This document shows, one piece after another, positions 1-55,170 of a DNA stretch of 55,170 nucleotides. The notes beneath the pieces are model-generated. The model was not told where the DNA came from and made no database searches. It saw nothing but the letters and a program-made list of their open reading frames with translations. Within the stretch, counting starts at the first letter, position 1; every line of letters begins with the position of its first letter. The stretch is from Cyanobium sp. NIES-981 (GTDB taxonomy: Bacteria; Cyanobacteriota; Cyanobacteriia; PCC-6307; Cyanobiaceae). Where the stretch lies: positions 1 to 55,170 of the forward strand of contig CAMDLO010000008.1 in the NCBI GenBank assembly GCA_945901765.1. The letters are read 5' to 3'. The position numbers were made by a program, and so were the translations under genes.

Positions 1-23
1 AGACGACCCACTTGCCAACCCAC

Positions 24-53
24 TTGCATCTGCCAGCCTCAAGAGGCAATAAT
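24..53 (+). promoter_or_regulatory. Putative promoter of abrB
   Basis: TTGCAT at 24-29 and AATAAT at 48-53 are separated by 18 bp, a plausible sigma-70 type -35/-10 pair about 27 bp ahead of the abrB start. The -35 element lies inside the second copy of a direct repeat (cccacttgc at 7-15 and 19-27), which could be an operator. No clear Shine-Dalgarno sequence precedes the ATG. This is a pattern call only. Confidence 0.35.
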
Positions 54-79
54 GCAGACGCTGCATAGCTACTCAATCA

Positions 80-445
80 ATGCTTACAGGTGCTGACCTG
101 CTTGCCAAGGTCAAGGAGCTTGGTGACGCCTCTAAGTCCGACCTTGTGCGGGCCTGCGGGTATGTCTCTCACAAGAAAGACGGATCTGAGCGTCTGAACT
201 TCACCGCGTTCTACGAAGCGCTGCTGAATGCGAAAGGGGTGGATTTCGGAGGCCCGGCCAAATCCGGCAAAGGCGGCCGCAAACTCAGTTTCTTCACAAA
301 GGTGCAATTCAACGGCAACCTGATGGTGGGCCGCGCCTACACCGCCCAGCTCGGCCTTGAACCGGGCGATGAATTTGAGATCAAGCTTGGTCGCAAGCAG
401 ATCAAGCTCGTGCCCCTCGGCACGAACGAGGACGACGAAGACTGA
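80..445 (+). CDS. Cyanobacterial AbrB-family transcriptional regulator
   Basis: This 121-residue protein matches the cyAbrB type of DNA-binding regulator, which in cyanobacteria modulates carbon and nitrogen responsive genes. The N-terminal half (about residues 4-50) is a helical region beginning LTGADLLAKVKELG. The C-terminal half (about 75-115) carries the AbrB-like swapped-hairpin sequence with VGRAYTAQLGLEPGDEFEI followed by a basic strand LGRKQIKLVPLG. The length is normal for the family and the last residues are acidic (EDDED). It stands alone on the plus strand and converges with the flavoprotein gene 15 bp downstream. A direct repeat in its leader could be an autoregulatory site, but that is inference. 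Confidence 0.85.
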   Translation: MLTGADLLAKVKELGDASKSDLVRACGYVSHKKDGSERLNFTAFYEALLNAKGVDFGGPAKSGKGGRKLSFFTKVQFNGNLMVGRAYTAQLGLEPGDEFEIKLGRKQIKLVPLGTNEDDED

Positions 446-459
446 TCTCTGCTGCCGTT

Positions 460-2130
460 TCAGCGAAGCCGCAACGCCACCTGTTCGGCCAGCTTGATCC
501 CATCGATAGCGGCCGAGAGGATCCCGCCGGCATAGCCCGCCCCTTCACCACCCGGAAACAATCCGGGCGTGTTCACCGATTCCAGCCTGTCGGGACATCT
601 GGGGATCCGCACCGGCGATGAGGTGCGGGTTTCAATCGCTGTCAGCACGGCATCGGTTCGGCAGTACCCGGCAATCTGCCGCTCAAAGGCGGGCAGGGCC
701 TCCCGCAGCGCCGCCACCACGAAGGGGGGCAGGCAGCAACTGAGATCGGTGAATGTCACACCGGGCTGGCAGGAAGGGGAGACGGAGGTGGCGGAAGTGC
801 GGTCCCCCAACACGGGCGCGGCCGGCGAGGTCTGCAGGAAATCGCCGAGGCGCTGGGCCGGTGCCCGGAAACCGCCACCGGCCAGCTGAAAGGCCAGGGT
901 CTCCCAGTGGCGCTGAAAGGCAATGCCCGCCAGCGGATCTCCCGTTCCCCGCCCGTAGGGCTCCAGATCAGCCAGGGTGACATTGACCACCAGGCCGCTG
1001 TTGGCATTGCGCTCATTGCGTGAGTGCTGACTCATGCCATTGGTCACCACCCCACCGGCTTCCGATGCCGCTCCCACCACAAGGCCGCCGGGGCACATGC
1101 AGAAGCTGTAGACATCGCGACCTGCGTTGCCGGGTTGGCGGCAGTGGTGCACCAGTTTGTACTCAGCCGGCCCCAGCCGGGGATGGCCGGCGGCCTCTCC
1201 CCAACGGGCCCGATCGATCAGGGCCTGGGGATGTTCGATCCGCACCCCCACGGCAAAGGGCTTGGCCTCGAGGGCAACGCCAGCTTCCACCAGCCAGGCG
1301 AAGGTATCGCGGGCACTGTGCCCGACCGCCAGCACCACGGCGTTGGTGGCCAGCCGGCGCCCATCACCCAGCAGCACCGCCCGCACCCGGCGGTTGTCCG
1401 GCGCCAGTTCCAGACCGCAGACCCGGCTCTCGAACCACACCTCCCCACCCAGCGCCTCGATCCGAGAGCGCAGACCACGGACCACCGTGGCCAGCTTGAA
1501 GGTGCCGATGTGGGGGCGGTGCAAGGTGAGGATTTCGGCATTGGCACCGGCATTGACCAGTTCCTCCAGCACCTTGCGCCCATAGGCCCTGGGCTCGCTC
1601 ACCTGGCTGTAGAGCTTGCCGTCGGAGAAGGTGCCAGCCCCACCCTCGCCGAACTGGGCATTCGACTCCGGGTTGAAGGGGCGCTCGCCGCGCCAGAACC
1701 CGAATGTATCGGCGGTACGTTGTCTGACCGGCTTGCCCCGCTCCAGCAGCAGGGGCCGCAGGCCCATCTGGGCCAGCAGCAGTGCGGCGAAATAGCCGCA
1801 GGGGCCGGCACCCACCACCACCGGCCGGTCGGTGGCCGCGCCTGAGGAGCCGGGCTCGACCACGAAGCGATACCGCTCATCCGGTGTGGCGCGCAGATGA
1901 GGGTCAGGATTGGCGCGCGCCAGCAGCCGTTGCTCCAGCGCGGGGTCCAGCTCGATGTCAAGGCAGTACACCAGGCTGATCCCCGCCCGACGACGGGCAT
2001 CAACGCTCCGCTTCACCAGCCGGAACCCGAGCAGCTGGCCGCTCTGAAGACGCAGACGGCGCATCACCGCCGCCCGGAGCTCGGCGTCGCTGTGGTCAAG
2101 CGGCAGTTTCAGTTCACTCAGCCGCAGCAC
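460..2130 (-). CDS. FAD-dependent dehydrogenase (COG2509-like)
   Basis: The protein is a large NAD(P)/FAD-dependent oxidoreductase of the uncharacterised COG2509 type. A dinucleotide-binding Rossmann motif GAGPCG sits near residue 105, followed by GEGGAGTFSDGKLYSQ, and the C-terminus has the closing flavin motif GLFPGGEGAGYAGGI. About 100 residues precede the Rossmann fold, as is usual for this family. The open frame continues upstream to 2298, but a GGAGG sequence lies 7 nt before the GTG at 2130, so I chose that start (about 556 residues); the GTG at 2136 has no room for a ribosome site. Substrate is unknown. It follows ppsA and a small ORF on the same strand. Confidence 0.8.
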   Translation of the reverse strand: MLRLSELKLPLDHSDAELRAAVMRRLRLQSGQLLGFRLVKRSVDARRRAGISLVYCLDIELDPALEQRLLARANPDPHLRATPDERYRFVVEPGSSGAATDRPVVVGAGPCGYFAALLLAQMGLRPLLLERGKPVRQRTADTFGFWRGERPFNPESNAQFGEGGAGTFSDGKLYSQVSEPRAYGRKVLEELVNAGANAEILTLHRPHIGTFKLATVVRGLRSRIEALGGEVWFESRVCGLELAPDNRRVRAVLLGDGRRLATNAVVLAVGHSARDTFAWLVEAGVALEAKPFAVGVRIEHPQALIDRARWGEAAGHPRLGPAEYKLVHHCRQPGNAGRDVYSFCMCPGGLVVGAASEAGGVVTNGMSQHSRNERNANSGLVVNVTLADLEPYGRGTGDPLAGIAFQRHWETLAFQLAGGGFRAPAQRLGDFLQTSPAAPVLGDRTSATSVSPSCQPGVTFTDLSCCLPPFVVAALREALPAFERQIAGYCRTDAVLTAIETRTSSPVRIPRCPDRLESVNTPGLFPGGEGAGYAGGILSAAIDGIKLAEQVALRLR

Positions 2131-2371
2131 CGGCACGCCTCCGCTTGCTGTATTCCAGCAGGTGTCGATCCCCCGCCATCGGCAGACCGCAGCGGCAGGC
2201 TGGAAAGCCTTCCCGGGTCCAGCCATGTCGCTCACCCACTGCCCGCTCTGCCTGGCCCTGGCGGTATTCAGCATCGGGCGGGGCCTGGCCCACCTCACCC
2301 TGGTCTGGCACCTGCGCTGGCGGACGGCCTAGGCCTTGGAGCAAGGGCGCGACGCCGTTGAGCGCTTCCAT
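2114..2371 (-). CDS. Small hypothetical protein between ppsA and the flavoprotein gene
   Basis: This frame encodes about 85 residues. It starts with ATG (a GTG lies one codon earlier) 17 nt after the ppsA stop and overlaps the start of the flavoprotein gene by 17 nt, so the three could be co-transcribed. The product has no membrane segment; its one notable element is a PACRCGLPM stretch near the C-terminus, a possible metal-binding CxC. The tight fit between its neighbours is the main support. I do not recognise a family, and it could be chance coding in GC-rich DNA. Confidence 0.4.
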   Translation of the reverse strand: MEALNGVAPLLQGLGRPPAQVPDQGEVGQAPPDAEYRQGQAERAVGERHGWTREGFPACRCGLPMAGDRHLLEYSKRRRAGAAAE

Positions 2372-2388
2372 CACGGAGGCCAGATCGG

Positions 2389-4881
2389 CTACGCCACCTG
2401 CCGTTCCAGTGCCGCCACCCGCAAGCGGGTGTCGATCACGGCGTCAGGGTTGAGGCTAATCGAGTCGATGCCTTCGGCCACGAGAAAGGCCGTGAACTCG
2501 GGATAGTCACTCGGAGCCTGGCCGCAGATGCCGATCTTGCGGCCGCAACGCTTCGCCGTGCGGATGGCGAGCTGGATCATCGCCTTCACCGTGGCGTGGC
2601 GCTCATCGAACAGATCGGCCACCAGGGCCGAATCGCGATCCAGTCCCAGGGTGAGCTGGGTGAGGTCGTTGGAACCGATCGAGAAGCCGTCAAACCGCTC
2701 GGCGAAGGCTTCCGCACCGATCACGTTGCTGGGCAGCTCGCACATCACGTAGACCTCCAGACCGTTCTCACCGCGCACCAGCCCCTGATGGGCCATCTCC
2801 GCCAGCACCCGATCCCCCTCCTCCGGTGTGCGGCAGAAGGGCACCATCGGGATCACGTTGGTGAGTCCCATCTGCTCGCGCACCCTGCGCAGGGCCCGGC
2901 ACTCCAGGGCGAAAGCCTGGCGGAAAGCCGGCGCGCAGTAACGGGACGCGCCGCGCCAGCCGAGCATCGGATTCTCCTCGCGAGGCTCGAATACCGACCC
3001 GCCCAGCAGCTTGGCGTATTCATTGCTCTTGAAATCCGAGAACCGCAGGATCACCGGCCGCGGGAAGAAGGCGGCGGCGATCCGGGCCATGCCCTGGGCC
3101 AGGAGATCCACGTAGTACTCCGCCGGCTCGCCGTAGCCAGCCACCAGCTGGGCGATGGCGTGGCGCTCGGCCGGATCCCGCACCCGCTCCGGCTCAAGCA
3201 GGGCCAGGGGATGCACGCGGATGTGGTTGGCGATGATGAACTCCAGACGGGCCAGGCCCACGCCGTCGCAGGGGATGGCTGCCAGCTTGAAGGCCTCCTC
3301 CGGATTGCCCACGTTCATCAGAATGCGGGTGCGGGTGGCCGGCAGGTCATGGAGCGGCCGTTCCTCCACCCGGAACGGCAGGGCGCCGCGGTAGACACGG
3401 CCCTCATCGCCTTCGCAACAGCTCGCCGTGACCGGCTCGCCATCGGCGATGACCGTGGTGGCATCGCCGGTGCCGACGATCGCGGTGATGCCCATCTCCC
3501 GGGCGATGATCGCGGCGTGGCAGGTGCGACCGCCCTGATCGGTGATCACGCCGCTGGCCCGCCTGAGGATCGGCTCCCAGTCGGGGTCAGTGCGCTCGGT
3601 GACCAGCAGATCACCTGGGGCGAAGCGCTGAATCTGGGAAGGATCGGCAATGATCCGCGCCCGGCCGCTGCTCACCGAGGCGCCGACGGCCCGGCCGCGG
3701 CAGAGCACCTCAGCGTGCCCACCCCCCGGCCCAGCCTCCAGATGCCAGCTGCGCAGCACCGAGCCCGAGCGGCGCGACTGCACGGTTTCCGGGCGTGCCT
3801 GCAGGATGAACAGCTCGCCGGTGTGGCCGTCCTTGGCCCACTCGATGTCCATCGGCGTGGGCGTGCCCCGGCGGGAACTGTAGTGCCGCTCAATCGTGCA
3901 GGCCCAGCGCGCCAGCTGCAGGACCTCATCGTCGGAGATGGCAAAGCGGCGCTGCTGCGCCTTCGGCACGGGCACAGTGCAGGTGGCGCTCGCGCCGGGA
4001 TGGCTGGAGTCAGCAGCGGATCCCAGGCCGGCCTCGGCATAGATCATGCGGATCGCCTTGCTGCCCAGGCGCCGCTGCAGGATCGGGGCGAAGCCCTCCG
4101 CCAACGTGGGTTTGAAGATCAGGTATTCATCCGGGTTGACCGACCCCTGCACCACGGTCTCCCCGAGCCCGTAGGCGGCGGTTAACAACACGGCATCACG
4201 GAAACCGGACTCCGTGTCGATCGAGAACATCACCCCGGAAGCGGCGAGGTCGGCACGCACCATGTGCTGCACACCGATCGCGAGCGCCACCGCGTCATGG
4301 TCGAAACCGTTGCTCTGCCGGTACGAGATCGCCCGGTCGGTGAACAGGGAGGCGAGGCAGCGCTGACAGGCGGCCAGCAGGGCAGCGGGGCCCTGCACGT
4401 TGAGATAGGTCTCCTGCTGGCCAGCGAAGGAGGCGTTCGGGAGGTCTTCGGCGGTGGCGCTGGAACGCACTGCCACCGCTGGATCAGGCCGCCCCAGCTC
4501 CTGCCCCAGCTGGTGGTAGGCAGACAGAATCGCGGTCTGCAGGTCGTCGGGCAGCGGGGCCCCCAGCACCAGTGAGCGGGCGGCGGCGCCGGCTGCCTGC
4601 AGAGCGGCGAGGTCATGACTGTCCAGCCCATCAAGCAGGCTCTGCAGACGCTGCTTCAGGCCATTGGCCTCGATGAAGTGGCGGTAGGCGGCGGCGGTGG
4701 TGGCGAAGCCATCCGGCACGCGCACCCCCTGGCCAGCCAGCTCGCGCAGCATCTCGCCGAGCGACGCATTCTTACCACCCACCACGGGGATGGCCTCGAT
4801 GCCCACCGCCCGCAGCGGCAGCACCAATGCCGCGCCGCCGGGGGGCGTGTCTGATGGGACTGGAGCTTGGGCTTCGCGCAT
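2389..4881 (-). CDS. ppsA: Phosphoenolpyruvate synthase (pyruvate, water dikinase)
   Basis: PEP synthase converts pyruvate, ATP and water to PEP, AMP and phosphate. The N-terminal ATP-grasp-like pyruvate/PEP-binding domain begins with VGGKNASLGEMLREL. The swivelling phosphohistidine domain contains GGRTCHAAIIAREMG near residue 450, with the catalytic His. The C-terminal PEP-binding barrel includes GSNDLTQLTLGLDRDS and ends with GICGQAPSDYPEF. The frame continues to 4995, but the ATG at 4881 gives about 830 residues, a normal family size, and the extra upstream residues look non-conserved. No clear ribosome site is seen. It is divergent from the small secreted protein at 5014. Confidence 0.93.
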   Translation of the reverse strand: MREAQAPVPSDTPPGGAALVLPLRAVGIEAIPVVGGKNASLGEMLRELAGQGVRVPDGFATTAAAYRHFIEANGLKQRLQSLLDGLDSHDLAALQAAGAAARSLVLGAPLPDDLQTAILSAYHQLGQELGRPDPAVAVRSSATAEDLPNASFAGQQETYLNVQGPAALLAACQRCLASLFTDRAISYRQSNGFDHDAVALAIGVQHMVRADLAASGVMFSIDTESGFRDAVLLTAAYGLGETVVQGSVNPDEYLIFKPTLAEGFAPILQRRLGSKAIRMIYAEAGLGSAADSSHPGASATCTVPVPKAQQRRFAISDDEVLQLARWACTIERHYSSRRGTPTPMDIEWAKDGHTGELFILQARPETVQSRRSGSVLRSWHLEAGPGGGHAEVLCRGRAVGASVSSGRARIIADPSQIQRFAPGDLLVTERTDPDWEPILRRASGVITDQGGRTCHAAIIAREMGITAIVGTGDATTVIADGEPVTASCCEGDEGRVYRGALPFRVEERPLHDLPATRTRILMNVGNPEEAFKLAAIPCDGVGLARLEFIIANHIRVHPLALLEPERVRDPAERHAIAQLVAGYGEPAEYYVDLLAQGMARIAAAFFPRPVILRFSDFKSNEYAKLLGGSVFEPREENPMLGWRGASRYCAPAFRQAFALECRALRRVREQMGLTNVIPMVPFCRTPEEGDRVLAEMAHQGLVRGENGLEVYVMCELPSNVIGAEAFAERFDGFSIGSNDLTQLTLGLDRDSALVADLFDERHATVKAMIQLAIRTAKRCGRKIGICGQAPSDYPEFTAFLVAEGIDSISLNPDAVIDTRLRVAALERQVA

Positions 4882-5013
4882 GGCAGGACGGCGGCCAACC
4901 GAACTCTGGCGCGGCAAACCCGGCAGGGCCGAAACTGTGAACGGCACGCAGCACTGGGTGGCGCGCAGTTCCGGTGCCACAGTGGGCCTTCCCATTCCTT
5001 ACTACCGGGTTTC

Positions 5014-5451
5014 GTGATCCGTTTCTCCCACGCCTGGTTGGCCGCCGCCGCTCTGGCCTTCAGCACCGCCCTGCCCCAGGCGCCGGCCCTGGCTCAGGCC
5101 AAGGGGCAGACCGCCGCCACGAAACCGGCCTCCATGGAGCTGATGAACGACATGGCTCTGGCCGCTGCCGTGAACGTGTGCGACCTGGCCGTGGAAGAGA
5201 AAGTTGCTGTGCAGAAGACTGTGCTGGCCAATGCCAAGGCGATCACCTATGTGATCACCAGCCGCTACGGCTCTGAAGTGGCTGGCGCCGGCAAGCTTCA
5301 GCCCGAACAGATCGCCAATGGCACCGTGCTCCAGGTGATTGCCCGGGTCAAGCAGGGCTGCTACCCAAAGCTCAGCGCTGCAGACAAGAAGTTCATCGAT
5401 GACGTGCTCAGCGAGTACGAGAAAGCGGTGAAGAGCAAGCCGAAGCGTTGA
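5014..5451 (+). CDS. Small secreted cyanobacterial protein, function unknown
   Basis: Starting at the GTG at 5014 gives about 145 residues with a Sec signal peptide: a short basic start, a hydrophobic stretch WLAAAALAFSTALPQ and a likely cleavage after APALAQA. The mature part is helical and soluble, with MELMNDMALAAAVNVCDLAV, two cysteines (VCDL and KQGCYPKL) and a basic tail. I associate it with a conserved secreted family of marine Synechococcus that is sometimes labelled a class II cAMP phosphodiesterase, but I see no catalytic motif supporting that label. The upstream in-frame extension to 4867 is antisense to the ppsA start and is probably not translated. Confidence 0.7.
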   Translation: MIRFSHAWLAAAALAFSTALPQAPALAQAKGQTAATKPASMELMNDMALAAAVNVCDLAVEEKVAVQKTVLANAKAITYVITSRYGSEVAGAGKLQPEQIANGTVLQVIARVKQGCYPKLSAADKKFIDDVLSEYEKAVKSKPKR

Positions 5452-5461
5452 TCTTCCCAGA

Positions 5462-5537
5462 ACCACCGGTCGCTCAACTGGTGGTGTGCTTGGTGCTTGG
5501 TAGGAGCGCGTGAGCGGGTCTGCGCACGCGCTCACGC
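5462..5537. terminator. Hairpin pair between convergent genes
   Basis: Two inverted repeats fill the gap between the convergent genes ending at 5451 (+) and 5553 (-). The first is accaccggt (5462-5470) with actggtggt (5477-5485), 8 of 9 pairs with a 6-nt loop. The second is gagcgcgtg (5504-5512) with cacgcgctc (5525-5533), a perfect 9-bp stem with an alternative register at 5508-5516/5529-5537. Neither has a T-run, so termination is only suggested by position. Confidence 0.35.
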
Positions 5538-5552
5538 CCTTCCACCCATCTG

Positions 5553-5849
5553 CTAAGGCCTGTCTTCGGCTGTCTGGCCTGCGTCGCCCGGCCGGTCTGG
5601 ATCGGAATTCATGCCTGCAGGTTTGCCCTTGGCTGTGAACCCTCCAGCTCGGTCCGTCGTTTGCGGATCTGGCTCCGGCAACAGCTGGGCCAGCAGGCCC
5701 GCTGCCAGCAGAGCTGCGCCGAGCACCAGGGCGAGATTGCGGTTGGCGGCAGCTGGGCCGTCGCTCCAGGCCGCTGCGGCCAGAAAAGCCCCCCCCAGCA
5801 ACAGGGTGGGCACAAGAACAATGCCCTTGGCGGTGCGGTTCAGGCTCAT
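5553..5849 (-). CDS. Small two-helix membrane protein
   Basis: The 98-residue product begins [20 protein letters not shown]. It has two hydrophobic helices, about residues 8-27 and 38-58, followed by a polar, Pro/Asp-rich tail of some 40 residues. Its ATG overlaps the TGA of the upstream SNase-like gene (ATGA), a sign of translational coupling. No family is recognised. As the last gene of the hemH-M23-ilvB-SNase run, it is probably expressed with them. Confidence 0.6.
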   Translation of the reverse strand: MSLNRTAKGIVLVPTLLLGGAFLAAAAWSDGPAAANRNLALVLGAALLAAGLLAQLLPEPDPQTTDRAGGFTAKGKPAGMNSDPDRPGDAGQTAEDRP

Positions 5850-6352
5850 GGCATCGCCGGACAGGCCGGCACAGCCAGCCCCTGCTGCACCAGGCCAGCG
5901 GCGAGATCCAGCGAAGAGCCGCCGCGGCTGGTGCGGCTGCCACGCCCGATCACACTCACCTGGGCCAGGAGCTCCCCCTGCTGCTGACCCATCGGCCGCA
6001 GGTTCACCCGCGCGCCCCGGGGAGCCTGACTGCGCAACCAGGCCATCGCCTCCGACTCCCGACCCGGCAGAGGCTCAATGCAGGCCAACCGCACGCTGTA
6101 GCTGCGATTGCTGTCTCCCACCTGCACCAGGGTGGAGGTGCGGATCTGACGAATTTCGGCCGCGTCAGCCAATTGCACCCCCAGCACCTCGGTTAGAAGC
6201 AGGCAGACCAGCAGCAGCAACACTGGCAGCAGCCGACTGATCAGAGAACGCGGCTTGACGGTGGAGAGCAGGGAATGGGGGTTCAGAGCTTGGTTCCGCA
6301 GCTGGGACAGAAATGATGCGCGCTCTCGGTGCTGGAACCGCAGCTGCGACAC
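5846..6352 (-). CDS. Secreted SNase-like (thermonuclease-fold) protein
   Basis: A hydrophobic segment [19 protein letters not shown] followed by ADA looks like a signal peptide or anchor. The mature part resembles a staphylococcal-nuclease fold: [32 protein letters not shown], then [19 protein letters not shown]. The VRLxxI strand and its Arg are kept, but the second catalytic Arg region of active nucleases is not evident, so it may be non-catalytic. The start is uncertain: the only plausible alternative codons upstream of the signal are GTG at 6352 (used here) and TTG at 6442, both inside the ilvB 3' end (ilvB stops at 6283). An unusual start inside the overlap cannot be excluded. Confidence 0.6.
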
Positions 6353-8256
6353 AGGCGGGTGGTGGCGATCGCCAACTCTGGATGGCTGGGTAGACCCACC
6401 ATCTGGGCGTTGCTGGCGCCGGGCGGCACCATCGGATAGCAATTCTCGTTGCGCCGCACTTTCACATCAATGAAAGCGGGGCCGGGATGGGCCAGGGCCT
6501 CGGCCAGCTGCTCGCGCAACCGCGAGCGCTCCGTGATCGTGACCCCGCGCACGCCGAAGGCTGTGGCCAGGGCCTCGAAGTCAGGCATGCCGCCGGTCAT
6601 TTCCGAAGCGGAGTACCGCTCCTCGTAGAAGCTCTCCTGCCACTGGCGCACCATGCCCTGCCAGCCGTTGTTCAGCACCACCACCTTCACCGCCAGCTGG
6701 TACTGAGCCAGGGTGCCGAGCTCCTGGATGTTCATCAGGATCGATGCATCACCGGCCACGCAGATCACCTGCTCATCGGGGAAGGCGGTCTGCACACCCA
6801 TCGCCGCCGGCATGCCGAAGCCCATCGTGCCCAGGCCTGCCGAACTGATCCAGTGCCTGGGGGCGTTGTGGAGAAACTGGGCGGCCCACATCTGATGCTG
6901 GCCAACGTCAGTGGTGAAGTAAGCCCGCGGTGCCAGCTCCTGCAGAGCGATCACCACTTCCTGGGGAGCGATCTCCCCTTCAGGATCGGGCACCACCAGC
7001 GGGTACTGCCGCTTCCACTGGCCGATCCGATCCAGCCAGGCCTGGGTGCGTCCGTCGGCGCCCTCGCCGGCACTGGCGGCAAGCATGGCGTCCAGGGCTT
7101 CGCGCACATCGCCCACCACCGGCACATCGGGCAGACGGGTCTTGCCGACTTCAGCCGCGTCGATGTCGATGTGGATCACCTGAGCCCGGGGGGCAAAACC
7201 ATCCAACCGGCCAGTGACCCGATCATCAAAGCGAGCCCCCACAGCGATCAGCAGATCGCATTCGGTGACGGCGAAATTGGCATAGGCCGTGCCATGCATG
7301 CCCAGCATGCCCACGGCGAGTTCATCGGACTCATCAAAGGCCCCCTTGCCCATCAGCGTGGTGGTGACAGGCAGCTGGAAACGCTCGGCCAGCTCCCGCA
7401 CGGCGGCGTGGGCACCACTGCTGATCGCTCCACCCCCGACATACAGAAGCGGGCGCTGAGCCTGGCGGATCAGCTGGAGGGCAGCCTCGATCGCGTCCGC
7501 TCGCGGACCGGGTGGCAGCCGGAAGCCCGCGGGCATGCTGCTCCCCGGCTCCACTGGCACATAGTCGAACAGCTCAGCGCCCACATCCTTCGGCACGTCG
7601 ATCAGCACCGGTCCCGGCCGGCCTGAGGCGGCAATCAGGAAGGCCTCAGCCACGATCCGGCCGATGTCACGCGGGTCGCGCACCACCCAGGAGTGCTTCA
7701 CGATCGGCAGGGTGATGCCGAAGATATCGGTCTCCTGAAAAGCATCGGTGCCGATCGCGGCCCGGGGCACCTGGCCGGTGATCACCACCAGCGGCACCGA
7801 GTCCATATGGGCGGTGGCGATGCCGGTCACCAGATTGGTGGCGCCTGGGCCGGAGGTGCCGAAACAGACCCCCACCTGCCCCGTGGCGCGGGCGTAGGCA
7901 TCAGCAGCATGGGTGCCGCCCTGCTCATGCCGCACCAGGATGTGTTTCAGCCAGCCGCGGGCTTCGGCTTTATGCAGCTCGTCGTAGATCGGCAGAATGG
8001 CGCCGCCGGGATAGCCGAAGATGTGACGCACGCCATGGCGGCGCAGGGCATCCATCAAGGCATGACCACCGCTCACTCTCTGGGCGGCTTGCCCACCGGC
8101 CTGGACGCTGCTGGATGAGGCGTCAGCAGGGTTGATCGCTGACGGGTTGAGGTCCGCTGCTTGGGAATCCGCTGCTTGAGGATCCGCTGCTTGGGAATCC
8201 GCTGCTTTGGAGTCCCCTGCTTTGGGATCCGCTGCAGGGAGAGGCGTTAACGTCAC
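6283..8256 (-). CDS. ilvB: Acetolactate synthase, large subunit
   Basis: IlvB is the ThDP-dependent catalytic subunit of acetohydroxyacid synthase, the first step of branched-chain amino-acid synthesis. Seen are the N-terminal PYR domain with [15 protein letters not shown] and the catalytic Glu in [17 protein letters not shown], the central FAD/Rossmann domain with [13 protein letters not shown], and the C-terminal ThDP/Mg motif [15 protein letters not shown] then [12 protein letters not shown]. Two features stand out. The first 45 residues contain five imperfect copies of a 5-residue repeat (D-S/P-Q/K-A-A) encoded by 15-bp tandem repeats. After the usual end near SNAQMVG there is a Cys4 zinc-ribbon-like tail ([16 protein letters not shown]). 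It sits between an M23 peptidase and the SNase-like gene on the same strand. Confidence 0.94.
8156..8230. repeat. 15-bp tandem repeat inside the ilvB 5' end
   Basis: Five adjacent 15-bp units lie at 8156-8170, 8171-8185, 8186-8200, 8201-8215 and 8216-8230. Units one and three are identical (gctgcttgggaatcc); the others differ at one to several positions. The unit length keeps the frame, so copy-number change would only lengthen or shorten the N-terminal linker of IlvB. Confidence 0.85.
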
Positions 8257-8283
8257 GGCTGCCGAGGCCAGCGCAGTGGCCCC

Positions 8284-8913
8284 CTAACGGGATTGGGCAA
8301 CACTAGGCGCTGGTGGCACGCTTGGGGCGACAGACCTGACTGCCCCACCCCCCGACTGCCGGGCCCTGACCATCGCCCGCAGCACCACCGCCGGATCCAT
8401 CCAGGCGCCGCGGTGGCGCATCCCCCAGTGGAGATGGGGGCCGGTGCTGCGGCCGCTCACGCCGATATGACCGATCAGCTCGCCGGTGCGCACGGGCTGG
8501 CCCTGGCGGAGCTGTACCGGTCCGCTGCGGTAGGTGCCAGCGCTGACCCGACCCGAAAGATGGCAATAGATGTGTTCGTAATCGCCGGAACGGATCACCA
8601 GTCCCAGCCCGCAGGTGGAATCGTTGATCACGCTCTGCACCGTGCCACCCCACCAGTTGCGGATTGGCGAACCCATCGGTGCGGCGATGTCAAGGCCGTA
8701 ATGGGGCTCAACCCTGCCCCAGGGGCCGCTACGGGTGCCGAAATGACTGGTGTAAGCCACGAAGCTGACCACGGGAAACACGCCTTGGCGCCAGCCGCTC
8801 TCGCGGCGGCTGCCCGCCGCAGGCAGGGCCGCCCATGCCAGACCGGTGGCGAGGGCGCCGACCACCAGCAGCCGGCCGGCATGCCGCTGCAGATCAGAGC
8901 AACCCGAGCGCAT
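8284..8913 (-). CDS. M23-family (LytM-type) metallopeptidase, exported
   Basis: This 209-residue protein is a probable peptidoglycan endopeptidase or LytM-type factor acting in the periplasm. An N-terminal hydrophobic segment (about 14-33) serves as signal or anchor. The Zn-dependent M23 core includes [15 protein letters not shown] (His and Asp ligands), [10 protein letters not shown] and [12 protein letters not shown] (HxH), so the catalytic ligands appear intact. A Ser/Pro/Val-rich tail closes the protein. Its ATG lies 20 nt inside the 3' end of hemH and it ends 27 nt before ilvB, consistent with an operon. Confidence 0.88.
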
Positions 8914-10111
8914 GCAATGGTCCCTTGCCGCTGAGCAGCTCCAGCAGGAATGCCGAGAAGCCGAGCATCGCCAGGCGTCCGTTCCAGACCTCGGAACTGT
9001 TGTTCCAGCCCCAGGCCCATTTGTCCTGGGGATAGAGCTTCACCGTGGTGGGCAGAGCCGCCGCCTGGTCAAGATTCACCTCAGGGCCCTCAAGGGCCTG
9101 CTGCACAAGACGCGCCAGCCCCGCAATGAACGCCGGGTTGGTATCGAGGGCCGGTACACGGCGGAAATTGGTGATGCCTGCCTCGGTGGCCACCTCGCGG
9201 TACTCGATATCGATTTCCTCGAGCGTCTCGATGTGTTCGCTCACGAAGCTGATCGGCACCACCACCAGATCCTTCACCCCCTGCTCGCCCAGCTCGTGCA
9301 GGGCATCATCGGTGTAGGGCCTGAGCCACTCCACCGGACCGACCCGGCTCTGATAGGCGAGCGTGAAGGGGTTGGCGTGGCCGAGGTCCCTCTGCAGCCG
9401 CTGCATGATCAGCCGGGCGCAGACCTCAATCTCCTGCTGGTAAGGATCCCCGGCCTCTTCCACATAGCTCCTGGGCACGCCATGGGCGCTGAAGAACACA
9501 TGAGCCGTGCTGGGATCGGGGCAGGCCTGGATCTCCCTGGCGATCAGGCCGGCCATCGCCCCCACGTAGCCGGGGTCGTCGTAGTAGCTGCGGATGCAGC
9601 GGATCGGCAACCGCGAGAACGCAGGGTCCGCCTGGCGCAGCCGCTGCAATTCCCGGAAGCTGGAACCACTGGTGCTGATCGAGAAATGGGGGTACAGGGG
9701 CAGCACGACCACCTGATCGATGCCGTCGGCCTTGATGTCGGCAACGGCCGACTCGGTGAAGGGATGCCAATACCGCATCGCCACGTAACTGGTGGCTTCA
9801 ATGCCCTGCTGACGCAGCTGACTCTGCAATTCGCGGGCCTGCTGTTCGGTGATGCGCCGCAGCGGCGAGCCCCCTCCAATCGAGCGGTAGGCGGCCTGCG
9901 ACTTACCGGCACGCAGGCTGCTGATCAGCCAGGCCAGGGGCTTCTGCAACGCCGGTGTCGGCAGGCGGATGATCTCCGGATCAGCGAACAGGTTGTAGAG
10001 AAACGGGCCGACGTCCTGGATCCGCTCCGGCCCGCCGAGATTGAGCAGCAGCACGCCGACCCGGGGACCCGCTGACCCTGAGGCGCTCTGGGAGGGGTCT
10101 GGCTGGACCAT
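8894..10111 (-). CDS. hemH: Ferrochelatase with C-terminal HLIP/CAB-like helix
   Basis: Ferrochelatase inserts Fe2+ into protoporphyrin IX to make protoheme. The family start [13 protein letters not shown] lies near residue 15, and [21 protein letters not shown] holds the conserved SEHIET region. The catalytic His region is [15 protein letters not shown]. The last 45 residues form the chlorophyll-a/b-binding type extension with the motif [20 protein letters not shown], typical of cyanobacterial and plastid ferrochelatases, which anchors the enzyme at the thylakoid and may bind chlorophyll. The frame runs open to 10381, but the ATG at 10111 fits family length (405 residues); the extra part is antisense to the recombinase start. 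Confidence 0.94.
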
Positions 10112-10224
10112 GCCTGGGTTCCATCGGTGGCGCACCGCCGCCGAGCGTAACGCTGCGCGCCCGGGGCTAGCGGTGTCAGGCGCAGCTCGATACCGTCGGC
10201 CAGCCCTAGAACGCCCCAGCCGGC

Positions 10225-11514
10225 ATGCTGTCGCCCGTCTGCACTGCCGGCGGCGAGCCTCCCCGCTCGGACGACCAGCCGCTCGCCGCTGAGCTGGCAC
10301 GCCGCAACACCGCCCTGGCGGCGGCAGGTGTGACCCTTCGCATCGAGCGCAGGGGGCAACGCCTCGGTCTGCGGGGACCACTACCCGACAAGGCCGGTGG
10401 AAACACCCTGACGGTGCAGCGCATCAGCCTCGGGCTCAGTGCCGACCATGCCGGGCTGGACGAGGCGACCCTGAAAGTGCGCGAGGTGGTGAGCGAGCTG
10501 CAGACCGGGCAGTTCGACTGGGGCCGATGGGGGCGGCCAACCGGCGCGGCCGCCATGCAATCCGGACGGGCAGCCCAATCAGCGGATCTGCCAGCGCCCC
10601 CCCCGCACCGCGACGGTGCAGGCCAGCTGCAGGGGACGCTCGCGGCCTTCGAGCGCTCGTTTTTCAACGAACCCAGGCGCCGCCGCAATCCGGCCGGCAG
10701 CCGCACCACCTGGACCGCCGCCTATCTGCCCTATCTGCGTCGCCTCTCCCGCGCTGCCGGCCAACCCGCGGCACCGGGCGAGACACCGATCGATGCCCGG
10801 CTGCTGGAGCAGACCCTGGAGACCTATGAGCTGGGAAGCCGGAGCCGCCAGCAGTGCGGCACCGCCCTGGCAGCGCTGGCCAGGCACCTGGGCCTGACCC
10901 TGCCCGACGACTGGAGCCAGCGAGCCGGAGGTTACGGGCTGCACGCAGCCCGGTTCAGGCGCCTGCCCAGCGACGCCCAGATCCTGCAGCAGCTGGAGCG
11001 GATTCCCAATCCAGGCTGGCGACTGGCCTACGGCCTGATGGCCACCTACGGACTGCGGAATCATGAGGTTTTCTACTGCGACCTGTCAGCTCTGGCGCCG
11101 GGAGGCGACAAGGTGATCCGCGTGCTGCCCGCGTCCAAGACCGGTGAGCACCAGGTCTGGCCATTTCAACCGGAGTGGGTGGAGCGCTTCGAACTGGAGC
11201 GGCTCGGCAGCGACCCAGGGCTGCTGCCGGCCATTCGAACGGACCTGCGCCACACCACGCTGCAACAGAGCGGCCGGCGGGTGGCCGAGCAATTTCGGCG
11301 CTATGGCCTTGATCTCACCCCTTACGACCTCCGTCACGCCTGGGCGGTACGCACCATTCACATCGGCCTCCCCGACACGGTGGCGGCCCGGATGATGGGC
11401 CATTCCGTGAGCATTCACACCCGCACTTACCACCACTGGATCACGCGGCGGGATCAGCAGCAGGCGGTGGATGCGGCCCTGGAGCGGCTGCATGGCCGGC
11501 AGAGCGCGGCCTGA
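10225..11514 (+). CDS. Chromosomal tyrosine recombinase / phage-integrase-family protein
   Basis: The C-terminal 180 residues match the tyrosine recombinase catalytic domain: Arg in [13 protein letters not shown], Lys in ASKTGEHQ, the box II motif [12 protein letters not shown], His in ARMMGHS and the nucleophile Tyr in IHTRTYHHW. In box II the usual first His of HxxR is Tyr, while the Arg is kept. The N-terminal 150 residues are divergent, with a basic, helical DNA-binding-like part. There is no att-like repeat, phage gene or tRNA nearby, and the gene sits between hemH and cobO. I recall similar integrase-family genes in picocyanobacterial core genomes, so I infer a resident housekeeping recombinase. 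The exact start is uncertain. Confidence 0.8.
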
Positions 11515-11550
11515 GCAGGCGAGAGTGGCGGAGCGCTGGCAGACAGGCCC

Positions 11551-12237
11551 TTGATTGAACGGAGTGCATCCGCCGCTGGCGAGGGCCTCGACGCCCTCGC
11601 CGCCGAGCTGGGCCCCGGAGGCGAGCTGGCCCCTGAACGGGACGCTGAGGCCTACCGCCGCCGCATGGCGCGTCGCCAGGAGGTGCAGCGGCAGCGGGTC
11701 GGTGAGCGCAGCCTGGAGAAGGGACTGGTGCTGGTGTTCACCGGCGATGGCAAAGGCAAGACCACGGCGGCCCTGGGGCTGGTGCTGCGCACCCTTGGGC
11801 ACGGTGAACAGGTGGCCGTGGTGCAGTTCATCAAGGGCGGCTGGCAGCCGGGTGAAGCCAAGGCCCTGGCGCTGTTCGGCGACGCCCTGCACTGGCACGC
11901 CCTGGGGGAGGGATTCACCTGGGAGACCCAGGACCGGGAGCGCGACCGTCAGCTGGTGCAGCAGGCCTGGCAGCGGTCCTGTGAGTACCTCGCCGATGGC
12001 CACCGCAAGCTGGTGGTGCTTGATGAGGTGAACGTGGCCCTCAAGCTGGGTTATCTGGAGGTGGAGGAGGTGTTGAGCGGCCTCAACCTGCGCCCGGAGC
12101 TCACCCACGTGGCACTGACCGGGCGGGGAGCACCGCCGGCCTTGCTGCAGCGGGCTGATCTGGTGACGGAGATGAAGCTGGTGCGCCACCCCTTCCGTGA
12201 ACAGGGGGTCAAGGCCCAGCAAGGGATCGAATACTGA
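11551..12237 (+). CDS. cobO: Cob(I)yrinic acid a,c-diamide adenosyltransferase (BtuR/CobO type)
   Basis: This enzyme transfers the adenosyl group of ATP to corrinoid cobalt in adenosylcobalamin synthesis or salvage. The Walker A type motif FTGDGKGKTTAALGL, the following VAVVQFIKGGW, GEGFTWETQDRERD and VVLDEVNVAL, and the final LTGRGAPPALLQRADLVTEM are diagnostic. The start used is a TTG at 11551; about 50 Glu/Arg-rich residues precede the domain, so a later start is possible. It follows the recombinase by 36 bp. The distant cobK at 34311 belongs to the same pathway. Confidence 0.92.
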   Translation: MIERSASAAGEGLDALAAELGPGGELAPERDAEAYRRRMARRQEVQRQRVGERSLEKGLVLVFTGDGKGKTTAALGLVLRTLGHGEQVAVVQFIKGGWQPGEAKALALFGDALHWHALGEGFTWETQDRERDRQLVQQAWQRSCEYLADGHRKLVVLDEVNVALKLGYLEVEEVLSGLNLRPELTHVALTGRGAPPALLQRADLVTEMKLVRHPFREQGVKAQQGIEY

Positions 12238-12327
12238 ACAGCGCCGGGGATCTGTCCTGCGCCGGGGATCGGTGGAGCTTGAGCCGGGATTGGCCTAGGG
12301 CCCTGCAGAGCGGGCCAAGGGGCGCGC

Positions 12328-12534
12328 TCAACCCTCCGCGGGCCTCTCCAGATCACGGCGCACGGCCCCAATGGCCGCCAGCAGGGTGCTCAGTCCGCTC
12401 ACCAGCAGAGCCTGGTGCACCTCGGCCCGTCGCCAGATGGCGGGATCGGCACTGGCCTGCTCGAGCGCAGAGAGGCTGAGACGGAGCAGGGGTTGATCGG
12501 CGGGTTCCGGAGCCGTCGGAGGGGACGTGGCCAT
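12328..12534 (-). CDS. Small hypothetical protein
   Basis: The 68-residue frame starts with ATG and reads MATSPPTAPEPADQPLLRLS, then a helical stretch with a weakly hydrophobic segment (HQALLVSGLSTLLAAIGAV) and a charged end. It lies alone on the minus strand between cobO and pyrH. The amino-acid pattern looks protein-like, but no family is recognised. Confidence 0.5.
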   Translation of the reverse strand: MATSPPTAPEPADQPLLRLSLSALEQASADPAIWRRAEVHQALLVSGLSTLLAAIGAVRRDLERPAEG

Positions 12535-12650
12535 CGACCTCTGCAGCGGCAGGCGCGGAACTGACCCACTGAAGCGTCCGAAAGGCCTGCGGGCAAGCCG
12601 GCGGCCGTGGGGATTGCTACGGTGCGGGACATCCAGGGACGCCGGGCCAG

Positions 12651-13358
12651 ATGGGCTTCAAGCGGGTTCTGCTCAAACTGAGCGGCGAAGCGCTGATGGG
12701 GGAGCAGGGGTACGGCATCGATCCTGCCATCGTGCAATCCATCGCCTGCGATGTGGCGGCCTGCGTGGCCGATGGCACCGAGCTGGCGATCGTGGTTGGG
12801 GGAGGGAACATCTTCCGGGGCCTGAAGGGCTCAGCCGCCGGCATGGATCGGGCCACCGCCGACTACGTGGGCATGCTCGCCACCGTGATGAATGCCATCA
12901 CCCTCCAGGACGGCCTGGAGCGGGCCGGCGTGCCGACACGGGTGCAGAGCGCCATTTCCATGCAGGAGGTGGCCGAGCCCTACATCCGTCGCAAGGCGAT
13001 CCGCCACATGGAGAAGGGGCGGGTGGTGATCTTCGCGGCAGGAACCGGCAACCCGTTCTTCACCACAGACACCACAGCCGCCCTGCGGGCTGCGGAGATC
13101 AATGCCGACGTGGTGTTCAAAGCGACAAAAGTGGACGGGGTGTACGACAAGGACCCTGCCAAGCATGCCGATGCCCGCCGCTACGAGAGTCTCACCTTCC
13201 TGGAGGTGCTCAGCGGCGAACTGGCGGTGATGGACGGCGCCGCCATTGCCCTCTGCAAGGACAATGCGATCCCGATCGTGGTGTTTGATCTGTTCGGCCC
13301 CGGCAACATCGGCCGAGCCGTGCGGGGTGAGCCGATCGGCACCCGCATTCACCCCTGA
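12651..13358 (+). CDS. pyrH: UMP kinase
   Basis: PyrH phosphorylates UMP to UDP and is the hexameric bacterial amino-acid-kinase-type enzyme. Seen are the start [20 protein letters not shown], the glycine loop [11 protein letters not shown] near residue 45, [30 protein letters not shown], and the C-terminus [14 protein letters not shown]. Length (235) is normal. It is 21 bp ahead of frr, the standard pyrH-frr arrangement, and both are probably co-transcribed. Confidence 0.96.
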
Positions 13359-13379
13359 GCCCCCAGCTGAGCGACCGTC

Positions 13380-13919
13380 ATGGATCTGGAAGCAACGATG
13401 CGCAAATCGGTCGAAGCGGCCCTGCGCAACTTCAACACCATCCGCACTGGTCGGGCCAATCCCTCCCTGCTCGACAAGATCACCATCGAGTACTACGGCG
13501 CCGAGACCCCGCTGAAGTCACTGGCCTCCCTCACCACACCCGATTCCCAGACCATCCAGATCCAACCGTTTGACCAGGGATCGATCAACCTGATCGAAAA
13601 GGCGATCGCCATGAGCGATCTGGGTCTTACCTGCAACAACGACGGCAAGGTGATCCGGATCAACATTCCTCCACTGACCGAAGACCGGCGCAAGGAGTTG
13701 TGCAAGATCGCTGCAAAATATGCCGAAGAAGGCAAAGTAGCCCTGCGCAATAACCGTCGCGACGGCATCGACCGGATCAAGAAACAGGAAAAAGAGGGGT
13801 CGCTCTCTGAAGATCAGAGCCGTGATGAACAGGAGAGTGTCCAGAAACTGACCGATCGCTTCATCACCGAACTGGAAAAACACCTGGCTGAGAAGGAAGC
13901 CGAAATCCTCAAGGTGTGA
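13380..13919 (+). CDS. frr: Ribosome recycling factor
   Basis: RRF splits post-termination ribosomes together with EF-G. The 179-residue product shows the three-helix domain start ([20 protein letters not shown]), the domain II segment [20 protein letters not shown], and the C-terminal helices [20 protein letters not shown] and [17 protein letters not shown]. Its TGA overlaps the GTG start of the next gene (GTGA), implying translational coupling. Confidence 0.96.
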
Positions 13920-15115
13920 GCAGCGCTGGCCTCGGTGCCGGCTGGCCATTCCCGCCGGACTCGCCTGCAGTGCACGATGTGATCGTGGTGGGAGCCGGGG
14001 CCGCGGGCGCCGCCGCCGCCGCCCAGCTCGCCAGCTGCGGGCGCTCCGTGCTCGTGCTGGATCAGAGCCGCTTTCCGCGCCGAAAGGCCTGTGGAGGCGG
14101 CATGGCGGCGTCCGTGCAGAGCTGGTTTCCCTTTGACCTCAGGCCCGTGGTGGAGGCCGTGATCCAGCGGGTGCGCTTCACCTGGGATCTGGCCGACCCT
14201 GTGCTCGCCGAACTACCGGGCCAGGCTCCATTCTGGATCGTGCAGCGCTCCCGGCTGGACGCCTATCTGATGGAACTGGCCCAGCAGGCCGGCGCCCAGT
14301 TCCTGACCGGTTCTGCAGTGGAGCGCATTTGGTCGGATTCGGGCCAATGGTGGGTGCAGCTGGCCGGGATGCCTCAACGGCGCTTCGGGGCCCGCTCCGT
14401 GGTGGTGGCGGATGGCTCCGCGTCCAGGCATGCCGCTGCCCTGGGGCTGGGCCCCCGTCAACCCCGCTTTGCAGCAACCGTGTCGGTGGAGCTGGACGGA
14501 ACGGTGACAGACCCCAGCACCGCCCACTTCGGCTTCGGCCTCATTCCGCAGGGCTTCTGCTGGGCTTTTCCGCGTCAGAACGGCTACAGCATCGGTCTCG
14601 GCAGTTTCCTCGGGCGCCCCAGCGACGATCCCACCTTTGCACGGCAGGCGGATGCGGTGCTGGCCCGGCTGCTGCCGAGTCTGGGATTTGCCGCCGGCGC
14701 CGGCACTCGCACGAGCGGTCAGCTGCGGGTCTGGAACGGCCATGAGCCCCTGCATGGCGACGGCATCGTCGTCATCGGCGATGCCGCCTCGCTCTGCGAC
14801 CCCTTTCTGGCTGAAGGGCTGCGGCCAGCCCTGCTGAGCGGAACCCGCGCGGCCGAAGCCCTGGACCGCTGGCTGGGCGGCGAGCACGGCGCCCTGGCCG
14901 GCTACAGCGCCGGCATGCGCCGGGACTGGGGTGAATCAATGGCCTGGGGCCGACGGATCGCCCAGGTGTTCTACCGGGTTCCGAAGGTCGGGTACCAGCT
15001 CGGCGTGAAGCGAGCCACGGCACCGCAGCGCATCGCCCAGATCCTGGCTGGAGAGATGGGCTACGGCGACATCGCCCAACGGGTGATCCGCCGCCTGCTC
15101 TTCCAGCGGCACTGA
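13916..15115 (+). CDS. Geranylgeranyl-reductase-family FAD oxidoreductase
   Basis: The protein (399 residues) has an N-terminal FAD-binding motif [19 protein letters not shown], then [15 protein letters not shown], the signature of the geranylgeranyl reductase/lycopene-cyclase-like flavoprotein family. A central [17 protein letters not shown] and C-terminal [21 protein letters not shown] complete the FAD fold. Members reduce prenyl chains of chlorophyll, quinones or lipids; this one is probably a paralogue rather than ChlP, since the sequence is short and divergent. It begins at GTG 13916, overlapping frr by 4 nt. Substrate is unknown. Confidence 0.82.
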
Positions 15116-15121
15116 AGCCGT

Positions 15122-15499
15122 TCAGATCCGGGTGCAATCCTTGAGCTGCCGCAGGCGCTGATCGATCGAGCCGAGCAGCTCGATGGCAAACATCGGCGCT
15201 TCCTGAACAGCGAACAGGAACTTCTCACGATTCATCACCAGCAAGCGGCAGGGGGTGATGGCTTTGGCGTCGCCATAGCGGCGATGCTCGTTGGTCACCA
15301 GAGCTCCAGCACCAAACACATCGCCGGCATTGATCTGCTCGTGGCCCTCGTCGCCATTCCAGCTGAGCTGCACCTCACCCTCCAGCAAACCGAACATGCA
15401 GTCGCCGGGCTCACCGGAACGAAAAATCAGATCGCCAGGCTCAACAGCGATCACCTCACCGGTGCTGGCCAGGGCGCGCATGGTGTCGAGAGCGTTCAC
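15122..15499 (-). CDS. Cyclic-nucleotide-binding (CRP-like sensor) domain protein without HTH
   Basis: About 125 residues from the GTG at 15499 form a single cNMP-binding beta-roll: GEVIAVEPGDLIFRSGEPGD, CMFGLLEGEVQLSW, INAGDVFGAGALVT and CRLLVMNREKFLF. No DNA-binding helix-turn-helix follows; the protein ends with a helix IDQRLRQLKDCTRI. The usual phosphate-binding cassette (GELAL...R) is only partly matched (GDVFGAGALVTNEHRR), so ligand binding is uncertain. The frame is open to 15583, but the upstream residues look unrelated. It converges with the flavoprotein gene 6 bp away. Confidence 0.75.
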   Translation of the reverse strand: MNALDTMRALASTGEVIAVEPGDLIFRSGEPGDCMFGLLEGEVQLSWNGDEGHEQINAGDVFGAGALVTNEHRRYGDAKAITPCRLLVMNREKFLFAVQEAPMFAIELLGSIDQRLRQLKDCTRI

Positions 15500-15562
15500 G
15501 GAATCAGAACCCCGGCAAAGACAACAACCCACTCTGAAGCAGGCAGTTGAAGGGAGGATTAA

Positions 15563-15594
15563 GGCCTGAATGGGCCGGGGCAACCAGTCAGGCC
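15563..15594 (-). terminator. Possible terminator downstream of tal
   Basis: On the minus strand, just after the tal stop, GGCCTGA (15594-15588) pairs with TCAGGCC (15569-15563) across an 18-nt loop and is followed by TTAAT. The stem is short and the tail weak, so this is tentative. Confidence 0.25.
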
Positions 15595-15609
15595 ACAGGG
15601 AATGGCCGC

Positions 15610-16785
15610 TTAGGCGGACTGGGCCAGAGCGAGAGCCGCGCCGAGTCCACCGCGCACATCCTCCGGCGCCAATCGACCATCGTTATCGGTGTCGAGAGCA
15701 GCAAAGACCGCGTCGCTGCCCAGCCACTCCTCACGGGTGATGCAACCGTCGCCATCGAGATCATTCAGCAGGAAGATCTCGTGCACCGCATGGCCGAAAG
15801 CGGCACCGCCCTCCAGCTCCGCCAGGCGATGGGCCAGCTGGGCCTCCAGGGTCTCGATCGCCTTGCAGAAGCCGCGAATACCTTCGTCCAGTTTTTCAGT
15901 CGCCATTTGATCAGCAGACAGCATCTCCCGGAACGAGGGCTCGTCGAGGTGGATCTGGGCCTCGGTGGGAGCAGGGTCGAAAGCATTGAGCTTGCGCTCG
16001 AGCACCCCATCGGTGCGGCGCAGTTGATCGAGCAGCGCCGGCGAGATGGTGAGCAGGTCACAGCCGGCCAGCTCGATAATCTCATCGGTGTTGCGGAAAC
16101 TGGCGCCCATCACCTCCGTTTTGTAGCCATACGTCTTGAAATAGTTGAAGATCTGGGTGACCGAAACCACACCGGGATCCTCTGGACCGGGATAGCTGTC
16201 ACGACCGGTACTCTTCTTGTACCAGTCGAGAATTCGGCCAACAAATGGAGAAATCAGCGTAATGCCGGCTTCGGCACAGGCCACCGCCTGAGCAAAGCTG
16301 AACAGCAGCGTGAGATTGCAGTGAATACCTTCTTTTTCGAGCTGCTCAGCCGCACAGATCCCCTCCCATGTGGAGGCCACCTTGATCAGCACGCGGTCGT
16401 TGCTGATGCCAGCGGCGTTGTAGAGACCGATCAGCTTGCGTGCCTTGGCGATGGTGGCTTCGGTGTCATAGCTGAGGCGTGCATCCACCTCAGTCGAGAC
16501 CCGGCCGGGCACGATCTTGAGAATCTCCTTGCCAAAGGTCACACAGATTTCATCGAGGGCTTCTCGCACCACCGCATCAGCGCCGGCATCAGCACCGACC
16601 GCCTGGCGCGATTCCCGCAGCGAGCGGTCGATCAGCTCCTGATAGGCGGGAATCTGGGCTGCCGCCAGGATCAGTGAGGGGTTGGTGGTGGCGTCACGAG
16701 GGGTGAACTGGCGAATCGCGTCGAGGTCACCGGTGTCGGCGACCACAACGGTCATGGCGGCGAGTTGATCGAGAAGGTTGGCCAT
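15610..16785 (-). CDS. tal: Transaldolase with C-terminal EF-hand pair
   Basis: Transaldolase moves a dihydroxyacetone unit between sugar phosphates in the pentose phosphate pathway. The start [20 protein letters not shown] and the motif [15 protein letters not shown] are diagnostic of the TalB type; the Schiff-base Lys lies in [14 protein letters not shown], and [14 protein letters not shown] follows. The core ends near residue 325; it is followed by two EF-hand loops, [15 protein letters not shown] and [15 protein letters not shown], both with the DxDxDG pattern, so Ca2+ binding is likely. The product is 391 residues against about 316 for E. coli TalB. The upstream gene is ftsI. Confidence 0.93.
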
Positions 16786-16938
16786 GGTTGCCTGATGGGC
16801 GGAATGCCTGGCGAGCAGCCGAGGTGGTGGTCGCCCACCGGGCTGCGGTGTTCAGCGTCAAGGTAGCCAGCTCTGCCGGGAGAATCCCGTCAAGATCAAG
16901 CGGGTTGCGTGTTCAGCAACACAGAGCCATGGCGGTGC

Positions 16939-18753
16939 TCAGCGGGGGGGCTTGGCGGCGCCCAGCTCAGCAGGGCGGGAAGGGGGAATGCTCTCGAGCA
17001 CCAGCAGCGCATCGATGATCTGGCGAGCGACCGGCGCTGCCACCGTCGATCCGTAGGCATTGCCGCCCTTGGGCTCATCCACCACGACGAGCACCACATA
17101 ACGGGGATCATCGATGGGGAGATGGCCCACGAAACTGGTGATCAGGGCGCCAGGGATATAAACACCGCGTTCAGCCTTCTGGGCCGTGCCGGTCTTGCCA
17201 CCGATCCGGTAGCCAGGCACGCGGATCCCCAGGCTGGCGCTGTTGGTCACCACCGTCTCCATCCAGCCCATCACTGTGCGCGTCACCTGCGGGTCCAGCA
17301 CCTGCAGACCACTGGCTCGCGGTGCAGGCGCCAGGGCGTCACCAGAACGCATCCCGCGGGTGATGTGCGGACTGACCAGCCGGCCGCCGTTGGCGAGCAT
17401 GGCGTGCAGCTGCACGAGCTTGAGCGGGGTGAGCGAGAAGCCCTGGCCGAAGGCCGCCACTGCCGGTTCGATCGCATGACCGGTGAACACGTTGCGGGGC
17501 TTCAGTTCGCCGGCAACCGCGCCAGGCAGATCCGTATCCGGCCTGGTGTCGATGCCGATCGTGCGCAACCAGTGCCAGAAGCGATCGCGCTTGATGGTGG
17601 CCATCGCATTGACCATGCCCACATTGCTGGAGACTTCCAGCACCGTTGGAAAATCGATCACCCCATTGCCCTGGCGGTTGGCGTTGAAGATCGGCCAGCC
17701 ACCGATGCTGAGCTGGCCGCTGTCGTGGACCGTGCCCTTGGGATCGATGCCCTTTTCCTGCAGAGCGATGGCCAGATTGATCGGCTTGAAGGTCGATCCC
17801 GGCTCGTAGAGATCCTGCACCGACCACTCCCGGAACAGGGCGGGGCTGGCCTGCCAGAACCGGTTCGGGTCGTAGCTGGGGTAGGACGCCAGGGCGAGCA
17901 TCTCGCCGTTGCGAACGTCCATCACCAGCGCCGCAGCCCGTTTGGCACTCCATTTCTTCACCTGATTGGCCAGTGCCTGCTGGGCCACCTGCTGCAAGCG
18001 GGCATCCAGGGTGAGCTGCAGCCTCAGGTCATCCCCGTACAGGGAGCCCGCACTGAGTCCTTCCGGCAGCGGCGTGCCGTCGGCACCACGCCGCATGCTC
18101 ACCGTCGTTTCCTGACGCTTGAGATCCCGGTCCTGGCTCTGCTCGAGTCCGGCCTGGGGGACGCGCTCGAGGTTGAGGAAGCCCACCACATTGGCAAACA
18201 GACTTCCCTGGGGATAGATCCGCTGTGGGTAGGCCTCCAGATCAAGGCCGCTGATGCCGAGGCGACCGATGCGGGCGGCGGTTTCGGGATCGATATCCGA
18301 GCGGAGCTTCACGCCGCTGCGGCGGCCGGCCATGGTCTCGAGCAGGCTGTCGGCAGGAACCGCCAGAACCACCGCCAACCGAGCGGCCACCTCTTCAGGG
18401 CGACGAACCTTCTGGGGATCATCACCGGGAAAATTGAAATAACGGGGGTGAGCCCAGAGCGTGAATCGCTCCTCATCCAGGGCCACAAGCCGGCCGGCCC
18501 GATCGACGATCGTGCGGCGCTTGCCCAGCGGACGCTCGGACTGGGTCTGAATGGCGCGGGCCTTGGTCTGCAGATTGCGGGTGTCGACCACCTGCAGCCA
18601 GGCCAACCGCACAGCGAGACCACCCAGACCGAGGCTGAGCAGCAGATAGACCGCAACCAATCGGTGGTTGGGCAGGGTCTGGATCGGCACAACCCTGGAG
18701 CGACGCTGTGCCCGGGGCGCGCCGGTGGGTCTGGTGCCCGGAGCCTGGGCCAT
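16939..18753 (-). CDS. ftsI: Penicillin-binding protein 2 / FtsI-type septal transpeptidase
   Basis: This class B PBP cross-links septal peptidoglycan. A basic N-terminus precedes one membrane anchor (LVAVYLLLSLGLGGLAVRLA, about 31-50), followed by the pedestal domain. The transpeptidase domain holds the nucleophile in GSTFKPINLA (about residue 318), SSNVGM (about 372) and KTGTAQ (about 518). The 604-residue length is normal. Directly upstream, 5 bp away, is a single-span FtsL-like protein, the usual ftsL-ftsI arrangement. Downstream is tal. Confidence 0.94.
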   Translation of the reverse strand: MAQAPGTRPTGAPRAQRRSRVVPIQTLPNHRLVAVYLLLSLGLGGLAVRLAWLQVVDTRNLQTKARAIQTQSERPLGKRRTIVDRAGRLVALDEERFTLWAHPRYFNFPGDDPQKVRRPEEVAARLAVVLAVPADSLLETMAGRRSGVKLRSDIDPETAARIGRLGISGLDLEAYPQRIYPQGSLFANVVGFLNLERVPQAGLEQSQDRDLKRQETTVSMRRGADGTPLPEGLSAGSLYGDDLRLQLTLDARLQQVAQQALANQVKKWSAKRAAALVMDVRNGEMLALASYPSYDPNRFWQASPALFREWSVQDLYEPGSTFKPINLAIALQEKGIDPKGTVHDSGQLSIGGWPIFNANRQGNGVIDFPTVLEVSSNVGMVNAMATIKRDRFWHWLRTIGIDTRPDTDLPGAVAGELKPRNVFTGHAIEPAVAAFGQGFSLTPLKLVQLHAMLANGGRLVSPHITRGMRSGDALAPAPRASGLQVLDPQVTRTVMGWMETVVTNSASLGIRVPGYRIGGKTGTAQKAERGVYIPGALITSFVGHLPIDDPRYVVLVVVDEPKGGNAYGSTVAAPVARQIIDALLVLESIPPSRPAELGAAKPPR

Positions 18754-18758
18754 CGTGA

Positions 18759-19337
18759 TCAGTAACCGCCTGGAACCTTGGCCAGCCGCAGGGTCCCGGA
18801 CAGGGAGAGTCCCCGGGGCTGGGTGACGGTTGCAGGAGCGTTGAGATAGATCAGTTTCTCGCTGCTGGTGGGCACCAGCCAGCCAGGGCGACGCACTGCG
18901 GCCAGAAAATGCTGCTCCAGCTGGGCTGCGGATTCCTGCATGCGGTGTTCAAGCACCTGGGCGGATTCCAGCTGGTGAAAACGTTCACCCCAACGGTTCT
19001 GCCAGTGAAGCGTCAGAGCACCAAGACCGAGCAGGCAGAGGGTGAGGCCGGCGAGGGTGCCATCAGTGGCCCTGTGCAGGATGCCCAGCAGGGGAGCAGA
19101 TCGGGAGATCGGTCGGCCGCCCAACGATCCCTGGATCAGGGCAAGACCCCGTCTCTGACTGGCATGACGCCTTGCTGCACCGGTCCGTTCGGCCTGGGGC
19201 CTGGACGCTGTGGATGGCCGTGGCAGGTTCGAAGCGACCAATGGATCGGGCAGGCTCTGCGCAAGTGAACCACTCTTGCCGATCGCCAGCAAGGGGGCTG
19301 GGCGGCGCCCAGGACGGAGAGGAGGCTGAGCCGCCAT
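18759..19337 (-). CDS. Single-span membrane protein, candidate FtsL
   Basis: The product has about 192 residues: a basic, Pro/Arg-rich cytoplasmic N-terminus of about 90 residues, one membrane helix (LAGLTLCLLGLGALTLHW, about 93-111) and an external helical part FHQLESAQVLEHRMQESAAQ that could form a short coiled coil, ending in a small beta-like tail. Size and topology match FtsL, and it lies immediately before ftsI. Its ATG overlaps the TGA of the upstream CPBP gene (TGATG). FtsL is poorly conserved in sequence, so the identity is inferred from topology and context. Confidence 0.6.
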   Translation of the reverse strand: MAAQPPLRPGRRPAPLLAIGKSGSLAQSLPDPLVASNLPRPSTASRPQAERTGAARRHASQRRGLALIQGSLGGRPISRSAPLLGILHRATDGTLAGLTLCLLGLGALTLHWQNRWGERFHQLESAQVLEHRMQESAAQLEQHFLAAVRRPGWLVPTSSEKLIYLNAPATVTQPRGLSLSGTLRLAKVPGGY

Positions 19338-20731
19338 CAACCTGCCAGCAACACCAGGTTGGCAAAGGTGAGGGTGTTCCAGAGTGCATGCATCAGCACA
19401 CAGGGCGCCAGGCTGGCGCTCTTCAGGCGCAGCCAGCCCAGGCCCAGGCCCAGCACTGCCAGAGGCACCAACTCCCCCAAGCTCACATGGGCCAGTGCAA
19501 AAGCCAGGGCACTGCCCAGCAGGCCGGCAACGGGGCCCCAACGCTGACCGAGCACCGGCAGCAGCACACCGCGAAACAGGGTTTCCTCAAACAGCGGCGC
19601 CAGCACCATCGCGGTGAAGGCGAAGCCGAGCAGGGCCAGGGGGTCATTGGCGGTCAGCACCAGCTCCAGCAACGGGTTGCTGCCACCCGGATCGCCCACC
19701 AGACGTTCCACCACCCAGCTGGCCCCGGCAACAAGCGGAAGCGCCATCAACAGCGTGCCGGCCGCACTCCGCAGGCATGGTCCGAGAGGGCGCCAGCGCC
19801 ATTGCAGCCACCCCCCCGGCGGCACCGGCGGCGGGCAACCAGCCAGCTGAACCCGCAGGATCGCCAGCGGCGGCAGCATCAGGCCGAGATACAGCAGCAC
19901 CACCTGCAGGCTCTGCTGGCGCATCGGACTGGCGGCCAGAGGACTGAGCAACTGCGTGCTGAGCGGGCCAAGCAGCACGGCGATCAGCTCGCCGAGCACG
20001 ACGAAACCGCCGGCGATCAGCAGGGTCACATCCAGCAGACCGAGTGCCGGACCCTGCAGCGGCGGCAGTGGCAAACGGCGCCGGATCAACTGCAGGAGCT
20101 CACGCAACAGCAGACCAAGGCCGAGCATCAACAGCAGAGATGGCAGCCCGTTCACCGCCAGCAGGCGCCAGAGCGCCAGCCGTTGCCGGACTGGGTTGGA
20201 ACAACCGGCCGGCTCGGAAGCCAGCTGCTCGCAGATCAACCGATCGGTGAATGCAGAGCTGGTCTGCCGCCAAGGGGCCAGCAGGGTTCTGAGCTCGCTG
20301 CCGGAGGTGGCGGCGACCGCAGCGGGGTCCTCGAGGCGATCGAGCAGCAGGCGCTGATCCGGAGGCACAAGCACCGACAGGCGCTCCAGCAGGGCAGCGG
20401 CCTCGATCCGGTCCCCGCGCTGCTGCTGGAGCAAGGCCAACTGCAGCTGCTGATCAGGCTCTGGTGGGCCGACCTGATCCTTCAGCTGCATTCCAAGAGC
20501 TTCGGTCAGGGCCTGCGCGGGGTCCTTTTGCAGCAGCAGGGGCTGCAACCGGGCGGGAATCGCCGGGGCGGCGAGAACCTCCAGCTGCAACTGCCGCAGG
20601 CTGAGGGAATGGTCCACCGAAGGGCGTTCCAGGCTCCCCAGCAGGCCGCTGAGCCAGAGCAGACCGCTGAGCAGCAGGCTCAGGGCCGCCAGCAGCGGGC
20701 GCCAGCCGGGCCCAGGGGAACTCTCGTGCAC
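19337..20731 (-). CDS. CPBP-family intramembrane metalloprotease
   Basis: This 464-residue, GTG-started membrane protein has the CPBP (CAAX protease/bacteriocin-processing) motifs in its C-terminal third: FEETLFRGVLLPVLG (EExxxR), FALAHVSLGE (FxxxH) and LMHALWNTLTF (HxxxN). An N-terminal helix (LLAALSLLLSGLLWLSGLLG) is followed by about 150 soluble, Leu/Gln-rich residues and then several membrane helices. It ends in a TGATG junction with the FtsL-like gene. Substrates are unknown. It is divergently oriented from the phosphatase gene at 20812. Confidence 0.85.
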   Translation of the reverse strand: MHESSPGPGWRPLLAALSLLLSGLLWLSGLLGSLERPSVDHSLSLRQLQLEVLAAPAIPARLQPLLLQKDPAQALTEALGMQLKDQVGPPEPDQQLQLALLQQQRGDRIEAAALLERLSVLVPPDQRLLLDRLEDPAAVAATSGSELRTLLAPWRQTSSAFTDRLICEQLASEPAGCSNPVRQRLALWRLLAVNGLPSLLLMLGLGLLLRELLQLIRRRLPLPPLQGPALGLLDVTLLIAGGFVVLGELIAVLLGPLSTQLLSPLAASPMRQQSLQVVLLYLGLMLPPLAILRVQLAGCPPPVPPGGWLQWRWRPLGPCLRSAAGTLLMALPLVAGASWVVERLVGDPGGSNPLLELVLTANDPLALLGFAFTAMVLAPLFEETLFRGVLLPVLGQRWGPVAGLLGSALAFALAHVSLGELVPLAVLGLGLGWLRLKSASLAPCVLMHALWNTLTFANLVLLAG

Positions 20732-20782
20732 GCGGCTGGGCAGACGGGGATCAGATCTGGATTCTCACCCGTGGGCGTTCCC

Positions 20783-20788
20783 ATACGA
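20783..20788 (+). promoter_or_regulatory. Putative -10 element of the tandem phosphatase gene
   Basis: TACGAT at 20783-20788 resembles a -10 hexamer. It overlaps the first ATG (20788), so if used, transcription would begin near 20795 and translation could only start at the downstream GTG (20812). No convincing -35 element is seen. Confidence 0.3.
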
Positions 20789-20811
20789 TGGGCGCGCGCT
20801 GCTCAGGGTTC

Positions 20812-22149
20812 GTGTCCCTCAGGATCGTGCTGGTCCGCCATGGGCTCAGCAGCTTCAACCTCGAGCACCGGATTCAGGGGCGGGACGACCTTTCGGAGCT
20901 GACGGAAGCCGGGGCGGACCAGGCTCGCCAGGCCGGCCGTGCCTTGCAGGATCTTTCCTTCACCGCCGCCTACGCCTCGCCCCTGCGAAGGGCGGCCGAC
21001 ACCGCGACCGTGTTGCTGGAGAGCCACGGGCAGGGCTTCAGCGCGGAGCATCACAACGATCTGCTGGAGATCGACCTGGAGCCCTGGAGCGGGCTCAGCC
21101 GCGATGAGCTACGAGAACGCTTCCCGCAGGAGGAGGCGACCTGGCGTCAGGCGCCGCACACCCTCGAACTGCTCAGGGCTGACGGCAGCACCTACAGGCC
21201 ACTGGCAGACCTGATGGACCAGGCAGGCGCCTTCCACCGCCTGCTGATCGAGCGGCATGCCGGATTCTTGGCAGCCGAGGACGCCACCGTGCTGGTGGTC
21301 GCCCACAACGCCATTCTTCGCTGCCTGATTCTGTCGCTGCTGGGTCTGGGGGCTGAAGGGTTCCGCCGGTTGCGCGTCGACAACGGCTCCATTTCGGTGC
21401 TCAACCTGAGCGAGGGCCCCGCCGGCCTCACCACCCAGGTGGAATCGCTGAACGGCGTCGCCCACCTCGGCACCCCCCTGCCCACCGCCGCAGGCGGAAC
21501 CCGGCTGCTGCTGGTGCGCCATGGCGAAACCGACTGGAACCGTCAGGGGCGATTCCAGGGACAGATCGACATTCCGTTGAACAGCAACGGACGGGCCCAG
21601 GCCGAGGCGGCAGGCAGCTATCTCGCCCCAGTGCCCATCGACCGGGCCTACTCCAGCGTCATGGCCAGACCCCGCCAGACGGCCGAGGCCATTCTGGCAA
21701 GTCACCCCGGCGTGCCCCTCACCACCACCAGGGGGCTTGTGGAGATCGGCCATGGGCTGTGGGAAGGGCAGCTGGAAGAGGAGATCGCTGCGCACTGGCC
21801 GCAGCTGCTGGCCGATTGGAAGCGGGCTCCCCACACCGTGGCGATGCCCGAAGGGGAAACGATTCACGCCGTCTGGGAACGTGCCCTTCACAGCTGGGAT
21901 CAGATCGCCGCCAGCCTGGGCGCCGGTGAAACCGCCCTTGTGGTGGCCCACGACGCCGTGAACAAGACCATCCTCTGCGCCCTGCTCGGCCTCACCGCCG
22001 CGGACATCTGGGCGATCAAGCAGGGCAACGGCGGAGTGACGGTGATCGATTACCCCCAGGGCGGCACCGGCACACCGGTGATCTCCGCCATGAACCTCAC
22101 CAGCCATCTGGGCGGGGTGCTGGATCACACAGCCGCCGGAGCGCTCTGA
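20812..22149 (+). CDS. Tandem histidine phosphatase (phosphoglycerate mutase family) protein
   Basis: Two complete histidine-phosphatase domains are fused. Domain 1 has IVLVRHGLSSFN at the start, an acidic LEIDLEPWSG and the second His in VVAHNAILRC. Domain 2 repeats these with LLLVRHGETDWNRQG, VEIGHGLWEG and VVAHDAVNKTI, so both catalytic pairs look intact. The protein has about 445 residues. Family members include phosphoglycerate mutases, sugar- and phosphoserine-phosphatases; the substrate cannot be told. I prefer GTG 20812 over ATG 20788 because homologous domains begin at SLRIVLVRHG and a -10-like hexamer overlaps the ATG. It lies 4 bp ahead of the dihydroorotase-like gene. Confidence 0.88.
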   Translation: MSLRIVLVRHGLSSFNLEHRIQGRDDLSELTEAGADQARQAGRALQDLSFTAAYASPLRRAADTATVLLESHGQGFSAEHHNDLLEIDLEPWSGLSRDELRERFPQEEATWRQAPHTLELLRADGSTYRPLADLMDQAGAFHRLLIERHAGFLAAEDATVLVVAHNAILRCLILSLLGLGAEGFRRLRVDNGSISVLNLSEGPAGLTTQVESLNGVAHLGTPLPTAAGGTRLLLVRHGETDWNRQGRFQGQIDIPLNSNGRAQAEAAGSYLAPVPIDRAYSSVMARPRQTAEAILASHPGVPLTTTRGLVEIGHGLWEGQLEEEIAAHWPQLLADWKRAPHTVAMPEGETIHAVWERALHSWDQIAASLGAGETALVVAHDAVNKTILCALLGLTAADIWAIKQGNGGVTVIDYPQGGTGTPVISAMNLTSHLGGVLDHTAAGAL

Positions 22150-22153
22150 ACCG

Positions 22154-23476
22154 ATGGGAGCGCCGCTGTGGTTGCGCCAGGTTCAGCTCCTGTCCGGTCC
22201 GGACGACTCAGCGCGGCGCGGCGACGCCCTGATCGATGCTGACGGCGCCCTGATGGGCTGGGGACTGGACATGGAGGCCCGGGCTTCAGAACTGGGGATT
22301 GCGGCGACCGAGGCCGAAGGCTGGCTGCTGGCCCCCACCCTGGTGGATCCCCACAGCGTGCTGGAGCAGCCCTGGGGCAGCCAGCGCGAAACGCTCCATT
22401 CCCTGGCCGCTGCCGCCGCCGCCAGCGGCTACGGCACCGTGGCTCTGCTGCCCTGGGGGTCCCCCTGGCGCGATCGGCCGGGGGCCCTGCAGGGACTGCA
22501 CTGGCCTGAGCCCCTGCAGCTGCAGTTGTGGGGAAGCTTCAGTGAGGCGGGGGAAGAGGCGGAGCTGGCTGCTCACCTGGAACAGCTGGAGGCCGGCGCG
22601 ATCGGCCTGGCCGGCAACGATGTCCTGCCGCCCCTGCCCCTGCTGGAGCGAGGTTTGCTGCTGGGCGAGATGGGGGATCGGCCCGTGCTGCTGGCCCCGC
22701 GACAGGCCGACCTCTGCCATGGCGGCTTTGTGCGCGAAGGGGTGGAGACCCTGCGCGCTGGCTGGCCTCCCGATCCGCACCTGAGCGAGAGCCTGCCGCT
22801 GAGCACCCTGCTTGAGCTGGTGCGCCACCGGCCGGACAGGCGGCTGATCCTGATGAATCTCTCCACAGCCGAGGGAGTGACGCTGCTCAGACAGGCTGCA
22901 GCGACTGCGCCGCCACCGGCGGCCACCGTGAGCTGGTGGCATCTGCTCGCCGACAGCGGCGAACTCGGCGCCTCAACCGACGGCGGCTGGCGGCTGGTGC
23001 CCTCTCTCGGAGGGCCAAACGACCGCGAAGCGCTGCTTTCCGGCCTGGCGGATGGCCTGATCGGCGCGGTGGCCGTGCATCACCTGCCCCTGGATCCCGA
23101 AGAACAGCTCATTCCCCTCGACCAGCGACGCGGCGGGCTGGCGGGTTACGGACCTGCTCATGGTCTGGTGCTCCCTCTCCTCTGGGATGAACTGGTGAAG
23201 CGTCGGGGCTGGCGGGCCGAACAGCTCTGGCGGGTGCTGTGCTGGGGACCGGCCGAACTGATCGGCCAGGCTCCGCCACGGCTGCAGCCCGGCTCCAGGC
23301 GCTGGCTGCTGTTCGATCCAGGAGCCCGCTGGTGGATCAGGGACGACGAGTCGCTCAGCCTGGCGGCCAACCAGCCCGTTCAGGCTGGGGGTTCGATCCA
23401 GGGAATGATTCGAGCCTGCGGGCTCACCGCACCGGATCGCTGGCGGCTGGCGGCAGCAGACTGCCCGACTGGTTGA
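22154..23476 (+). CDS. Dihydroorotase-like protein, probably non-catalytic
   Basis: The 440-residue protein follows the dihydroorotase plan but lacks its metal site. The usual DxHxH strand after PGLID reads PTLVDPHSVLEQPWG here, with only one His; HLSTAEG has become NLSTAEG; the conserved ATDHAPH region reads AVAVHHLPL; and the C-terminal WSxNPA region reads LCWGPAEL. I infer an amidohydrolase-fold protein that is inactive or has another job, like the inactive PyrC paralogues that act as structural partners of aspartate transcarbamoylase. It starts with ATG 4 bp after the phosphatase gene and overlaps lepB tail-to-tail by 53 bp. Confidence 0.7.
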   Translation: MGAPLWLRQVQLLSGPDDSARRGDALIDADGALMGWGLDMEARASELGIAATEAEGWLLAPTLVDPHSVLEQPWGSQRETLHSLAAAAAASGYGTVALLPWGSPWRDRPGALQGLHWPEPLQLQLWGSFSEAGEEAELAAHLEQLEAGAIGLAGNDVLPPLPLLERGLLLGEMGDRPVLLAPRQADLCHGGFVREGVETLRAGWPPDPHLSESLPLSTLLELVRHRPDRRLILMNLSTAEGVTLLRQAAATAPPPAATVSWWHLLADSGELGASTDGGWRLVPSLGGPNDREALLSGLADGLIGAVAVHHLPLDPEEQLIPLDQRRGGLAGYGPAHGLVLPLLWDELVKRRGWRAEQLWRVLCWGPAELIGQAPPRLQPGSRRWLLFDPGARWWIRDDESLSLAANQPVQAGGSIQGMIRACGLTAPDRWRLAAADCPTG

Positions 23477-24122
23477 AGGGGAAGAAGCGCCAGAACGCCC
23501 TACCGATGATTTCGCGCTCCGGCAGAAAGGCGCCCCCAGGCCAGAAGCGCCCGTCCCAGCTGTTGGCCCTGTTGTCGCCCAGGGTGAGGACATGGCCAGC
23601 GGGCACCACAGCATTGATGGTGCGGCACGGGCCCATGCCCTGGGCATCAACCGCACAGAGGTTCTGCACCCATGGCTCATGCAGCGGCTTGTCGTTGATC
23701 TTGACGCGGCCACGGGGATCGACCACCACCCGTTCTCCGGGCAGGGCGACGACGCGCTTGATGTAGGCGTCACAGGCCGGATTGGCCAGGCCTGGCAGGC
23801 CGCCGATCAGCGGCAGGTTCACGAGCAGACAGCGCAGCGGATTGCGATCAGCACCGCTGGCCAGCACAGGATCGAAGTGGTGCGGGGAGTGGAAGACCAC
23901 GATTTCGCCCCGCTGGGGAGCGCGGCGGCGATAGGTGAGTTTCTCGACCAGCAGCCTGTCCTGGATCTGCAGACCAGGCAGCATCGATCCAGAGGGGATG
24001 TAGCGGGCTTCCACCAGGAACTGGCGGATGCCCAGAGCGACCACAAGCGTGATCGCCACACTCCGCCAGAAGGCCCAGGGACTTTCAAGGTGTTCGGTTC
24101 CGTCGGGGTTCCGGTCGCTCAA
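23424..24122 (-). CDS. lepB: Signal peptidase I
   Basis: LepB removes Sec and Tat signal peptides at the membrane. One N-terminal membrane helix (RSVAITLVVALGIRQFLV) precedes the catalytic Ser in ARYIPSGSMLPGL. The general-base Lys is in AYIKRVVALPGERVVV, and box E is LGDNRANSWDGRFWP. No ATG or GTG lies before the helix; TTG at 24122 gives a normal length of about 232 residues, while TTG at 24176 would add 18 residues. The gene is divergent from the membrane protein at 24182, so its promoter must lie very close to or inside that gene. Confidence 0.9.
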   Translation of the reverse strand: MSDRNPDGTEHLESPWAFWRSVAITLVVALGIRQFLVEARYIPSGSMLPGLQIQDRLLVEKLTYRRRAPQRGEIVVFHSPHHFDPVLASGADRNPLRCLLVNLPLIGGLPGLANPACDAYIKRVVALPGERVVVDPRGRVKINDKPLHEPWVQNLCAVDAQGMGPCRTINAVVPAGHVLTLGDNRANSWDGRFWPGGAFLPEREIIGRAFWRFFPFNQSGSLLPPAASDPVR

Positions 24123-24181
24123 CGGCAGAAATGGCAGGGGCCCAGGGCAGATTAGGCACGCACCCTGCGAGCTCAAGGCCG

Positions 24182-25690
24182 ATGACGCGCCCCCGCTGGC
24201 ACCGGATTGTCCCGACTGGGCCCGGCCAGGGACAACGGACCTGGGACCGGTTCGTGGCGGTGTGGGCTGGGGTGAATCTGCTCTGGGTCGCCTTCGATCT
24301 CAGCTACGTGCCGCTGCGCACCTTCTGGCTGCAGCGCAATCTGCATCCGATCCCTTCGGTGCCCCTGGTGGTGCCCCTGCCCTTCCTGCCTGACATCACC
24401 CCCTGGGTCGATCCGGTGAAAGGGATCGAACCTCACCGTGAGACGGAGGCTTACCTGCGGCAGTTCGAGCGGCTTGATGCGGCCTTGCTGGCGGCTCCAG
24501 CGGCAGCCAGCCGGCCGATCCTCCAGCAACAGGTGAACCTCACCGATCAGCTGATCGAGAGCAATCCATTTCTGGCTTCAGGGCAGAGCGGCACGCTGGA
24601 AAAAATCAAGAATCGACTGCGCCAGCGGGCCGATCGGGATTCGGCCCGGCAGGCGGCCGCCCGTCTGCTGAGCGTCGAATGGCTCGCCCGTCATCCATGG
24701 CAGCAGGAACGCCTGTTCTGGCGTCAGCAGGTGCTGCCGCTGGTGGCCACCAACTACTGGCGCTCCATTGATGAAAACGCCAGACCGACCGACCACGCCT
24801 GGCGGATCGATCTGCTGCTGTTCCAATGGGTATTCGGCCTCGACATCCTGCAGCGGGTGCTGCGGTTGCGCCGTCGGATCCCGGGCCTGAGCTGGCGCGA
24901 TGCCCTGCTGCGCCGCTGGATCGATCTGCCGCTGCTGCTGCCCTTCTGGCGCTGGCTGCGGATCGGGCCGGCGTTGGAGCGGTTGCAGTCGGCCCGCCTG
25001 ATCAACCTGGAACCGCTTCGCGCGGTGGTGAGCCGGGGGGTTGTGGCCCTGCTGGCCCTGGAGCTGTTCGAGGTGCTGGCCCTGCAGCTGCTGGATGGCC
25101 TGCAGGGCCTGGTGCGCTCACCGCGCTGGCCGCAACGGCTGCGGGCGCTGCGCAGTCACCAGAGCGTGCCCCGCAGCGCGGACGACCGGGAGCTGGTGGA
25201 ACTGGTCCGGATCTGGGCGCCGCTGCTGCTGAGCCAGGTGGCTCCCAGACTGGCCCCGGAACTGCAGAGCCTGCTGGGCTACGGCCTGCGCCAGAGCCTG
25301 GATCGCACGGTGGTACCGACTCCGCTGCGCCAGCTCACCCCCCTGCTGCAGATGGAATCGGGGATCAGCCGCCAGCTGGCCGGGGGCATGGTCGACAGCC
25401 TGCTCGACCTCTCGCGGAACACCGGCGAACGGCTCTCCCAACGGGACGACCGTCAGCTGGAACTGGTGCAGCGATTCATTGACCGGTTCTGGGAAGAGCT
25501 CGCTCTCGCGCTGGAAACAGGTTCTGAGCTGCAGCGGTCGCAGGAGCTGATCTGCGCCCTGATCGAGGGAGTGAAGGGCACCTATCTGAGCCAGATCAAT
25601 CGCGCCAGCATCACGGCCCTGATTCAGGAGCTGGATGCCTTGATGGCGGTGTCGATCGACACGAACGAACAGGGCAACACCAGGGCCTGA
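24182..25690 (+). CDS. Conserved membrane-associated protein of unknown function
   Basis: About 502 residues. A hydrophobic segment near residues 22-40 (VAVWAGVNLLWVAFDLSYVP) and another in the middle (VVALLALELFEVLALQLLDG) suggest two or more membrane contacts, with a WRWLRI-containing hydrophobic patch between. The rest is Arg/Leu/Gln-rich and mainly helical, with frequent LLxx spacing. No catalytic motif is seen and no family is named. Its ATG at 24182 was chosen because the hydrophobic segment follows soon after; the frame is open further upstream. It converges with the Spx-like gene. Confidence 0.7.
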   Translation: MTRPRWHRIVPTGPGQGQRTWDRFVAVWAGVNLLWVAFDLSYVPLRTFWLQRNLHPIPSVPLVVPLPFLPDITPWVDPVKGIEPHRETEAYLRQFERLDAALLAAPAAASRPILQQQVNLTDQLIESNPFLASGQSGTLEKIKNRLRQRADRDSARQAAARLLSVEWLARHPWQQERLFWRQQVLPLVATNYWRSIDENARPTDHAWRIDLLLFQWVFGLDILQRVLRLRRRIPGLSWRDALLRRWIDLPLLLPFWRWLRIGPALERLQSARLINLEPLRAVVSRGVVALLALELFEVLALQLLDGLQGLVRSPRWPQRLRALRSHQSVPRSADDRELVELVRIWAPLLLSQVAPRLAPELQSLLGYGLRQSLDRTVVPTPLRQLTPLLQMESGISRQLAGGMVDSLLDLSRNTGERLSQRDDRQLELVQRFIDRFWEELALALETGSELQRSQELICALIEGVKGTYLSQINRASITALIQELDALMAVSIDTNEQGNTRA

Positions 25691-25704
25691 TTCAGCAGCA
25701 GGGA

Positions 25705-26052
25705 TCAGCCGCCCAGAGCAGCCTGCCAGTGCTCGGCGTTGAAGCCAGTGAGGTATTGCCCCTGCTCCGTGATCAGCAGGGGGCGTTTCAGCAGCCGACC
25801 GTCGGCTGCGAGGGCGTCCAGCAGGGTGGAGTCATCCATCGCCTTGACCACCGCTGCGCCAAGCGCCCGGTAACTCTGGCCACTGGTGTTGAGCAGTGCA
25901 GCGCGACCGAGCTGGGCCATCGCCTGCTCCAGTTGCTTCCGGCTGGGAGGGGAGAGGGTGATGTCGACAAACGCGACGACCAGACCACGCTCCCCAAGCC
26001 AGGCGAGTGCCCTGCGGCAGGTGCTGCAGCGGGCGTATCCGAAAAACGTCAC
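25705..26052 (-). CDS. ArsC/Spx-family thioredoxin-fold protein
   Basis: About 115 residues starting at GTG 26052. The N-terminal strand and CxxC are VTFFGYARCSTCRRALAWL, followed by VAFVDITLSPPSRKQLEQAM, LLNTSGQSYRALG and the family's C-terminal LLKRPLLITEQGQYLTGF (RP cis-proline motif). Members are arsenate reductases, Spx/MgsR regulators or YfgD-like proteins; the YGxxxCSTC start is closest to the Spx/YffB group. Role is unknown. It begins 14 nt after the stop of the ferredoxin gene and is likely co-transcribed with it. Confidence 0.85.
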   Translation of the reverse strand: MTFFGYARCSTCRRALAWLGERGLVVAFVDITLSPPSRKQLEQAMAQLGRAALLNTSGQSYRALGAAVVKAMDDSTLLDALAADGRLLKRPLLITEQGQYLTGFNAEHWQAALGG

Positions 26053-26065
26053 GACTGCCGCAGCC

Positions 26066-26428
26066 TCAGCCGCGACCCACAAGCGATTTCAACGCTCCGA
26101 CGAGGCTGTTGGACCCCTTGCCGACCGCGTCCGAAGGACGCGTGCGAACCGTCACATCCCCATTGACGCTGGTGCGGCAGCTCAGGCGGAAGTTGGCAGG
26201 ACGATCGGCCAGATAAACCTTCTCCACATCCGAACGGGGCGAGAGGTTCTGCATGCCCTCGACGACCTCGACCACGCAGGTGCCGCACTGGCCCAGGCCA
26301 CCGCAGTTATTGAAATTGCTGAGCCCTTTGTAGGGGTTGATTCCGGCATCAAGGGCCGCCTTGCGCAGGTTTGCCCCTTCGATGCATCCGACCTGCTGGC
26401 CTTCCTGTTCAAATCGGATGGTGGGCAC
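26066..26428 (-). CDS. [2Fe-2S] ferredoxin, cyanobacterial paralogue
   Basis: A plant-type ferredoxin fold of about 120 residues. The cluster ligands are in NNCGGLGQCGTCVVEV, with the fourth Cys in NFRLSCRTSVNGDVTV. The N-terminus IRFEQEGQQVGCIEGANLRK differs from photosynthetic PetF, and a tail of about 25 residues (DAVGKGSNSLVGALKSLVGR) follows. Start GTG 26428 is chosen over TTG 26458 because family proteins begin at PTIRFEQEG. It shares a short divergent region with the methyltransferase gene at 26480. Redox partner is unknown. Confidence 0.88.
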   Translation of the reverse strand: MPTIRFEQEGQQVGCIEGANLRKAALDAGINPYKGLSNFNNCGGLGQCGTCVVEVVEGMQNLSPRSDVEKVYLADRPANFRLSCRTSVNGDVTVRTRPSDAVGKGSNSLVGALKSLVGRG

Positions 26429-26479
26429 GGTCGATCGGGGTGTGAAGGCGCCGCCCAACTTAGGCCCATAAGGTGCCGG

Positions 26480-27241
26480 ATGCCTAGCATTTGCCCCAGC
26501 TGTTTCGACCCGGTGGCCCCAAGCGAATCCCCGCTTCCCAACCTGGGGGAGATCACGAACGCACCCAGGGGCAGTGGGTCCAGCCGCTACGACCTGGTGG
26601 TGCAGCAGCTGATCCCTGGTTACGCCAGTCTGGCCCGGCTATCCGTTGCCCTGCTGGCGGTCTCTCCTCGGGCCTGCCATCCCGGAGCGGAGGTGTTGGT
26701 GGCCGGGTGCGGCACCGGCGCCGAGTTGGTCGAAGCCCGCAGCCAGCGTCCCGACTGGCGCATCACCGCCATTGATCCCGCTGCAGCGATGCTCACCGCT
26801 GCCCAGGCGCGGTTGGGCAAAGACGCCAGCCCGTCCATTCACTGGCAGCAGGCTCGGGTTGAGGATCTGCAGGCGGAGGGGCGCTTTGCAGGGGCCTTGT
26901 CCGTGCTGGTGCTGCAGTCGCTCGCCGACGACGGCACCAAGCTGCGCTTTCTGACAGCCCTGGCTCGCAGCCTGGAGCCGGCGGGCCAGCTGGTGCTGGT
27001 GGATCGCATGGCCGCCGAGCGCTCAGCCCTTCAGAACCAGGTCGACCAGGCCCTGCTGGCGTTTCAGCGGGCCAGCGGCCTGAGCGATCCAGACGGTCAG
27101 CTCGAGGAGCTGACCGAAGCCACGCACCCGATCGGCCGCTCCCGCCTCACCGCGCTGGTGAATGCGGCGGGATTCGGCGACCCGGCGCCGATCTTCCAGG
27201 CCCTGGGCTATGAGGGATTCCTGCTTCAGCGGCTGGCCTGA
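26480..27241 (+). CDS. Class I SAM-dependent methyltransferase
   Basis: About 253 residues. The SAM-binding motif I is VLVAGCGTGAELVEARS, followed by ITAIDPAAAMLTAAQ (acidic loop) and ALSVLVLQSLADDG; LEPAGQLVLVDRMA is the post-II region. A short N-terminal stretch MPSICPSCFDPVAPS has two Cys in a CPSC pair. The start is the ATG at 26480, the first after the ferredoxin gene start. The target is not predictable. It converges with the pyrophosphatase gene, overlapping by 16 bp. Confidence 0.85.
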   Translation: MPSICPSCFDPVAPSESPLPNLGEITNAPRGSGSSRYDLVVQQLIPGYASLARLSVALLAVSPRACHPGAEVLVAGCGTGAELVEARSQRPDWRITAIDPAAAMLTAAQARLGKDASPSIHWQQARVEDLQAEGRFAGALSVLVLQSLADDGTKLRFLTALARSLEPAGQLVLVDRMAAERSALQNQVDQALLAFQRASGLSDPDGQLEELTEATHPIGRSRLTALVNAAGFGDPAPIFQALGYEGFLLQRLA

Positions 27242-27759
27242 TCAGCGGCCGCGATCGCCGCCTGAATGCAACGCTCCAGCAATTCGGGGACGGCCCGTTC
27301 GTCCAGCCAGCCGAGAATGTCGGTGACACGCCCCTCCATGCTCTTGTAGGTGCGAAAGAACTCCGCCACCTCCTCCAGCTGGTTGGTGGCGATCTGGCGA
27401 ATCGAGTGGATGCGCTGGCGGCGCATCCCAGCCTCTGGCACACACAACAACTTGCCGTCGTGGGCGCCGCAGTCGACCATGTCGAGGATGCCGATCGGCC
27501 GAGCCCTGATCAGGCATCCAGCAAAGGTGGGCTCCTCCATGATCACCATGGCATCCAGGGGGGCGCCATCTTCAGCCAGGGTGTTGGGCACGAAGCCGTA
27601 GTCGAAGGGGTAGCGCACAGAGGAGTGCAGTATCCGATCGAGGGCCATCACCCCGGCCGCGGCGTTGTACTCGTATTTATTGCGGCAACCGGCCGGAATC
27701 TCCACCACCAGGTTCACCAGCCCTGGCGCTGGGGATGCCGGCAGCTGGCTGAGGTTCAT
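27226..27759 (-). CDS. ppa: Family I inorganic pyrophosphatase with altered active site
   Basis: The 177-residue product aligns with the E. coli/cyanobacterial family I pyrophosphatase: VEIPAGCRNKYEYN, SSVRYPFDYGFVPNT, DCGAHDGKLLCVPE and FFRTYKSMEGR contain the expected Glu, Lys, Arg, Tyr and most Asp residues. The metal signature, normally DGDPxD, reads EDGAPLDAM, so the Asp matching E. coli Asp67 is Ala. I recall the same change in other marine picocyanobacterial enzymes, with lowered activity expected, but cannot verify it here. A second pyrophosphatase with an intact signature is at 47442. ATG 27759 is the family start. Confidence 0.88.
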   Translation of the reverse strand: MNLSQLPASPAPGLVNLVVEIPAGCRNKYEYNAAAGVMALDRILHSSVRYPFDYGFVPNTLAEDGAPLDAMVIMEEPTFAGCLIRARPIGILDMVDCGAHDGKLLCVPEAGMRRQRIHSIRQIATNQLEEVAEFFRTYKSMEGRVTDILGWLDERAVPELLERCIQAAIAAADQASR

Positions 27760-28066
27760 GGATGCTGAGGGAACCGGATGGAGCGGGGCGGGCAGCCAGC
27801 ACGGTGGCGATGGGCACACTCAGAGCCAATGCCGCGATCAGAGCGCCGAGCGCACTGGCGAAGTGGTGGAAGCCCGGACTGTAAGGGTCGTCTACAGGCT
27901 CAGATTCCACGTCACGTTCAAGGACTCTGTCAGGACCTGTCCCGGGCTGAAGACCACAGGGAGCCGTTTTCAAAGGAGAGGGCGCGGCAGAGGTGGCGGA
28001 GTGCCTGGCTGGAGAGGCAGGGCGCGGGGTGACGGGCGCTGGGGAAGAGACGGAGGGTTTGTTCAT
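27677..28066 (-). CDS. Small single-span membrane protein (tentative)
   Basis: From ATG 28066 the frame encodes about 129 residues: a Ser/Pro-rich N-terminus, DDPYSPGFHHF, a membrane helix ASALGALIAALALSVPIATV, and a Pro/Gly-rich tail. Its 3' end overlaps the ppa start by 83 bp in another frame, which is unusual. The helix and the preceding DPYSPG look protein-like, while the tail could be an artefact of a lost stop. No family recognised. Confidence 0.45.
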   Translation of the reverse strand: MNKPSVSSPAPVTPRPASPARHSATSAAPSPLKTAPCGLQPGTGPDRVLERDVESEPVDDPYSPGFHHFASALGALIAALALSVPIATVLAARPAPSGSLSIHEPQPAAGIPSARAGEPGGGDSGRLPQ

Positions 28067-28290
28067 GGATGGGGCACACACCCCCGTGGGGGTTCCCGAA
28101 GGAAGTCGGTGCCAGGTTGAAAGCTGATGAGTAACTCTGCGATTCTGGCACCAACGGAGCGATCTGGCCGCTGATCCGACCAGTTGCGCCGGATGGTCAG
28201 CACAAGCGACGCGGCTGGAATCCCTGACGGGGCTGAAGCTGGCCAGCAGAGGCGACCTGCAAGGACGTGCTGACGGTCTGGCCTCCGGCC

Positions 28291-28827
28291 TCAGGCCGCA
28301 GGTCGTGACTGCTTGTCGAAACGGGAATCGGCTTCGACTGGCTTCGACAGAGAGGCTGCTGGAGAGGCAGCGTGCCCAGCCCCTTCCGCACCGTCCAGAT
28401 GCGCCCTGATGGCCCGTAGCTCATCAAGGATGGCAGCCAGGATCTGCTGGGTGGCGGTGGAGGGTGCATTCAGCACCTCCACGGTCACCTCCTTGATCCG
28501 GAGCACGTCCCGGGCAAAGCGAGCGACCTCGCTGGAATGAAACAACAGGGGATCTTTCTGATCGGTGCGGTATTCGGGGTTGAGCTTGCGGGGATTGAAG
28601 GGCGGATTGAGATTGCGGGGGTCGGTATTGGTGTAGCGATAGACAGAAGCCCTCGAACGATTGAGGGCTTTCTGTACCTCATCAATGCCGATCAGAGACT
28701 CGGCAGAGCCCTCTTCACCGGCCTGGGCTGGCCCCCCGATCCCGAGGGACATCAAACCAGGATCAGGGGAACCAGACGCACTCGGGGCAACTCCCAGGGG
28801 CTGAACACTTCCTGGGCCCGTAAACAT
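28291..28827 (-). CDS. Cyanobacterial DNA-binding (HTH) protein, resolvase-like label
   Basis: The 178-residue product has a central, highly patterned block: LIGIDEVQKALNRSRASVYR looks like a helix-turn-helix of the excisionase/MerR kind, followed by YTNTDPRNLNPPFNPRKLNP and SSEVARFARDVLRIKEVTVE, and a helix ILAAILDELRAIRAHLD. I associate this with a conserved cyanobacterial regulator often labelled resolvase. The first 40 and last 30 residues are low-complexity. It starts from ATG 28827 and is divergent from proS, with about 230 bp between. Confidence 0.7.
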   Translation of the reverse strand: MFTGPGSVQPLGVAPSASGSPDPGLMSLGIGGPAQAGEEGSAESLIGIDEVQKALNRSRASVYRYTNTDPRNLNPPFNPRKLNPEYRTDQKDPLLFHSSEVARFARDVLRIKEVTVEVLNAPSTATQQILAAILDELRAIRAHLDGAEGAGHAASPAASLSKPVEADSRFDKQSRPAA

Positions 28828-29061
28828 GAGACTCGCCTGAGACGTTTAGATTTTCACGAAATTAGCAGAAGATTGACGGGGTGGCGCCGCTGGCGGCGAC
28901 TGTTTGCGCTCCGTCCCCAACGGTCAACCCATGCCCCCCCGCCCCGCAACGGCGGGGTCCCAGCCCAGCCCCTGCAGCGGCCTGAACCCCTCCGGTCGCC
29001 CGTTCCGGGCGGGGCCCCATCGCGCGGCAGTGGTAGCTTCCTCGTCCCCGCCCGAACTGCC
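28828..29061. promoter_or_regulatory. Divergent promoter region, regulator / proS
   Basis: The 234-bp gap separates two divergent genes. Its left third is AT-rich for this genome (gtttagattttcacgaaatt around 28842-28861), where a minus-strand promoter for the regulator would be expected; TTGACG at 28874-28879 could be a plus-strand -35. The right part is GC-rich with C-runs and no clear element. No small ORF is convincing here. Confidence 0.3.
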
Positions 29062-30891
29062 ATGCGCGTCTCCCGCCTGATGCTGGTGACGCTGCGGGAT
29101 AACCCGGCCGAAGCGGAGATCACCTCCCATCAGTTGTTGTTGAGAGCGGGGTACATTCGTCGGCTTGCGCCAGGAATTTACGCCTATCTACCGCTGATGT
29201 GGCGGGTGCTGCGAAAAGTGGCCGAGGTGGTGCGCGAGGAGATGGACAGCACTGGCGCGCTGGAAACGCTGCTACCCCAGTTACAGCCGGCGGAGCTCTG
29301 GCAACGCAGCGGGCGGTGGTCTGGCTACACCGCCGGTGAAGGCATCATGTTTCACCTTGAAGACCGACAGGGCAGAGAGCTGGGACTCGGCCCCACCCAC
29401 GAAGAAGTGGTCACCAGCCTGGCGGCAGAGCTGCTGCGTTCCTACAGACAACTGCCAGTCAATCTCTATCAAATCCAGACAAAGTTCAGAGACGAGATCC
29501 GTCCTCGGTTCGGACTGATGCGGGGACGGGAATTCATCATGAAGGATGCCTATTCCTTCCACGCCGATGAAGACTGTCTGCGCCGAACCTACGCCGCCAT
29601 GGACCAGGCCTACCGGCGCATCTTCGCCCGTTGCGGACTGCACGCCGTGGCTGTTGAAGCCGACAGTGGCGCCATCGGCGGCTCGGCCAGCCAGGAGTTC
29701 ATGGTCACCGCCGACGCAGGTGAAGACCTGATCCTCACCAGCAGCGACGGCCGCTATGCCGCCAATCAGGAACGGGCCGTCTCCCTGGCAGCAGCGGCGG
29801 TGCCATTGCCGGGGGGCTGCCGGTCAGCCGGGACCGGCGAACTCCTGAACACCCCGAACCAAACCTCCATCGGCGACCTCTGCAGCGCCCACGGGTTTGA
29901 TCCCAGCCAGATCGTGAAGGTGCTGCTTCTGCTGGCCCGATTCGACAGCGGCAGGGAGCAACCGCTGCTGGTGTGCCTGCGGGGGGACCAGCAGCTGAAT
30001 GAGGTGAAGCTGGCCAACGCCATCGCCGCGCAGCTGGCAGCAGAACAGGGTTCCTTGCTCGGCATCACCCCCCTCTCTGCAGACATGCTGGAGCAGCAAG
30101 GATTGCCCCCTCTGCCCTTCGGATTTGTGGGCCCCGACCTGGGCGACGCAGTCCTGGCCGGCGCCAGGCGGTGGAGCTGCAGCTTCGTTCGCCTGATCGA
30201 CCACACAGCCGCCTCCCTGGAGAGCTTTGTCTGCGGCGGCAACCAACCCGACAGCCATCGCGTCGGCGTCAGCTGGAGCGGTCTGGGGCTCAAGCCTGAA
30301 CCACTCGACCTGAGGTCCGCCCAGGCCGGTGACCGCTGCCTGCACGATCCGGATCAGCTGCTGCAGGCGAGCCGAGGCATCGAGGTGGGGCACATCTTCC
30401 AGCTGGGGCGCAAGTATTCCCAGGCCATGGAGGCTTGTTTCACCAGTGAGACGGGGGCCAGTGAGCCGTTCTGGATGGGGTGCTACGGCATCGGTGTGTC
30501 GAGGCTTGCCCAGGCTGCCGTGGAGCAGCACCACGATGGCAACGGCATCCGCTGGCCGCTGGCGATCGCCCCATTCGAGGTGGTGGTGGTGCCCGCGAAC
30601 GGGGCCGACACCACCCAGGCATCCCTGGCTGAGCAGCTCTACACCGCCCTGGGCCGGGCCGGTGTGGATGCCCTGCTGGACGACCGTGCCGAACGGGCCG
30701 GTGTGAAGTTCAAGGATGGTGATCTGCTCGGCATCCCCTGGCGGGTCGTGGTGGGCCGCGGTGCCGCGACCGGAATGGTGGAACTGGTCGACCGCCGCGG
30801 GGGAGAGCCGCGGGAGCTGGAGGCCTCGCACCTGCTGGATCTGCTCCTGCCGGAGATCGAAAGGCAGCGCCGGGGCCTGCTTGAACCCTGA
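29062..30891 (+). CDS. proS: Prolyl-tRNA synthetase
   Basis: ProRS charges tRNA-Pro. The 609-residue bacterial type has the start MRVSRLMLVTLRDNPAEAE, class II motif 1 (RRLAPGIYAYLPL), motif 2 (YQIQTKFRDEIRPRFGLMRG), an inserted editing domain of about 170 residues between motifs 2 and 3 including FGFVGPDLGDAVLAG, motif 3 (WMGCYGIGVSRL), and a C-terminal anticodon-binding domain with ALGRAGVDALLDDRAERAGV. The ATG at 29062 fits family length; the frame is open much further upstream. psb27 follows 69 bp downstream. Confidence 0.96.
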   Translation: MRVSRLMLVTLRDNPAEAEITSHQLLLRAGYIRRLAPGIYAYLPLMWRVLRKVAEVVREEMDSTGALETLLPQLQPAELWQRSGRWSGYTAGEGIMFHLEDRQGRELGLGPTHEEVVTSLAAELLRSYRQLPVNLYQIQTKFRDEIRPRFGLMRGREFIMKDAYSFHADEDCLRRTYAAMDQAYRRIFARCGLHAVAVEADSGAIGGSASQEFMVTADAGEDLILTSSDGRYAANQERAVSLAAAAVPLPGGCRSAGTGELLNTPNQTSIGDLCSAHGFDPSQIVKVLLLLARFDSGREQPLLVCLRGDQQLNEVKLANAIAAQLAAEQGSLLGITPLSADMLEQQGLPPLPFGFVGPDLGDAVLAGARRWSCSFVRLIDHTAASLESFVCGGNQPDSHRVGVSWSGLGLKPEPLDLRSAQAGDRCLHDPDQLLQASRGIEVGHIFQLGRKYSQAMEACFTSETGASEPFWMGCYGIGVSRLAQAAVEQHHDGNGIRWPLAIAPFEVVVVPANGADTTQASLAEQLYTALGRAGVDALLDDRAERAGVKFKDGDLLGIPWRVVVGRGAATGMVELVDRRGGEPRELEASHLLDLLLPEIERQRRGLLEP

Positions 30892-30960
30892 ACCGACAGG
30901 GTCGCGGCGGGAGCACGACGGGGTCGCTGCCTAGGATCGCGATCCCCCTGCGCCCGAGCC

Positions 30961-31425
30961 ATGGCCGCTGCCGTTCAGTCCTCCATCCAGCGGCTCCTGC
31001 AGCGGCTTACGTCCCCCTTCCGCGCGTTCAGCGCAGCCCGCCGCGGCCTCGTCGCCCTGGCTCTGGCGGGCTGCCTGCTGCTGGGAGCCTGCTCCGAGAC
31101 TCCTGGCGGCCTGAGCGGCAACTATGTGGAGGACACCGTGACCGTGGCCGACACCCTGCTGGCCACGATCGCTCTGACAGCGGATGATCCAGAGCGGGCC
31201 GAGGCGGAAGCGACGGCCAAAGGGCTGATCAACGCCTACGTGGCTCGCTATCGCCCCCGCAGCCAGGTGAACGGGCTCAGCTCCTTCACCACGATGCAGA
31301 CCGCTCTCAACTCCCTGGCTGGTCACTACGCCAACTATCCCAACCGCCCTGTGCCGGATGCCCTGCGGGATCGCCTCAGCAAGGAGCTGCAGAAGGCCGA
31401 AACAGGGGCGGTTCGCGGAGTCTGA
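30961..31425 (+). CDS. psb27: Photosystem II assembly lipoprotein Psb27
   Basis: Psb27 binds CP43 on the lumenal side during photosystem II assembly and repair. The 154-residue product has a lipoprotein signal peptide ending in a lipobox (GCLLLGAC) near residue 44, then the four-helix-bundle sequence: LSGNYVEDTVTVADTLLATI, EATAKGLINAYVARYRP, SFTTMQTALNSLAGHYANYP and PDALRDRLSKELQKAE. The signal region is longer than usual, with about 30 residues before the hydrophobic core. It lies between proS and purA and probably has its own promoter (a TAGGAT hexamer at 30932-30937 is a -10 candidate). Confidence 0.93.
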   Translation: MAAAVQSSIQRLLQRLTSPFRAFSAARRGLVALALAGCLLLGACSETPGGLSGNYVEDTVTVADTLLATIALTADDPERAEAEATAKGLINAYVARYRPRSQVNGLSSFTTMQTALNSLAGHYANYPNRPVPDALRDRLSKELQKAETGAVRGV

Positions 31426-31587
31426 ACCGACCGGCTCAGGCCGCTCCGGATGCACCGGCATCAGGCACCCGGGCGGCTGTCAGGGCCAGACGATCCGAGA
31501 TCAACTGCCCGGGACCCTTGTCGAAAGGCCCTGTGATCTGAGAAGCTCCCTGATTGTGCTTTGCAGCGGCTTCGGGCCGCCGTCTCC

Positions 31588-32901
31588 TTGGCCAACGTCG
31601 TCGTCATCGGTGCTCAATGGGGTGACGAGGGCAAGGGCAAGATCACCGATCTCCTGAGCCGCTCCGCCGATGTGGTGGTGCGCTACCAAGGCGGAGTGAA
31701 TGCCGGTCACACCATCGTGGTCGACGACAAGGTGCTGAAACTGCACCTGATTCCCTCCGGCATCCTCTACCCAGACACGGTCTGCCTGATCGGGTCCGGC
31801 ACCGTTGTCGATCCGCGGGTGATGCTCGGCGAGCTCGACATGCTGCTCGAACTGGGGATCGATGTGAGCGGCCTGCGTCTGGCCTCAACGGCCCATGTGA
31901 CCATGCCGTATCACCGCCTGCTCGACCAGGCGATGGAGCAGCGCCGGGGCGCGCGCCGCATCGGCACGACCGGCAGGGGCATCGGTCCCACCTACGCCGA
32001 CAAATCGGAGCGCAATGGGATCCGGGTCATCGACATCCTGTCCGAAGACCGCCTGCGGGACCGGCTGGAAGGGGTGCTGAGCGAGAAGAACGCGATCCTG
32101 CAGAAGCTCTACGACCTCGAACCGCTGGACTTCGAAGCGGTGGTGGCCGACTACGTCGCCTACGGGAAGCGCCTGGCCCCCCATGTGGTGGATTGCACCC
32201 GCGCGATCCATGAGGCAGCCAGAGCCCGTCAGAACATCCTGTTTGAAGGTGCCCAGGGCACGCTGCTGGACCTCGACCACGGCACCTACCCCTACGTCAC
32301 CTCATCGAATCCGGTGAGCGGGGGAGCCTGCATCGGTGCCGGCGTGGGTCCCACCCTGATCGACCGGGTGATCGGTGTCGCCAAGGCCTACACCACCCGG
32401 GTCGGCGAAGGGCCGTTCCCCACCGAACTGGACGGCAGCCTCAATGACCACCTCTGCGACCGGGGCGGTGAGTACGGCACCACCACCGGGCGTCGCCGCC
32501 GCTGCGGCTGGTTTGACGGGGTGATCGGCCGCTACGCCGTGCAGGTGAACGGCCTCGATTGCCTGGCGATCACGAAGCTGGATGTGCTCGATGAACTGGA
32601 GGAGATCCAGGTGTGTGTGGCCTACGAACTGGACGGACAACGCATCGAGTATTTCCCCAGCAGCGCTGAGGACTTCGCCCGTTGTCAACCGATCTTCGAG
32701 GTCCTGCCGGGCTGGCAGACCTCAACGGCTGATTGCCGGCGGCTCGAGGATCTGCCCACCACGGCGATGAGCTACCTGCGCTTCCTGGCCGAACTGATGG
32801 AGGTGCCGATCGCCATCGTCTCCCTCGGCGCCGACCGCGACCAGACCATCGTGATCGAAGACCCGATCCACGGCCCGAAGCGGGCCCTGCTCAGCCCCTG
32901 A
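31588..32901 (+). CDS. purA: Adenylosuccinate synthetase
   Basis: PurA joins IMP and Asp using GTP, the first committed step to AMP. The family start is [15 protein letters not shown] (GTP loop), followed by [54 protein letters not shown] and [14 protein letters not shown] at 31588 starts right at ANVVVIG and gives 437 residues, normal for the family; the alternative TTG at 31561 adds nine non-conserved residues. The 160-bp gap behind psb27 holds no other recognised feature. Confidence 0.95.
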
Positions 32902-32986
32902 GGCGAGCCAGTCGCCCCAGCCAGCCGGGCGCGGGCCCCAGGCCATTGCCCCCTTCAGCCCACCTGCTCCTGCGTCCCCTCCAGCC

Positions 32987-33979
32987 ATGCCCGATCACAG
33001 CCTCGACGTCGTCGGCATCGGCAACGCCATCGTTGACGTGCTGGTGCAGGCCGATGACCGGTATCTGGCCGAACATGGCCTGACCAAGGGCACCATGGCC
33101 CTGGTGGATGAACAGCAGGCCAGCCGCCTCTATCAGGCCGTGGGCCAGGGTGTGGAGACCTCGGGCGGTTCCGCAGCCAATACCCTGGCCGGGATTGCCC
33201 AGCTCGGCGGTCGGGCTGGCTTCATCGGCCGGGTGCGCGACGACCAGCTCGGCGCGATTTTCACCCACGACATCAGAGCCGCGGGTGCGCGCTTCGACAC
33301 TCCAGCCGCCAGCTCCGGCCCCGCCACAGCCCGCTGTCTGATCCTGGTCACCCCCGATGCCCAGCGCACGATGTGCACCTATCTGGGGGCATCCGTTGGG
33401 CTTGACCCCCAGGATCTGAACCTGGAGATGGTGGCCCAGGCGAAGGTGCTGTACCTGGAGGGGTACCTGTGGGACAGCGAAGCCGCCAAACGAGCGTTCA
33501 TCGCCGCTGCCGAGGTGGCCCGGGCCAACGGCGGTGAGGTCGCCCTGACCCTCTCCGACGCCTTCTGCGTCGAGCGCCATCGCGAAAGCTTCCTGGAGCT
33601 GGTCGACGGCCATGTCGACATCCTGTTCGCCAACGAGATGGAGATCACCGCGCTCTACGGCACTTCATGCTTCGACGAGGCGCTCGAGCAGGTGCGGGGG
33701 TGCTGCCGGATCGCCGCGCTCACCCGCAGCGAACAGGGCTCGGTGATCCTCCATGGCACCACCAGCCACACGATCGCAGCGATGCAGCTCGGCACACTGG
33801 TCGACACCACCGGTGCCGGTGACCTGTATGCAGCCGGCTTCCTGCATGCCTACACCCAGGGGCAGCCACTGGAGTACTGCGGCCGGCTCGGGTCCCTCTG
33901 CGCCGGCCAGGTGGTCACCCAGATGGGTCCACGCCCCCAGGTGAATCTGCGGGAGCTGGCGGCGACCCATCTGCCCTGA
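32987..33979 (+). CDS. PfkB-family carbohydrate/nucleoside kinase (adenosine kinase-like)
   Basis: The 330-residue protein has the PfkB-family signatures: GIGNAIVDVLVQADD at the start, SGGSAANTLAGIAQLGG (substrate box), and the C-terminal DTTGAGDLYAAGFLHAY with the catalytic Asp in GAGD. The pattern around TMCTYLGASVGL and LYLEGYLWD resembles adenosine/ribokinase-like members. It likely phosphorylates adenosine or another ribonucleoside or sugar, which would fit being next to purA, but specificity is inferred. It overlaps the convergent cutA by 65 bp. Confidence 0.88.
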   Translation: MPDHSLDVVGIGNAIVDVLVQADDRYLAEHGLTKGTMALVDEQQASRLYQAVGQGVETSGGSAANTLAGIAQLGGRAGFIGRVRDDQLGAIFTHDIRAAGARFDTPAASSGPATARCLILVTPDAQRTMCTYLGASVGLDPQDLNLEMVAQAKVLYLEGYLWDSEAAKRAFIAAAEVARANGGEVALTLSDAFCVERHRESFLELVDGHVDILFANEMEITALYGTSCFDEALEQVRGCCRIAALTRSEQGSVILHGTTSHTIAAMQLGTLVDTTGAGDLYAAGFLHAYTQGQPLEYCGRLGSLCAGQVVTQMGPRPQVNLRELAATHLP

Positions 33980-34301
33980 GACCACAGCTGCCTGTCAGCC
34001 AGGCCCCATAGGCGGCGTCTGCCTGGGCGGGCCAGACGATCCATTCCGGCGTGGTGTACTCATGCAGCGCCAGCACCGCCGCATGGAGTGCCGGCAGCCG
34101 CGACGGATCGGTCTTGATCAGCAACTGCACCTCGGCGCTCTGCTCAAGCTCCCCCTGCCAGTGGTAGAGCGAACGGACCGGCTGCAGGGTGACGCAGGCC
34201 GCCAGGCGGCGCTGCAGCACCTGCCTGGCAAGGGCCTCCGCCTGATCTCCGGTAGCTGCGGTGGTGAGCACCAGCAGGACCGGCATCGCCGTGGCCATCA
34301 A
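33915..34301 (-). CDS. cutA: CutA1 divalent-ion tolerance protein
   Basis: CutA1 is a small trimeric PII-like fold protein linked to metal tolerance in E. coli. The 128-residue product shows the family sequence: VLLVLTTAATGDQAEALARQ, RRLAACVTLQPVRSLYHWQG, EVQLLIKTDP and EYTTPEWIVWP. The last 25 residues are a Gly/Pro-rich extension beyond the usual end, and lie in the overlap with the kinase gene. The start is one of two adjacent Met codons at 34301. It is 9 bp downstream of cobK. Confidence 0.92.
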   Translation of the reverse strand: MMATAMPVLLVLTTAATGDQAEALARQVLQRRLAACVTLQPVRSLYHWQGELEQSAEVQLLIKTDPSRLPALHAAVLALHEYTTPEWIVWPAQADAAYGAWLTGSCGLRADGSPPAPADSPGGVDPSG

Positions 34302-34310
34302 AATGCCGTC

Positions 34311-35150
34311 TCAGCTGTACAAGGATGCCAGCTGGTCGAGCAGCTGTGCCCGGCCCTGGCCCAGCCCGCGCGACCCGGCGGGCTGGCGCAGCAGCACCAG
34401 TTGGCAGCAATGGGCGGCAGCGATGCGACGCCAGAGCACTTCCATGGGCGGACCGGACTGGCGGGCGACGATCGTGTCAATGCCCCACCGCTCCACCAAT
34501 GCGGCCTCGATGCCGCCCCCCCCGGCCGGATCGGGATGGAGGCAGGCGATCCGCTCCAGCCTCAGCCCAGCAGCGAGGGCCTGCTGCAGAGCCTGAGGGC
34601 GCGGCAGCACCCTGACGTGATGGAGAGCGCCGGCACTCAGGCGCACTGCCTCGCCCAGCTGACGCGCCCCGATCGCCAGCAGCAGACGCCTGCCCACCAG
34701 ATCGAGCGTCTGCAGCGCCGCCAGGTCGTCAAGCCAGCGGAGCTCCGGCACGGGGGCCAGCGCGGCGGCAACCGGACGCTCCAGGACCAGCAGTGGCAGC
34801 GCGGCGATAGCGCAGCCCTCCGCCAGTTCCCTGGAAATGCGGCAAGCGAAGGGATGGGTGGCATCGATCAGCGCGCGAAAGGGGCGCTGCTGGCGTCGAG
34901 CCTGCGCCAGGGCCTCCACCAGGGCGGCACTGCCACCAAGGGATCCCACCTGCAGCTCCAGACGGGGGTCATCGGGGTAGGCATGGCTGAGCGGCTCACG
35001 CACCAAGCTCACGCGCAGCTGCCAGCCCTGCTCCAGCAGATCGCGGGCCAGGGCGGGGCCATCGCCGGTGCCGCTGAACAACCACAGCCGCCGGACAGCG
35101 TGCTGGCCGTGCTGGCGACCGTGCTTCAGGATGGCCCCAGGTTTTGCCAT
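34311..35150 (-). CDS. cobK: Precorrin-6A reductase
   Basis: CobK/CbiJ reduces precorrin-6A (or the cobalt form) in cobalamin synthesis. The 279-residue product has RLWLFSGTGDGPALARDLLE (NAD(P)-binding start), the conserved ALIDATHPFACRISRELAEG, and LLLAIGARQLGEA in the C-terminal half, with the closing RQSGPPMEVLWRRIAAA. ATG 35150 is chosen because the dinucleotide-binding strand follows about 20 residues later. Its start codon is only 8 bp from the ssb start on the other strand. Confidence 0.9.
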   Translation of the reverse strand: MAKPGAILKHGRQHGQHAVRRLWLFSGTGDGPALARDLLEQGWQLRVSLVREPLSHAYPDDPRLELQVGSLGGSAALVEALAQARRQQRPFRALIDATHPFACRISRELAEGCAIAALPLLVLERPVAAALAPVPELRWLDDLAALQTLDLVGRRLLLAIGARQLGEAVRLSAGALHHVRVLPRPQALQQALAAGLRLERIACLHPDPAGGGGIEAALVERWGIDTIVARQSGPPMEVLWRRIAAAHCCQLVLLRQPAGSRGLGQGRAQLLDQLASLYS

Positions 35151-35158
35151 TGGTCGGC

Positions 35159-35641
35159 GTGAATCACTGTCTGCTCGAGGTCGACGTGCTGGAGGCACCC
35201 CAGGTTCGTTACACCCAGGACAACCAGACCCCTGTGGCTGAAATGCTGGTGCAGGTGGACGGCCTGCGTCCCGATGATCCTCCGGGTCAGCTGCGGGTGG
35301 TGGGCTGGGGAAACCTGGCACAGGATCTTCAGAACCGGGTGCAGCCTGGCCAGCGCCTTGTGCTGGAAGGACGGCTGCGCATGAACACAGTGACCCGCAA
35401 CGACGGCGTGAAGGAGAAACGGGCGGAATTCACCCTGTCGAGGCTGCACCCGGTGGGCGCCGGGGGCAAGGCCCCGGCACCGCAGGCCCGACAGGCTGCA
35501 CCAGCACCAGTAGCGGCGGCTACGGCGGCGGCGGCGGCTGCCCAACCCGTTCAACCCGTTCAACCAGCCCAGACTCCCAGCTGGAACACCTCCCCACTCG
35601 TGCCCGATCTGCCGGAGGGGGACGACGACATCCCCTTCTGA
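35159..35641 (+). CDS. ssb: Single-stranded DNA-binding protein
   Basis: SSB coats ssDNA in replication and repair. An OB-fold of about 105 residues starts at GTG 35159 (VNHCLLEVDVLEAPQVRYTQ), with EMLVQVDGL, RVVGWGNLAQDLQNRVQPGQ and RLVLEGRLRMNTV. An Ala/Pro/Gln-rich flexible linker of some 45 residues follows (QPVQPVQPAQ), ending in the acidic tip DDDIPF, the canonical partner-binding tail. Total about 160 residues. The TTG at 35144 is an alternative start. It is divergent from cobK. Confidence 0.92.
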   Translation: MNHCLLEVDVLEAPQVRYTQDNQTPVAEMLVQVDGLRPDDPPGQLRVVGWGNLAQDLQNRVQPGQRLVLEGRLRMNTVTRNDGVKEKRAEFTLSRLHPVGAGGKAPAPQARQAAPAPVAAATAAAAAAQPVQPVQPAQTPSWNTSPLVPDLPEGDDDIPF

Positions 35642-35665
35642 AAGGCAGCGGGGCGACCATCCGGA

Positions 35666-35941
35666 TCAGGGCTGGCGACCCGAAGCCTCAGCCAGCCTGT
35701 CGAGAAGCTCGCCCAGCTCACGCTCCAGCGCGGCAAGGTCGAGGCGCCACTCAGGCCAGGCCCCACCATCCAGCTGACGCAGCAACCAGAGACGATCGGC
35801 GGAAAGGGCCTCCACCAGCTCGATCTGCGATGGTTCGACCAGGCAATCCTGTGCACTGGGCGCAGCCGACGCTGCCGGCCGGGCCCCAGAGGGGCCTGGG
35901 CTTGCGGTCGGCTCGGATCCAGTCCCTTCGGCGGTGGCCAT
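35666..35941 (-). CDS. Small hypothetical protein
   Basis: About 91 residues from ATG 35941. The N-terminal third is low-complexity (Thr/Ser/Pro/Ala); the C-terminal part, IELVEALSADRLWLLRQLDG then WRLDLAALERELGELLDRLA, is a regular amphipathic helical pair that looks conserved. It sits between ssb and the DUF2854 gene on the opposite strand, and its start is 22 bp from that gene's start. Family not recognised. Confidence 0.55.
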   Translation of the reverse strand: MATAEGTGSEPTASPGPSGARPAASAAPSAQDCLVEPSQIELVEALSADRLWLLRQLDGGAWPEWRLDLAALERELGELLDRLAEASGRQP

Positions 35942-35963
35942 GGGCATCAAGGAAGATGGCCTC

Positions 35964-36506
35964 ATGCAAGCACTTCTCTCCCCCGGCAGCCTGGTCACCG
36001 TGACCGGGGCCGCCCTCTCGGTGATCGGCTGGATCGGTTACGCCAGCGCCAATCCAAACCTCAGCCTGCCCACCATTTTTTATGGCATCCCGATCCTGCT
36101 GGGAGGCCTGGCCCTCAAGTCGTCGGAGCTGCCGCCCGCCCGCCGTCTCACAGCTGCCGCCACCCACCGCGCTCTGCGGGAGCTGCCGGAAAGCGAACCC
36201 CTGCGGCGCCTGCTGGCTGATGTGGTGCGCTGGCGCTACGGCCAGAAAGCCCATCTGGAAAGTTCGCTGGAAGCGCTCAAGCTCTGGGACGAGGAGCAGC
36301 CGCCGGTTCTCACTGCGGTCGAGGAGCTCGATTGCAACGGTCGCTACGGACTGCGGCTCCTCTTCGACTGCGGTGCCGTTCCCTTCGAGCGCTGGCAGGA
36401 GCGCCAGGATCGGCTCGGCCGCTTTTTCGGACCGGGGCTGGAAGCTGTGGTCGAGCGCCGGGGCGAGGCTGGCCTCAGTCTCCGCCTGATTCCCCGTCAG
36501 GCCTGA
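35964..36506 (+). CDS. DUF2854-family membrane protein
   Basis: The 180-residue product resembles the cyanobacterial/plastid DUF2854 family. Two adjacent membrane helices are at the N-terminus: [20 protein letters not shown] and [15 protein letters not shown], followed by KSSELPPA and a soluble helical domain with [20 protein letters not shown]. The ATG at 35964 has an AAGGA about 12 nt upstream and gives a normal family length; ATG 35940 or GTG/ATG near 35934 would add about ten residues. Function is unknown. It is about 95 bp ahead of argB. Confidence 0.75.
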
Positions 36507-36600
36507 TTCCCCGTCATGGCCGTCAGTCCAGTGCCCCGCTCCTGAATCCGGCCTGAGCCACACCGGTCCAGCCCTTGTCACCAACAGCCCCAGCCACGCC

Positions 36601-37497
36601 TTGAGTTCCGATCCTTCCATCAGTCGCACCGATGCCCTGCGGGTGTCCGTTCTCAGCGAAGCCCTGCCCTACATCCAGCGGTTCGCCGGCCGCCGGATCG
36701 TCGTGAAATACGGCGGTGCCGCCATGGTCCAGGCCGACCTGCGCGAAGCGGTGTACCGCGATCTGGTCCTGCTCGCGTCCGTGGGCGTGCAGCCGGTGGT
36801 GGTGCACGGCGGCGGGCCGGAGATCAATGAGTGGCTGGGGCGACTCAACATCGCCCCGGAATTCCGCGATGGCCTGCGGGTGACCACACCGGAGACCATG
36901 GAGGTGGTTGAGATGGTGCTGGCGGGACGGGTCAACAAGCACATCGTCAATGGTCTGAACAGCGTGGGCGGCCGGGCGGTGGGGCTGTGCGGCAGCGATG
37001 GCAGCCTGGTGCGGGCCCGTCCCTACGGCGCCGGCGCCCATGGTCTGGTCGGCGATGTGCAGGCCGTTGATCCTGCCGTGCTCTTTCCCCTGCTCGATGC
37101 CGGATACATCCCGGTGATCTCCAGCGTGGCCGCCGCTAGCGACGGCCAGGCCCACAACATCAACGCCGACACGGTGGCCGGCGAATTGGCGGCAGCCCTT
37201 CAGGCGGAGAAACTGATCCTGCTGACGGACACAGCCGGGATCCTGCGCGACCGGTCCGACGCCACATCCCTGATCCGCCAGGTCTCACTGGCAGGGGCCC
37301 GCCGGCTGATCGATGCGGGGGTGGTGAACGGAGGCATGACCCCCAAAACGGAATGCTGCATCCGGGCCCTGGCCCAGGGGGTGGGCGCCGCCCACATCGT
37401 TGATGGGCGGGTGGCCCACGCCTTGCTGCTGGAGGTGTTCACCGATGCCGGCATCGGCACGATGGTGGTGGCCAGCGACAGGCTGGTGCACAGCTGA
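36601..37497 (+). CDS. argB: N-acetylglutamate kinase
   Basis: ArgB phosphorylates N-acetylglutamate in arginine synthesis. The 298-residue product has an N-terminal helix ([20 protein letters not shown]) of the kind seen in arginine-sensitive, PII-regulated enzymes, then VVKYGGAAM (catalytic Lys), [44 protein letters not shown] and [16 protein letters not shown]. Control by GlnB/PII is expected from cyanobacterial homologues but not shown here. It starts with TTG at 36601. The next gene begins 20 bp downstream. Confidence 0.95.
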
Positions 37498-37517
37498 AGA
37501 CTGCCGGCCCCCCTGCG

Positions 37518-38660
37518 ATGGCTGACTCCGCCGACCCCTTCGCTCCGGCCCGTCAGGCACTCGAATCGGGTGACTACGGCCGTGTGCTCAGCCTGCTGGA
37601 GCCCCTGCAGAACAGCTTCCCGCCCAGCACGGAACAGGGAGCGCAGCTGCAGCTGCTCCTGGCCACCGCCTGCATGGGCAGAGGTGATAACGGACGGGCG
37701 ATCGCCTGTTGCCGGCAGGTGAAACGCTGCAGCGACCCCACGCTGCGGGCCCAGGCCCGGGACATCCTGGAGGTGCTCGAGGCTCCCGCACTGCAGCGGC
37801 CCCGGGAGTGGTCGCTGACCCTGCCCGAGCTGGCGGAGACTGAACCGATCGCGGGCCAGCTGCAACAGCTGGTCCGCCGTCGACGGGCCGGCCGCCGGCC
37901 GTCGGAACCACCGCCGCCACCGGTGGGGCCGACCCGGGCCCCGATCGGTTTCGCCCTGGTGGCGATGTGCCTCCTGTTGCTCGGCCTGCTGCTGGGCGGA
38001 TGCGGGCAGATCGAGGCCGAACTGCGATTCGGGGGACCGGGGCGGTTGCAACTGAGCGAACAGATCAGTGCGCCGAGCGGCCAGCCGAACAGCCCCTGGC
38101 AGGAACAACTGGGGGCCGCCCTGCGCCGGCAGGGTCTGCACCCGGTGCAGACAGCAACGCGGACCGGCCAACTGCGGCGGGCCGAACAACGGCTGGAGAG
38201 CCCGATGCAACCGGCCCCTCAGACCCTGGCGCTGCTGGCTGCCAGCGTGGAGGCTGCCGGCAGGCTGGCGGGGCTGACGCTGCCTGCGCCTGTGCTGCAC
38301 TGGCAGGAGCGGAACTGGCTGCTGGGCGTGCGTCAGCATCTGATCCTGGAATTCGATCTGCGCAGCACGGATCCATTGCCGGGCCTGGCCGCCAGCCTTG
38401 AGCTCAGCCCCCTGCGGACCCGAGCGATCCGACTGGCCACTCCGGAACCGGTGCAGGTGCTGATCCAGACGGGCGACCGTCCCCGCCGCCTGCGCTGGCC
38501 GATCCGACTGGGAGCTGTGAACCGGCTGGAGCTGACCTGCTGGCGTTGGAGCGGCCTCGGCCTCGGCGCGGTCGCCATCGCCGCGGCGCTGGCGCTGGTG
38601 CTGGGGCTGTCGGCCCTGCGGCGGCAACTGGGTTTCGGCTGGCCGGAACTGCCCGCCTGA
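37518..38660 (+). CDS. TPR-like / DUF3153-like membrane protein
   Basis: The 380-residue protein has three parts. Residues 1-90 are TPR-like helices (ARQALESGDYGRVLSLLEPL, LLLATACMGRGDNGRAIACC). A Pro-rich linker leads to a membrane helix ALVAMCLLLLGLLLGGC near 145-160, followed by QIEAELRF, which resembles the lipobox start of DUF3153 proteins, although here the Cys is internal. A beta-rich external domain then ends at a second helix (GLGAVAIAAALALVLGLSAL) and a short tail. I recall similar fusions in picocyanobacteria; function unknown. It converges with priA. Confidence 0.7.
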   Translation: MADSADPFAPARQALESGDYGRVLSLLEPLQNSFPPSTEQGAQLQLLLATACMGRGDNGRAIACCRQVKRCSDPTLRAQARDILEVLEAPALQRPREWSLTLPELAETEPIAGQLQQLVRRRRAGRRPSEPPPPPVGPTRAPIGFALVAMCLLLLGLLLGGCGQIEAELRFGGPGRLQLSEQISAPSGQPNSPWQEQLGAALRRQGLHPVQTATRTGQLRRAEQRLESPMQPAPQTLALLAASVEAAGRLAGLTLPAPVLHWQERNWLLGVRQHLILEFDLRSTDPLPGLAASLELSPLRTRAIRLATPEPVQVLIQTGDRPRRLRWPIRLGAVNRLELTCWRWSGLGLGAVAIAAALALVLGLSALRRQLGFGWPELPA

Positions 38661-38671
38661 GCGGCAGACAT

Positions 38672-40936
38672 TCAGAGCATCAGGGGATCGGGATCGATCG
38701 CCAGACCCACCTGCTGAGGCAAGCCCCGCCGCAGGTCCGCCTCCGGTGGCAGGGGCAACGGCGACGCGGCCGGACCATGCAGCAGCAGCTGCCAGCGGCT
38801 GCGGCCCGCCACCCGGGCCACCGGCGACGGCGCCGGGCCGATCAACCACCAGCCAGCGGCCTCGACCCCAGCGCGGATCCGCTCCGCCAGAGAGGCCGCC
38901 GCCGTGGCGGTGCCGGCCGCCGACAGACCGCTGAAACGAAGCAGACAGGCCCGGCTGAAGGGCACCAGCGCCCCCTGGCGGCGCAGCCTGGCCTCCTCGC
39001 GGAGAAAGTGGTCATATCGCCCATCCACCAGGTGGCGGATCACGGGGTGCTCCGGGCTGTAGGTCTGCACAAGCACCTCACCCGGCCGCTCCCCCCGGCC
39101 GGCCCGGCCGGCCAGCTGAAGCAGCAGCTGCAGGCACTGCTCGCCGGCCCGCAGGTCGGGCCGGTGCAGCAGGCCGTCAGCCGCGAGCACGGCCGCCAGG
39201 GTGACCCGGGGCAGATCCATGCCCTTGGCCAGCATCTGCGTGCCTACCAGCACATCCGCTTCACCGGCGGCGAACCGCTCCAGCAGGCGGCGGTGGCCAT
39301 CGCGCCCCCGGGTGGTGTCGCGGTCGAAACGAAGCACCCGCAGCCCCTCCAGCTCCATGGCCAGCTGCTCCAGCACCCGCTGGGTGCCGGCACCGAACGG
39401 TTTGAAGGCCGTGGAACCACAATGACCGCAGCGCTGATCGATGACCGCACGGTGGTCACACCAATGGCAGCGCAACCACTCCCGCCCCTGGGAACGGTGC
39501 ACGGTGAGAGCCACATCACAGTGAGGACAATGCATCGCCTCACCACAGCTGCGGCAGCCCAGAAAGGCGTGGTACCCACGCCGCGGCACCAGCACCACAG
39601 CCTGCTCCTGCCGCTCCTGCAGCCGTCCCAACCGTTCCAACAGCGGCCGGCTGAGCAACCGTCTGTGCCCTTCGGCCAGCTCCTGACGCATGTCCACCAG
39701 CCGCACCGGCGGCAGGGGACGCTGGCCGATCCGCTCCGGCAGGCGCAGCAACTGGGTTGCCGCTTCAGGGCCCTGGCAGTCGAGCCAGGTTTCCAGGGAT
39801 GGCGTGGCACTGCCCAGCACCAGGCGTGCACCGCTGAGCCGGGCCCGCAGGCTGGCCACATCACGGGCGTGGTAGCAGGGCATCGGGCTCTCCTGCTTGT
39901 ACGACCCGTCGTGTTCTTCATCGAGCACGATCAGGCCGAGGCGGGGCAGGGGCAGAAACACCGCTGAGCGGGTGCCGACCACCAGCAGGGGCTCCCCTGC
40001 CAGGCAGCGCCTCCAGGTGGAGACCCGCGCCGCTTCAGCCATGCCGCTGTGGTACTCGAGCACTGTCGGGAAGCGCTCCCGGCATCGGTCGAGCAGCTGG
40101 GGGATCAGGCCGATCTCCGGGGCCAGAATCAACACCGCTTCGCCCCGCCCCAGCGACTGGGCAGCTGCCTGCAGATACACCTCGGTCTTGCCCGCCCCTG
40201 TCACACCCCAGAGGAGCAGCCTGGTCCCAGGGGCGGCATCCTTGATCGCCCGCACAGCCCGATCCTGATCAGGGCTCAGCGCACGCGGGCAAGGGCGGCG
40301 TGCTGGCGAACCTGACTGCGGCTGGGGCTCCAACGCCCCCTCGGGTCGGGGACCGCGGCTGCGCCGCACCAAGCCACGGCGTTCGAGCGCCTGCACCACC
40401 GAGCGACTGAAGCCCTCCTGGCCGCAGATCTGCCGCAGCGGCAGCGGCATCGCGTGGATCTGCAACCGCTCGAGCAGGGCCTGCTGGCGGTCAGGGAGAT
40501 CGGGAACAGGGGTGCCGGAGCAGGCCTCCAGCATCCAGATCGGCGCCGGATCCGACGCCCGCCCCTGCCGTCGCTGCCCCAGCCAGCCCGGCGGCAGGGC
40601 GCTTTTGAGGGTGCGGAAGACGCTGGTATGGCACTGCGCAGCCACGGCCTGAATCAGGACCTGCCACTGGGGGTCGACGGCGGCGGGCTGCAGGCGGCGT
40701 TCAACAGCCAGAACGGAGCGAGCGGCCAGACCAGCCGGCAGGTACGGCAACAGTTCGAGCACGAGGCCGGCATGGGGCCGGCCCTGCAGACGCACCTGCA
40801 CCAGATCACCGATCGCCATCCCCATCCCCGCCGGGATGGCGTAGGTGAACACCTGTCCCTCCCGACCAGCCTCCAGCCAGATCTGGGCCCAGCCGAGGGG
40901 CTGCACACTTGCAAAGGCCATGGGCCCTTCATACAA
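38672..40936 (-). CDS. priA: Primosomal protein N' (replication restart helicase)
   Basis: PriA restarts replication at stalled forks. The 754-residue product has the N-terminal 3'-DNA-binding domain (GQVFTYAIPAGMGMAIGDLV), Walker A GVTGAGKTEVYLQAA, the DEEH box VLDEEHDGSYKQE, motif TRSAVFLPL and SATPSLETWL. The zinc-binding insert carries the paired Cys of CRSCGEAMHCPHCDVAL and RCHWCDH...CGHCG. Helicase motifs V-VI include LVGTQMLAKGMDLPRV and LAGRAGRGERPGEV. The start may be ATG 40936 or 40921. The stop is 12 bp from that of the convergent gene. Confidence 0.95.
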   Translation of the reverse strand: MYEGPMAFASVQPLGWAQIWLEAGREGQVFTYAIPAGMGMAIGDLVQVRLQGRPHAGLVLELLPYLPAGLAARSVLAVERRLQPAAVDPQWQVLIQAVAAQCHTSVFRTLKSALPPGWLGQRRQGRASDPAPIWMLEACSGTPVPDLPDRQQALLERLQIHAMPLPLRQICGQEGFSRSVVQALERRGLVRRSRGPRPEGALEPQPQSGSPARRPCPRALSPDQDRAVRAIKDAAPGTRLLLWGVTGAGKTEVYLQAAAQSLGRGEAVLILAPEIGLIPQLLDRCRERFPTVLEYHSGMAEAARVSTWRRCLAGEPLLVVGTRSAVFLPLPRLGLIVLDEEHDGSYKQESPMPCYHARDVASLRARLSGARLVLGSATPSLETWLDCQGPEAATQLLRLPERIGQRPLPPVRLVDMRQELAEGHRRLLSRPLLERLGRLQERQEQAVVLVPRRGYHAFLGCRSCGEAMHCPHCDVALTVHRSQGREWLRCHWCDHRAVIDQRCGHCGSTAFKPFGAGTQRVLEQLAMELEGLRVLRFDRDTTRGRDGHRRLLERFAAGEADVLVGTQMLAKGMDLPRVTLAAVLAADGLLHRPDLRAGEQCLQLLLQLAGRAGRGERPGEVLVQTYSPEHPVIRHLVDGRYDHFLREEARLRRQGALVPFSRACLLRFSGLSAAGTATAAASLAERIRAGVEAAGWWLIGPAPSPVARVAGRSRWQLLLHGPAASPLPLPPEADLRRGLPQQVGLAIDPDPLML

Positions 40937-41555
40937 TGAAGTGAGTTGGGCAGCGAACAGCTGTCGTCGGAACCCAGCAGAGTTCCGTCCAGTGGGAAGA
41001 CCTGAAGAGTTCGCCAGGGGATGCGCTCAGCACGCCCACCTGTGCCTCCGGTCTGAGACCACCCCTGTCGACCCTGCCCAGGCCTCGGCCTACTGGTTCA
41101 TTCACGTTTGTAGCTTGTACGGTTCGCTCCAGCACCCGGGGCCACTTCGGTCGACTCCTGGCGAGATGATCGAGGGCCCTCAACCGGCCTGGACTGGTCA
41201 GCCAAGATTGGGGCTCTACTCCTGTCTTGGTGCGCCTGTCAGGGCTGGCTTCGGCAGCAGCCTTGCTGCCCTCAACAGCGCTGGTCCGAACCCCAACCGC
41301 GGCTCCGGCCAGGCTCCACCTTGAGCCAGCGCCTCGCCCGAATCCTGGGCGCGGCATGGCTGCAACCGCGACGTTCGGTTCGGCGCCGTCCACAACCCAC
41401 CAGCGCCTGCTCAGCCAGTACAGCCCTGCGATCGTGATCGGCGACGTCCGCCTGACGCGCGCCTGACCAGTCGACCTGCGGGTCAACCTCTCAGCCGAAT
41501 CCCGGATCAGACATCCGGCTGCCAGTTCCCCCCGTCCCTTTTCTTCTGCCGTTCC
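40937..41555. other. 619-bp region without a supported gene, upstream of sigA
   Basis: No convincing coding sequence is seen; several short frames on both strands have low-complexity, non-family products. The sequence holds the priA promoter on its left and presumably a long sigA leader on its right. The least GC-rich part is near 41096-41126 (gttcattcacgtttgtagcttgtacgg), where a plus-strand promoter could lie. A pyrimidine-rich tract (cccgtcccttttcttc) just precedes the sigA start. A small RNA or regulatory leader is possible but unproven. Confidence 0.5.
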
Positions 41556-42931
<1,376 letters not shown>

Positions 42932-42935
<4 letters not shown>

Positions 42936-43333
42936 ATCGGGGCCTGGCGGCCCTGCGGGGCCTACGCAGCGCCCCGACAGACCTGGATCATCCCGCCCGC
43001 GCAGCGCTGAGAGTTGAGCTGGAGCCTCTGCTGGCCCGCTGTGAGTGGTTCACGGTAGGAGTGATGGCGCCCACGGCACTCCAGGCCCTGGTTGCCTTGC
43101 GCCAGCTGGAAGATGCGCTGGGCTGGCCGGCCCTGGACCTGGATCCGGCCTGTGAACAGCTGGACGCGAGCGAAGGGCCGGTCTTTCTGAAAGGCAACCA
43201 GACCACGGGCCGGTTTCAGGTGCGCTGTGAAGCCGGGCTGGGCGAGGGGCTGCTGATCAGCGGCCACAGCTCCGCCGATCCCGAGGCGGCGGATACCTGG
43301 GGACCATTGCCCCTGGATTTCTTCGGCCCGTAA
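42932..43333 (+). CDS. DUF1824-like small protein
   Basis: The 133-residue product matches what I know of the cyanobacterial DUF1824 family: [60 protein letters not shown] and the closing [11 protein letters not shown]. Its GTG start overlaps the sigA stop (GTGA), so it is probably translationally coupled to sigA. hemC begins 25 bp later. Function is unknown. Confidence 0.78.
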
Positions 43334-43358
43334 TCTGAGCGGCTGTGATCTGCCCGTG

Positions 43359-44321
43359 ATGGCCCACTCCCTGCGCATCGCCTCCCGCCGCAGCCAACTG
43401 GCCATGGTGCAGACCCATTGGGTGCGCGATGCACTGGCCGAGGCCCACCCGGGTCTTGACATCAGCATCGAAGCGATGGCCACCCAGGGCGACAAGATCC
43501 TTGATGTGGCGCTGGCCAAGATCGGCGACAAAGGCCTGTTCACCAAGGAGCTTGAAGCCCAGATGCTTGTCGATCGGGCCGACATCGCGGTGCACAGCCT
43601 CAAGGATCTGCCCACCAACCTCCCCGAGGGCCTGATGCTGGGCTGCATCACCGAGCGTGAGGATCCAGCCGATGCCCTCGTGGTGCACGAGAAACATCAG
43701 GAGCGAACGCTCGCCACCCTGCCGGCCGGTGCCGTGGTGGGGACCAGCTCCCTGCGACGCCTGGCCCAGCTGCGGCACCACTTTCCGCACCTCACCTTCA
43801 AGGACGTGCGCGGCAACGTGATCACGCGTCTGGAGAAGTTGGATGCCGGCGAATACGACTGCCTGATCCTGGCTGCCGCTGGCCTCGGACGCCTCGGACT
43901 GGGCGGTCGGATCCATGAGCTGATCGACCCCGCGATCTCTCTGCACGCCGTGGGCCAGGGGGCCCTTGGCATCGAGTGCCGCGACGGCGACGCCGCTGTA
44001 CTGGAGCAGATCAAGGTGCTGGAGCACATCCCCACGGCCCGCCGCTGCCTGGCGGAGCGCGCCTTCCTGCGAGAACTGGAGGGGGGCTGTCAGGTGCCGA
44101 TCGGGGTGAACACCCGCTTCGCAGGCGAGGGCGAGACTGCCGAACTGGTGCTCACCGGCATGGTGGCCAGCCTTGATGGCGTGCGCCTGATCCGGGACCA
44201 GGCCCAGGGCCCTCAACAGAACCCCGAAGCGATCGGCATCGCCCTGGCCCGCAAGCTGCGGGAGCAGGGGGCTGGGGAGATCCTGGAGGAGATCTTTGCC
44301 ACCGTCAGACCCGAGGCCTGA
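43359..44321 (+). CDS. hemC: Hydroxymethylbilane synthase (porphobilinogen deaminase)
   Basis: HemC condenses four porphobilinogens in tetrapyrrole synthesis. The 320-residue product has [74 protein letters not shown] and the dipyrromethane-cofactor Cys in [11 protein letters not shown]. The ATG at 43359 directly follows an in-frame GTG at 43356. The 3' end overlaps the ClC gene by 26 bp, and hemH for the last heme step is at 8894-10111. Confidence 0.95.
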
Positions 44322-46323
44322 AACCGGCGCCCCCGGGCGGGCGGGCAGCCTGCCCTTTCAGTGGAACCTGCTGGCCTGGGCCGCTCTGGTGGGCACCCTC
44401 ACCGGCCTGGCGGTCGTCGCCTTTCACGAACTGCTCGGCCTGATCAACGGTGGGTTGTTCGGTCCCGTCATCGAGTCGCTGTTGCGGATCGGCAGCGGCA
44501 GCCCCGCCGCCTCCGAAGCCCTGGCGCCCCTGCCGCCCCTGCCCGCAGCCGAGACCAGCACGCCGCTGAGGGCGCTCGTGCAGATCGGACTGGGGGGCCT
44601 GGGCTATCTGCCGGTCCCGGCCGCGGCACCGCCCCCACCGCCGCTTCCCCCATCGCCCTTTCCCGAGTGGCTGCAGCTGTGGCCGGTGCTGCTGGTGCCG
44701 GGCCTGGGAGGTCTGGCGGTGGGAGTGCTGCGTCGCTACGGCGGCGCACTCGGTCCGGGACTGCCCAGCCTGATGGCGATGGCCGATGGCGCTGTTGCAC
44801 CGGCACCGCGCCTGCCACTGCAACGCATCCTGGCCGCATCCCTGAGTCTCGGCAGCGGCGCCTCACTGGGCCCGGAAGGGCCCAGTGTGGAAAGTGGCGG
44901 CAATGTGGGCCTCTGGCTGGCTCTGCGGGCCGGACTGACCGCCGAGAGCCAGAAGGCGCTGGTGGCCGCCGGCGTGGCCGCAGGCCTGGCGGCCGGATTC
45001 AAGGCCCCGATCGCCGGGGTGTTCTTCGCGTTTGAAGGCAGTTTCAGCGCCATTCAGGGCCGACCAAGCCTGCGGGCGGTGCTGGTGGCGGCGGTGGCCT
45101 CAACCCTTGTGACCCAGCTCGTGCTCGGGGATGCGCCGATCCTGCGCCTGCCCGCCTACGAGGTGCGCTCTCCGCTCGAGCTGCCGCTCTATCTGGGACT
45201 GGGACTGCTGGCCAGTGGCATGTCGCTGCTGTTGGTGAACGCCCTCGCCCTCGGACGGAGCGAACGGCTGCAGGGCTGGCTGTTGCGCCTCCCGCCGGGA
45301 CTGCCCACCGCCATGGGTGGACTGGCGGTAGGCGGCCTGGCCCTGGGTTTTCCCCAGGTGCTGGGGGTCGGCTACGACACGATCGAAGCGCTGCTGGGCC
45401 GTGATGGGGGCATTTCGCTGTTGACCCTGCTGCTGCTGCTGGGGGTGAAGCTGCTGGCCACCACGATCAGCAACGCCACAGGTTTTGTGGGAGGCGGATT
45501 CGCGCCTTCACTGTTCCTCGGCGCGGTGCTGGGCAACTGTTACGGCCAGCTGCTCGGCGACAGCGGCCTGCATCTGCCCGTGGCCGAACCCCCGGCCTAC
45601 GCCATGGTGGGTATGGCGGCAGTGCTGGCAGGCAGCGCCCGGGCACCGCTCACCGCGCTGCTGTTGCTGTTCGAACTGACCCGCGACATCCGCATCGTGC
45701 TGCCGCTGATGGCCGCTGCCGGACTCAGCGCAGCTCTGGTGGAGCGTTGGCAGGGGATCAGTGATCCAGGTCTGCTGGGCCCTGATGAGCTGGAGGAACA
45801 ACGGCGCCAGGACCTGGCTTCGGTACAGGTGGCTGAAGCAATTGAACCTGAAGCACCGCTGGTGCTGCCGATCGAACTGCCGGCGGCAGCGGCCCTGGCC
45901 GAACTGGTGGCCATCCGCGGGCATTGCCTGATGGTGAGCAGCGGGGATGGAATTGTCGGGCTGGTCACCCTGCCCGACCTGCAGCGGGCCCTTGCGGCGG
46001 CCTCGCTCGCCAGCCCCACGCTGGCGGAGTGCCGCCGATCAGAACTGATCTGGCTGCCCCTGAGAGCCAACCTGGCCCAACTGGAGGATCAGCTCAGGCC
46101 TGCAGGCCTGCGCCAGGTACCGGTGTTTGATCTCCCCCCTGCCGGCGCACCGGCCCTGCCCCATGGACTGCCGCGGGACGGTCTGCCGGCAGCGGCGCTA
46201 CGGGGACTGGCGAGTCGCGATGGCCTCGCACGGGCCCTGGCGGCCCGACTGATCGGCGACACGGCCGGACCAGCTGACGGGGGAGCCAGCGGGGTGATGG
46301 CTTCAGGACTGCCTCAGATCTGA
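44296..46323 (+). CDS. ClC-family chloride channel/transporter
   Basis: The 675-residue protein shows the ClC signatures [20 protein letters not shown] (with the gating Glu), [15 protein letters not shown] and [15 protein letters not shown], spread over about ten or more membrane helices, and a C-terminal degenerate CBS-like region ([35 protein letters not shown]). A Pro-rich insert ([15 protein letters not shown]) lies between the first two helices. The internal proton glutamate of CLC-ec1 (second Glu of IIEEM) is Gly here. A strong GGAGGAG 4 nt before TTG 44296 fixes the start inside the hemC end. It may be a channel or an atypical exchanger. Confidence 0.9.
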
Positions 46324-46371
46324 TCGACACCGTCGACCGACGAATGCCTGGAGGGATGAGGGGGGTAGCGT

Positions 46372-46599
46372 TCAGACCAGTGGACCTGCCGCGGAACGGG
46401 GAACCGTCTGAAGGGCCTGAAAGTGACTGAGTTGAAGGGAACGGGCGACGGGATCGGCCTGCTTCAGCCGCTCAACAACGGTTTCAAGATCAAGACTGGA
46501 CAATTCGCCATTGCCACACCACTTGAGAACGGTGCTGGGCATCGCCAGCTTCAGGGCGCGTTCACCTCCCGGTCGATGTTGGGGGTGAGCACTAGCCAT
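46372..46599 (-). CDS. Small hypothetical protein
   Basis: The 75-residue frame begins with ATG 46599 and contains MPSTVLKWCGNGELSSLDLE then TVVERLKQADPVARSLQLSH, which looks like ordinary protein. Upstream lies a locally AT-rich stretch (gttacaaattaatctc, 46615-46630) that could carry a minus-strand promoter (TTGTAACT-like -10). No family recognised; it lies between the convergent ClC gene and the L,D-transpeptidase. Confidence 0.4.
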   Translation of the reverse strand: MASAHPQHRPGGERALKLAMPSTVLKWCGNGELSSLDLETVVERLKQADPVARSLQLSHFQALQTVPRSAAGPLV

Positions 46600-46716
46600 G
46601 CGGAACGCACAAGGAGTTACAAATTAATCTCGGCTGGCACTGCGCGCGCCACTGAAGCACCAATCTGCAGGAAGATTTCCAGGTTTGCCGCCAGACACAA
46701 CCCCGACCCACCACTG

Positions 46717-46764
46717 GTCGCACCAACCGCTTGTCGCACCAACCGCTTGTCGCGCCGACCGCTG
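46717..46764. repeat. 16-bp tandem repeat downstream of the L,D-transpeptidase gene
   Basis: Two identical units gtcgcaccaaccgctt lie at 46717-46732 and 46733-46748, followed by a third, imperfect copy (gtcgcgccgaccgctg) at 46749-46764. The array begins 11 bp beyond the stop of the minus-strand transpeptidase gene, in its 3' untranslated region. Confidence 0.85.
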
Positions 46765-46774
46765 CTCAAGCCAA

Positions 46775-47329
46775 TCAGGGCTTGACGATCACCGGGGTGC
46801 CCAGCTCCACCTGATCAAACAGCTGGCGGACATGGGGGGTGAGCATGCGCACGCAGCCGTTGGAGACCGCAGCCCGGGACGTGACGGTCCAGGCCCAGGC
46901 GTCGGGGGTGCCGTGAATGCCGTACTGATTCAGCCCTGACTGCCTGAACCCGATCCAGCGGTCGCCGAGGGGGCCCTGGGCGCCGACGGTGGCATTAATC
47001 TTGCCGCTTTTGGTGCTCTGGTACTGGGGATTGACGACCTTGTTCTCCACCTGAAAACGCCCCACCGGGGTCGGGGTGCTGGGGTCACCGATCGCCACCG
47101 GCCAGCGGCCCAGCAACCTGTCCCCCTCCAGCAGGCTGATCTGACGCTTGCCGAGCTCCAGCACGATCTGGCGGGTGCTGGTGAGCGAAGCCGTGGCCGC
47201 CGGAGCCGCCAGGGCCGGCAGTGGCGGCGGGGCAGGTTGCTCGGCAGCCCGCACGGGGGGCAGTGCCGAGGCGGCGAACACCAGCAGCGCAAGCCGTCGG
47301 AACGCCTGGGAGAAGGAATGGGCGGACAT
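46775..47329 (-). CDS. L,D-transpeptidase (YkuD domain), exported
   Basis: About 184 residues with a signal peptide (FRRLALLVFAASALPPVRAA) and a Pro/Ala-rich linker. The YkuD domain starts at RQIVLELGKRQISLLEGDRL; the catalytic His and Cys motifs are QYGIHGTPDAW and SNGCVRMLTPHV (Cys near residue 155). It would form 3-3 cross-links or attach proteins in the periplasmic peptidoglycan. The start is ATG 47329 (an earlier ATG is at 47350). It lies 3' of the second pyrophosphatase gene on the same strand. Confidence 0.92.
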   Translation of the reverse strand: MSAHSFSQAFRRLALLVFAASALPPVRAAEQPAPPPLPALAAPAATASLTSTRQIVLELGKRQISLLEGDRLLGRWPVAIGDPSTPTPVGRFQVENKVVNPQYQSTKSGKINATVGAQGPLGDRWIGFRQSGLNQYGIHGTPDAWAWTVTSRAAVSNGCVRMLTPHVRQLFDQVELGTPVIVKP

Positions 47330-47441
47330 GCGCGTGTAAGGCAAGACCATGGGGCAAGGGTTAGCGCGGCAACGGCAAGGAAGGCGGAAGGAGCAGCCAG
47401 ACGTCTGGCCGCCCCTGATCAGCGCCAGCGGAACAGCGGTC

Positions 47442-48029
47442 TCAGTTCACCAGCTTGGGAGCGATCTCGGCGATGTAACGGGCTTCGCAGCCCTTGATCA
47501 CCTGCACGGCCTCGGCAGCGTCAAAAAAGCCGTTCACCCGACAGGTGCCGGGCTTCTTGAGATCCTTGTAGTGCTCCCAGTAGTACTGGGTTTCCTTCAA
47601 CCAATGCTCACCAAGATCGGTGTAGCTGCTGATGTGATCCATCCGTTTGTCATCGGCAATCACGGCGATCACTTTGTCGTCAACTTCACCGCCATCATCA
47701 AATTTCATGATGCCGATGATGCGAGCTTCCACCAGGGAGCCAGGCACCAGGGGCTCGGTGACGCCGACGATCTCAATATCGAGGGGGTCGCCGTCTTCAT
47801 CCCAGGTGCGAGGGATGCAGCCATAGGCGAAGGGATAAGCCAGAGAGGAATAGCCGACGCGATCCAGCTTGAGATGACCGGTTTCGGTGATCAGCTCATA
47901 CTTGTTGATCGTCATCGAGTTCAGCTCGACGATCGCGTTCAACCGCAGCTCTGATTCATCGGCGAAAGCGGGCAGCACGTGCAGCAGGTTGAGCATCGTG
48001 CGACTCGGAGCGTGGTCGATGTTCGCCAT
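47442..48029 (-). CDS. ppa: Family I inorganic pyrophosphatase, intact metal signature
   Basis: The 195-residue product has the family I signature DEDGDPLDIEIVG with all three Asp, plus GYSSLAYPFAYGCIPRTW, DDGGEVDDKVIAVIADDKRM and HYKDLKKPGTCRVNGFF, so most catalytic residues seem present. The N-terminal region VELNSMTINKYELI departs from the usual EIPxxSxxKYE. About 35 residues precede it (DHAPSRTMLNLLHVLPAF). Because the other paralogue (27226-27759) lacks one Asp, this copy may supply most hydrolysis of PPi, which is inference. The start is ATG 48029. Confidence 0.92.
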   Translation of the reverse strand: MANIDHAPSRTMLNLLHVLPAFADESELRLNAIVELNSMTINKYELITETGHLKLDRVGYSSLAYPFAYGCIPRTWDEDGDPLDIEIVGVTEPLVPGSLVEARIIGIMKFDDGGEVDDKVIAVIADDKRMDHISSYTDLGEHWLKETQYYWEHYKDLKKPGTCRVNGFFDAAEAVQVIKGCEARYIAEIAPKLVN

Positions 48030-48130
48030 AGGAAAGGATTGCGGCGCCGCGCATCCTATGCAGAGGCCTCCACGCTTGCCTGCCACCCCCGTCACCGGCA
48101 GGTCAAGCCAGCCTCCATGGCGATGGCGGG

Positions 48131-49660
48131 TCAACTGACGCCGGAAAGCGCGGCCACCTTGGCGCGGAGATAGGTGAGGAAGGGCCCGGCGCTGAGCGGG
48201 CGCCCCGACACCCTCTCAACCAGTTCTTCGCCGTTGACCGAGCGGCCCAGGGGCCACACGCTGCGGGCGAGCCAGCTCTGGAGCTGGCGTTCCTCTCCGG
48301 CCCTGATCAGGCTCTGGATCGAATCGTGGTCCTGCTCGAACGTCTCGGAAATCTGGGCGCTGATCAGATGACCGAGTGCATAGGACGGGAAGTAACCGAA
48401 CAGGCCTTCTGCCCAATGAATATCTTGAAGGCACCCTTCGGCGTCAGTCTGGGGCTGGATTCCCAGCAGGTCCTGCATCCGTTGGTTCCACTGCTGCGGT
48501 AACTCCTCCACCGGCATCTCCTGCTCGAGCAGGGCCAGCTCCAGCTCGTAGCGCAGCACGATGTGCAGGCCGTAGCTGAGTTCATCGGCCTCAACGCGGA
48601 TCAGACCGGGCCTGAGCGGGTTGAGGACCCGCCAGAAGCCGAAGGCGCCATTCCATGGATCGCTGCCGAGTCCGGCGCAGAAGCGCGGGTGCCAGCGCTC
48701 GGCGAAGGCACGGCTGCGGGCCACGCGGCACTCCCAAAACAGACTCTGGCTTTCGTGGACCCCCATCGACGTGGCTTCTCCGAGGGGCCAGGGGAAGTAG
48801 TGGTCGCCGCTGCGGGGCAGTCCCTGCTCATAGAGCGAGTGGCCCCATTCATGGGCCGTGGCCAGAAACGCCGAGAGGGGCTGGCCCGGCACCACCCGAG
48901 TGGTGATGCGGAAGTCCTGGGGACCAACAGTGCAGGAAAAGGGGTGTGCTGAGCGGGAGCGTTGGCAGCGCGCGGGGTCGTAGCCCCAGCTGTCGAGCAG
49001 CTCGCTGCAGAGCTGCTCCTGCAAGGCCTCAGGCAGATCGCTGGCTGGGAGCTGGGCACTGCCGCTGGACCTCACCTGGTCCAGCAGCGCCGGCAGCTCC
49101 TCCTTCAGAGGCGCAAACAACTCGGCCAGCCGCGCCTTGCTGATGTCGGGCTCAAACGGCTGGGCCAGGATTTCCCAGGGGCTGCGGGCGACCGGTTCGG
49201 CGGCGGCGAGCTGGCTGGCCTGCTGCCGACGCAGGCCGATCAGCTCCCGGAGGGCCGGGGCAAAAGCCGCGACATCGTTGCGAGCGCGGGCCTCCTGCCA
49301 GATGGCGTTGCCGCGCGACTGGGCCTTGGCCAGGGCAGCCACCAGATCTGGATCCAGGCAGCGCTGCCGGTCCAGCTCCAGCCGCAGCAGCTGCAGGTTG
49401 CGGTGACGTTCAGGCGATGCGTCGGCAGCCAGCTCCGCCTCAGCTGCCGCCAGCAGCTCCGCGTAGGCGTCGCTGCTCTGACGTTCATGCAGCTGACCCG
49501 CCAGCAACGCCAGCTGCTCGCCGCGCCAGGACGCACCGGCAGCCGGCATCACGGTGTTCTGGTCGTAGTAGAGGGCACTGCTGATCGAGCCCAGCAGCCG
49601 GGTGTGGTGCAGGTGCTGCTGGAGCTGGGTGAAAGCTGAAAGCGCTGCGGGCATGGGCAT
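48131..49660 (-). CDS. M32-family metallocarboxypeptidase (Taq type)
   Basis: The 509-residue product is a cytosolic zinc carboxypeptidase that trims C-terminal residues. Seen are the family start LLGSISSALYYDQNTVMPAA, the zinc motif ATAHEWGHSLYEQ (HExxH, about residue 269), the third ligand region GEATSMGVHESQSLFWE, and DELSYGLHIVLRYELE near the C-terminus. The start is ATG 49660 (49654 possible). The 5' end overlaps the open frame of the upstream ZIP gene by 176 nt. Confidence 0.93.
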   Translation of the reverse strand: MPMPAALSAFTQLQQHLHHTRLLGSISSALYYDQNTVMPAAGASWRGEQLALLAGQLHERQSSDAYAELLAAAEAELAADASPERHRNLQLLRLELDRQRCLDPDLVAALAKAQSRGNAIWQEARARNDVAAFAPALRELIGLRRQQASQLAAAEPVARSPWEILAQPFEPDISKARLAELFAPLKEELPALLDQVRSSGSAQLPASDLPEALQEQLCSELLDSWGYDPARCQRSRSAHPFSCTVGPQDFRITTRVVPGQPLSAFLATAHEWGHSLYEQGLPRSGDHYFPWPLGEATSMGVHESQSLFWECRVARSRAFAERWHPRFCAGLGSDPWNGAFGFWRVLNPLRPGLIRVEADELSYGLHIVLRYELELALLEQEMPVEELPQQWNQRMQDLLGIQPQTDAEGCLQDIHWAEGLFGYFPSYALGHLISAQISETFEQDHDSIQSLIRAGEERQLQSWLARSVWPLGRSVNGEELVERVSGRPLSAGPFLTYLRAKVAALSGVS

Positions 49661-50405
49661 CGATCGGGCCGCTGGCGCCAGCTTGGGCCAGCAGCAGCAT
49701 CAGCAGCAGACCGGCCGCGAACCAGGCAAAGGTCAGACCGGCTTCCCTCAGGCTGCTTCGGCCCTTGATCTCCGGCACCAGATCGGAGGCGGCGATGAAC
49801 AGAAAATTGCCCGCACCGAACAGGACCAGACCGGCCAAGGGGAGATCGCGGGCCAGCAGCCAGGCCAGCACCCCGCCAATAGGGAAGGGGAGGGCAGAAA
49901 TCAGATTCCAGGCCAGGGCCCGACGGGCTGACCAGCCCGCACGCACCAGCACGGCGAACTCACCCAGTTCCTGGGGCAGCTCATGGGCCGCAGCCGCACA
50001 CCACGCCAGCACCCCTGCCGGTGGATTGATCAGAAAGGTGCAGGCGATGCTCAGCCCGCCGATGAGGTTGTGCAATCCATCGCCGATCAGCAGCAACATG
50101 GCCACCGGCTGCCCCTGCCCCTCAGCAGGGCGGTGGCAGTGGTGCCAGCTGAGGAACTGCTCGAGCGCCAGAAACAGGCTGAACCCCGCAACGATCCAGC
50201 GGCAGGCCGGCAGGGGCGGCAGCAGGGCGAGGCCCTCGGGGATCATGTGAAAGAAAGCGCCACCGAGCAGGGTGCCGGCAGCCAGCGATACCAGCGGCAA
50301 CAGCAGACGCTGCAGCCGTGGCGCGCTCAGTCCGGTGGTGAACACCCCAACCAGGGCGATCGGACACATCAGCAGACCGCCCAGCAGGATCCAGACCAGG
50401 GCCAT
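49485..50405 (-). CDS. ZIP-family metal transporter with a run-on C-terminus
   Basis: About 306 residues from ATG 50405. Seven to eight membrane helices are visible, with the ZIP metal motifs LLIGDGLHNLIGGLSIA in helix IV and AAAHELPQELGEF in helix V, so Zn2+ or Fe2+ transport is likely. The final helix ends near LTFAWFAAGLLLMLLLAQAG. The last 60 or so residues are Pro/His/Arg-rich and read through the first 176 nt of the M32 gene in another frame; they do not resemble the family, so the original stop may be lost by frameshift or mutation. It is divergent from the Cu-ATPase gene. Confidence 0.83.
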   Translation of the reverse strand: MALVWILLGGLLMCPIALVGVFTTGLSAPRLQRLLLPLVSLAAGTLLGGAFFHMIPEGLALLPPLPACRWIVAGFSLFLALEQFLSWHHCHRPAEGQGQPVAMLLLIGDGLHNLIGGLSIACTFLINPPAGVLAWCAAAAHELPQELGEFAVLVRAGWSARRALAWNLISALPFPIGGVLAWLLARDLPLAGLVLFGAGNFLFIAASDLVPEIKGRSSLREAGLTFAWFAAGLLLMLLLAQAGASGPIDAHARSAFSFHPAPAAPAPHPAAGLDQQCPLLRPEHRDAGCRCVLARRAAGVAGGSAA

Positions 50406-50436
50406 CAGATCCCGTTGTCCAGCAGCCTGGGGCACC

Positions 50437-50490
50437 ATGGTGGCTGCCACCATCGCGTCGGCCGGATTGACCCGATCAGCATGATCAGGG
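50437..50490. promoter_or_regulatory. Palindromes between the ZIP and Cu-ATPase genes
   Basis: Two dyads lie in the divergent region: ATGGTGG-ctg-CCACCAT at 50437-50453 and GATCA-gca-TGATC near 50474-50486. Either could be an operator for a metal-responsive regulator or part of transcript structure. They do not match a Zur or CopR box that I know. Confidence 0.25.
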
Positions 50491-50624
50491 TCCTGGCGGC
50501 TGCTGGCCGCTGCGGCAGTTCAACAGCGCCGAAGCTGGACGACGCGGGATACCAGAGCGGATGGGCAGCCGCCATGATTCGAGGCACATGCCCTGCTGTT
50601 GCAGGGCGGTCCCTGAGGTTGTCG

Positions 50625-53081
50625 ATGCGACCGTCCACCACCCCTGTGCAGGCGTCCGCCGAGGCGGGGCCGCAACCGGTGGTGCCGCTGCTGCTCGACA
50701 TCGAGGGCATGAAGTGCGGCGGCTGCGTGCGGGCGGTGGAGCAGAGGCTGCTGGCCCAGCCCGGCGTGCGCCAGGCCAGCGTGAACCTGATCACCCGCAC
50801 CGCCTGGGTGGGGCTCGACCCCGGCTCTGCTGACGACGCGACCGCCGATCAGCCCGGCGGCGACGGCACCGATCCGGCAACCCCGCTGATCGCGGCTCTC
50901 GCGGGGATGGGCTACGCGGCCCACCGCCGCGATGCCGGCGGCGACGGCGCTGGGAGAAACCTGCCGGAACGGCGGCAGCAGCTCAGCTGGTGGCAGCAGT
51001 GGCGGCAGCTGGTGGTGGCCCTGGTGCTGCTGCTGTTCTCCGCAGCCGGGCATCTGGTCGACAGCCGTCCGCTGCCCTGGCCCCTGGCGCTGCTGGGTGA
51101 GATCCGTCTGCACGCGTTGGTCGCCACCCTGGCCCTGGCCCTGCCCGGTCGGCCAATCCTGGTGGCTGGTCTGCGCTCAGCGCTGGCAGGGGCCCCAGGC
51201 ATGGACACGCTGGTGGGACTGGGCATGGCCAGCGCCTACCTGGCCAGCCTGATGGCTCTGGTGCGGCCGGCGATGGGCTGGCAGTGCTTCTTCAATGAGC
51301 CGGTGATGCTGCTGGGCTTCGTGCTGCTGGGCCGTTTCCTCGAGGAAGGGGCCCGCCACCGCACCGGTCAGGCCCTCGAAGAGCTGGCCCAGCTCCAGCC
51401 CGACCAGGCGCTGCTGCTGCACGGTGAAGGAACCGAAGCGACGCTTCGGCCGGTGCGGGTGGGGGCGCTGCGGCCCGGCGACCGGGTGAGACTCCTGCCC
51501 GGCGACCGGGTGCCTGTGGATGGTCTGGTGCTGAGCGGGCTCTCCACGCTGGATGTCTCCAGCCTCACCGGCGAGCCCCTGCCGCTGCAGGCCTCTGCGG
51601 GCATGGAGCTGGCAGCAGGCAGCCTCAACCTGGAGGCTCCCCTGGATCTGGAGGTGCTCAGGCCGGGCAACAGCAGCGCCGTAGCCCGGATCATTGCTCT
51701 GGTGGAGCAGGCCCAGGCGCGCAAAGCGCCGATCCAACGGCTCACAGACCAGGTGGCCGGGCGGTTCAGCCTCGCTGTGATCGCGCTGGCCGTGGCCACC
51801 CTCCTGTTCTGGTGGCTCTGGGGAGCCCAGCACTGGCCCCAGGTGCTGGCGTCGGCGCCGGCCAGTTCGGCCCATGGCTTGCATCACAGCGGCCATCTGA
51901 GCCTGGGGATGGCGGCCGAAACCCCATTTCTGCTCGGTCTGCAGCTCGGCATCGCCGTGCTGGTGGTGGCCTGCCCCTGCGCCCTCGGGCTGGCCACACC
52001 CACCGCAATCACCGTCGGAACGGGGCGGGCAGCCCGCAGCGGGGTGTTGTTCCGAGGCGGTGATGTGATCGAAGCGGCGGCGCGGGTGGCGGTGGTGCTG
52101 TTCGACAAGACGGGGACTCTCACCCTGGGCAGGCCGACGGTGACGGCCATCAGCACCGCCGCAAATGACATCACACCGGCACGGTTGCTTCAGCTGGCGG
52201 CCAGCCTGGAAGGCCAGACCCGTCACCCTCTCGCCCACGCCCTGCTGCAGCGGGCCCAGGAGCTGGGGCTGCCCCTGCTGCCGGTGGATGCGGTGCAGAC
52301 CCGGCCCGGTGAAGGGCTGAGCGGCCTGGTGGTGGGGCACGGCCATTGCCGGGTGGGGCGACCGGACTGGCTGGAGGGTCATTGCGGCGTGGCCATCCCG
52401 TCCGAACAGAGCACCTGGCTTGAATCCAGGGAGACCGCTGGCGCCACGGTGGTGGGGGTGGCCCAGGAGCAGCGGCTGCTGGGCCTGCTGGCGATCGAGG
52501 ATCGGCTGCGGCCAGACGCTCGGCCGAGCCTGGAGGCACTGCGGGCCATGCAGCTGGACGTGGGGGTGCTGAGTGGTGATCGGGAGGGGCCTGTGCGACA
52601 GCTGGGCGCCGCCCTGGGACTCGAACCGCGGCAACTGGCCTGGGCGCTGCTGCCAGGCCAGAAACTGCAGCGGATCGAACAGGCCCGCCGCAGCGGTGCG
52701 GTGGCCATGGTGGGCGATGGCATCAACGATGCTCCGGCCTTGGCTGCCGCCGATCTGGGGATCGCCATCGGCACGGGCACCCAGATCGCCATGGACACTG
52801 CCGATCTGGTGGTGATGGGAGACCGGTTGGAGGCCATCCCAGGGGCCCTGCGGCTGGCGCGGCAGACGATGGCCAAGGTGCGTCAGAACCTGGTCTGGGC
52901 ATTCGGCTACAACCTGGTGGTGCTGCCGATCGCAGCTGGAGTGCTGCTGCCCGGGTTCGGGGTGGTGCTCTCGCCGCCGCTGGCAGCGCTGTTGATGGCT
53001 CTGAGCTCGATCACAGTGGTGCTGAACGCCCTGCTGCTCGAGCGTGGCAGCGGCACGGTGACCAGGCGGGTGGGGCCCTGA
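50625..53081 (+). CDS. Copper-translocating P1B-type ATPase
   Basis: The 818-residue product exports or relocates Cu+. An N-terminal heavy-metal domain has LLLDIEGMKCGGCVRAVEQR (residues about 22-41). Membrane helices follow, with the actuator motif SSLTGEPLPLQ, the ion-binding CPCALGLATPTAI in helix 6 (about 449), the phosphorylated Asp in LFDKTGTLTLG (about 494), a nucleotide domain with the HP motif TRHPLAHALL, and GDGINDAPALAAADLGIAIG (about 697). ATG 50625 is preferred because the HMA domain starts 20 residues later; ATG 50574 is an alternative. Thylakoid versus plasma membrane placement (PacS or CtaA type) cannot be told. Confidence 0.93.
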   Translation: MRPSTTPVQASAEAGPQPVVPLLLDIEGMKCGGCVRAVEQRLLAQPGVRQASVNLITRTAWVGLDPGSADDATADQPGGDGTDPATPLIAALAGMGYAAHRRDAGGDGAGRNLPERRQQLSWWQQWRQLVVALVLLLFSAAGHLVDSRPLPWPLALLGEIRLHALVATLALALPGRPILVAGLRSALAGAPGMDTLVGLGMASAYLASLMALVRPAMGWQCFFNEPVMLLGFVLLGRFLEEGARHRTGQALEELAQLQPDQALLLHGEGTEATLRPVRVGALRPGDRVRLLPGDRVPVDGLVLSGLSTLDVSSLTGEPLPLQASAGMELAAGSLNLEAPLDLEVLRPGNSSAVARIIALVEQAQARKAPIQRLTDQVAGRFSLAVIALAVATLLFWWLWGAQHWPQVLASAPASSAHGLHHSGHLSLGMAAETPFLLGLQLGIAVLVVACPCALGLATPTAITVGTGRAARSGVLFRGGDVIEAAARVAVVLFDKTGTLTLGRPTVTAISTAANDITPARLLQLAASLEGQTRHPLAHALLQRAQELGLPLLPVDAVQTRPGEGLSGLVVGHGHCRVGRPDWLEGHCGVAIPSEQSTWLESRETAGATVVGVAQEQRLLGLLAIEDRLRPDARPSLEALRAMQLDVGVLSGDREGPVRQLGAALGLEPRQLAWALLPGQKLQRIEQARRSGAVAMVGDGINDAPALAAADLGIAIGTGTQIAMDTADLVVMGDRLEAIPGALRLARQTMAKVRQNLVWAFGYNLVVLPIAAGVLLPGFGVVLSPPLAALLMALSSITVVLNALLLERGSGTVTRRVGP

Positions 53082-53101
53082 ACCCCGCAGCCAGCGGGTT
53101 T
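53082..53101 (+). terminator. Weak hairpin after the Cu-ATPase gene
   Basis: CCCGC and GCGGG (53084-53098) form a short stem around agcca, followed by TTT. It starts right after the stop codon. The stem is short, so termination is uncertain. Confidence 0.3.
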
Positions 53102-53109
53102 GGAACGGC

Positions 53110-54081
53110 TCAGGCTTCGAGGTACGCGGCGAAGGGAGTTGAGAGCGCCAGCAGGGCGGCATGGGCCCGTCGCTCCAGACCGCGGGCCTGATCGCGACTG
53201 AGCCCCATCGTCCGGGCCGCGGCACAAAGGCTGAGGGGCAACGCCCCGGCGATGCCGTAGCGCAGGCGCAGGAGGGTGGCCTGCTGCTCGGGCAGCTGGT
53301 CCAGCAGCCGACGGATCTGCTGGCGCATGCTCGTAACGGTGACCAGGTCTTGGGGGGGCAGGCCCGGGCAGGGCAGGGTGTCGACCAGGCGCAGATCGGA
53401 GCTCTGTCCGGGGCTGCCATCCAGGCTGAGCGGCTCGCGCGCGCGGAACAGCACCTCCCGGATATCGAGAGGTTTCAGACCGGTGGCCTCCGCCAGCTCC
53501 CCCAGGGATGGATCGCGCCCGAGCTGCTGACCGAGGCGCTGCTGGACCTGCCGCAGCCGATGCAACTGATCGACCATGGTGGAGGGCAACCGGATCGTGC
53601 GGCCTTTGAGGGCCAGGGCACTGGACAGGCCATCGCGGATCCACCAGGTGGCATAGGTGGAGAAGCGGTAACCCCGGGCCGGATCAAAGCGCTCAACCGC
53701 CTTGATCAGGCCGATGGTGCCCTCCTGGATCAGATCCTCCAGGTCCGCGGGCCGAGGGCAGTACCGCCGCGCCATGCTCACCACGAGCCGGAGGTTGGCC
53801 AGCACCATCCGGGTGCGGGCTTTCTGAGCCTGCCGCAGGCAGCTGCGCAGCCCCGTGGCCGACATGCCGGCTTCCGCAGCCCAGGCCGCCATGGTGGGCG
53901 GTCGGCCGCCGGAGCGCAGCTTCAGTTCATCGCAGACCTCCTGAATGCGCTGCCCTTTCTGCACCAGCCTGGCCAGATTGATCTCCTCGTCCGGTGTCAG
54001 CAGCGGCGTGCGCCCGATAGCGCGCATGTGCTGAGTCAGTGCGTCGCAGCCGCCTGTCGGGCGCTTCTGTGGCGCAGGCAT
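53110..54081 (-). CDS. Alternative sigma-70 factor (group 2/3, cyanobacterial)
   Basis: About 323 residues from ATG 54081. Region 1.2 reads DALTQHMRAIGRTPLLTPDE, region 2 has LANLRLVVSMARRYCPRPAD and [20 protein letters not shown], region 3 has LHRLRQVQQRLGQQLGRDPS. Region 4 is degenerate: LRLRYGIAGALPLSLCAAAR and MGLSRDQARGLERRAHAALL replace the usual SRERVRQIE helix. This divergence from SigA suggests specialised promoters, perhaps stress or stationary phase. It converges with the Cu-ATPase gene. Confidence 0.88.
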   Translation of the reverse strand: MPAPQKRPTGGCDALTQHMRAIGRTPLLTPDEEINLARLVQKGQRIQEVCDELKLRSGGRPPTMAAWAAEAGMSATGLRSCLRQAQKARTRMVLANLRLVVSMARRYCPRPADLEDLIQEGTIGLIKAVERFDPARGYRFSTYATWWIRDGLSSALALKGRTIRLPSTMVDQLHRLRQVQQRLGQQLGRDPSLGELAEATGLKPLDIREVLFRAREPLSLDGSPGQSSDLRLVDTLPCPGLPPQDLVTVTSMRQQIRRLLDQLPEQQATLLRLRYGIAGALPLSLCAAARTMGLSRDQARGLERRAHAALLALSTPFAAYLEA

Positions 54082-54315
54082 TGAAGGGTGTCTGCTGAAG
54101 TCGGCAAACGGTACTGAGAATGGCCAGCGGTTGGCGTGATTCGCGGCAAGCCCTGCAACCAGAAGAGCCAATCATGCTGATCAGAAACCCTGATCAGTTC
54201 CAGGATGCAGAGAGATCCGTAGAACCACGCAGGAATCCAAAAGCAACAGCAACCGCAACTACAACTACAACCACAACCCCCAGGCGACACCAACACCTGA
54301 TGACCTGACCATTGT
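54082..54315. other. Intergenic region with a short CA-rich repeat
   Basis: The 234-bp gap between the sigma-factor start and the PsiE-like stop holds no supported gene. The stretch 54243-54281 is a degenerate hexamer repeat (caactacaactacaaccac). Two dyads of the form CTGATCA/TGATCAG occur near 54176-54200. The sigma-factor promoter should be here; no clear -35/-10 pair is seen. Confidence 0.4.
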
Positions 54316-54795
54316 TCAGCGGGTCGACGCATCCGCTGCATCCGCTGCATCCACTGCATCCGTCGTTGTGCTGGCGCGGGCTTTCAACACCAGCCAGTAC
54401 GCCGCGGCCAGGCCGACAACAATCACCCCGAAACCGGCCATCAACTGGGGCTTGCTCTCCGTACCGGGCGGCAGCACGATCACTTTGCGCGCCACCGCCG
54501 TAAGTGCCGTGAGCAACACCAGCTCAATCTGCACCACCTGATCGCGCAGATAGGCCGTCACGTTCTGCAGCACCTCCAGGGCAATGAAGATCAGCAGAAG
54601 CCGATCGAGCAGCTTGATCAGGCCGCCCTGGAACCAGTCGGTCTGCCATTGCACGATCCTGCCAGCGGATTCCACGAGCAGTTCCAAGGTGGCAATGCCG
54701 ATCACCACCGCCAGCAGGAGGGCGAGCAGTTTGGCGAGCTGACGCTCGTAACCATGAATGGCGGTGAGAAAGCGTTTATCGCTGAGGAAATCCAT
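54316..54795 (-). CDS. PsiE-like membrane protein
   Basis: About 159 residues from ATG 54795 with four hydrophobic helices: LAKLLALLLAVVIGIATLEL, IKLLDRLLLIFIALEVLQNV, IELVLLTALTAVARKVIVLP and QLMAGFGVIVVGLAAAYWLV. The pattern matches the phosphate-starvation-inducible PsiE family, whose function is unknown. ATG 54840 (start MAFAHSQ) is an alternative. The C-terminal tail DAVDAADAADASTR is encoded by 9-bp tandem repeats (54326-54361). Confidence 0.78.
   Translation of the reverse strand: MDFLSDKRFLTAIHGYERQLAKLLALLLAVVIGIATLELLVESAGRIVQWQTDWFQGGLIKLLDRLLLIFIALEVLQNVTAYLRDQVVQIELVLLTALTAVARKVIVLPPGTESKPQLMAGFGVIVVGLAAAYWLVLKARASTTTDAVDAADAADASTR
54326..54361. repeat. 9-bp tandem repeat at the PsiE-like 3' end
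   Basis: Four units at 54326-54334 (gacgcatcc), 54335-54343 and 54344-54352 (gctgcatcc, identical) and 54353-54361 (actgcatcc). They encode the Asp/Ala repeat in the C-terminal tail and preserve the frame. Confidence 0.85.
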
Positions 54796-54897
54796 CTGTC
54801 TGATCAGTATTTGGGGAACTTGGGAATGGGCAAAAGCCATCAATGGCGACTCCCTTGGGGCCAGCCATCTGGGGCCAATCATCCGTGGCGAACCATG

Positions 54898-54924
54898 AAA
54901 AAGGGGCCTGATATGCCAGGCCCC
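54898..54924 (-). terminator. Intrinsic terminator of the SulP-like gene
   Basis: Read on the minus strand, GGGGCCTG (54924-54917) pairs perfectly with CAGGCCCC (54910-54903) across a 6-nt loop and is followed by TTTTT (54902-54898). This is the only textbook intrinsic terminator I see in the window and lies about 110 bp after the stop at 55032. Confidence 0.85.
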
Positions 54925-54960
54925 AGCTGGTATGACAGCGTCTGGTGGCGTACCGATCTG

Positions 54961-55020
54961 CGTAGAGCGGATCAGCGTAGAGCGATTCAGCGTAGAGCGG
55001 ATCAGCGTAGAGCCGATCAG
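54961..55020. repeat. 15-bp tandem repeat between the SulP-like gene and its terminator
   Basis: Four contiguous 15-bp units: cgtagagcggatcag at 54961-54975 and 54991-55005 (identical), and single- or double-base variants at 54976-54990 and 55006-55020. A decayed fifth copy may follow at 55021-55035, reaching the stop codon. The array lies in the 3' untranslated region of the minus-strand gene. Confidence 0.88.
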
Positions 55021-55031
55021 CCCTGAACCGA

Positions 55032-55170
55032 TCAGGTCAGGGCGGCCACGGCCTGCTGCAGGGCCTGGTGCCGGCTCAATGTGGTGCGTTCGGGCGGCAG
55101 CTTGCTGTACAGGCCGAGTTTCTCCAGCCGGCGCTGGGTCGTGTCGACCGCCCCCACCACATACACCTGG
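55032..55170 (-). CDS. C-terminal fragment of a probable SulP-family anion transporter (STAS domain)
   Basis: Only the last 46 codons are in the window; the gene continues beyond 55170. The visible sequence VYVVGAVDTTQRRLEKLG, then KLPPERTTLSRHQALQQA, resembles the final strand and helix of a STAS domain, as at the C-terminus of SulP sulfate/bicarbonate transporters (BicA-like). The stop TGA is at 55034-55032. With so little sequence, the family call is tentative. A 15-bp repeat array and a strong terminator follow. Confidence 0.5.
   Translation of the reverse strand, partial: QVYVVGAVDTTQRRLEKLGLYSKLPPERTTLSRHQALQQAVAALT

Follow-up and report, generated by a model that had tools for sequence, protein, structure and literature searches.

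The question raised by this locus is whether the small membrane protein gene that adjoins ftsI encodes FtsL, a core division protein. FtsL and FtsB are described as absent or undetected in cyanobacteria in the available parts of two papers (PMC7766704, a review, and PMC4748335), and ftsL is described, in the available part of a third, as poorly conserved and assigned by its position before ftsI (PMC8871954). Filamentation is reported to follow the loss of FtsI (PMC7381316). No report of a cyanobacterial FtsL was found among the matches listed in the open-licence PMC literature, and no literature was found for locus tags presumed to adjoin ftsI in S. elongatus or Anabaena. The window (the whole stretch of DNA analysed, 55,170 nucleotides from Cyanobium sp. 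NIES-981) carries the gene, hereafter called X, between an intramembrane protease gene and ftsI. An initial annotation had presented X as a candidate FtsL whose start is fused to the stop of the protease gene, and had suggested that the protease could process or regulate the divisome.

In the window, ftsI (class B penicillin-binding protein; 16939..18753, minus strand) was recognised by its Transpeptidase domain (PF00905, 1.1e-63) and by PF03717 (4.8e-9), and 5 nt separate the stop codon of X from the ATG of ftsI at 18753. The open frame of X as first reported (18759..19337, minus strand) has 192 codons, counted from an ATG that overlaps the stop codon of a CPBP/Rce1-like intramembrane protease gene (19337..20731, minus strand; PF02517, 1.6e-20; motifs EExxxR, FxxxH and HxxxN). 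The encoded protein has a basic disordered N-terminus, one hydrophobic segment, a coiled coil and a tail whose last two residues are Gly-Tyr. The open frame, the single hydrophobic segment, a predicted long helix and the 5-nt gap bear out the description of X as a single-span coiled-coil protein encoded directly before ftsI. Other neighbours in the window are, downstream of ftsI, a transaldolase carrying EF-hand motifs at its C-terminus (15610-16785; a transaldolase also follows ftsI in locus L281), two tandem histidine-phosphatase stretches divergent from the CPBP gene (20788-22149; PF00300, 1.3e-98), and an ORF of 440 amino acids, dihydroorotase-like by eye, for which no Pfam match was obtained at E up to 1 (22154-23476).

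The sequence TGATG is literally present at the junction of the protease gene and X (TGA at 19339-19337, ATG at 19337-19335), but the fusion is not conserved: among 50 loci with a CPBP gene upstream (45 genomes, five of them counted twice), a start codon overlapping the CPBP stop was found in the window alone. In the three closest relatives (L002, L003 and L004), a stop codon closes the X frame between the CPBP stop and X, and a TTG codon located 96-99 nt past the CPBP stop (at 19241 in the window) is common to these relatives and the window. From this comparison, X probably does not start at the ATG that overlaps the CPBP stop, and the true coding sequence is probably 18759..19241 (minus strand), that is, a protein of about 160 amino acids beginning Met-Val-Ala-Ser-Asn-Leu, with its own leader and a gap of about 95 nt after the CPBP gene. 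The TTG start is a strong indication rather than a proof, because nine other relatives (L005-L009, L012-L014 and L016) keep X in an open frame that reaches past the CPBP stop. Translational coupling of X to the CPBP gene, as the initial annotation had it, was rejected, the overlap being unique to the window and the gap being interrupted by stops in three relatives. Nucleotide alignment of the window with the same three relatives also revealed a conserved block in the CPBP-X gap (19260..19297, minus strand), in which two motifs separated by 17 nt precede the TTG codon; the block is a possible promoter or leader element of the ftsL-ftsI pair.

X is a real, conserved gene. A single-sequence search with the window protein matched 41 of 60 genomes at E 0.01, a count that comprises the window's own genome and at least two weak matches (G040 and G045) judged from their position not to be X. 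The sample was then defined by 156 Cyanobacteriia genomes: ftsI was matched in 148 of them at 1e-110 and in eight was not matched, and the region upstream of ftsI could be read in 147, the ftsI of G044 beginning at a contig start. An iterative profile seeded with the window protein had, at convergence, picked up 147 of 180 loci, with several genomes contributing two loci. Of the 147 examinable genomes, 115 have X immediately in front of ftsI; the other 32 do not, and in 31 of these X was found elsewhere in the genome.

The family alignment was used for a whole-genome search of 50 genomes, including the 32 in which X is not adjacent to ftsI, G044 and the eight genomes in which ftsI was not matched. 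One match each was obtained in 44 genomes; the six without a match are five picocyanobacteria (G020, G023, G028, G031 and G032) and G155. The G155 contig breaks off near ftsI, in G020 a diverged X ending in RGY is located between the CPBP gene and ftsI, and in the remaining four (65-81% complete) ftsI was not matched either. Among individual cases, ftsI of G003 is in two pieces and its X match (0.0046) is doubtful, and stop codons occur inside the X match of G080 and G093. Altogether, 155 of the 156 sampled Cyanobacteriia genomes yielded an X, with families f13, f29 and f31 represented among them. Of 22 loci from named cyanobacteria, 20 have X ahead of ftsI (in Calothrix, Richelia, Planktothrix, Roseofilum, Cyanobium and Prochlorococcus, for example); at L361 it is further upstream of ftsI, and at L378 it was not found.

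Three observations concern particular loci. On a contig titled 'Actinobacteria bacterium' (L384), possibly a misnamed contig or one from a related phylum, the gene before ftsI encodes a protein that matches the X profile (4.1e-5) and has SGY as its last residues. Genome G055 has two FtsI-like genes (on contigs C27 and C18; L033 and L191), with X upstream of one only. In family f23 loci (such as L097, L100 and L106), ftsI is preceded by an ORF of about 465 amino acids, Mur ligase-like by eye, and X is elsewhere in the genome.

The order rsmH-X-ftsI, on one strand, is found in cyanobacteria at 15 loci, which belong to 14 genomes of family f26 and one of f20, with RsmH being 36-44% identical to that of E. 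coli over 307-338 positions and its match lying 9-531 nt from X. In E. coli, ftsL occupies this same place. RsmH is near X in these 15 loci only, and the order is not present in the window itself. Comparison was extended to sister lineages, considered here as the non-photosynthetic Cyanobacteriota, with 14 examinable genomes outside family f40 (L257, L261, L262, L264-L266, L269 and L271-L277); G197 (no ftsI match) and G208 (starting at a contig end) were left out. A bitopic ORF precedes ftsI in all 14, with RsmH present at 13 of these loci; in family f40, a bitopic ORF before ftsI was found in none of 10 genomes. X is thus encountered in both of the positions by which an ftsL gene was to be recognised, namely flanked by rsmH and ftsI or immediately in front of ftsI.

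Curated models were of limited use for these proteins. At E up to 1, the window protein matched no Pfam or NCBIfam family, and no curated FtsL model was reached above its cut-off. The X family profile found nothing useful in the PDB (best E 2.2, an unrelated ligase). Among 113 X members, weak matches were obtained to TIGR02209 (8), NF053549 (6) and a T2SS GspM model (10), and Pfam FtsL was absent among the matches listed for them (25 of 69 families). The curated FtsL models are strict, their cut-offs being passed in 14 named control genomes by PF04999 in one and by TIGR02209 in two. Over 98 genomes of the phylum the TIGR02209 cut-off was never reached; matches below it fall on X in G071 (3.6e-4), G137 (0.08) and G148 (0.096), and many others are different coiled coils. 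A clear FtsL elsewhere in the genome, which the initial annotation had named as the finding that would count against X, was looked for in the window's own genome (94% complete) and was found neither by PF04999 (E up to 10) nor by TIGR02209 (E up to 0.1); one rival, a protein of the Slr1601 type discussed below, was found there, and no better FtsL. Matches of TIGR02209 in family f40 were considered as FtsL and rejected, since they carry a IARNNLKMAGEDEVL motif, which we take to be FtsB-like, and there is no FtsI match in their loci.

Profile comparison (HHalign) was more informative. The X profile matched that of the 14 sister-lineage proteins with a probability of 95.9 (P 5.8e-9, score 53), while 200 block-shuffled controls reached at most a score of 24.8 and a probability of 21, and the reversed X profile a score of 15.4 and a probability of 0.96. 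The probability was 96.2 when picocyanobacteria were removed from the X profile, and 95.4-96.4 when, in addition, any one sister sequence was dropped. Picocyanobacterial X alone gave 4.6, its link to the sister proteins running through the other cyanobacterial members (98.4) as intermediates. Against 25 FtsLs of other phyla, X gave 84; when picocyanobacteria were removed it gave 87, and 100 shuffled versions of that reduced profile reached at most 1.5. The sister proteins gave 98.1 against the same 25. The best match of the ten sister proteins scanned, out of 14, was in every case an NCBI FtsL model (5e-7 to 4e-4, all below the curated cut-offs); their Pfam matches, all weak, were to DivIC (4 of 10), FtsL (1 of 10) and FtsL_2 (1 of 10). 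Common ancestry of X with recognised FtsLs was thus found by profile comparison.

The C-terminus of X is unusually constant. The mean column identity of the family alignment is 15%, with few conserved residues. In the window the Gly-Tyr end is encoded at 18762..18767 (minus strand). Tyrosine terminates all 140 distinct X proteins encoded before ftsI, 120 of them with Gly-Tyr; a rough background is given by 109 frames of at least 300 codons in the same loci (frames, not curated genes), of which none ends in Tyr. Of the 44 whole-genome matches, 30 were read to their end, and 26 end in Gly-Tyr and 4 in Ala-Tyr; in G056, G090 and G093 the match stops short of the end of the profile. The end is aromatic in all 14 sister FtsLs, with Gly-Tyr or Gly-Phe in 11. 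The 25 FtsLs from other phyla include a single one with a terminal Tyr, and Gly-Tyr or Gly-Phe ends are absent from them.

Because of the near-universality of X in the sample, the rsmH-X-ftsI order, the sister loci with rsmH, FtsL and ftsI, the profile match to the sister FtsLs and the shared aromatic C-terminus, we consider X to be, with high confidence, the cyanobacterial orthologue of FtsL. The proposal made for the window is thereby upheld, and its extension to cyanobacteria generally, rather than to picocyanobacteria only, is strongly supported.

Similarity alone proves membership of the FtsL/FtsB superfamily and nothing narrower, because FtsL and FtsB profiles overlap (the FtsB-like set used here gave 97 against FtsL of other phyla); the choice of FtsL for X is made on gene order and the shared C-terminus. 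As regards candidates for FtsB, no PF04977 match above cut-off was found in 59 Cyanobacteriia genomes, and three weak matches formed one family (Slr1601-type), whose profile matches 82 of 87 genomes, twice in one of them; the five genomes missed are two of genus g18 and three of family f13. In the window's own genome (G000), the gene of this near-universal bitopic coiled-coil protein is outside the window, on a contig other than that of ftsI (G000:C44:8347-8598, L334). NF052344 ('slr1601 family putative cell division protein') is matched by every one of the 47 members scanned. In Pfam, their most frequent match is to DivIC (10 of 47, weakly), and FtsL models are matched weakly as well (NF049847 by 9 of 47, NF053549 by 8 and TIGR02209 by 5). 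Against the FtsB-like sister set, the Slr1601-type profile gave a modest 30.6 (150 shuffles at most 9.6). The Slr1601-family protein is the best FtsB candidate in cyanobacteria and, on balance, is more likely than not to be FtsB; no mention of slr1601 was found in the literature searched. In the window's own genome, PF04977 matched best (17.5 bits) a coiled-coil protein whose gene adjoins a transport-permease-like ORF; this protein was discounted as FtsB by its appearance only.

The two roles could also be exchanged, X playing the part of FtsB (DivIC) within the superfamily and the Slr1601-type protein being the true FtsL. The matches of Slr1601-type members to FtsL models would fit such an exchange, as would the value of 94.8 given by their profile against FtsL of other phyla, which is above that of X in a pair that has no shuffle control. 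It is nevertheless very unlikely: X stands between rsmH and ftsI at 15 cyanobacterial loci and in the same order in the sister lineages; its profile gave a probability of only 0.6 against 23 FtsB-like proteins of the sister class (a comparison set from f40 whose identity as FtsB is not proven); and the frequency of DivIC among the Pfam matches of the Slr1601-type members argues against these being FtsL. Lower still is the probability that X is a cyanobacterial adaptor that does not descend from FtsL, has become linked to ftsI, and resembles FtsL in its span and coiled coil by convergence. Few conserved residues and a window protein recognised by no curated model are what such an adaptor might present, but the shuffled and reversed controls fall far below the score of X with the sister FtsLs, and the aromatic C-terminus and the gene order are common to both, which makes convergence hardly credible.

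The linkage to the protease gene bears on regulation rather than on identity, as a unit in which the CPBP protein cleaves X and thereby controls division would be compatible with X being FtsL. The order CPBP-X-ftsI was found in all 29 other loci first fetched (L002-L030) and in 51 loci in total, all of families f1 and f11 (some genomes being counted twice), and the catalytic motifs are present in 30 of 31 loci, the exception (L003) having only the last part of the gene on its contig. Against such a unit, tblastn and motif searches found no CPBP gene at 84 other loci for which 1 kb or more of upstream sequence was available (12 more were too short to judge), so that linkage does not follow X wherever it occurs; the overlap is not conserved and a gap of about 95 nt separates the genes in the window; and the transaldolase genes after ftsI in the window and in L281 show that neighbours at this locus need not share a function. 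For a CPBP protein that processes or regulates the divisome, as suggested initially, adjacency in families f1 and f11 is the only positive evidence, and we regard the unit as unlikely. RasP, the Bacillus protease linked to FtsL, is a site-2 metalloprotease, a class other than CPBP.

With X taken as FtsL, its predicted structure can be compared with that of a characterised FtsL. Structure prediction of the window protein with AlphaFold2 (alignment of 113 rows) gave a single long helix covering residues 82-148 of the 192-codon frame (18894..19094, minus strand), read as a membrane span followed by an external coiled coil; block means of pLDDT are 91-98 over residues 81-150, while the whole model has a mean pLDDT of 73 and a pTM of 0.42. 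One span followed by a periplasmic coiled-coil helix, as looked for in an FtsL, was thus found both in the hydropathy of the relatives and in the model of the window protein, with the orientation in the membrane inferred from the basic N-terminus. After the coil, the family alignment has the consensus GLVPxxPxxxIFLxPxP, and the corresponding segment of the window protein is LVPTSSEKLIYL (residues 154-165; 18843..18878, minus strand), which may occupy the place of alpha2/beta1 of FtsL. In the P. aeruginosa FtsWIQBL structure, as far as the available part of the paper describes it, FtsL is paired with FtsB in a long coiled coil and touches FtsI both with this coil and with a short post-coil helix and strand, partly by prolines (PMC7614612). 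The same arrangement appears the likeliest for X, because it has the long helix followed by the GLVPxxPxxxIFL segment and prolines.

On this model, the short basic N-terminus of X would lie in the cytoplasm and would be followed by one span, a coiled coil in the periplasm, the short segment and the Gly-Tyr tail. By homology, its coiled coil would pair with an FtsB-type partner, for which the Slr1601-family protein is the best candidate; X would bind FtsQ, would use the coil and the post-coil segment to lie along FtsI, and would switch on septal wall synthesis by FtsW-FtsI. We infer its partners, its activating role and its essentiality in this way. The tail is probably a lineage-specific docking end, its tyrosine, beyond the core expected to contact FtsI, being a candidate for the docking point. 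As a tentative proposal, the FtsQ-FtsL-FtsB module of cyanobacteria might be complete, with X and the Slr1601 family, and the fixed Gly-Tyr end might dock onto a partner not so used by the FtsL of other bacteria and could replace the activators of FtsN/FtsA type that most cyanobacteria reportedly lack. Should X be FtsL and Slr1601 be FtsB, the core regulator of septal wall synthesis would be present in cyanobacteria after all; X and slr1601 would then be two concrete genes testable in model species of the group, with the constant tyrosine at the C-terminus of X indicating a defined contact to seek.

Among known systems, the NF052344 slr1601 family resembles X in being bitopic by appearance and in its coiled coil, but it is a separate family (profile comparison 4.1) and the proposed partner. 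CyDiv (All2320) of Anabaena, proposed to be FtsB/DivIC-like, is like X a single-span coiled-coil division protein; according to the available part of its description (PMC4748335), its coiled coil is N-terminal and its span C-terminal, a topology opposite to that of X, and it is among the genes exclusive to filamentous cyanobacteria, unlike X. The FtsL of the rsmH-ftsL-ftsI cluster (TIGR02209 ftsL_broad, NF053549 FtsL_Actino, PF04999) is like X in gene position, in the predicted span, coiled coil and short segment, and in profile similarity via the sister-lineage FtsLs; X differs from it in that the window protein is recognised by none of these three models, in its constant Tyr end and in often being away from rsmH. 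In the FtsL of non-photosynthetic Cyanobacteriota, several members keep an LGM-like motif after the coiled coil, which the cyanobacterial X alignment does not have, whereas the position upstream of ftsI and the aromatic C-terminus are those of X.
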